Shown piece by piece: positions 1 through 36,138 of a stretch of 36,138 bases of DNA (within the stretch, counting starts at the first letter, position 1; every line of letters begins with the position of its first letter). A model generated the notes under the pieces. It did no database searches. It was not told the DNA's origin and was given only the letters and a program-made list of their open reading frames with translations. Source of the DNA: Methylocystaceae bacterium (lineage in GTDB: Bacteria; Pseudomonadota; Alphaproteobacteria; Rhizobiales; Beijerinckiaceae); assembly GCA_014190435.1 (NCBI GenBank), contig BJGJ01000001.1, positions 58,960 through 95,097 on the forward strand, read 5' to 3'. The position numbers were made by a program, and so were the translations under genes.

Positions 1-296
1 TAAGAAAAGGTTACCTGTACCCAGGTGAGGCCATAAAATGATGTTGAGCGAATATTTGTTACTTTAGGAACTGGATAAAGCGCTGTCTCCATCGGGATGG
101 TATAATATTTTTCCATCTCCTCAGCTGACAGGCCGGGAGACTGGGCGGTAATTTCGATTATGACTGGTGCTGGATTGGGATAGGCTTCAATATTAAGTTT
201 AAAGAACGCGGCGATGCCAACGCCAATGAAAACAAGGACGCCGATGACAACGATTGATCTTTTTGTTAAACCAAACTCAAGTAGCGTCTTTAACAA
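1..296 (-). CDS. Heavy-metal-type RND efflux permease, N-terminus only
   Basis: This gene enters from the left edge; only about 98 N-terminal residues are present. The start is a TTG at 294-296, supported by a GGAG ribosome site at 303-306 with 6 nt spacing. The protein opens with a short cytoplasmic segment (LLEFGLTKRS), then the first membrane helix (about residues 13-33). A periplasmic porter segment with NIEAYPNPAPV, SPGLSAEEME and IRSTSFYGL follows. This pattern is characteristic of the CusA/CzcA (HME-RND) branch, which exports metal ions by proton antiport in a tripartite pump. It begins 37 nt after the stop of the adaptor gene 334-1530, so the two are probably co-transcribed. Substrate cannot be inferred because the methionine or acidic residues in the transport helices lie outside the window. 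Confidence 0.85.
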   Translation of the reverse strand, partial: MLKTLLEFGLTKRSIVVIGVLVFIGVGIAAFFKLNIEAYPNPAPVIIEITAQSPGLSAEEMEKYYTIPMETALYPVPKVTNIRSTSFYGLTWVQVTFS

Positions 297-333
297 GTCT
301 TGCTCCAGTAAAAATTATTAAGACTTTGGCCGA

Positions 334-1530
334 TTATCTATTACGGCGCGCAAGTATTAACGCGCCATCTGAGACGACTTTCTCATTGACCGATAGTCCG
401 GAGAGTATTTGAACAAATTTATCCTTCGTTCCGCCGATTGTAACATGGCGTCTTGTGAAGATTCTTTTATCTTTGGTTACCCAAACAGAAAGTACCCCAT
501 TGCCTTCATGGTAAATAGCCGTTTCGGGTACGGCGGGAGATTTTGTTTCCTTGCCGACTTGAATGGTGAGTTCGGCAAACATCCCCGCGCGCAAGAGATG
601 TGTTGGATCTTCTAATTCACATCTGGCCATCAGTCGACGGCTTATGGGGTCTAGGGAAGCACCGACGACTGAAATAATCCCGTAAAAAATCGCATTGGGC
701 AAGGCGCTTATTTGTGCTTCAACTGTCTGACCTACTGTGATCATTGGCACTTGTTCTTCAACAATATTTGCAACAAGCCACATCGTAGAAGTGTCGGCAA
801 TTGTGTAAGGCGCTGGCGCAGCGCCAGGCTGCACATAAATCCCAGGTGCCGCTGAGCGAGAAATAACTGTTCCAGATATGGGACTGCGCATGACAAGTGT
901 AGAGTCGGCATGTCTTTCGTTTATAATTTTATCAATTTCTTCGTTTGTCTTGCCAAAAATAAGAACATTATTTTTTGCTGTTTCAATAGTACCCTCAGCG
1001 GTTTGCTGATCTGAAATAGTTTGATCAGTCGCCATTTGAGAAATGCCGCCAATTTTTAACAAGGCTCTGGCGCGCGCAAGATTTTTTGACTGTAGAACGC
1101 TCACGCTTGCAGCTGAAATCAGGGCATTTTCTGCAGCTAAAAGGTCAGGACTTTGCATTGAGAAAAGAAACTGCTCCCTTTCAACGCGATCGCCAATATT
1201 GGCGTAAGATTCAATAATTCGGCCTGGGTAATGAGCAAAGACGTCGACCGTTCTATTTTGATTGTAGTCTACGCCGCCAACAGTATGAACCTCTTTTACA
1301 AATTCCTGTTCAGTGACGAGAGCTAATTGCAGTCGCGCTGCCTGAGCATCCTCGAGTTCAATGATAGATTCGCTTGGTCGCTTTGGTAATCTTTTAATTA
1401 AATCTGGATGTTGATAGAGTGGACCGCTGAAGGCAAACCATAAAACAATTAATGCAAGTAGACCCGCAAAAACTGACATCACGACTAGCAGTCGATTATC
1501 GAAACGCTCCCAGGGCCGAATCGGTGGCAT
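334..1530 (-). CDS. RND efflux periplasmic adaptor subunit (CusB/HlyD-type), copy 1
   Basis: Membrane-fusion protein of about 398 residues that would bridge the RND permease to an outer-membrane channel in the periplasm. An N-terminal membrane anchor (about residues 17-37 from the ATG) is followed by the lipoyl/barrel-sandwich part (YPGRIIESYANIGDRVE), an alpha-helical hairpin (SPDLLAAENAL to GKTNEEIDKII), the second half of the barrel (SPISGTVISRSAAPG) and the beta-barrel and membrane-proximal domains (TSTMWLVANIVEEQ, LLRAGMFAELTIQVG). The start is uncertain: ATG at 1530 and an in-frame TTG at 1539 are both open and neither has a strong ribosome site. It is clearly paralogous to the next gene upstream (1766-2995) and lies 37 nt ahead of the RND permease. 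No histidine- or methionine-rich metal-binding segment is apparent. Confidence 0.9.
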   Translation of the reverse strand: MPPIRPWERFDNRLLVVMSVFAGLLALIVLWFAFSGPLYQHPDLIKRLPKRPSESIIELEDAQAARLQLALVTEQEFVKEVHTVGGVDYNQNRTVDVFAHYPGRIIESYANIGDRVEREQFLFSMQSPDLLAAENALISAASVSVLQSKNLARARALLKIGGISQMATDQTISDQQTAEGTIETAKNNVLIFGKTNEEIDKIINERHADSTLVMRSPISGTVISRSAAPGIYVQPGAAPAPYTIADTSTMWLVANIVEEQVPMITVGQTVEAQISALPNAIFYGIISVVGASLDPISRRLMARCELEDPTHLLRAGMFAELTIQVGKETKSPAVPETAIYHEGNGVLSVWVTKDKRIFTRRHVTIGGTKDKFVQILSGLSVNEKVVSDGALILARRNR

Positions 1531-1675
1531 AGAACCCAAAAAGTTTGTTAAATGATCAAAATTTCTACAATAGTTTAGTTATTTATAAAAGCGAAGACCG
1601 GGGGGTTGCTAACATTTCTTTCGCGCCTCAACAATAAATTACCTCACTTTTATGAATTTTTAAATAAAATCTAGA

Positions 1676-1689
1676 TAATGGATCCATTA
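1676..1689. repeat. Perfect 14-bp palindrome between the two adaptor genes
   Basis: TAATGGATCCATTA reads identically on both strands. It lies in the 226-bp AT-rich gap between the two adaptor genes, about 145 bp before the start of copy 1. Its position suits an operator for copy 1 and the permease, but no regulator gene is adjacent and the match could be chance in AT-rich DNA. Confidence 0.3.
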
Positions 1690-1765
1690 AGAGTTCGCTT
1701 TCTTTCAAATATTAAAGGTGGGTTTCAACTCAATAAGCTTTGCAAAAGTTTTTACAATCTACGGA

Positions 1766-2995
1766 TCAATCAAGCGCATTAATTGAAACTTGGTTGCTGA
1801 GGAAAATTGCCCCATCGCTCACAATCTCTTCGCCCAATTCCAGTCCGGATAATATCTGAACAAACTCGCTTTCTCTCTGTCCAATTTGAATTGTTCTGCG
1901 AACAAAATGCTTGTGGTCTGATGTCACCCATGCTGAGTAATTGCCATTGCTTTCGCGCACCACGCCGTTTTGGTGAATTGCAGTAGAGCGGACAGGATCC
2001 TTGATCTGGACATTAAATTTTGAAAACATGCCAGCCCGTAGCAAATGGTCTGGATCTGCAATCTCGCATCGCGCAAAAACACGACGTGTATTGGGATCTA
2101 TATCTGTACCAATAACAATGATCTTGCCGGTAAATATTTTGTCAGGATAGGCCGCCACGCTTGCCGTTACCTCTTGTCCAATTTTCAAAAGCGGCGCGTC
2201 ATTTTCAACAACATTAGCCACCATCCACATTGTCGAGGTGTCTGCTATTGTAAAGGGCGCTGGAGCAACGCCAGGTTGTACCCAGGCGCCAGGTTCGGCA
2301 TTGCGATCTGCTACAATTCCCGTAATTGGGCTGCTGACTGATAGTTCTGGGTCTGATCTACGTTCAGAGATTATTTTATCGATTTCGGCTTCAGTTTTAC
2401 CAAAAATACGCACATTGTCTCGAGCGACCTTCATCGAGCCTTCGGCCGACTGTTGATCTGAGGTAACTTGGTCCGCTTGTTGTTGAGAGATGGCGTTGCT
2501 TTTAACCAGTGTTTTAGCTCGTTCGAGGTTTTTTCTCTGGAGAACGCTTGTGCCTGACAGCGTGATGAGATTTGAGATAGCTGCAAGAAGGTCAGGACTT
2601 TCTATAGTAAAGAGAAGCTCGCCTTCTTTTATAAAATCTCCAAGATTTGGCTGCGCTGCTAAAATGCGTCCTTGGTATTGAGGAAAGACAGTGACAAGTT
2701 TATTTTGATTAAATTCAATTGTGCCGACCGAGCGTCTGGTTTGCAGAAAGTCTTGTTGGCTCACTTTCACTAACTTTATTGTCGCGAGCTGCGTTTCATT
2801 AAGTTGGATTATGATCGGCGTTGAGCTTTTTGACGCTGCAGCCCGACGATCATTCACAGTCTGATGCGGCACAGTGGTTAAAAGGAGCCAGATCGCAGCA
2901 AGAAAAATCAAGATTCCAAGGGCTGTTGGGGCCTTGCGAATCGACTTCAATTGGGCCCGGAGACGGGTCACAAAGAACTCCTTGATTTCAAGCAT
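1766..2995 (-). CDS. RND efflux periplasmic adaptor subunit (CusB/HlyD-type), copy 2
   Basis: Second membrane-fusion protein, 409 residues, ATG start. It has one N-terminal membrane helix (about residues 27-44, TALGILIFLAAIWLLLTT) and the same domain order as copy 1: YQGRILAAQPNLGDF, SPDLLAAISNL, GKTEAEIDKIISERR, SPITGIVADRNAEPG, TIADTSTMWMVANVVEND, LLRAGMFSKFNVQI and EFVQILSGLELGEEIVSDGA. Many blocks match copy 1 almost word for word, so the pair arose by duplication. It is divergent from the outer-membrane factor at 3237; the 241-bp gap between them should carry promoters for both directions. One permease with two adaptors recalls the TriAB-TriC pump of Pseudomonas, where both adaptors are needed. 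Whether that applies here is inference. Confidence 0.9.
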   Translation of the reverse strand: MLEIKEFFVTRLRAQLKSIRKAPTALGILIFLAAIWLLLTTVPHQTVNDRRAAASKSSTPIIIQLNETQLATIKLVKVSQQDFLQTRRSVGTIEFNQNKLVTVFPQYQGRILAAQPNLGDFIKEGELLFTIESPDLLAAISNLITLSGTSVLQRKNLERAKTLVKSNAISQQQADQVTSDQQSAEGSMKVARDNVRIFGKTEAEIDKIISERRSDPELSVSSPITGIVADRNAEPGAWVQPGVAPAPFTIADTSTMWMVANVVENDAPLLKIGQEVTASVAAYPDKIFTGKIIVIGTDIDPNTRRVFARCEIADPDHLLRAGMFSKFNVQIKDPVRSTAIHQNGVVRESNGNYSAWVTSDHKHFVRRTIQIGQRESEFVQILSGLELGEEIVSDGAIFLSNQVSINALD

Positions 2996-3204
2996 AACCA
3001 GTTTCTAATGCGCCTAATAAGGTCCGTCAAAATGATTTTACCCACAGGAATTTTGCAACAGTTTTATGAACTTGGGTATGTAGACCTCAAAGTGCTAGCT
3101 GGCTGACTTATAGTTATTTATCCAAACATCGATTCGAGTAAAGCATTTTGTTTTCATTCACAAGACTGAGCAAAGGTAGGTCGTCCTGACATGTTCATCG
3201 GTTC

Positions 3205-3240
3205 ACACGCTGATTATTAAATAAACGACGATTAGCGTGT
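3205..3240 (+). promoter_or_regulatory. Inverted repeat overlapping the start of the outer-membrane factor gene
   Basis: ACACGCTGAT (3205-3214) is an inverted copy of ATTAGCGTGT (3231-3240), with one mismatch that would be a G-U pair in RNA and a 16-nt spacer. The right arm contains the GTG at 3237 that opens the longest frame. It could be a DNA operator or an RNA hairpin hiding that start. If it is an operator, the true start of the downstream gene lies further in. Confidence 0.35.
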
Positions 3241-5018
3241 TAAAGCTTTTAGATAAAAATCCTTTATTAAGCCTTCTATCTCAGACTTTAAGTTTGAGGT
3301 TGGGAGCTTGCCAAAATTGCCTTGTCTTTTTTTGTATGGCTTTTGCTTTATCCGCTTGCGCTGTGGGACCAAACTTCGTTGCGCCAGAGCCACCAGATGT
3401 TGACCGATTTACAAAGGAAAATCTAAAAAAAATTGATAGTTCTAGAGGAGTTCTCTCCCTAGATGCAGGTAAAGACGTGCCAGAACGATGGTGGGAGACT
3501 TTTCATAATAAAAAACTAAATAAGATTATCATAAACGCGATTAATCATAATCAAACACTTGAAGCAGCAGAGGCCTCTATCCGGGTTGCTTATTTTAACG
3601 CTGAGGCCCAAAAAGGTTTTTTTCTACCCCAAATATCTTTATCGCCGGGCGGCAGCGCTAATCTAGATTCTAATAAATTTGCAAATATTGTTTTGAATCA
3701 AAAGTTACTCACGCAGAGTTATCCTAATCCAGCAAGCGTTTTAACTAATATCGCTGTGCCCGCGACAACCGCGATGCCACCGCCGTGGTCTTATCGCTTG
3801 ATCACGCCGGCTGCAAATCTTGCCTATACGCCTGATGCCTGGGGAAAAATCAGAAGAACTGTTGAGGCGCTTGAAGCCCAACAAGATATTGCGCGCTATC
3901 AATTAGAAGCAGCCTATTTGACGATGACCAGTAATGTTGCGCTGACAGCAATTATGGAAGCCTCTTTGCGCAGCCAATATGAAGCGATTGAGCGCGTAAT
4001 TGCGATTGAGTATGAAGGGCTTGAAATGATACGCTCGCAATTAAAAGTCGGCTGGGCTTCCGAGGCTGATGTATTAGCGCAAGAATCTTTGTACGCCCAG
4101 GCGAAACAGCTATTGCCGCCGCTTCAAAAGCAAATTGCGCTGGCGCGAAATCTGTTGACAGCTTTAGAGGGCGAATATTCAACAGCCCAATCATCTGATG
4201 TTTTTAAATTATCAGAATTACACCTACCTAGAAATATTCCTGTAAGCTTGCCTTCCAAGTTTGTAAGACAGCGGCCAGATGTTCGCGCAGCTGAAGCTAA
4301 CATGCATATGGCTGCGGCGCAGATTGGCATCGCCATTGGCGCGCGACTACCAGAATTTAATTTATCAGGCGCAGGAGGGGCCAGTTCTTACCATTTTGAA
4401 TATGTTTTTATGCCTGGAACCCAATTTTATAATATCTTAGGCGATGCTGCGACGCCGGTTTTTCAAGGATTTACTTTGTTAAATCAACAAAAGGCAGCAG
4501 AGGCGAGCTTTGATGAGGCCGCTGCGCTCTATCGCGGCACCGTGGTTCAAGCTTTCCAGGATGTAGCAGATATGTTGCGTTCATTGCAGGCAGATTCTGA
4601 GTCGGTTAAAGCTGCGCTCTATTCTGAAGAAGTCGCCCATCGGCAACTCGAGATATTGCGTGCAGAGTTAAAGATTGGCTCTGTAAGTATATTGATGCTG
4701 TTGAACGCGCAAAATAATTATATGATGGCAACAGTGTCGCGTATCCAGGCAGAGGGTAATCAACTTGCTGACGTAGCAGGTTTATTCATGGCGTTAGGCG
4801 GGGGCTGGAGCGACCAGATTTTGAAAAAACTTCCTGCTGATACTGAAGGTAAAAGATTTACTGATAGTGTTGAGGGGGTAAAGGGACCTGTAAATCCAGG
4901 TCTGCTGCCTGAATTTCCTAAAAATCCGCATCTCTTGCCTGATGGACATTGGAATCCGGATTTAACGCCTAAATGGCTGCAGGACACAGAGAGAGCGCAT
5001 TATTCGACGGCACAATAA
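3237..5018 (+). CDS. NodT/TolC-family outer-membrane efflux lipoprotein
   Basis: Outer-membrane channel that would complete the tripartite pump with the divergent adaptors and permease. The 593-residue frame begins at GTG 3237 without a clear ribosome site; the real start may lie slightly downstream. A hydrophobic signal segment leads to a lipobox (ALSAC, about residues 37-41) followed by AVGPNFVAPEPP, the hallmark of the NodT subfamily. Two outer-membrane-efflux repeats follow, with FFLPQISLSPGGSANL in the first and RPDVRAAEANMHMAAAQIG plus TPVFQGFTLLNQQKAAEA in the second. After the usual family end (LADVAGLFMALGGGW, about residue 524) there is a proline-rich tail of about 65 residues. A PII-family gene follows 96 bp downstream on the same strand. 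Confidence 0.92.
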   Translation: MLKLLDKNPLLSLLSQTLSLRLGACQNCLVFFCMAFALSACAVGPNFVAPEPPDVDRFTKENLKKIDSSRGVLSLDAGKDVPERWWETFHNKKLNKIIINAINHNQTLEAAEASIRVAYFNAEAQKGFFLPQISLSPGGSANLDSNKFANIVLNQKLLTQSYPNPASVLTNIAVPATTAMPPPWSYRLITPAANLAYTPDAWGKIRRTVEALEAQQDIARYQLEAAYLTMTSNVALTAIMEASLRSQYEAIERVIAIEYEGLEMIRSQLKVGWASEADVLAQESLYAQAKQLLPPLQKQIALARNLLTALEGEYSTAQSSDVFKLSELHLPRNIPVSLPSKFVRQRPDVRAAEANMHMAAAQIGIAIGARLPEFNLSGAGGASSYHFEYVFMPGTQFYNILGDAATPVFQGFTLLNQQKAAEASFDEAAALYRGTVVQAFQDVADMLRSLQADSESVKAALYSEEVAHRQLEILRAELKIGSVSILMLLNAQNNYMMATVSRIQAEGNQLADVAGLFMALGGGWSDQILKKLPADTEGKRFTDSVEGVKGPVNPGLLPEFPKNPHLLPDGHWNPDLTPKWLQDTERAHYSTAQ

Positions 5019-5114
5019 GAAAATCTCTTTGTTGCTATTTATATATTATCTTTATTGATAGACATGTTGGTAAAATAGTTACTTAGGTAAAGCTGTGGCG
5101 TTGAGGAAAACGAA

Positions 5115-5453
5115 ATGAAATTAGTTGTTGGCATTATTAAGCCTTTTCGATTGAATGCAGTGCATAATGCGTTGCATTCGCTGGGCGTTCCAGGCGTTAC
5201 GGTCTATGAAGCTAAAGGGCATGGACATCAGAAAGGTCATTCAGATATTTATGGCTCTGTTGAATATGTCGCCGAATTTATCCCAAAATTGCGCATTGAA
5301 GTCGTTGTTCCAGATGATATGGCTCCCTTCGCGGTCCAAGCAATTATGGGTGGGGCGCGCACGGGACAAAGCGGCGACGGCAAGATTTATGTCCAATCGC
5401 TCGACGAATTTATCAAGATAAGAACGGGAGAAATTGGTAGGGCGGCATTGTAA
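5115..5453 (+). CDS. PII-family signal transduction protein linked to an efflux cluster
   Basis: Full-length PII protein of 112 residues with a GAGG ribosome site just before the ATG. Canonical features are the IIKPF start, Gln39-Lys40-Gly41, Tyr46, Tyr51 (the uridylylation site in E. coli GlnB), Lys58, the GDGKIYV block with Lys90, and RTGE with Arg103. Departures from GlnB are Arg38 to His, Arg47 to Gly with an altered T-loop tip (YGSVEY instead of YRGAEY), Lys85 to Gln and Arg101 to Lys. PII proteins sense ATP/ADP and 2-oxoglutarate and bind partners through the T-loop. No amtB or glnA is nearby; the neighbours are efflux genes. A PII subgroup linked to metal RND pumps has been described in proteobacteria, so this is probably not the housekeeping glnB or glnK. 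A role in controlling the pump is inference. Confidence 0.85.
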   Translation: MKLVVGIIKPFRLNAVHNALHSLGVPGVTVYEAKGHGHQKGHSDIYGSVEYVAEFIPKLRIEVVVPDDMAPFAVQAIMGGARTGQSGDGKIYVQSLDEFIKIRTGEIGRAAL

Positions 5454-5672
5454 TAATAAAATAATTTATTTAACGCCTCTATAGCGTGCGTTTAATTTTA
5501 TTTATGTCTGTTGAGCGCAGGGCTCGTTTTTTTTCGAGCAAAAACTTTTAAAATTAGGAATAGGTTTTTATTAAGGGCGAAGATTCGTGAAAACAGAAAA
5601 TTTTCGTGATATTTAATTTTTATATTAACATTCTTGCTTTCCTTCTTGTCCCTGTTATCCCATATCTAATCT

Positions 5673-8195
5673 ATGTCTCATCCGCCCGAGCAAAAATCAA
5701 CTAAAAAGCCTCTAAAAAAAACTCCTGCGCGGGCCTCTGGGTCAAAGGCGTCAAGACCGCAGTTAACGCCGCTTGAACCACATTTGGCGCAACTCCTCAA
5801 TCCTGCACTGGCGCCCGGCTTTAACGGAATTGACCCAGACATCGATGAGGCGGCCCTTGCGTCCTCCGGCGCAGCGCTCTCAGGGCCATCAGGAGTTACT
5901 GAAAAAAGTCTGGAGGAATTGTTAAGACTCGGCGATCCAAATTTGCGGGATGCGGAGCCATGGAAACCGCATCGACCCGATCGGCCGCCAAAGTCTGAGG
6001 GCGGGGTAAAATTTGAACTCGTCTCTGAATATAGCCCAAAAGGTGACCAGCCTACAGCTATCGCGGAGCTGGTTAAAGGCATTCAGGAAAATGAACAAGA
6101 TCAGGTTTTACTTGGTGTTACAGGTTCGGGCAAAACCTTTACGATGGCGAGCATCATTGCCGAAACCCAACGTCCCGGGCTCATTCTTGCGCCAAATAAA
6201 ACGCTGGCTGCACAACTTTACGGTGAGTTTAAAAGTTTTTTTCCTCATAATGCAGTAGAATATTTTGTTTCCTATTATGATTACTATCAGCCAGAAGCCT
6301 ATGTGCCGCGTTCAGATACATATATCGAAAAAGAATCATCCGTTAATGAGCAGATTGACCGGATGCGACATGCGGCTACGCGCGCGCTCCTTGAAAGAGA
6401 CGATGTAATCATCGTTGCGTCTGTCTCATGTATCTACGGCATAGGTTCAGTTGAAACCTACACGGCAATGACCTTTTCTATCCAGCTTTCTGAAAAGCTG
6501 GCACTGCGCCAACTCGTTACAGATCTCGTTGCGCTTCATTATCGTCGGGTTAATGGAGATTTCACCCGTGGATCATTTCGCGTGCGGGGCGACACAGTTG
6601 ATGTTTTTCCCGCCCATTATGAAGATCGAGCTTGGCGGATTAGTTTTTTTGGCGATGAGGTTGAATCGATCAGCGAGTTTGATCCTTTAACAGGTAAGAA
6701 AACTATCGATCTCGAATTTGTTAAAGTTTACGCTAATTCTCATTATGTAACACCGCGACCCACGCTTTTGCAGTCGATTAAGGCAATTAAAGATGAATTG
6801 CGCGTTAGATTAGAGGAATTTTATCGCTCGGGTCGTCTTGTTGAAGCTCAGCGCCTTGAGCAAAGAACGCGATTTGATATCGAAATGATGGAAGCGACGG
6901 GCTCATGCGCAGGTATTGAAAATTACTCACGTTATTTAACTGGCAGGAGACCGGGCGAACCGCCGCCCACATTGTTTGAATATTTGCCTGATAACGCCCT
7001 TGTTTTTGCAGACGAAAGTCACGTCTCCATTCCTCAAATCGGCGGCATGTATCGTGGCGATTTCCGTCGCAAAGCAACACTGGCGGAATATGGCTTTCGA
7101 TTGCCCTCTTGTATGGATAATCGACCACTGCGTTTTGAGGAGTGGGATGCGATGCGTCCGCAAACTGTTTCAGTATCAGCAACGCCTGGTCGTTGGGAGC
7201 TTGAGCAAACAGGAGGCGTTTTCGTTGAACAGGTTATTCGACCAACCGGTTTAATTGATCCGCCAGTGGAAATCCGTTCTGCGCGAACTCAGGTTGATGA
7301 TCTGCTTGATGAAGTGCGGAACACCGCGCAAATAGGCTATCGTACGCTTGTTACAGTGCTCACAAAGCGAATGGCGGAAGATTTAACAGAGTATTTTCAT
7401 GATAATGGCGTGCGGGTTCGCTATATGCACGCTGATATAGATACGCTTGAGCGTATAGAAATTATTCGTGACCTAAGATTGGGTGCCTTTGATATTCTCA
7501 TCGGTATTAATCTCCTACGTGAGGGATTAGATATCCCGGAGTGCGGATTAGTTGCGATACTGGACGCGGATAAGGAAGGCTTTTTGCGCTCTGAGACGTC
7601 TTTAGTACAAACTATTGGTCGGGCTGCGCGTAATATTGATGGCCGCGTTATTCTTTATGCTGATCAAATTACCGGTTCCATGCAGCGCGCTATGGATGAG
7701 ACCGAGCGCCGTCGCGCAAAGCAAGAAGCTTACAATATCGAAAACAATATTACGCCTGCCTCGATTAAGCGCGGTATTGCAGATATTCTTGGCGGCGTCG
7801 CTGAACAAGATCATGTCACGGTTGAAACGGGATATGACATTGCGCCTGGCCATAATTTAAATGCAACCCTTGCAGATCTTGAAAAGCGCATGAAGGAAGC
7901 CGCGGCTGATCTCGCTTTTGAAGAGGCGGCGCGCATTAGAGATGAGATCCAAAGATTACAGCGCATGGAGCTTTTGGCTGAGGCAAGTCCGCTGTTTGGA
8001 CGTTCTCGCGGCGGAATGTCCTCGACGAAGCCGGGGTCGCCAGGGGCGACCTCCACGCGCGCGCGTAGGCCAACGGACTCAGATATGGGCCCGCATAATT
8101 TTGGCGGCGGCGAAGCGCGCCCGCTAAACAAAATGGCTCCCCGCTCGACAGGCGGACGACCGGGCATCCCCACGGTGAAGAAAAAGCCAAAATAA
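5673..8195 (+). CDS. uvrB: Excinuclease ABC subunit B
   Basis: Damage-verification helicase of nucleotide excision repair; it receives DNA from UvrA and recruits UvrC, whose gene is also in this window. It is 840 residues against about 670 for E. coli. The first 110 or so residues are a low-complexity Lys/Ala/Pro-rich extension before the conserved core begins ([17 protein letters not shown]). Seen in order: Walker A GVTGSGKT (148-155), the beta-hairpin region ([20 protein letters not shown]), Walker B-type DESH, helicase motifs ([19 protein letters not shown]) and the C-terminal UVR domain ([19 protein letters not shown]). About 65 residues of basic Gly/Pro/Ser-rich tail follow. There is no obvious ribosome site before the ATG and no recognisable alphaproteobacterial SOS box upstream. 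Confidence 0.97.
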
Positions 8196-8333
8196 TGGGG
8201 TTAAATACGGATTTTTTGCTTTTCTTCTTCCATTCGTCGCAGCGAGAGGGCTACACAAACCTCTCAATCTCGACTAGGGTCCGCCCCTAATCCGCTGTGC
8301 CCAGCTGGCAACGGCGCCTTTTGCTATTGCTAT

Positions 8334-8354
8334 GTCTGACGAAGGGCGTCAGAC
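8334..8354 (+). promoter_or_regulatory. Stem-loop in the infA leader
   Basis: A perfect 8-bp stem, GTCTGACG (8334-8341) with CGTCAGAC (8347-8354), closes a 5-nt loop AAGGG. The real ribosome site GAAGGGA (8359-8365) begins only 4 nt after the stem, and the hairpin carries the same GAAGGG string. Position and perfection suggest a translational control or mRNA-stability element for IF-1, but no function is known. Confidence 0.45.
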
Positions 8355-8369
8355 CTTTGAAGGGACCAC

Positions 8370-8588
8370 ATGGCCAAGGAAGAATTGCTCGAATTTCCAG
8401 GTATCGTGACAGAATTGCTGCCGAGCGCGATGTTTCGCGTTAAACTTGAGAATGAACATGAAATCGTCGCGCATACAGCGGGCAAAATGCGAAAAAATCG
8501 TATTCGCGTGCTAGAAGGCGACAAGGTTCTGGTTGAAATGACGCCCTATGATTTGACTAAGGGCCGCATTACCTATCGTTTCCGTTAA
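8370..8588 (+). CDS. infA: Translation initiation factor IF-1
   Basis: The 72-residue protein matches IF-1 in length and sequence throughout: an S1/OB-fold with [18 protein letters not shown] at the N-terminus, the central [19 protein letters not shown] and the ending [15 protein letters not shown]-1 binds the ribosomal A site with IF-2 and IF-3 during initiation. The ATG has a GAAGGGA ribosome site 4 nt upstream. The maf gene follows after 24 nt, so the two are probably co-transcribed. Confidence 0.98.
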
Positions 8589-8612
8589 TTGTCTTAAGCG
8601 GAGCCGCTTGCT

Positions 8613-9251
8613 GTGACTGCTGAAATCGCCGCTCCAAAGCCAAAACTTATTCTCGCTTCGGCTTCGCCGCGCCGGCTTGCGCTGCTCGAGCAAGCTGGTC
8701 TGAGTATCGACGCTTTATTACCTAGCGATATTGACGAGACGCCTGCGCGCGGAGAGTCGCCGCGCGGTTTAGCTATTCGCCTAGCAAGCGAAAAAGCTGC
8801 TGCCGCAATGAAAATTCGTCAAGCACATCCTGATTTAAAGGATAGCTACATTATTGCCGGGGATACGGTTGTCGCGGTAGGGCGGCGCATCCTTCCCAAG
8901 CCCGAAACAACAGAAGAGGCTGATGAATGTTTGCAGCTTTTGTCCGGCAGACAGCATCGCGTATTCACCGCCGTCAGTTTGATTACGCCTAAGGATCAAG
9001 AGCGCAAACGGTTAGTTGAAGCGCGTTTAAGATTTAAGCGGTTAAGCGCAATGGAAGTTGAAGCCTATCTGGCGGCTGGCGAGTGGCGCGGTAAGGCGGG
9101 CGGTTACGCCATTCAGGGGCTCGCGGGAGTCTTTCTTGTTAAGCTGATTGGTTCCTATACAGCGGTTGTCGGACTGCCGCTTTATGAAACCATGTCGTTA
9201 CTAGCAGGCGAAGGCTATCCTGTATTGACGCCCTGGTTTGCGCGCGCCTAA
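8613..9251 (+). CDS. maf: Maf-family nucleoside triphosphate pyrophosphatase
   Basis: Cytoplasmic Maf/HAM1-like enzyme of 212 residues that hydrolyses non-canonical or pyrimidine NTPs to NMP and pyrophosphate. Family signatures are [18 protein letters not shown] near the N-terminus, [16 protein letters not shown] (substrate and metal site), the [13 protein letters not shown] segment and [15 protein letters not shown] followed by [11 protein letters not shown]. The chosen start is GTG at 8613, with GGAG about 9 nt upstream. The arrangement of the Lys/Gln block resembles the YhdE-type dTTP/UTP pyrophosphatases, but exact substrate class is not certain from motifs alone. Its TAA stop directly touches the stop codon of the convergent alanine racemase gene. 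Confidence 0.95.
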
Positions 9252-10394
9252 TTATTCTTTCAGATAGCGGCGCGCGTAGCGCAATCCTAATCTTGTTAAA
9301 ACTTCATAGCCGATAACGCCTGAGCGTTTGGCTAGATCATCAATTGTGATTGTATCTCCCAATAATTCAACCCAGTCGCCGCGCTTAAGCAAAGCATGTG
9401 GCGTATTGGTAATATCAATAACGATGTAATCCATAGAAACGCGACCAATAAAGGGGCATTTTATCCCTGCAACAGACGCCTCTCCGCCTGTCTCATTATT
9501 TCCTGCGGATGCGCTAATATGAACGCCATCAGCATAGCCAATACCGAGCGTTGCAATGCGAGAAGGGCGTTGCGCCGTCCACAAGGCGTCATATCCAACG
9601 GTTTCTCCAGGCGAGAGATCGCGGATTGTAAGTATGCGCGCTTCCAATTTGATAACAGTGCGCATGGGATTTGGAGCATGAGAGGTAGGGTTGCCGCCAT
9701 AAAGAGCGTATCCGGGTCGCAACACATCATAGAATGGTTTTTCCTGCATAAAGATTGCAGAAGAATTCGCCATTGATGCGGAAACGCCAGGGAAATGCTG
9801 ACAGATTTGATTGAAGGATAAGATTTGTTTTGCATTGAGCGGCGAATCTTGAATTTGTGAATTTATAAAATGGCTCATGATCAAGGATGGAGCATAGCCT
9901 TGAATTTTCTGTGCGATCTTTTCTGTTGCTGATGAGCAGAAGCCAAGACGATTCATACCCGTATCAAAATGCAATGCTGCTTTGAGTTTGCCCTCGTGTT
10001 GATAGCCTGAGGCGAGCCAATCATCGAGCTCTTCGAATGAGCCAATAATAGGCTCTAGTTGAGCTGCGATGAGTCGATCAACGCCGCCTGTGATAATTCC
10101 ATCAAGGACATAAAGCTTTGCAGAGGGAAATGCTTTGCGCGCAGCTTCGCCTTCCGCGATCGTTGCAACGAAAAAACTACGACAACCTGCCTCATACAAG
10201 GCCTGCATAACTTCTTCACAGCCAAGTCCATAACCATTGGCTTTAACCACTGCGCCACAGGAGGCACCTTGACCCAGAAGAGCAAGCTTACGCCAATTAT
10301 CTTGCAGGGCCGTGAGATCAATGGTGAGACGGGCAGACACGCCGTATTCTTCTTGAGCGATCGAGGCGTTGAGGTTGGGTGTTACGGTATGCAT
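9252..10394 (-). CDS. alr: Alanine racemase
   Basis: PLP-dependent enzyme that interconverts L- and D-alanine, supplying D-alanine for peptidoglycan. The N-terminal TIM barrel carries the PLP lysine in AVVKANGYGLG (about Lys51). The C-terminal beta domain carries GIGYADG with the second catalytic residue, tyrosine, plus RVSMDYIVIDIT. Length, about 380 residues, is normal. An ATG at 10394 is preceded directly by an in-frame GTG (10397); neither has a strong ribosome site. The gene ends at 9252 with no gap to maf on the other strand, and the 136 bp to the MFS gene at 10531 holds divergent upstream DNA. Confidence 0.95.
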   Translation of the reverse strand: MHTVTPNLNASIAQEEYGVSARLTIDLTALQDNWRKLALLGQGASCGAVVKANGYGLGCEEVMQALYEAGCRSFFVATIAEGEAARKAFPSAKLYVLDGIITGGVDRLIAAQLEPIIGSFEELDDWLASGYQHEGKLKAALHFDTGMNRLGFCSSATEKIAQKIQGYAPSLIMSHFINSQIQDSPLNAKQILSFNQICQHFPGVSASMANSSAIFMQEKPFYDVLRPGYALYGGNPTSHAPNPMRTVIKLEARILTIRDLSPGETVGYDALWTAQRPSRIATLGIGYADGVHISASAGNNETGGEASVAGIKCPFIGRVSMDYIVIDITNTPHALLKRGDWVELLGDTITIDDLAKRSGVIGYEVLTRLGLRYARRYLKE

Positions 10395-10530
10395 CACATA
10401 AGAACATTTATGTTTGAGATGAGTGATAATTGGATATTGGTTTAAACCTCTATAAAACGTATTTTTCAGTAATATGGGTTTTAGTTTAGCTCATTGTCAT
10501 GAAAAACGCCAAGGCGTTCGAGGAAATGTT

Positions 10531-11730
10531 ATGAGTAACAATAGCCCCCCAGCTTGGCGCAGTGTGCCTTCAAGCGTTTGGGCCTTGGGCATCGTATCGC
10601 TCTTGATGGATTTTTCATCTGAGATGGTTCACGCGCTACTTCCCATCTATCTTGTCGGATCGCTAGGCGCGAGTATGACGCAGGTGGGCGTTATCGAAGG
10701 GGTTGCTGAGGCGACGGCTGCAATCGTTAAAATTTTTTCAGGAGCGATTTCGGATTGGATTGGAAAAAGAAAGCTCCTGACGTTGATTGGCTATGGTTTG
10801 GCGGCATTGACCAAGCCTATGTTTCCGCTCGCGCCAAGTGTGAGTTGGATAACGACTGCGCGATTCCTCGATCGGGTGGGAAAAGGCATTAGAGGCGCGC
10901 CTCGCGATGCTTTGGTCGCAGATGTAACGCCGATCGCGCTTCATGGCGCTGCTTTTGGCTTGCGTCAGTCGCTTGATACGATTGGAGCTTTTTTGGGGCC
11001 AGCTGTCGCCGTTTTAGTGATGTGGCTGACCGTGAACGACACTCGTATGGTGTTTTGGGTTGCAACACTGCCGGCGTTTCTTGCCGTCATTGTGCTTTTT
11101 TATGGCGTGCAGGAACCTGCTATAGAAAAAATTGCGCATAGGCGTTTACGTTTTCCGCTTCACAGAGATGAGCTTAGTCGTCTTGGCGCGCCGTTCTGGC
11201 GTGTAACAGGTATCGCTACAATCTTCAGTCTTGCCAGATTTTCAGAAGCTTTTTTAATTCTCAAGGCGCAAGCAGTTGGCTTGCCGGTAATATTTGCACC
11301 GCTCGTTTTAGTCTTCATGAATCTGATTTACGCCAGCGTCGCCTATCCAGTTGGCGTGATTTCTGATCGCGCGGGGCGTTGGAACTTACTTGCCCTAAGT
11401 CTGATTGTCTTGATTTGCGCGGATGGCATATTCGCTTATGGCCCAAACATATTCTGGGTGGCTTGCGGCGTGCTATTATGGGGTCTCCACATGGGTATGA
11501 GCCAGGGCTTGTTTGCCGCCTTGATCGCTGATGTTGCGCCGCGAACGCTTAGAGGAACAGCTTTTGGCGTTTACAATCTTTTCTCAGGCCTGGCCCTGTT
11601 TCTCGCCAGTTTTCTTGCAGGTCGGCTGTGGGATCAATCTGGAGACAGGGCGACCTTCCTTTTGAGCGGGAGTTTTGCGTTAATTGCACTGATTGGTCTC
11701 GTCATAATCCCCAAAAATCAGACCCGATAA
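10531..11730 (+). CDS. Major facilitator superfamily transporter
   Basis: Inner-membrane secondary transporter of about 399 residues with roughly 12 hydrophobic segments. The first begins at SVWALGIVSLLMDFSSEMVH; the MFS loop 2-3 signature region reads SDWIGKRKLLTLIGYGL. A second family motif is DRVGKGIRGAPRDALVADVTP, typical of a common but poorly characterised MFS subgroup. The start at 10531 is preferred over the upstream in-frame ATG at 10474 because a GAGG ribosome site lies 8 nt before it and the family starts here. Substrate is not predictable. The sdh operon follows after about 110 bp and is functionally unrelated. Confidence 0.9.
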   Translation: MSNNSPPAWRSVPSSVWALGIVSLLMDFSSEMVHALLPIYLVGSLGASMTQVGVIEGVAEATAAIVKIFSGAISDWIGKRKLLTLIGYGLAALTKPMFPLAPSVSWITTARFLDRVGKGIRGAPRDALVADVTPIALHGAAFGLRQSLDTIGAFLGPAVAVLVMWLTVNDTRMVFWVATLPAFLAVIVLFYGVQEPAIEKIAHRRLRFPLHRDELSRLGAPFWRVTGIATIFSLARFSEAFLILKAQAVGLPVIFAPLVLVFMNLIYASVAYPVGVISDRAGRWNLLALSLIVLICADGIFAYGPNIFWVACGVLLWGLHMGMSQGLFAALIADVAPRTLRGTAFGVYNLFSGLALFLASFLAGRLWDQSGDRATFLLSGSFALIALIGLVIIPKNQTR

Positions 11731-11762
11731 ACCTGGAAACCTGTAGCTGGGAGAGGACTGTA

Positions 11763-11776
11763 TTGCGGCGCCGCAA
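11763..11776. repeat. Perfect 14-bp palindrome upstream of sdhC
   Basis: TTGCGGCGCCGCAA is self-complementary and lies 64-77 bp before the sdhC ATG, after the end of the MFS gene. It could be an operator for the sdh operon. It has no loop, so it is a poor RNA terminator. No known regulator motif was recognised. Confidence 0.35.
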
Positions 11777-11839
11777 CATTTGAATTATCCCTTAAGGTCA
11801 AAGCATTCGCAGGCTTCAGGCAGCTTATGGGGTTACATA

Positions 11840-12247
11840 ATGGCGAAGACAGATTCGAATGATTTCGCCCAGAAGCGGCCCTTATCGCCGCATCTTTCCG
11901 TTTACCGACCGATGATGACCATGATGATGTCGATTGCCCATCGCATCACTGGTGTAGCGCTTTATGTCGGGATGGCGGTGCTGGGCTTGTTTCTGTTGGG
12001 CGCAGCTCTGGGATCTAGCGCCTTTTCGCTGGTTTCTTGGCTTGGCTCAGGTTTTATCGGTGCAACTCTGGTTTTTTTGATCACTTGGGCCATTTTTCAT
12101 CACATCCTTGGCGGAGTTAGACACGCATTTTGGGATCGCGGCCTCTATATGGATCCTAAAGGGAGGGAGTTCCTAGCATTGGGAACTTTAATTGGCGGCG
12201 TCGCAATGACAGTGATTTTGTGGACTGCCAGACTGCTGGTTGGCTGA
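11840..12247 (+). CDS. sdhC: Succinate dehydrogenase cytochrome b556 subunit
   Basis: Membrane anchor of complex II, 135 residues, binding heme b and ubiquinone with SdhD. It opens with the family block RPLSPHLSVYRP and then MMSIAHRITGVALYVG. Three membrane helices follow, with HHILGGVRHAFWD carrying the histidine that ligates heme in this family. The ATG at 11840 is chosen over the in-frame TTG at 11780 because alphaproteobacterial SdhC proteins begin only a few residues before RPLSPHL. It is the first gene of sdhCDAB; sdhD starts 15 nt after its stop. Confidence 0.95.
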   Translation: MAKTDSNDFAQKRPLSPHLSVYRPMMTMMMSIAHRITGVALYVGMAVLGLFLLGAALGSSAFSLVSWLGSGFIGATLVFLITWAIFHHILGGVRHAFWDRGLYMDPKGREFLALGTLIGGVAMTVILWTARLLVG

Positions 12248-12262
12248 GGGGAGCATAAGAAA

Positions 12263-12658
12263 ATGTCAGTCCCTACACATTTTAAAAATGGTCGCAGTGG
12301 CGCGGGCAAAAAATTTGTCGCTGACGCCTCAGGTTCTGCTCACGCAAAATTTATGCGCCTGAGTTCCTACGCTCTTACGCCACTGGGTATTTTATCCGCC
12401 TGGTGGCTGGTTGGCTTAGTGGGTCAGCCATTTGAACACGTGCGCGCAGAAATTGGTCATCCCTTTCCAGCGCTTGTTTTAAGCGGCTTTGCCGCCCTTG
12501 GCATGATTCATGCGCGTGAAGGCATGCATGAAATCATTTTAGATTACGTTCATGATGCAGAGCTCAAACAAAAAGCGATCACAGCGAATAAAAACATCTC
12601 GATTACCGTTGCAGCACTCTGGGTTGTAGCGCTTATGTTCATAGCAGCACCTCATTAA
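12263..12658 (+). CDS. sdhD: Succinate dehydrogenase hydrophobic membrane anchor subunit
   Basis: Second membrane anchor of complex II, 131 residues, with three hydrophobic segments. The conserved core is ARGEGM-like MIHAREGMHEIILDYVHD, where the first His is the likely heme ligand and the Asp-Tyr pair lies near the quinone site in this family. The N-terminal 30 residues (SGSAHAKFMRLSSYALTPLG) match the alphaproteobacterial form. A GGGGAG ribosome site precedes the ATG. It sits between sdhC (15 nt) and sdhA (42 nt). Confidence 0.93.
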   Translation: MSVPTHFKNGRSGAGKKFVADASGSAHAKFMRLSSYALTPLGILSAWWLVGLVGQPFEHVRAEIGHPFPALVLSGFAALGMIHAREGMHEIILDYVHDAELKQKAITANKNISITVAALWVVALMFIAAPH

Positions 12659-12700
12659 GGCAAATTCAGTGACGCCCAAGAAAACAATAAAGGTAAAGTC

Positions 12701-14533
12701 ATGCATATGAATGGCGCTGCTTCTTCCTTGTCGATGGGCGGCCGGGCCTATCCGATCACCGATCATATCTATGATGTCATTGTCGTTGGCGCAGGCGGCG
12801 CAGGGCTGAGAGCGGTTGTCGGATGTGCGCAGGCTGGGCTATCGGTTGCCTGTATTTCTAAGGTCTTTCCGACGCGTTCGCACACTGTCGCTGCTCAGGG
12901 AGGTGTTGCGGCGGCGCTTGGCAATATGGGCCCAGACGATTGGAAATGGCATATGTACGACACGGTCAAGGGCTCTGATTGGCTCGGCGACCAAGATGCA
13001 ATTGAATATTTATGCCGCAACGCGCCTCAAGCTGTTTATGAGCTGGAACATTGGGGCGTCCCCTTTTCGCGCACGGTAGAAGGTAAAATTTATCAACGTC
13101 CCTTCGGCGGCATGACAACTGATTTTGGCAAAGGACCTCCTGCTCAGCGCACCTGCGCTGCAGCGGATCGCACGGGCCATGCGATGCTCCATACGATGTA
13201 TGGCCAGGCGCTGAAACATCAGACGCAGTTTTTTATTGAATATTTTGCGCTTGATCTCATCATGGATCAGCAGGGCGTGTGTCGGGGAGTCGTCTGCTTA
13301 AAGCTTGATGACGGGACGATCCATCGATTTCAATCTAGCTTGACCATTCTTGCAACGGGTGGTTATGGGCGCGCCTATCTTTCTGCAACTTCAGCTCATA
13401 CCTGCACAGGCGATGGCGGGGGGATGGTGCTGCGCGCAGGCTTACCGCTCCAAGATATGGAATTTGTTCAATTCCATCCCACCGGCATTTATGGCGCGGG
13501 ATGTTTGATTACCGAAGGAGCGCGCGGAGAGGGAGGCTATTTAACAAATAGCGAAGGCGAGCGTTTCATGGAACGTTATGCGCCATCTGTAAAGGATCTC
13601 GCGCCAAGAGACATGGTATCTCGCGCCATCACCTTGGAAATACGTGAAGGACGAGGAATCGGTAAGTTAAAAGATCATGCTTTCTTGCATTTAGAGCATC
13701 TTGATCCAGCAATCCTCTCCGAACGACTTCCTGGCATTTCTGAAAGTGCGAAGATTTTCGCCGGCGTTGACGTTGCGCGTCAACCCATCCCAATATTACC
13801 GACTGTGCATTATAATATGGGCGGCATTCCTACAAATTATCACGGAGAAGTCCTGTGCAAAATTAATGGCGATCCCGATGCGGTTGTGCAGGGATTAATG
13901 GCACTTGGCGAAGCAGCGTGTGTTTCAGTGCATGGCGCTAACCGACTTGGGTCTAACTCTTTAATTGACCTTGTCGTTTTTGGACGCGCCGCTGGCATAC
14001 GTGCCTCAGAACTTGTTAAGCCTAACGCCGCGCAACCTCAATTGCCCACAGATTCTGCAGAAATGGCCTTATCAAGATTGGACCGATTGCGTCATGCCGA
14101 TGGCTCAGTAAGGACAGCGCAGCTGCGCGATAAAATGCAGCGTATGATGCAATCACATTGCGCAGTTTATAGAACTGGAGAAGTGCTCGACGAGGGTGTG
14201 GCCGGCATCAACGAAACCTGGCGGTTAGGAGGGGATATTAAAGTCTCTGATCGGTCGCTTATTTGGAATTCTGATTTAGTAGAATCCCTAGAATATGACA
14301 ATTTGATTGTTCAAGCTGTTGTAACAATGGAGTCGGCGGCTAATCGACTTGAGTCGCGTGGCGCTCATGCGCGGGAAGATTATCCAGATAGAGATGATGT
14401 AAATTGGATGAAGCATACCCTAGCAACGATTGACGTAAATAAAATGAAGACCTCAATCGATTATCGTCCTGTCCATAACTATACGATGTCAAATGAAGTT
14501 TCTTACATCGAGCCTAAGGCGCGCGTGTATTGA
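12701..14533 (+). CDS. sdhA: Succinate dehydrogenase flavoprotein subunit
   Basis: Catalytic subunit of complex II, oxidising succinate to fumarate on the cytoplasmic face; 610 residues, normal length. The Rossmann motif [14 protein letters not shown] is near residue 25. [16 protein letters not shown] contains the histidine that carries covalent [23 protein letters not shown] and [18 protein letters not shown] are the substrate and FAD-domain signatures. The C-terminal domain ends in the usual tyrosine-rich way ([20 protein letters not shown]). An AAAGG ribosome site precedes the ATG at 12701; ATG 12707 is a possible alternative. Confidence 0.98.
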
Positions 14534-14569
14534 GTCTTTTATAATCCAACATTTAGTGGATGAATAAGA

Positions 14570-15349
14570 ATGGTCGAATTCACACTACCGAAGAACTCAG
14601 TAATTGGTGAAGGTAAGGTCTGGCCAAAACCAGATGGCGCAACCGCTTTGCGTGAATTTCGTATTTATCGCTATGATCCTGACACACAAAATAATCCGCG
14701 TATCGATACTTATTTTGTCGATATCAGCGATTGTGGGCCGATGGTGCTAGATGCGATCATTTGGATCAAAAATAAAATTGATTCTACTTTAACGTTTCGT
14801 CGATCCTGCCGTGAGGGTATTTGTGGGTCTTGCTCGATGAATATTGATGGAGCCAATACCTTAGCCTGTATCAAAGGAATGGATCAGATTGAGGGAGTGA
14901 TTAAGCTTTATCCTTTGCCCCATATGGGCGTAGTTAAAGATCTTGTTCCTGATCTGACCATTTTTTATGAGCAGCATGCCGCAATAGAACCATGGCTTCA
15001 TGCGGCTGATGATCCAAAGACAGAACGTCTGCAAAGTCCCGCAGAGCGCGCAAAACTTGACGGGCTCTATGAATGTATTTTGTGTGCGTGTTGCTCAACA
15101 TCCTGTCCAAGCTATTGGTGGAATTCAGATCAGTATCTTGGTCCGGCGGCCTTACTACAAGCACATCGCTGGATTTCAGACTCTCGGGATGAGGCTACTG
15201 ACGAGCGGCTGGATTACATTGACGATACATTTCGGCTGTATCGCTGCCATACGATTATGAACTGCACAAAAGCGTGTCCGAAGCATCTGGAGCCCGCAAA
15301 AGCGATCGCCGAGCTCAAAAATCTTGCGATTGCCCGCTCCCAAAGTTGA
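14570..15349 (+). CDS. sdhB: Succinate dehydrogenase iron-sulfur subunit
   Basis: Electron-transfer subunit of complex II, 259 residues. The [2Fe-2S] ligands are in [16 protein letters not shown] plus the Cys of NTLAC. The [4Fe-4S] and [3Fe-4S] ligands are in [16 protein letters not shown] and [12 protein letters not shown]. The N-terminus [19 protein letters not shown] is typical. It follows sdhA by 36 nt and closes the operon. No strong terminator was seen directly behind it; the 395-bp gap to asd begins here. Confidence 0.98.
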
Positions 15350-15646
15350 TTAACGGTTATCTAAGCGTCTCTTAATGGGCTTGATCCAGCCTAGCTCTGG
15401 CATGAGATTGCAACACATAATCTGGAGAGTGATCTTATCTGCCTAAGGGCTGTGACTGCTGGAGCTTTTTGCTGATCTTAGTGGGCCTTATCTATTTTAT
15501 GCTCCGTAGAGGGGTCTTGCGCAGTGTAGTGAATTAAACGAGGATCCGATTAAGTCAGGAGAAAAAGGAGGTTAGGGCAGACTACCGCATCTCGTGCGCG
15601 GCGCTTCCTCTAAAAAGAATAATCAGGCCTAAAAGATGACGCATTC
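15350..15646. other. Gap between sdhB and the asd leader
   Basis: About 300 bp without a convincing ORF. The string AGGATCCG occurs near 15541 and again near 15667. A purine-rich stretch lies at 15557-15575. I compared the region with 6S, tmRNA and RNase P RNA signatures and recognised none. It should hold the asd promoter. Confidence 0.4.
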
Positions 15647-15717
15647 ACGGGCTGTTCGCTCAGCAAGGATCCGTCTAAGGCTGATGGGAAAAGCCTGCAA
15701 GCTGTGGCTCCTAGCCA
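15647..15717 (+). promoter_or_regulatory. Structured leader upstream of asd (three consecutive stem-loops)
   Basis: Three small hairpins stand in a row before the asd ribosome site. The first, 15647-15674, is nested: ACGG and GCTG pair with CAGC and CCGT. The second, 15678-15696, pairs AGGCT with AGCCT. The third, 15705-15717, pairs TGGCT with AGCCA around a 3-nt loop. The ribosome site GGAG (15732-15735) and ATG (15745) follow. It does not look like a lysine riboswitch; it could be an uncharacterised leader or a small RNA. Confidence 0.35.
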
Positions 15718-15744
15718 AGGCAAATATCCGTTGGAGAAAAATTA

Positions 15745-16779
15745 ATGAGCTATAAGGTTGCTGTCGTTGGCGCCACGGGCAATGTTGGTCGCGAAATGTT
15801 GGATATTCTCGCAGAAAGGCATTTTCCAGTTAGAGAAGTTGTCGCTCTGGCCTCATCGCGTTCGATTGGCGCAGAAGTTTCCTTCGGCGATAAAACATTA
15901 AAATGTAAGCATCTTGACACATATGATTTTTCAGACACTGACATTTGTTTAATGTCCGCTGGAGGCAGTATTTCTACGCAATGGTCTCCTAAAATTGGCG
16001 CTCAAGGATGTGTGGTCATTGATAATTCATCCGCCTGGCGCTTAGACCCAGACGTTCCGCTTATTGTACCAGAAGTGAATGCCGATGCTGTCGCAGGTTT
16101 TAAAAAGAAATATATAATTGCTAATCCTAATTGCTCGACAGCACAGCTTGTTGTGGTTTTAAAGCCGCTACATGACGCCGCTAAGATCAAGCGCGTCGTT
16201 GTTTCAACCTATCAATCAGTTTCTGGCGCAGGTAAGGATGCGATGGATGAGTTGTTTGCTCAAACACGCTCAGTCTTTGTTTCTGACCCTGTAGAGGCAA
16301 AGAAGTTCCCCAAAAGGATCGCTTTTAATCTTATACCGCAAATTGATGTCTTCATGGAAGATGGGTTTACAAAAGAAGAATGGAAGATGGTAGCGGAGAC
16401 AAAAAAAATATTAGATCGAAAGATAAAGCTTGTTGCAACGTGCGTACGTGTGCCAGTTTTTATCAGTCACTCCGAGGCTGTAAATATAGAGTTTGAGAAA
16501 CCATTATCAGCCGATGAGGCGAGAGAGATCTTGCGGGAAGCGCCTGGCGTTCTTGTCATCGATAAGCGTGAGCCGGGGGGGTATATCACGCCACACGAGG
16601 CTGCGGGAGAAGACGCGACTTATGTATCTAGAATTCGAGACGATCCAACAGTTGATAATGGATTGGTTCTCTGGTGCGTTTCAGATAATTTACGCAAAGG
16701 GGCCGCTTTGAATGCAATTCAGATTGCTGAAGTGTTGATAAACCGAAAATTGATCGCGCCAAAGAAAAGCGCAGCTTAA
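15745..16779 (+). CDS. asd: Aspartate-semialdehyde dehydrogenase
   Basis: NADPH-dependent reduction of aspartyl phosphate to aspartate semialdehyde, the branch point to lysine/diaminopimelate, threonine and methionine. It is 344 residues, normal length. Seen: the NADP-binding VGATGNVGREMLDIL at the N-terminus, NPNCSTAQLVV with the catalytic Cys (about residue 131), STYQSVSGAGKDAMDEL, and the substrate-binding CVRVPVFISHSEA. A GGAG ribosome site lies 9 nt before the ATG. It is monocistronic by spacing: a 395-bp gap with a structured leader precedes it and a strong terminator follows 29 bp after the stop. Confidence 0.97.
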   Translation: MSYKVAVVGATGNVGREMLDILAERHFPVREVVALASSRSIGAEVSFGDKTLKCKHLDTYDFSDTDICLMSAGGSISTQWSPKIGAQGCVVIDNSSAWRLDPDVPLIVPEVNADAVAGFKKKYIIANPNCSTAQLVVVLKPLHDAAKIKRVVVSTYQSVSGAGKDAMDELFAQTRSVFVSDPVEAKKFPKRIAFNLIPQIDVFMEDGFTKEEWKMVAETKKILDRKIKLVATCVRVPVFISHSEAVNIEFEKPLSADEAREILREAPGVLVIDKREPGGYITPHEAAGEDATYVSRIRDDPTVDNGLVLWCVSDNLRKGAALNAIQIAEVLINRKLIAPKKSAA

Positions 16780-16800
16780 GAATAGATATAGAAAGACCAG

Positions 16801-16831
16801 TAAAAAGGCCGCTCGATGAGCGGCTTTTTTT
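16801..16831 (+). terminator. Intrinsic terminator of asd
   Basis: GCCGCTC (16808-16814) and GAGCGGC (16818-16824) form a perfect 7-bp stem with a 3-nt loop, followed by seven T. An A-run before the stem makes it able to act in both directions. Confidence 0.9.
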
Positions 16832-16842
16832 ATTGTTTTCTT

Positions 16843-16858
16843 TGTGCGCTAGCGCACA
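16843..16858. repeat. Perfect 16-bp palindrome
   Basis: TGTGCGCTAGCGCACA lies 12 bp after the asd terminator. The half-site TGTGCGC/GCGCACA recurs in opposite arrangement in the hairpin at 20719-20735. Confidence 0.4.
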
Positions 16859-17014
16859 TAAAATTTATTATTTTAATCTACAATAGTCCAATTGAGGTTC
16901 ATTAAGGGATAAGGGTGGAAACGCAGATGATAATTTAGTGAGTAATTTTAAGCAGCGCTAATCATGATGCAAAGTGTGATTACCGGCATTTAGATAACTT
17001 ATTTATCGAATTTC

Positions 17015-17039
17015 GGTCAGCCGCCCCTCAGTGCTGACC
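17015..17039. other. Stem-loop in the asd-lolA gap, possible small RNA element
   Basis: GGTCAGC (17015-17021) pairs with GCTGACC (17033-17039) around an 11-nt loop that is C-rich on the plus strand (CGCCCCTCAGT). It stands 6 nt before a second, longer hairpin. Both lie in a 373-bp convergent gap with no ORF, so a small RNA read on the plus strand or a long lolA 3' UTR would explain them. Confidence 0.35.
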
Positions 17040-17045
17040 TGAAAG

Positions 17046-17076
17046 AAGGCCGCTCATGCAAGACATGGGCGGCCTT
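17046..17076 (-). terminator. Long hairpin, probable end of the lolA transcript
   Basis: A 13-bp stem (17046-17058 with 17064-17076) has a 5-nt loop and one wobble pair. On the minus strand it is followed by a weak pyrimidine run (CTTCTTTC). The position downstream of lolA suits a terminator, but the T-run is imperfect in both directions. Confidence 0.45.
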
Positions 17077-17152
17077 TCCTATAGGGATAAATCATTGAGA
17101 ATTTCGTCACGCGATCGGTTCGATTTTGCTTAATTGACGCCGCTTATCGGGT

Positions 17153-17971
17153 TTACTTATTTATCTTAAAGAGTTCAGAGTCAGGCGTCTTAGTTTGATC
17201 TATATTAAATAAAGAGATCAGTGTCTCATAGCCTTGAGGATCTTTGACTTGCCATTGTTTGAGCTTGAAGGTTTTTGGATCAAAAATTAAACGAACATGC
17301 GACGTTCCACCGAAGGTGGCTTTATCTTCTATGAAAATTGTAATCCCGGAGTCGTCTGTTGCGACGTCCTGGACAGTCACATCTTTTTCAAGATCAATCT
17401 TTTCCTTCATAAGAAATTTCAAGGGAGTCTGCGAAATAAAGTAGAGATCTTGCGTTGCTAACTTTCGATCTCTGACGGCGACCTGCACGCCATCGGCAAC
17501 AACTTCCATTGTTGCTGGTTGAGCGTATTCAAAGCGAACGCGGCCAGCTCGTTGGACATAGAGCTTACCCTCCGAGCGTTTGCCATCACCGCCAATTTGG
17601 ACGAAGTCAGCTGTCATGACCGGCGAAGAATTAAAGAAGGTGTTGGCGCGTTTGATAGCCTCGCTTCGCTCCATCGGTTTAGGTGCATCGATGGATTTTT
17701 TGCCAAGTTGGAGGGGCTCTTTGGTGGTTTTTACGGATTTTTTCTTATCTGAGGCATTGGTTTCCTCAGCAGACGGGGCACCGGCGGCCTTGAGCTCAGT
17801 GCCGGCCTCAGCAGGCGTTTTTGCTTCTGTGGGTTTTTGCTCGGGAGCCGCTCCGCTGGCCGCTGGTTTTGTTTCATTGGAATTAGGTGGCGTAGCGGCA
17901 GGCGTTTGAGCAACCACTGGCGTGGATAATAAAATCAATAGGTTTGCGACTATCAGAGTATTTTTTGCCAC
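17153..17971 (-). CDS. lolA: LolA-like outer-membrane lipoprotein carrier protein
   Basis: Periplasmic chaperone expected to carry lipoproteins from LolCDE to the outer membrane. It is 272 residues with a GTG start. A signal peptide (about 1-21, ending VVAQ) is followed by an Ala/Pro/Glu/Lys-rich linker of about 80 residues. The LolA half-barrel comes next: NTFFNSSPVMTADFVQIG, SEGKLYVQRAGRVRFEY, GVQVAVRDRKLATQDLYFI and LIFDPKTFKLKQWQVKDPQG. E. coli LolA is about 200 residues, so the linker is the unusual part. It lies downstream of ftsK, the usual alphaproteobacterial neighbour. A related role such as the LolA-like carriers of other lipids cannot be excluded. Confidence 0.88.
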   Translation of the reverse strand: MAKNTLIVANLLILLSTPVVAQTPAATPPNSNETKPAASGAAPEQKPTEAKTPAEAGTELKAAGAPSAEETNASDKKKSVKTTKEPLQLGKKSIDAPKPMERSEAIKRANTFFNSSPVMTADFVQIGGDGKRSEGKLYVQRAGRVRFEYAQPATMEVVADGVQVAVRDRKLATQDLYFISQTPLKFLMKEKIDLEKDVTVQDVATDDSGITIFIEDKATFGGTSHVRLIFDPKTFKLKQWQVKDPQGYETLISLFNIDQTKTPDSELFKINK

Positions 17972-18068
17972 GATGAAGTTCCGATTCGTTAACGATCAAA
18001 TGACTACCACAATTTATTAACCTATGAGCCCTGATACCCTTAAGCAATGCGAGGGTAGATAAATCTCA

Positions 18069-18719
18069 TTACTCCGCAGCTTCAATATCAAATGCCCCTC
18101 GATCTACGCCTCCGCCAACTAAGATTTCACGTTTTCCAGAGTGATTAGGCTGACTAACGACACCTTCTTGCTCCATGCGCTCGACAATGGAAGCAGCTTT
18201 ATTATAGCCGATAGATAAACGCCGTTGGATGTAGCTCGTTGAACATTTGCGGTCTCGCAGAACTATATTAACAGCACGATCATAAAGATCGCCGCCTTCT
18301 TCTGCATCCATCGTTCCAGCTACAGGCGCTGTATCGCTATCGCCGGTATCGTCTTCCACCGTAATAGCCTCAAGATATTGTGGAGCGCCTTGAGTTTTCA
18401 AATGCGCGACAACTTTCTCGACTTCGCCGTCAGAGACAAAGGGACCATGCACGCGTGAAATACGTCCGCCCCCCGCCATGTATAACATATCGCCTTGTCC
18501 TAAAAGCTGCTCGGCACCCTGTTCCCCAAGGATTGTCCGGCTATCAATTTTTGATGTGACTTGAAAGGAAATGCGAGTAGGGAAATTGGCTTTGATCGTA
18601 CCTGTAATGACGTCAACGGATGGTCGTTGTGTCGCCATGATTAGATGAATACCAGCTGCGCGTGCCATTTGCGCAAGTCTTTGGATTGTGCCTTCAATAT
18701 CCTTGCCGGCAACAAGCAT
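18069..18719 (-). CDS. ftsK: DNA translocase FtsK, C-terminal fragment
   Basis: Second part of a split ftsK, 216 residues. It opens [17 protein letters not shown], repeating the last residues of the upstream fragment, and carries the motor segment [39 protein letters not shown] and [11 protein letters not shown]. The DNA-binding gamma domain follows ([25 protein letters not shown]). The gamma domain recognises KOPS-type polar sequences and contacts XerD in E. coli. Its ATG overlaps the stop of the first fragment as TAATG, which allows translational re-initiation. Alternatively the split is an assembly or sequencing artefact and the gene is a single ORF. An automatic pipeline might call this a frameshifted pseudogene. 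Confidence 0.85.
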
Positions 18720-18759
18720 TAGATTGCGCCTTCAATATCCTTGCCGGCAACGAGCATTA
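18684..18759. repeat. 38-bp imperfect tandem duplication inside ftsK
   Basis: Copy A spans 18684-18721 and copy B 18722-18759. They differ at two positions, both transitions (T/C and A/G). Because 38 is not a multiple of 3, the duplication breaks the ftsK frame and creates the TAATG junction. Removing one copy restores a continuous ORF. Confidence 0.97.
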
Positions 18760-20638
18760 GATCCGCCATTTCATCAACGATAACCACAATGTAGGGCAGT
18801 TTAGCGAGCTCCATCGTTTCATGTTCAAAGACTGCTTCACCCGTTTCCCGATCAAAACCTGTTTGGACAGTACGGCTGATTGACTCGCCTTTGGCCATGG
18901 CTTCAGCAACGCGCGCATTAAACCCATCTATATTCCGCACGCCGAGTTTAGACATTTTACGATAACGGTCTTCCATCTCCCGAACAGCCCATTTCAGCGC
19001 GACAACGGCTTTCTTAGGGTCTGTTACAACTGGCGTGAGGAGATGGGGTATATTGTCATAAACCGAAAGTTCGAGCATCTTTGGGTCGACCATGATTAGT
19101 CGGCACTCTTGCGGCTTTAGCCGATAGAGTAGAGATAAAATCATTGTATTTATTGCAACAGATTTGCCCGAGCCGGTTGTCCCTGCAACGAGCAGATGCG
19201 GCATGCGTGCAAGATCAACAATGACCGCTTCGCCTCCGATCGTCTTGCCTAAAGCAATCGCCAATTTATGGCTTGAGTTAGAAAAATCCTCATTTGCAAT
19301 TAACTCTCTGAGATATACGGTTTCCCTGCGCTGGTTAGGTAATTCAATGCCGATAGCGTTCCGGCCGGATACAACAGCAACGCGAGCGGAAATAGCCGAC
19401 ATAGAGCGCGCGATGTCATCTGCTAGCCCAATGACTCTCGATGATTTCACGCCCGCAGCTGGTTCGAGTTCATAAAGCGTTACGACAGGTCCTGGGCGCG
19501 CGTTGATGATTTCGCCTCTTACTGAAAAATCATCTAAGACTCCCTCTAGTAAATGTGCATTTTCCTCTAAGGCTTCCGCAGAAAGGCGCGCGCTTGCGGA
19601 TGTTTTTTTAGGCTCGGCTAACAGAGTCAATGATGGCGTTTCATAGATTTCAGATGTTTTAGTTGGACGAGAAGGCGCGCGTTGTCGACGTCTTGAAGCA
19701 GCTGGAGTGGTTTTCTCTGGGGGGGCGATCATGTGATCTAAATCTTGATCTAAATTTCGCGGTGTCGGTGCATAGCTTGGCCAGCTATCAAGCTCATCAA
19801 AAGTGGGTTCTTTTCGAACTTGAGGTGTGAGCGGCTTGCTTTCTTGAATTTTACGTCTGTTTTTTAAAGTTGTAACTTTGCGGTCAAACCAGCTTTTTAT
19901 CGCCAGGCCGGTATGAATCATCGCGCCGAAAGAAATAAGCGCAACGCCTGGCTCGCCATCTAAATCTTCATCATCATAGGCGCGTTGAGGATCTTCTTCA
20001 GGGATAAATGTATCCTCATCAACATTATTTTCAGCCTTTGCGCCCAACCCAGCTGCGCCGCTGACAGAAAGTATCGCGACAAACGCTGTCGTGACGCCAA
20101 ATATCGCCATAGCAATGCTAGCGTTGGCAAAAATTGCGCGTGGGATGGATAAAACACCATCCCCTATGAGACCACCAAGGCCTGTGGGCAAAGGCCAACG
20201 ATCAGTAGCAGGCAAGAGCGCGGCTGTGGCTGCAGAAGCGATGATACCCAAACACCATAGCCCAAGACGCCATGCCCCTCTGTCCAGACGTTGTAGCCGG
20301 ATCAATCGCATGCCTTGCATCGCAAGTGGAATAATCGCAGCTATTGCGCCAAAGCCTACCAGCTGCATGATGACATCGGCGCTAATCGCCCCTGGCGCGC
20401 CTAAAAGGTTTCTCGGCGGAGTATTTGTAGCGTGATTAAGTGAGGGGTCTTGAGCTGACCATGAAGCTAGCGCTAGCGTCAAAGCGCCAGCGCTGATCAT
20501 CATCGCCAGGCCACCCAACTGCTTCATCCGATTGGAGGTAAATTCATTGATCTGTTCGGAGAGGTGGCCTCTATGATGGCTCCGCATGATAATCATCGCT
20601 CGATTAGAAGGACAAAAAAGTTTTATCTTGTGGCGCAT
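18719..20638 (-). CDS. ftsK: DNA translocase FtsK, N-terminal and Walker-motif fragment
   Basis: First part of ftsK, about 639 residues; FtsK couples chromosome dimer resolution to division at the septum. Four or so membrane helices ([19 protein letters not shown] onward) are followed by an acidic and proline-rich linker, then the motor alpha/beta domain. That domain contains [21 protein letters not shown], Walker A GTTGSGKS (about residue 490) and Walker [13 protein letters not shown] (about residue 620). It stops 20 residues after Walker B, inside a tandem duplication, so it lacks the rest of the RecA-like fold. The two fragments together match a normal FtsK of about 840 residues. Start choices are ATG 20638, TTG 20644 or an internal ATG near 20600; I prefer ATG. 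Confidence 0.88.
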
Positions 20639-20710
20639 AAACAATGGGTCGCAACACGAAGAAGATTTTTTAAGGGTAAATTGTCTCGGTTAAGGGTTGA
20701 TTAACCCTTG

Positions 20711-20735
20711 TAAAAATTGCGCACATAATGTGCGC
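20711..20735 (-). terminator. Intrinsic terminator of uvrC
   Basis: GCGCACATAATGTGCGC (20719-20735) folds into a strong stem. Read on the minus strand it is followed by AATTTTTA (five T). It lies 10 bp after the uvrC stop and before ftsK, so it would end the uvrC transcript. Confidence 0.7.
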
Positions 20736-20744
20736 CGTCTCTGA

Positions 20745-22763
20745 TTAGTGGCTCTTTTGAAAATGATTATAAATAATTTGGGCTGTTGCTTTATTAACGC
20801 CGGGTGTCTTTTCAAGATCGGATAAGGCCGCTCGTGAGACCCCCTTTGCCGATCCAAAGGCCAGGAGCAGGGCTCTTTTGCGCGCTGGACCTATGCCAGT
20901 GATTTCATCAAGTGGGTTTTTGACAAACTCTTTGCGTCTTTTTGCTCTGTGCGTGCCAATGGCAAAGCGGTGGGCTTCATCTCGTAATCTTTGAATAAAG
21001 TAGAGCGCCGGGTCATGCGGCGGCAGACGAAAAGGCTCCCGGCCGGCAATAAAAAAGGTTTCTCGTCCAGCGTTTCGATCGGCTCCTTTGGCGATAGCGA
21101 TGAGTGTAACGCCCTTGACGCCTGAGGCTTGTAGGGCCTCTTGCGCAATTTTAAATTGTCCTTGTCCGCCATCGATCAGCACCAAGTCGGGACAGCTTGG
21201 AAAACTATCGAGATCTGAGTTTTTGTCCTCTTCTTTAGCCAGTCGCGAAAATCTTCGATTTAAGACTTCACGCATCATACCAAAGTCGTCGCCAGGGGAA
21301 ATTTGAGTGTTTTTGATATTAAATGTTCGGTAATGACTTTTCATAAACCCTGCCGGTCCTGCGACAACCATTGCGCCAATAGCTTGCGCGCCGCTTATGT
21401 GAGAATTGTCATAGACTTCGACTCTTTTCGGCGTATTTTCTAAGCCAAAAGCGGCGCTCAAAGCCAAAAGAAGTTTTTGCTGACTGGCGTCTTCAGATAA
21501 TTTTCTTCCAAGCGCTTGTGTTGAATTTGTTAAAGCATGATCAACAAGTTCTTTTTTCTCTCCGCGCTGGGGGATAAGAATTTGTATGCGTTTTTGTGCT
21601 TTTTTCGACAAAGCCTCTTCAAGAAGCGCTTTACTCTCTATCGTGTGAGAGATGAGAACAAGCGGCGCGGAAGGATGTTCATCATAAAATTGAGAAAGAA
21701 AAGCCTCTAAGACTTCCGATTCAGTTAAAGCTGAATCGGCGCGCGGAAAATAAGAACGATTTCCCCAATTTTGATAGGCTCGAAAAAAAAAGGCTTCTAT
21801 GCAGAAGCGGCCGGCTTCTTTGCTGATGGCAAAGACGTCGGCTTCCTCAATAGTTTTTGGATTAATTCCTTGTGTGCCCTGAATTGTTGATAGAGCTGAA
21901 ATTCGATCCCTTAACCGAGCGGCGCGTTCAAAATCAAGTCTCTCTGCCGCCTGTGTCATCTCGATAGCAAGCTGTTCGCGCACATCCTGGCTTTTACCAG
22001 AAAGAAAATTACGTGCGGATTGAACTAAAATTGCATAATCTTCAATTGAGATTTCATTAGTGCAGGGCGCAGCGCAGCGCTTTATTTGATGGAGCAAGCA
22101 GGGACGGGTACGATTATCATAATAACTTTGAGTGCAAGAGCGCAATAGAAAGGCGCGTTCAAGGGTATTAAGCGCCCTATTGACTGCCCATATACTAGCA
22201 AATGGTCCATAATAATCCCCTTTTCGAATGCGTGCGCCCCTATGCTTTATGATTTGGGGCGCTTCATGATCATTTGAGATTAGAATGTAGGGGAATGATT
22301 TATCGTCGCGCATGAGGACGTTGAAGCGCGGTTTAAGCTGTTTGATTAAATTTGCTTCTAGCAAAAGCGCATCAGTTTCAGTCTCTACCGAGATGAAAAT
22401 CATTGAAGCTGTCGCGGAGATCATTCTTGCGATACGATTGACGTGTCCAGCAAGACGCGTATAGCTGGCGACGCGTTTTCGGACGTTTTTTGCTTTTCCG
22501 ACATAAAGCACCTCGCCAGTCTCGGCTACCATCCTATAAACGCCTGGACCGCTCGGAGCGTTTTTCCAATGCTGCTTAATGACGCTGATGCCCCGCTTTA
22601 CGCTTTCTGGCGTCTCCGGATCTTGATCTGAAGGCAAGGGTAGATTTGCATCCATCATTTCAGCTTTATTGACTTTATCGAGATCATCTGTAGCCATATT
22701 GAGATCATCTTGAGGACGGGGCGGCTGGGTCATGGCGCAATGTAAGCAATGGATTGATATCAT
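20745..22763 (-). CDS. uvrC: Excinuclease ABC subunit C
   Basis: Dual-incision nuclease of nucleotide excision repair, 672 residues against about 610 in E. coli; most of the excess is an N-terminal extension of about 45 residues. Seen in order: GIY-YIG domain (PGVYRM then [14 protein letters not shown], 3' incision), [13 protein letters not shown], the Cys-rich block ([15 protein letters not shown]), the UVR domain ([17 protein letters not shown]) that binds UvrB, and the RNase H-like 5' nuclease ([30 protein letters not shown]). The C-terminal tandem helix-hairpin-helix ([18 protein letters not shown]) closes the protein. Starts at 22733 or 22700 are possible if the extension is not real. 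A terminator follows the stop. Confidence 0.97.
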
Positions 22764-23087
22764 AAAAGAGCATTAATTTTAAGAAAACTTCTTTGGATCT
22801 GTAAGTCTTCGAGTGTTATCTTGAGAAATAGTATATGCTTATTTTGGGAAAAACAGAAAGCATAGTGATTTAATAGTCATCGCTAATATCTTTATTACTT
22901 TTTTTATTTCTTTTTGTATTAAATCTTGTATTTCACGCCCTCTAATTTTTTAATCAATCATCCCCAAATTTTACCCAGGATCCTCCTCAAAGGGGTATGA
23001 ATATTTATTTTTATCAATTCTTCTAGAAGTTTAAATTTAGGATGAGATAATGCCAGAAAATAAAGATTAAGATTTGGTTAAATTAAA
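22764..23087. other. AT-rich gap between uvrC and ung
   Basis: About 320 bp with poly-T and poly-A stretches and no credible ORF. It must hold the uvrC promoter, but no confident -35/-10 pair or SOS box could be assigned. Confidence 0.4.
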
Positions 23088-23768
23088 TTACCATTCAATT
23101 GGCGTTAATCCATGGGTTTTGAGATAAGAATTTGATTGTGAAAACTGTTTAGATCCAAAAAAACCATTATGCGCTGACAAGGGAGAGGGATGGGCGCTTT
23201 CTAAAACTAAATGTTTAGTGCGGTCTATAGTTTTTCCCTTACGACGCGCGTATGCGCCCCACAGCAAGAAAACTATGTTTTGTTTTTTTTCTGCAAGTAT
23301 TTTTATAGTGGCGTCTGTGAAAGTCTCCCAACCTTTATTTTGATGTGAGGCAGCTTGAGCGGCGCGCACAGTCAATGTTGCGTTAAGTAATAATACGCCT
23401 TGTTTGGCCCATCTAGATAGGTCTACATCCCTAGAAATGGGATGCAGTAAATCTGATTCAATTTCTTTGAAAATATTATTCAACGAAGGCGGCGGTCTAA
23501 CGCCAGAGTTAACAGAAAAACATAGTCCATTTGCTTGTCCAGGACCATGATAGGGATCTTGACCAAGCAGCACTACTTTGACTTGATCAAAGGGACAAGC
23601 GTCAAAGGCTCTAAATATTAAATGCTCTGGAGGATAAATCGTTTTTTCAGCATATTCCTGACGTATATATTGTCTTAGCTGCGTAAAATAGTTTTGCGAA
23701 AATTCGCAAGTAAGATGTGGGCGCCAGCTGTCGTGAATACAAACGTCTTTATTTATCTTTTCGGTCAT
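23088..23768 (-). CDS. ung: Uracil-DNA glycosylase
   Basis: Family 1 UDG of 226 residues that removes uracil from DNA to start base-excision repair. The catalytic water-activating motif VVLLGQDPYHGPGQANGLCF is near residue 60. PPSLNNIFKEIE and the DNA-intercalation loop HPSPLSAHNGFFGSKQFSQ with the catalytic His follow in the C-terminal quarter. The ATG at 23768 is 36 bp after the tolB stop, on the same strand, so ung occupies the place where pal is normally found. Whether it is transcribed from the tol operon is not clear. Confidence 0.97.
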   Translation of the reverse strand: MTEKINKDVCIHDSWRPHLTCEFSQNYFTQLRQYIRQEYAEKTIYPPEHLIFRAFDACPFDQVKVVLLGQDPYHGPGQANGLCFSVNSGVRPPPSLNNIFKEIESDLLHPISRDVDLSRWAKQGVLLLNATLTVRAAQAASHQNKGWETFTDATIKILAEKKQNIVFLLWGAYARRKGKTIDRTKHLVLESAHPSPLSAHNGFFGSKQFSQSNSYLKTHGLTPIEW

Positions 23769-23804
23769 CGTATCTAGTGAATTTTTAACAATATAATTTA
23801 CGTT

Positions 23805-25115
23805 TCATCCTTGTAGAGGGCCCCAGGCAGGATCGGAAGCATAGCCGGGAGTGGGCACAATGATTTCAGATCGTCCAAAGACATCAACCATATAGATCTT
23901 TGGTCCGCCGCCGCCGCCAGCCTCGCGGAAAAACATGATGAAGAGACCGTTTGGAGACCAGGTAGGTCCTTCATTGTGGAAGCCTTCTGTTAAAATTCTT
24001 TCTCCGGAGCCATCTGTTTTCATAACGCCAATAGAAAAATTTCCGCCACTTTGTTTCGTAAAGGCGATGTAGTCTCCTTTAGGCGACCAGACGGGAGTTG
24101 AATAGCGTCCACCGCCAAAGGAGATACGTTTAGCTCCTCCGCCACTGGCGGAAATGATATAAATTTGTTGTGAACCGCCTCGGTCGCTCTCAAAAGCAAT
24201 TTGAGCCCCATCTGGAGAATAGGAAGGCGATGTGTCGATGGCGGTTGTTTCTGTCAGGCGCGTCGTTGCGCGCGAATGTAGATCCATCGCGTAAAGATTA
24301 GTCGAGGAACCTTGAGATAAGGACATTATTATTTTCTGTCCGTCGGGAGAAAATCTTGGAGAGAATGTCATGCCTGGGAAATTCCCAACGCTTTCTCGCT
24401 GATTATTTTCTATATTCATTAACAATACTTTCGGATCATCTTCAGCGCTAAAAGCCATATAGGTGATTTCTTGAGATGTTGGCGAAAAGCGAGGCGTGAC
24501 TACAAGTTCATCGCCGTGCGTCAAGTAATGCACATTCGCTCCATCTTGATCCATGATGGCAAGTCTTTTTTTACGATTATCTTTTGCCCCAGATTCATCA
24601 ACAAAGACAATTCGCGTATCAAAGAAACCTTTTTCACCGGTTATGCGTGTAAAGACGGCGTCGCTGAGTATATGAGCGACGCGTCGAATATTTGCAGAGT
24701 CTGTAGCATATTGCTGGCCTGAAATTTGTTCGCCTGTCGTTACGTCAAAGAGACGGAATTCTGTCCTAAGGCGACCGTCTCCAATCCGTTGAGAGCGGCC
24801 TGTTAGCACATATTGTGCGTCAATTGTTTTAAACGCTGCAAGATCAGGGCGTTGATCCGGGGGCGCAGCGTTGGGAGCTAAACCACTAATATCAACCGGT
24901 TTAAGAAAAACGGAACGTTTAAAGTTATTATTGATAATTGATGTAACGGTTTGGGCTGCGTCATCTCCAACAAAAGGACTGACCGCAATGCTGACGGGCT
25001 GAAAGCCTCCGCCACGTAATTCAATAATGCGTCCTGCACGAGCTTGTGTGAGAGGCATTGCCGCTAGACTTACGATCAATCCGGCGGCTTTGCGGCGCGT
25101 TAGGAGAAGGGTCAT
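23805..25115 (-). CDS. tolB: Tol-Pal system beta-propeller protein TolB
   Basis: Periplasmic protein linking the TolQRA motor to Pal and the outer membrane during constriction; 436 residues, usual length. A signal peptide (about 1-27, ending TQARAG) includes [10 protein letters not shown], a twin-arginine-like start that may be coincidental. The N-terminal domain is followed by the six-bladed propeller, visible as repeated blocks [53 protein letters not shown] and [11 protein letters not shown]. It lies 54 bp after tolA. No pal gene follows. Confidence 0.96.
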
Positions 25116-25169
25116 TTTGATACTCTTTTTTTAAAGTAGTTTTTAAATTGGGGTGATTAACTCTATGGC

Positions 25170-26264
25170 TCAATGCGAGTCTTGAAAGCGTATTGTGATA
25201 TCGTGAAGTGTTTGATCGTAGAAAGGCATGAATTCGTCCGGTATTTTCATCGGACTACAGCGGCGTACAGCCTGCAAGGCTTGTTCGCCTCTTGCTTGTT
25301 CAACTGGATTATTTGAGGGGTTCATGAGTTGAGGACGGCCCTCTAACGCGCCTTCGCGCGAGAGATGAAATTCAACGACCGGGGCAAAGGTCGCTCCACC
25401 CAAAGAGAGCGCTGAAGCCCAACACGGATGATAATGATCGTGTATGTAAGCTCCAATGCGGGATTCCATTGTTGCAGACAACTTGTCTGCAGCTCCTTCT
25501 GGCGCGCCCAGCGACGCGGTTTTGAGCTCTTGACCTGTAGCAGCGCGCCTTTGCGCAGCTTCACGGGTTAGAAGATTCATGATGCTTGAAGCGCTAAATT
25601 TAGATGCCAGTGTGTTTTCCTCGCCTGATTTGGGTTTGGGCTCTTTCTCTGCTTTATCGGTGTCTTCTAATTTCTTTTTGTTTTCGAGCAGTTTGGCTAG
25701 CTCATCGGCTTTAAGACGCGGCGGGGGTTTTGGCGTCGGTGTATCGATATCTTTTGTCTCCGCCTCAAATTTCGGCCGTTTGGGAGGTTTGGGTTTGATG
25801 ACTTCCGCCTCTTCAACCTCTGGCTTATCTTCTTCATTGGCTGCTTTATCTTTTACAGCAGGGGCAGGCTTTGGCTCAGCAGGTTTCGTTTCTGGCGTCT
25901 TTTCAGGCGATGGCAGAGATGAAAGCTTTTGTGGATCGGACGATGCGCTAGGCTCTGGCAATTTTTGCGCTTGTTGAGGCGGCGCAGGCTTGTCTTTTTC
26001 CGCTTGATTTAGTGGAGGCTCAGGAGGTGTGTCCTGTTTATCTGCTACTTTATCAACGCGCGGTCCAAGCTTGACTTCTTTTGCCGTTCTTTCGCCCTTA
26101 ACTACAGAATTCAGCTCGCTATCCGAAACGACGTCAATCGGGATCATCTCCGCGGCGTCTTCAAATTTATCAGTATTTGCAAATAAGGTCATCGCCGCAA
26201 TGAGCAACCCAATATGGGCGACAAGAGAAACGATGACACCAGGTTCCGACCGCGAAAATCTCAA
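25170..26264 (-). CDS. tolA: TolA-like cell-envelope protein
   Basis: Inner-membrane spanning component of the Tol motor, 364 residues. One N-terminal membrane helix (about residues 9-30, VIVSLVAHIGLLIAAMTLF) is followed by a long Pro/Lys/Glu-rich periplasmic stalk (about 60-215). A C-terminal TonB/TolA-like domain with SRIGAYIHDHYHPCW-type sequence, FHLSREGALEGRPQL and ALQAVRRCSP completes it. The two cysteines could form a disulfide. The only open start is TTG at 26264, 10 nt after the tolR stop; weak initiation with coupling to tolR is likely. Assignment rests on operon position plus architecture, since TolA sequences diverge widely. Confidence 0.9.
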   Translation of the reverse strand: MRFSRSEPGVIVSLVAHIGLLIAAMTLFANTDKFEDAAEMIPIDVVSDSELNSVVKGERTAKEVKLGPRVDKVADKQDTPPEPPLNQAEKDKPAPPQQAQKLPEPSASSDPQKLSSLPSPEKTPETKPAEPKPAPAVKDKAANEEDKPEVEEAEVIKPKPPKRPKFEAETKDIDTPTPKPPPRLKADELAKLLENKKKLEDTDKAEKEPKPKSGEENTLASKFSASSIMNLLTREAAQRRAATGQELKTASLGAPEGAADKLSATMESRIGAYIHDHYHPCWASALSLGGATFAPVVEFHLSREGALEGRPQLMNPSNNPVEQARGEQALQAVRRCSPMKIPDEFMPFYDQTLHDITIRFQDSH

Positions 26265-26274
26265 TTTCGCAGAC

Positions 26275-26724
26275 TCACTTTTTCTCCTGCTCGGTCACAA
26301 GAGCGACTTTTTTATAACCAGCGCTTGTGATGAGCGACATGACTTCCGCTACACGTCCATAATTGACGGCTTTTGATCCTCGCACATAGATGCGTTCATC
26401 AAATCCGCCTTTAGCAATTTCTTTGAGCTTATCCAGGATTTGAGCCGTTTCGATTGGCTGATCCATCAAAAAGACTTGCCCTTTTTCATCTATGGCGATG
26501 GCGATTGGTTTTTGATCAATATTTAACGCGCCAGCTTTTGTTTGTGGCAAATCGACAGCTACGCCAGTCGCAAGCAGGGGCGCCGCTACCATGAAGATGA
26601 TAAGCAGCACAAGCATGACGTCAATAAATGGAGTCATATTGATTTCGGCCATTGCGCGGTAACGCGGGACGCCGCGACGGCGTCGACCTCCGCCGCCGCC
26701 CGGCGATGAAACTGAGGCGCCCAT
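26275..26724 (-). CDS. tolR: Tol-Pal system protein TolR (ExbD/TolR family)
   Basis: Small inner-membrane protein of 149 residues that, with TolQ, converts proton flow into motion of TolA. A Gly/Arg-rich N-terminus is followed by AEINMTPFIDVMLVLLIIFM. The Asp in FIDVMLVLL is the proton-path residue of the single membrane helix. The periplasmic domain carries VDLPQTKAG and DEKGQVFLMDQPI. It lies 26 nt after tolQ and 10 nt before tolA. Confidence 0.97.
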   Translation of the reverse strand: MGASVSSPGGGGGRRRRGVPRYRAMAEINMTPFIDVMLVLLIIFMVAAPLLATGVAVDLPQTKAGALNIDQKPIAIAIDEKGQVFLMDQPIETAQILDKLKEIAKGGFDERIYVRGSKAVNYGRVAEVMSLITSAGYKKVALVTEQEKK

Positions 26725-26750
26725 TCTATGTTTTCCTTTTAGATGACACG

Positions 26751-27479
26751 TTAGGCCGCGCGGTCTCTGTTTGAGGAAGTGTGTTGATCAATTTGTCTGG
26801 ATAAAATTGCAGAGAATTCATCTGCGAAGCTCTCCATTCGCGCTTGCGTCTTAGCAACGTCGCCTTGCATTTTATTATAAGCAATAAGCGCTGGGATAGC
26901 TGCAAAAAGGCCTATAGCAGTCGCTAGCAGAGCTTCTGCAATACCTGGCGCCACGACGGCAAGCGAGGTGTTTTTTGAAGCTGCGATTGATCGAAATGAG
27001 GTCATGATGCCCCATACAGTGCCAAACAATCCCACAAAGGGACCGGCGGAGGCGACTGTTGCGAGCACAAGTAGATTGGATTCTATTTTTTCAACTTCTC
27101 TCACAATTGAAACATCCAAAACTTTCTCTATGCGCGCTTGCAGGCCCATAAAACTCGCAGTTGAGTTTTGGAACGAACGTTTCCATTCGCGCATGGCAGA
27201 AACAAACAGTGTGGCGTTTCCTGTCGTCGGGCGTTCGGATAATTTTGCAAAAAGATCTTCAAGCGAATTGCCTGACCAGAAACTTTCCTCAAAACGTTCA
27301 TTAGCCCGACGTAGACGACGTAACAGAAGCGTTTTGTCGATGATAATAGCCCAACACCACACAGAAGCGCCAAGCAGGCAAAGCATTACGATCTTCACGA
27401 CGATGTGGGCCGTCCAAAACATACTTAAAATTGTAATTTCGGTTGCGGCTGGGGCGGCGGCGATATCGGCAGGGTTCAT
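26751..27479 (-). CDS. tolQ: Tol-Pal system protein TolQ (MotA/TolQ/ExbB proton channel)
   Basis: Polytopic inner-membrane stator protein of about 242 residues. The first helix lies near ILSMFWTAHIVVKIVMLCLL. The conserved pair of helices reads LLVLATVASAGPFVGLFGTVWGIM and ALLATAIGLFAAIPALIAYN. The threonine and proline positions that form the ion path in the family are present. The start at 27479 is preferred over GTG 27512 because AAGGA lies 6 nt before it and the protein then begins MNPADIAAA, like relatives. tolR follows. Confidence 0.96.
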   Translation of the reverse strand: MNPADIAAAPAATEITILSMFWTAHIVVKIVMLCLLGASVWCWAIIIDKTLLLRRLRRANERFEESFWSGNSLEDLFAKLSERPTTGNATLFVSAMREWKRSFQNSTASFMGLQARIEKVLDVSIVREVEKIESNLLVLATVASAGPFVGLFGTVWGIMTSFRSIAASKNTSLAVVAPGIAEALLATAIGLFAAIPALIAYNKMQGDVAKTQARMESFADEFSAILSRQIDQHTSSNRDRAA

Positions 27480-27586
27480 GCTGTGTCCTTGCAGGGCAAT
27501 GCGTCGGCGCAATTGCTAATGAGCGATGGACAGGACTATGGCCTGTAATTTCGCCCTTTCTAGGGCCAGCGTGCGCCGCACAAATA

Positions 27587-27612
27587 ATTGTTATAGCGCG
27601 AGTGTTAACAAT
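27587..27612. repeat. Inverted repeat upstream of tolQ
   Basis: ATTGTTA (27587-27593) is inverted as TAACAAT (27606-27612) with a 12-nt spacer. It lies between the ybgC stop and tolQ, about 110 bp before the tolQ start, and could be an operator or a weak hairpin. Confidence 0.3.
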
Positions 27613-27632
27613 CAGTTATGCGAAATCACTTT

Positions 27633-28070
27633 TTAGCTGGAGAGGAAACGAGACCGAACATTGGCTGGGAGGCGTTTAGCCTTGCGATTCTCGACGCAGA
27701 CAACTGTAACGGCGGCTTGAACGAGCAATTCCGCCTCGCGCAGCACGCTCTGCTCAAGCAACACGGACGCTCCGCCAACTTCTGCAACGCGCGTTTCGAT
27801 GGTTAGAAGATCATCCATCAGCGCCGGCTTTTTAAAATCAATATCCATGGCCCGGACAACGAAGAAAAAAGGCGTCCCGTTTGAGCCTTCAAGGAGCTCT
27901 CTTTGGTGCAAGCCAAGACCTCGCAGCAATTCACTTCGTCCGCGCTCCATAAACCTTAGATACGAAGCGTGGTAAACAAGCCCAGAAAAATCAGTATCTT
28001 CGTAATATATTCGGATAGTTATTTGATGAGGTCCCCTTTCGACGGCAGGGGATGCCATTGGCTTATTCAT
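27633..28070 (-). CDS. ybgC: Tol-Pal-associated acyl-CoA thioesterase YbgC
   Basis: Hot-dog-fold 4-hydroxybenzoyl-CoA-type thioesterase, 145 residues. The catalytic aspartate block reads [26 protein letters not shown] near residue 22-46, with the usual D-x-x-G-x-V-x-x-x-x-Y spacing. It is a regular first member of tol-pal clusters, hydrolysing acyl-CoA or acyl-ACP near the inner membrane. Its ATG overlaps the ruvB stop by 4 nt (ATGA), so translation is probably coupled to ruvB. A 153-bp gap then separates it from tolQ. Confidence 0.95.
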
Positions 28071-29110
28071 GGCTCCTCCGCAAATAGACCAAATTGCCCA
28101 AAAGGACGCGCGGGTTCAGCCAGCCCGAGATGGCGGAAAGCATTCGGGGTGAGCAGACGCCCGCGCGGCGTGCGTTGAAGAAAGCCCTGCTGCAGTAAAT
28201 AGGGCTCAATGATATCTTCTATGGCGTCGCGCGGCTCGGATAGAGCTGCAGCGATTGTTTCGATGCCAACAGGACCGCCGCCAAAATTAAGTGCTACCAT
28301 CTCCAGATAACGACGATCCATGATATCAAGGCCGATAGCGTCAACTTCCAGGAGAGATAAGGCTCGATCGGCAAGTTCTCGTGTGATGGCGTCAGCATCT
28401 TCAACAATCGCGAAATCTCTAACTCGGCGCAGAAGGCGACCGGCAATTCTTGGCGTTCCGCGTGAGCGACGGGCGATTTCTTGTGCGCCTTCCTCACTCA
28501 TCCCAACGCCAATCACGCGCGCGCCGCGACGAATAATTAACTCTAATTCGCTCGCTGTATAGAAATTTAACCTAATTGGAATGCCAAAACGATCGCGGAG
28601 CGGCGTAGTAAGAAGCCCCGCACGCGTTGTTGCGCCAACTAAAGTAAAGTGGGCAAGATCAATTTTTACAGAACGCGCAGCAGGTCCTTCGCCGATGATT
28701 AAGTCAAGTTGAAAATCTTCCATCGCAGGATAGAGAATTTCTTCAATTGCTGGATTGAGGCGATGAATTTCGTCGATAAAAAGCACATCGCGTGGCTCAA
28801 GATTTGTTAGCTGCGCGGCTAGATCTCCCGCCTTTGCAATAACGGGCCCAGATGTAGAGCGAAAGTTAACACCTAATTCTCTTGCAATAATTTGCGCCAG
28901 AGTTGTCTTGCCTAGCCCGGGCGGACCAACCAAAAGAACATGATCCAAGGCGTCGCTACGCGTTTTTGCAGCTTCAATGAAAATCTTAAGATTTGCACGC
29001 GCTGCTTCTTGGCCGGTAAAATCAATTAGCGAGAGCGGTCTAAAGCTTTGTTCTCCATCATCGCTCCGCTGCTCTGGGCTGAGGAGGCGTTTTTCGGGCG
29101 AAACACTCAC
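28067..29110 (-). CDS. ruvB: Holliday junction branch-migration helicase RuvB
   Basis: AAA+ motor that drives branch migration with RuvA; 347 residues. Walker A is [14 protein letters not shown] (about residue 60), Walker [13 protein letters not shown], sensor 1 [21 protein letters not shown] with the arginine finger, and the winged-helix C-terminus ends [19 protein letters not shown]. The start is GTG at 29110, overlapping the ruvA stop as GTGA. Confidence 0.98.
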
Positions 29111-29724
29111 GAAGCTAGCTCCTTAAGCCCCTGTCGAATTAAGGCGCTCGTTTCAGCGCTTTCACCAAGCTTTTTAATGCTTGCAACGATTGCCGCGGTG
29201 CATTGCGGACGCGAATAGCCAAGATTTACAAGAGCAGAAATTGCATCATGCATGGTGGAGGGTAAATTTGTCGTCTGGGTTTGCGATGCAAGTTTTTCAA
29301 AGCCTGTATCAATTTGGTCGGTATGGGGAACTTTATCTTTTAATTCAGAGACAATGCGCGCCGCCAGTTTGGGGCCAATGCCAGGCGCACGCGCAATTGC
29401 CGTCTTGTCTCCAAATGCGATAGCAGATGACAGATCCGAGGTTGAATGAATAGACAAAAGCGCAAGAGCTACTTTAGCGCCAACTCCCTGAACGCTCTGA
29501 AGGAGCCTGAACCAATCACGCTCTTTGTCACTATCAAAGCCAAACAGGCGGATTGAATCTTCTCTCACCTGTGTTTCGATGATCAGCGTAACGAGTTCGT
29601 CTCGTCCATTTAAATTTTGGAGCGTTCGTGGAGAGCAATGTACGACATAGCCCACGCCGCTAACATCAAGAATAAGGTAGTCTTCACCATAGCCGTCAAT
29701 GATGCCCTTGAGTTTGCCGATCAT
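29107..29724 (-). CDS. ruvA: Holliday junction DNA-binding protein RuvA
   Basis: Tetrameric junction-binding protein, 205 residues from the chosen start. The N-terminal OB domain reads [23 protein letters not shown]. The helix-hairpin-helix pair is [16 protein letters not shown] and [20 protein letters not shown]. The C-terminal RuvB-binding domain includes [15 protein letters not shown]. The ATG at 29724 is used because MIGKL is the universal RuvA start and it overlaps the ruvC stop as ATGA; the open frame extends 42 nt further upstream. Confidence 0.97.
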
Positions 29725-30224
29725 GCTGAAACTCTTGTGCGAATATTTCGATGTTGAGCGTGGCAAATGGCGACAGCTAATGCATCCGCTGCATCTGAGC
29801 TCGTTGGATTACTTGCCGGCAATAGCACGCGCACCATCATCTGAATTTGATTTTTGTCGGCATGTCCCGAACCTACGACTGTTTTTTTAACAAGGTTAGC
29901 CGCATATTCTGCAATGAGAAGGCGTGCTGTTGCTGGCGCCATTAAGGCGACGCCCCGCGCCTGACCGAGCTTGAGTGCTGACTGAGGATCTCGATTAACG
30001 AAGGTTTCCTCAATCGCTGCCTCACTGGGGGTATATTGGGCAATCACTTCGAGCAGACCCTTATTCAACTGTCTTAAGCGTTCGCCCATTTCTAGCTCAG
30101 GGGGAGGCTGGATACATCCGCAGGCGACAAAGGAAAGACGGGACCCTTGGCAATCAATGATGCCCCAACCTGTATTGCGCAGGCCTGGGTCGATGCCAAT
30201 TATCCGAATCGCTGCAAGAGTCAT
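29721..30224 (-). CDS. ruvC: Crossover junction endodeoxyribonuclease RuvC
   Basis: Holliday junction resolvase, 167 residues, RNase H-like fold. Acidic catalytic residues are visible in [14 protein letters not shown] (first Asp), [12 protein letters not shown] (Glu) and [16 protein letters not shown] (two Asp). [13 protein letters not shown] is the conserved dimer and DNA-binding stretch. It heads the ruvC-ruvA-ruvB-ybgC set, all joined by 4-nt overlaps. Confidence 0.97.
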
Positions 30225-30354
30225 TTGCTCAAGTTAGTCTTAAAGGCGGGCTAGAGACCAGCCGATAGGCCTCTTATTTGGGTTGATCGCCTCATATTTC
30301 TCTATGTCTGGCTTTTGGATCAACCAAGAGCACCAGCGCGTTATAAAGCCACCC

Positions 30355-30804
30355 TCAGCTGCTGAGTGATTTTTGAGCGTTTTTTTCAGCTTTTTCAGCT
30401 GCTTCCACTACCGCTTCAAAGGCAAGGAGCGTTGAGGCGTGGCGGACTTTATATTCTCTGACTGGTTCTAAAACAGCAATTTCTTCCCATCGATCTTTTG
30501 GTGGCGGGGCATTTTCTTTTAACATTTTTCTCAAAGCGTCACGGCCTGCGCGCAATTCATCAAGTGAGGCGCCGATTACATGGCGCGCTAATATTGAGGC
30601 AGAGGCTTGACCCAGCGCGCAGGCTTTTAATTCATGCGCGTAATCTGCAATACGGCCGTCATGGAGAATGACGTCAACAATAACAGTCGACCCGCAGAGC
30701 TTAGAATGCGCTGTCGCCGTTGCATCTGGCAGCGAAAGCCTGCCAATTCTGGGTATGTCCGCCGCCAGCGCTAGGATGCGATTGTTATAAATTGTTTCGA
30801 TCAT
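30355..30804 (-). CDS. IscU/NifU-like iron-sulfur cluster assembly scaffold
   Basis: 149-residue protein of the IscU/NifU-N/SufU fold. Cys37 lies in SKLCGSTV and Cys62 in ELKACALGQASASIL. Canonical scaffolds have CGD at the first site and a third ligand Cys in an R-x-K-C-A context near the C-terminus; here the first site is CGS and the third position reads RHAS, so the third Cys is absent. This variant is common in alphaproteobacteria, and its exact role in cluster assembly is less settled than that of IscU. It is divergent from folE and followed by 130 bp before ruvC. Confidence 0.88.
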   Translation of the reverse strand: MIETIYNNRILALAADIPRIGRLSLPDATATAHSKLCGSTVIVDVILHDGRIADYAHELKACALGQASASILARHVIGASLDELRAGRDALRKMLKENAPPPKDRWEEIAVLEPVREYKVRHASTLLAFEAVVEAAEKAEKNAQKSLSS

Positions 30805-31065
30805 AACAGGGGAGCTCTAGGGCTTAACTTGTCGGATTAGCAGCCTATATAGTCGTCATGGATCAAGAGTGAAAGCGTTTAATAAACATATCGAAACGTT
30901 AGGGTTTCTGGTTTGGATTTCTGTGTCGTTTTTCTAGGCGGGATAGAATGTCTTCTGTAAATTCCTAACAGAATTTCTCTACTTTAAGATAATTATTATG
31001 TGAGAGGGCGCCGCATGGAAGAATTGGTTAAGACCCAGCTAGAATACTCTGACGGAGAAGGAGAG

Positions 31066-31701
31066 ATGTCCCGTTCGGCGTCTTTTAGTAACCGTCTGTC
31101 TCCTCAAGCCTTTGCAGAAAAAGCTCAAACCCGGCCCTCGCGAGAGGAAGCGGAGGCTGCGGTAAGGACATTATTGCGCTGGGCTGGCGACAATCCAGAT
31201 AGAGAAGGGTTGCAAGACACCCCAAAGCGTGTCGTCAAAGCCTATGAAGAATATTTCCAAGGCTATCGCCAAAATGGAGAAGAGCTTCTAGGGCGTGTCT
31301 TTTCCGAAGTCGAAAACTATAGCGACATTGTCCTAGTGCGAGACATAAATTTTTGCTCGCATTGCGAGCATCATGTTGCGCCATTCTTAGGAAAAGCGCA
31401 TATAGCCTATTATCCAACCTATGGAGTCGTTGGGCTTTCAAAGTTAGCGCGTCTTGTTGATGTGTTTGCTCATAGATTGCAAACGCAAGAAACAATGACT
31501 GCACAGATAGCTCAAGCTTTAGTGACTCATTTAAAACCGCGTGGCGTTGCAGTCATGCTGGAAGCCGAACACATGTGTATGTCCATGCGTGGTATTAGAA
31601 AACATGGATCTTTGACGGTAACGGTGCAATTTTCAGGCTTGTTTGAAGATAATGCTGAGCAGCAGGCGCGCTTTTATACATTGCTTCGCGGCGCGCGCTA
31701 A
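31066..31701 (+). CDS. folE: GTP cyclohydrolase I (FolE type)
   Basis: Zinc enzyme converting GTP to dihydroneopterin triphosphate, the first step of folate synthesis. It is 211 residues from the chosen ATG, with GGAG 8 nt upstream. An in-frame GTG at 31000 and ATG at 31015 would give a longer form. Zinc and catalytic residues are in [20 protein letters not shown] and [33 protein letters not shown] and RREGLxDTPKRV-like [12 protein letters not shown] confirm the family. hisI follows by 24 nt, a pairing frequent in Rhizobiales. Confidence 0.96.
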
Positions 31702-31725
31702 ATATGTGAGGAAGGTCTTTTTTCT

Positions 31726-32112
31726 ATGGGAGATTATTTATTAGAAGAAGGTAAGCATTTTACTCCTAAATTTGACGCGAATAATTTAATTGTATGTGTA
31801 ACGATAGAACACGCTACTCGTGAAGTTCTCATGGTTGCCTATATGAATGAAGAGGCTTTGAATAAAACTCTTGAAACTGGCTTTGCGCATTATTGGTCCC
31901 GCTCGCGCGCCGCTCTTTGGCGCAAAGGCGACACATCTGGTCAGGTTCAAAAAGTGGTCTCTTTAAGTGTTGATTGCGATCAAGACGCTCTTTTACTTTC
32001 TGTTGTGCCGGGTGGGGATGGTAAGGCTTGCCATACGGGACGAAAATCATGTTTTTACCGCGTTATTAAATCAACTTCTGGTGCCTATGAATTGACAGTT
32101 CTGGAAGACTGA
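31726..32112 (+). CDS. hisI: Phosphoribosyl-AMP cyclohydrolase
   Basis: Third step of histidine biosynthesis, opening the adenine ring of PR-AMP. It is 128 residues, a stand-alone HisI without the HisE fusion. Signatures are EVLMVAYMNEEAL, HYWSRSRAALWRKGDTSG, metal-binding SVDCDQDALLLSV and CHTGRKSCFYR. A GAGGAAGG ribosome site precedes the ATG. It lies with folE in a short operon, away from other his genes. Confidence 0.97.
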   Translation: MGDYLLEEGKHFTPKFDANNLIVCVTIEHATREVLMVAYMNEEALNKTLETGFAHYWSRSRAALWRKGDTSGQVQKVVSLSVDCDQDALLLSVVPGGDGKACHTGRKSCFYRVIKSTSGAYELTVLED

Positions 32113-32267
32113 TGAGGTTAATAAAATGAGGCGTTAAATTAATTCAATAAATGACATAATTATTACCAAAAATTATAGTGCAACATCGTTAGTGAATTAA
32201 ATAATATAGTTGATTTTTAGGCGTCTATTGGGTCGCATTAGGAAATCAACAACTGTAAGGGCGGCAT

Positions 32268-33269
32268 ATGACAGCGCCATATGAAACTAGCTCCACAGCT
32301 CGGGCTTCCGCAGATAAGGATGTTGAGAAAACCTCTAACGCTAAACGCAATGTTAAAATTGGACTTGCTCTTGGTGCTGGTGCCGCGAGAGGCTGGGCGC
32401 ATATAGGCGTGCTGCGGGAGCTATTGGCGAATGGCTTGTATCCTGATGTCATTGCCGGGACATCAATGGGAGCGGTTGTGGGGGGCTGCTACGCTGCCGG
32501 TAAATTAGATCAAATCGAAGTATATGCTCGTTCGCTAACGCGACGGCGTGTTTTTACGCTGATGGATCTTTCTTTCACGGGAGGCAGTTTAATTGCTGGC
32601 GAGAGATTAAAGGCCGCCCTAGAGCAAGAATTGAGCGGTTTTCTGATAGAGAAGTTAGAAACCCCTTTTGCAGCCATCGCCACGGAGGTAGCAACTGGCC
32701 ATGAGGTCTGGCTCCAGCGTGGCTCGCTTTCTCTAGCCATAAGGGCTTCTTATGCCCTGCCAGGCATATTTGAGCCCGTTCGCGTTACAGATCGTTGGTT
32801 GTTTGATGGCGCCTTGGTCAATCCTGTTCCAGTGACGGTATGTCGGGCATTAGGCGCAGACTTTGTTATCGCCGTAAACGTCACAGCGGATATGATGTAC
32901 CGCGCTGGGGTGATTAGAGACGCTGCAGCTAATAGCAGTAAAAGTGGAATAAACGCCAAACCCTATGATCAACGGGCAGACGCCTCTCTCATTGAGCGAA
33001 TATTGCCAAAGTATTTTGATCGGCGGAGCGATGAAGCTCCTAATGTTGGCAGTGTCATGATCGACGCCTTTAATATTATTCAAGATAGGATTTTGCGGTC
33101 TCGCCTAGCGGGAGACCCTCCAGATGCGATCATCACCGCGCATATGGAAGATGTCGGTATGTTTGATTTTCATCGCGCAGAGAAAATTATCGAAATCGGA
33201 CACCTTGCAGCGACGCGGGCATTGCCGAATATTTTCTCCTATCTTCCAAATCTAACTCAAAATCGTTAA
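32268..33269 (+). CDS. Patatin-like phospholipase family protein
   Basis: 333-residue lipid acyl hydrolase of the RssA/patatin type. The oxyanion motif GLALGAGAARGWAHIGVL (about residues 32-50) leads to the nucleophile elbow GTSMG. The catalytic Asp lies in DGALVNPVPV. There is no signal peptide; a polar N-terminus of about 25 residues precedes the domain. An AAGGGCGG run precedes the ATG. The stop codon shares the TTAA palindrome with the stop of the convergent rhomboid gene. Substrate unknown; members act on membrane phospholipids. Confidence 0.92.
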   Translation: MTAPYETSSTARASADKDVEKTSNAKRNVKIGLALGAGAARGWAHIGVLRELLANGLYPDVIAGTSMGAVVGGCYAAGKLDQIEVYARSLTRRRVFTLMDLSFTGGSLIAGERLKAALEQELSGFLIEKLETPFAAIATEVATGHEVWLQRGSLSLAIRASYALPGIFEPVRVTDRWLFDGALVNPVPVTVCRALGADFVIAVNVTADMMYRAGVIRDAAANSSKSGINAKPYDQRADASLIERILPKYFDRRSDEAPNVGSVMIDAFNIIQDRILRSRLAGDPPDAIITAHMEDVGMFDFHRAEKIIEIGHLAATRALPNIFSYLPNLTQNR

Positions 33270-34036
33270 GAGGCATGCGCTCTTACGGGATCAAAAAAGC
33301 TAAAAACCAGTAGACCGCAAAGAAATCCGCCTAAGTGCGCCTCCCAGGCAATAGAACCCTCTATGCCAAAGGAGCGAGGAAAAATGCCCATCATTAAATT
33401 TGACGCAAGCCACACCATCATAAAAACAACAGCAGAGCGATTGGAAAAGAGCTTATTGAGTGACTTAACAGCGCCTTGAGATTGGTTTTGCGTTTGGGCG
33501 CGTTGGGATAGGGGCGAGGGATCATCAAAGGCAAATCGAATAGTGCCCGCAATGGCGCCTGAGATGGCGGCAGAGGCACCGACTATGGGAATAGTTTCAC
33601 TCATGTGAAACCCATAATGGGCTAATGCGCCAGCAATTGCGCAAAGAGCCATAAAATAAAGGAAATTGATTGAACCCAGTCGACGCGCAATGGGAGTGCC
33701 AAAAGCGGCAAGAGTCAGTCCGTTAATAAGCAGATGTGTCCAGTTTGCATGCAGGAAGGCGTAGGTCAGAAGGGTGACAAAAACAAAATTATCTTTTTTC
33801 AATGAACTCAAGTCGTTTAAATATGAATCGTCCGATAGATTTGAGATCTCGCCGATCATTGGGGGCGGAAAAAACAGGATGTTTAATCTCTCTGGAACGA
33901 AGGCGAGTGTTTGATAAATAAACTGAGATAAGGCGTGGGGGCCATACTCTGCAATCAGTTGGAGCGCTGTAAAAATGAGAAGGAGACTAGTAATAACGCT
34001 TGGTAAGTTTATCGCTTTTTCATGATTTTGTGACAA
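33266..34036 (-). CDS. Rhomboid-family intramembrane serine protease
   Basis: Polytopic protein of 256 residues with a TTG start and GAGG about 9 nt upstream. Rhomboid elements are HANWTHLLINGLTLAAFG (conserved His/Asn helix), the nucleophile region PIVGASAAISGAIAG on its own helix, and EAHLGGFLCGLLVF with the catalytic His. A loop after the first helix (about residues 45-85) and a Gln/Ser-rich loop before the fifth helix are longer than in GlpG. It cleaves membrane proteins within the bilayer; targets cannot be inferred. Confidence 0.92.
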   Translation of the reverse strand: MSQNHEKAINLPSVITSLLLIFTALQLIAEYGPHALSQFIYQTLAFVPERLNILFFPPPMIGEISNLSDDSYLNDLSSLKKDNFVFVTLLTYAFLHANWTHLLINGLTLAAFGTPIARRLGSINFLYFMALCAIAGALAHYGFHMSETIPIVGASAAISGAIAGTIRFAFDDPSPLSQRAQTQNQSQGAVKSLNKLFSNRSAVVFMMVWLASNLMMGIFPRSFGIEGSIAWEAHLGGFLCGLLVFSFFDPVRAHAS

Positions 34037-34422
34037 TAGATACGACCTCGTGACTAGAGAACTTTAGTATAAATGAAATAGTTATTTGAAGAGCAAATTA
34101 TTTAATTGTCATTACATCTATGTTCAATAGCTATCTCATTGATCTACGAATAAATAAATTATTGCAACTGAATAGATCGCTTCTATTTTAATCCTGTTTG
34201 ATTCCAAGCTTGTAATAATCTCAATTTTAGTGCGAAAAAAATCATTCACTGGCTTATTCCTTTTGGGCTCTCCTAGCCTGGATAAGATTGGCAGAATCTC
34301 GGGCAAATTCATTTATTGAGCGGTTATATAGATTGTTCTTGCCAAACAAGCCCAAAGGGTTGCAGAGTTGAAAATTAAGAAATATCAGCTCCTAACGAGG
34401 CTATTTCGGGGTCGAGGCGATA
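34037..34422. other. Gap between rhomboid and DUF2252 genes
   Basis: About 390 AT-rich bp with only very short ORFs. It holds divergent promoters and, at 34258-34359, an inverted-repeat structure described separately. Confidence 0.4.
34258..34359 (+). promoter_or_regulatory. Possible structured leader of the DUF2252 gene
   Basis: CCTTTTGGGCT (34259-34269) is complementary to AGCCCAAAGG (34349-34358) with one bulged base, closing about 80 nt. Inside, AGATT (34285-34289) pairs with AATCT (34295-34299) around a GGCAG loop. The element ends about 65 nt before the ATG. No known riboswitch class was recognised. Confidence 0.3.
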
Positions 34423-35634
34423 ATGATTAGGCCATCTGAGCGTGAAGCAAAGCTAATCCAGACACGTAACTTAAAAATGGCGCGATCGCCGCATGCGTAT
34501 GTAAGAGGCAACACTGTTAGATTTTATGAGTGGCTTGAGCAACAAAAAAGAGGCGCGCTGCCAGAGGGTCCGTCAATATGGATCTGTGGCGACTGCCACG
34601 TTGGTAATTTAGGGCCGGTTGCAAATTCTAAGGGCCGTATTCAGGTCCAAATCCGTGATCTTGACCAAACAGTGATCGGTAATCCAGCCCATGATCTCAT
34701 TCGGCTAGGACTATCCCTTGCTTCGGCGGCTCGGGGCTCTGAGTTACCTGGTGTAACAACAGCACATATGATTGAATCTCTTGTTGAAGGGTATGAACAA
34801 GCTTTTGAGCCGGATTGGAATGGTGAAGATGATGACGATATGCCGGATTCGGTGCGTAAAGTTATCCGTAAATCTAATCGCAGGACATGGAAACATCTCG
34901 CGCGCGAAAGAATAGCTGATACGAGCCCTGTTATACCGATTGGTAAAAGATTTTGGGTCCTCGACGAGGAGGAAAGACAGGGAATTCATCAATTATTTGC
35001 GGATCAAAATTTAAAAAGTCTAGCGACAACCTTATGGTCGCGTGATGATGACGCTTCAGTGAATGTTGTGGACGCAGGCTATTGGATGAAGGGTTGTAGC
35101 TCTTTGGGTCTATTAAGATACGCCGTGTTACTGGCAGTTGGAAAAAAAGGGGTGGATCTAGAATATTGTTTGATGGATATCAAAGAGGCCGTAACGACAG
35201 CCGCCCCGCGCTATGATAATGTAAAAATGCCCTCTACTCATGGTGAGCGAATAGTTGAGGGATCTCGCTATCTCTCCCCATATTTGGGACAACGGATGAG
35301 ATCTGGCTCGCTTAATGACCGTTCTGTTTTTATACGAGAATTAATGCCTCAAGATCTTAAAATGGAGGTTGAACGGTTAACTCAAACAGAAGCCATCAAG
35401 ACAGCAAAATATTTAGCGATGGTTGTTGGTCGAGCGCATGCGCGACAAATGAGTAGCGAGTCTCGCAAAGAGTGGCAGGCAGATCTACAGAAAACGAGAT
35501 CAAAATCTCTCGATGCGCCATCCTGGTTATGGTCATCAATTGTTTCTTTGCTCATGAGTCATGAGGGCGGCTATTTAGAGCATTGTCGCCGCTTTGCTCT
35601 CACGGCGTCAGAGGCAAAAGAACAATTGAAATAA
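34423..35634 (+). CDS. DUF2252 domain-containing protein
   Basis: 403-residue cytoplasmic protein matching the DUF2252 family (COG4320), of unknown function but suspected to have a kinase-like fold. Family blocks are KMARSPHAYVRGNTVRFYEW at the N-terminus, WICGDCHVGNLGPV, IRDLDQTVIGNPAHDLIRLGLSLA, GCSSLGLLRYAVLLAV, FIRELMPQDLKMEVERL and VGRAHARQM. GDCHxGN and the following DLDQ resemble the catalytic-loop and metal-binding elements of aminoglycoside-phosphotransferase-type kinases; this comparison is inference. GAGG lies 5 nt before the ATG. It stands alone, with long non-coding stretches on both sides. Confidence 0.88.
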   Translation: MIRPSEREAKLIQTRNLKMARSPHAYVRGNTVRFYEWLEQQKRGALPEGPSIWICGDCHVGNLGPVANSKGRIQVQIRDLDQTVIGNPAHDLIRLGLSLASAARGSELPGVTTAHMIESLVEGYEQAFEPDWNGEDDDDMPDSVRKVIRKSNRRTWKHLARERIADTSPVIPIGKRFWVLDEEERQGIHQLFADQNLKSLATTLWSRDDDASVNVVDAGYWMKGCSSLGLLRYAVLLAVGKKGVDLEYCLMDIKEAVTTAAPRYDNVKMPSTHGERIVEGSRYLSPYLGQRMRSGSLNDRSVFIRELMPQDLKMEVERLTQTEAIKTAKYLAMVVGRAHARQMSSESRKEWQADLQKTRSKSLDAPSWLWSSIVSLLMSHEGGYLEHCRRFALTASEAKEQLK

Positions 35635-36138
35635 AGCTGTATTCTTAAGGATGAAGAGAAGTTAGAAACCAGCATCGGTCAAATTGATTGTGGCCGGCAG
35701 CGCTTTTGAGATGAAGCCGTTGATGATCAGTAATTTAGCGTCTTAAATAGGCCTGAGGTCAGGATCAAAACAATTAAGCCAGTGCATAAAATAAGTGCTT
35801 CTTGCGCAGGCGTTGTTTCTGAACATCCATATAAGAGACGCTTAATATTTTTGACTTTACTACGCAAACGCTGCCCTTTCACACTCATTCGCCTAAAATC
35901 AAAGGCATCTGCAGGACTTCATATCTTATAGCGATAGAGTAAATAATTCCTTTATGGATTGGCATATTTAAGATTAAAATAAACTTTGAGCCTTAGAGTC
36001 ATTTAAATCTATAAAAATAAATGATCCTTAATGAAATGATTGTATTAAATTCACGCCAAAGATATGAACGTGAATGCAGAAATATAAGCACTGACCGAGC
36101 ATAAAATTGCTATTGTTTTAGATAGCATAACAATGATC
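35635..36138. other. Right-hand region with little coding potential
   Basis: About 500 AT-rich bp. It holds one small candidate ORF on the minus strand (35727-35888). A weak dyad, TGCTAT/ATAGCA, lies at 36108-36127. No gene appears to run off the right edge. Confidence 0.4.
35727..35888 (-). CDS. Candidate small single-pass membrane protein, 53 residues
   Basis: ATG at 35886-35888, TGA at 35727-35729. The N-terminal half is basic (MSVKGQRLRSKVKNIKRLLY) and the C-terminal half is hydrophobic (ALILCTGLIVLILTSGLF), the layout of a small inner-membrane protein with a cytoplasmic basic head. AGG lies 7 nt before the ATG. I recognise no family. It could equally be a chance ORF. Confidence 0.35.
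   Translation of the reverse strand: MSVKGQRLRSKVKNIKRLLYGCSETTPAQEALILCTGLIVLILTSGLFKTLNY

Follow-up and report, generated by a model that had tools for sequence, protein, structure and literature searches.

The FtsK DNA translocase, represented in the PDB by entries 2IUS, 2IUT and 2IUU, is the closest described counterpart of the locus examined in this work. In E. coli, the essential role of FtsK in cell division is assigned to its N-terminal domain (excerpt of PMC2585057), so that loss of the motor alone need not be lethal. A second point of comparison is offered by termination-reinitiation gene pairs, in which translation is known to restart where a stop codon overlaps a start codon (excerpt of PMC6728339). 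Lastly, otherwise intact ftsK genes that run out of frame occur in public assemblies, including two of the genomes searched here (G230 and G017).

The window, that is, the whole stretch of DNA analysed, spans 36,138 nucleotides and corresponds to bases 58960-95097 of the 95,097-base contig C1 of a draft genome (2.16 Mb, 167 contigs, 66% complete, 0.15% contamination). By ftsK, its nearest named relatives belong to Methylocystis. All four FtsK domains (FtsK_4TM, FtsK_alpha, motor and FtsK_gamma) were detected by Pfam, distributed over two ORFs (Table 1): the first carries FtsK_4TM, FtsK_alpha and motor positions 2-197 of 221, and the second the motor end (183-221) plus FtsK_gamma. Walker A and Walker B are thus on a different chain from the motor end, and the motor is not contained in a single polypeptide; the stop codon of the first ORF falls a dozen residues past Walker B. 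FtsK chains of the three PDB entries matched the first half with an E value of 3e-88 and the second with 5e-62, the cut mapping near residue 367 of 2iuu_A, shortly past Walker B. The locus therefore resembles the known translocase along both halves and differs from it in being divided into two ORFs, against one in the sister genomes. A family search of the genome returned two matches, which are the two halves themselves, and a second ftsK relieving the broken one was thus ruled out.

Table 1. Features of the divided ftsK gene, in window coordinates
Feature	Position	Strand	Remarks
First ftsK ORF	18719..20644	-	641 aa, ends at TAA; 4TM region, linker, alpha domain, motor to just past Walker B
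Second ftsK ORF	18069..18719	-	216 aa; remaining motor and gamma domain
Walker A (GTTGSGKS)	19160..19183	-	On first ORF
Walker B strand	18755..18793	-	On first ORF
38-bp unit, first in reading order	18722..18759	-	Closes first ORF; both mismatch bases are those of the six relatives compared
38-bp unit, second in reading order	18684..18721	-	Opens second ORF; derived base at both mismatches
TAATG junction	18717..18721	-	One-base overlap of first-ORF stop with second-ORF start
FtsK gamma domain	18117..18296	-	Pfam; residues 142-201 of second ORF

Tandem Repeats Finder, at its default score, returned a single tandem array in the window, at 18684-18762, with a period of 38 and a score of 144. The two units were identical at 36 of 38 positions, both mismatches being transitions, and three extra matching bases extended the array beyond two full copies. 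A 24-bp exact core lies within the repeat, and a 3-bp ATC homology is present at the duplication ends. On the minus strand the array throws ftsK out of frame; the ATG of the second ORF shares its A with the TAA of the first, the native frame resumes with no residue lost, and 12 residues are common to both pieces. One of the changes in the second copy is silent and the other replaces Ala with Thr, a residue found at that position in 8 of the 114 loci with a readable motif (116 loci were examined, two having no readable motif, and the count took in the G038 and G224 stretches L154 and L153). A programmed frameshift fusing the two halves was ruled out by eye, as no slippery heptamer precedes the stop.

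The duplicated unit with its two transitions, the break just after Walker B leaving both Walker motifs on one polypeptide, and the start of the second ORF at the junction in the native frame had all been described in the original prediction and were borne out by these analyses. The ftsK start that it placed at 20638 was instead revised: the start conserved in the six relatives looked at (MRSH...) lies at 20587, which is probably the real one.

The array was also the top-scoring one in a sample of 717,748 bases (33% of the genome), where the next scored 107 and nothing of comparable strength turned up. There were two places in this sample at which an exact 18-mer recurs within 300 bases, the present one and an array with a 12-bp period. 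The score and the rarity of such 18-mers place the array beyond chance. Two shorter two-copy tandem pairs were observed in the same genome: one of 26 bp, near-identical with one transition, in stretch L166 (3141-3192), where there is no ORF of 60 codons, and an exact one of 16 bp in stretch L165 (4059-4090).

The site was then compared with its counterparts in 36 same-genus genomes. The ftsK gene was found in 35 of them, and in 34 a single open frame continues across the site, a count that rests on open-frame lengths, with G008, G012, G017, G020 and G029 also searched with the second half. In G013 a contig end interrupts the gene, and no match was obtained in G015; none of the 36 showed ftsK split at this site, and a two-gene arrangement is thus not conserved across these relatives. 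The nearest relative, G020 (94% protein identity over the first half and 96% over the second), and the next nearest, G008 (92% and 97%), each carry an uninterrupted ftsK of 839 codons. DNA alignment with six relatives found the 38-bp unit single in each, and at both mismatch sites the first copy keeps the relatives' base while the second is changed; no array was present in the other genus members that read through. All ORFs of at least 100 codons in the G008 and G020 contigs were also compared with the window between about 15,700 and about 34,000, gene identities being assigned by reading of the ORFs. A single frame was enough to cover each of 17 other genes; ftsK was the only one that took two.

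In an order-wide search, ftsK matches were obtained in 188 of 199 genomes, our own included. Among the matches listed, open frames below 600 aa were seen, besides our own, in G230, G122, G150, G083, G206 and G199. The frame is cut by a contig end in G122, G083 and G206, as judged from contig extents, and in G150 and G199, as judged from coordinates alone, but not in G230. In the latter (a single contig of 7.15 Mb) the frame of ftsK is lost at eight consecutive A that lie between the two Walker motifs (L149 2960-3060), through either a sequencing error or a true frameshift. The same-genus G017 gene (L120 8262-10699) lies in three frames, being broken in two places within the linker and alpha region. 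Both cases differ from the present one in that a tandem duplication was not seen in them, as far as looked.

Substitution rates were estimated for the two halves separately. Against G020, dN and dS were 0.038 and 0.84 for the first half and 0.019 and 0.99 for the second; against G008, they were 0.049 and 0.85, and 0.016 and 0.96, respectively. Both halves thus look strongly constrained (dN/dS of about 0.02-0.06 in these comparisons), and a further lesion was found in neither. Codon changes private to the window numbered 116 silent and 17 non-silent in the first half (2 of the 17 lying before the likely start) and 50 silent and 6 non-silent in the second, while G008 and G020 differ from each other by 173 silent and 33 non-silent codons in the first half and by 55 and 2 in the second. 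The second half showed no significant decay: the excess of non-silent changes on the window branch (6 of 56) over that between the sisters (2 of 57) was not significant (P 0.16). If both copy differences postdate a real duplication, a neutral second half would be expected to have gathered about 17 substitutions and half a stop codon; it would have remained free of stops with a probability of 0.60, and free of both stops and indels with a probability of 0.18, assuming 0.07 indels per substitution. The lesion-free second half thus speaks weakly against long inactivity. Taken together, the uninterrupted gene of the sisters and of 34 of 36 genomes, the 17 intact other genes, the polarity of the mismatches, the constraint and the lack of further lesions argue that the break is confined to this assembly and is either of recent origin or absent from the cell.

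An assembly join of two strain variants, a working two-part FtsK and a reversible slippage switch had been proposed to account for the break, and these proved to be the right readings to weigh. The assembly join is still the best single one, by a small margin, and we assign it a probability of about 0.5, a figure of judgement rather than of computation. On this view, reads from two closely related strains would have been merged, or a single chimeric molecule taken in, with the 38-bp overlap left twice: one variant, with the ancestral letters, would have supplied the upstream part and the first copy, and the other, carrying both transitions, the downstream part and the second copy. In the cell, ftsK would accordingly be a single ORF, as it is in the sisters. 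We infer this origin from the two mismatches, the soundness of each half and the intact state of the other 17 comparable genes, a combination that a two-strain join fits best. The copies of a recent real duplication should be identical, and these differ at 2 of 38 positions with the derived bases all on one side; the Thr variant occurs naturally, as a strain variant would. The join is further favoured by the read-through in 34 of 36 same-genus genomes, the nearest two having a single copy of the unit, by halves constrained as expected for a gene working as one piece, and by the draft state of the genome, with its 167 contigs and 66% completeness.

Several observations run against the assembly join. 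Masked stretches set aside, no Ns and hence no scaffold gaps occurred within the 718 kb of genome sampled. The contigs thus show no sign of scaffolding, and the simplest kind of joining error loses weight accordingly; any join would have to stem from chimeric molecules or from an assembly step free of Ns. Each short word of a de Bruijn contig normally derives from reads, and a pure joining error is therefore hard to explain. The diverged pair of short tandem copies in L166, outside long ORFs, would also be expected from a real mutational habit, and the ATC homology at the ends is as in real slippage. A second strain variant of the region was absent from the bin, where the only extra match was weak (28 bases, E 0.14). 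Finally, identity to both sisters, taken per 100 columns, shows no step at the junction. A lineage change at this point was accordingly discarded as far as a distant genome is concerned; a join between close strains would stay invisible to such a comparison.

The next reading in order, a real recent tandem duplication that inactivated the FtsK motor in the sampled population, appears doubtful. Slippage between the ATC homologies would have produced the second copy; the membrane part needed for division would still be made, and the translocase and gamma domain would be lost or poorly made. The original prediction had held FtsK to be normally essential or important, a claim that applies here to a limited extent, the domain named as essential in E. 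coli (excerpt of PMC2585057) being whole in this genome according to Pfam. The 3-bp homology, the 0.60 probability that a neutral second half is still free of stops and the non-silent share of that half, whose excess is not significant, are all compatible with inactivation. Against it stand the undamaged state of both halves (P 0.18 for the second, at the assumed indel rate), the lack of a replacement ftsK in the genome and the two mismatches, which exceed the expectation for a fresh duplication.

That the two ORFs form a working two-part FtsK is in our opinion unlikely, and an assembly fault or a recent chance mutation is more likely than such a protein. Translation would resume at the overlapping ATG once ribosomes had ended the first ORF, and the resulting pieces would assemble into one motor. 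The one-base overlap on the same strand, established as a setting for termination-reinitiation (excerpt of PMC6728339), is real, keeps the native frame and leaves the residues complete, and both halves are lesion-free and highly constrained. The weight of this overlap was evaluated by duplicating in silico every stretch of 20-60 bases, at lengths not divisible by three, in the ftsK genes of the two sisters, and by counting the products in which stop and start overlapped by one or four bases, the ATG lay in the native frame and every residue was kept. Such tight junctions arose in 2.8% and 4.8% of the 63,727 duplications simulated in each gene, and in 5.4% and 9.6% of the 2,362 cases with 38-bp units. 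The neat TAATG is therefore an ordinary by-product of a frame-breaking duplication, and weak evidence for two working parts.

The ribosome-binding signal ahead of the second half is ordinary as well. Its Shine-Dalgarno match of -2.8 kcal/mol lies between the medians of 16 window gene starts (-3.5) and 211 internal ATGs (-1.5), and is equalled or bettered by 27% of the latter. Restart at the second ORF is possible, and nothing shows design. The locus thus differs from termination-reinitiation pairs in that the arrangement is not conserved in relatives, the Shine-Dalgarno match is not unusual and the junction is frequent by chance; the cut also falls inside the RecA-like motor. Re-initiation had been put forward with more weight than these data give it: the TAATG stood, while its chance rate of 3-5%, the ordinary signal and the lack of any relative sharing the split left it weaker than suggested. 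Slightly less probable is the fuller form of this reading, a chromosomal FtsK whose two polypeptides come from a single mRNA through restart at the TAATG that the duplication created, with the 12-residue overlap aiding docking, which would represent a single-step origin of a two-subunit motor.

A reversible switch turning the motor on and off by gain or loss of one copy is very improbable: the 24-bp exact core could in principle recombine, but there are just two, imperfect copies instead of several identical ones varying in number among relatives, the unit being single in the six relatives compared by DNA and no array occurring in the other genus members that read through.

If the break is an artefact, it illustrates how a core gene can falsely appear divided in a strain-mixed draft genome, at a stop/start junction neat enough to mislead. 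For other cases of this kind, the random-duplication control supplies a baseline frequency of such junctions. If the two halves are instead real and working, they would illustrate how a single-chain motor can become a two-subunit one in one step.

Some features of the source lineage were also recorded. A 317-aa tyrosine recombinase of the window genome, G000 (G000:C10:22195-22638), matches those of G008 and G020; a second one, of 312-314 aa in both sisters, was not found in G000, a genome only 66% complete. No match to PF02461 (particulate methane/ammonia monooxygenase) was obtained in G000, G008, G020 and G015, against three in G022, and none to PQQ_2 (PF13360) in G000, G008 and G020, against six match rows in G022; since 11,090 of the 61,401 bases sampled from G008, listed as 98% complete, read N, these family absences are not certain. 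The Methylocystis relatives G000, G008 and G020 have small genomes (about 1.6-2.2 Mb, compared with the 3.8 Mb of G022), and the GC content of the window is 47%, against 62-64% in the sampled stretches of G022. From their sequences, these three genomes appear to represent a reduced lineage, in which methane oxidation may have been lost.
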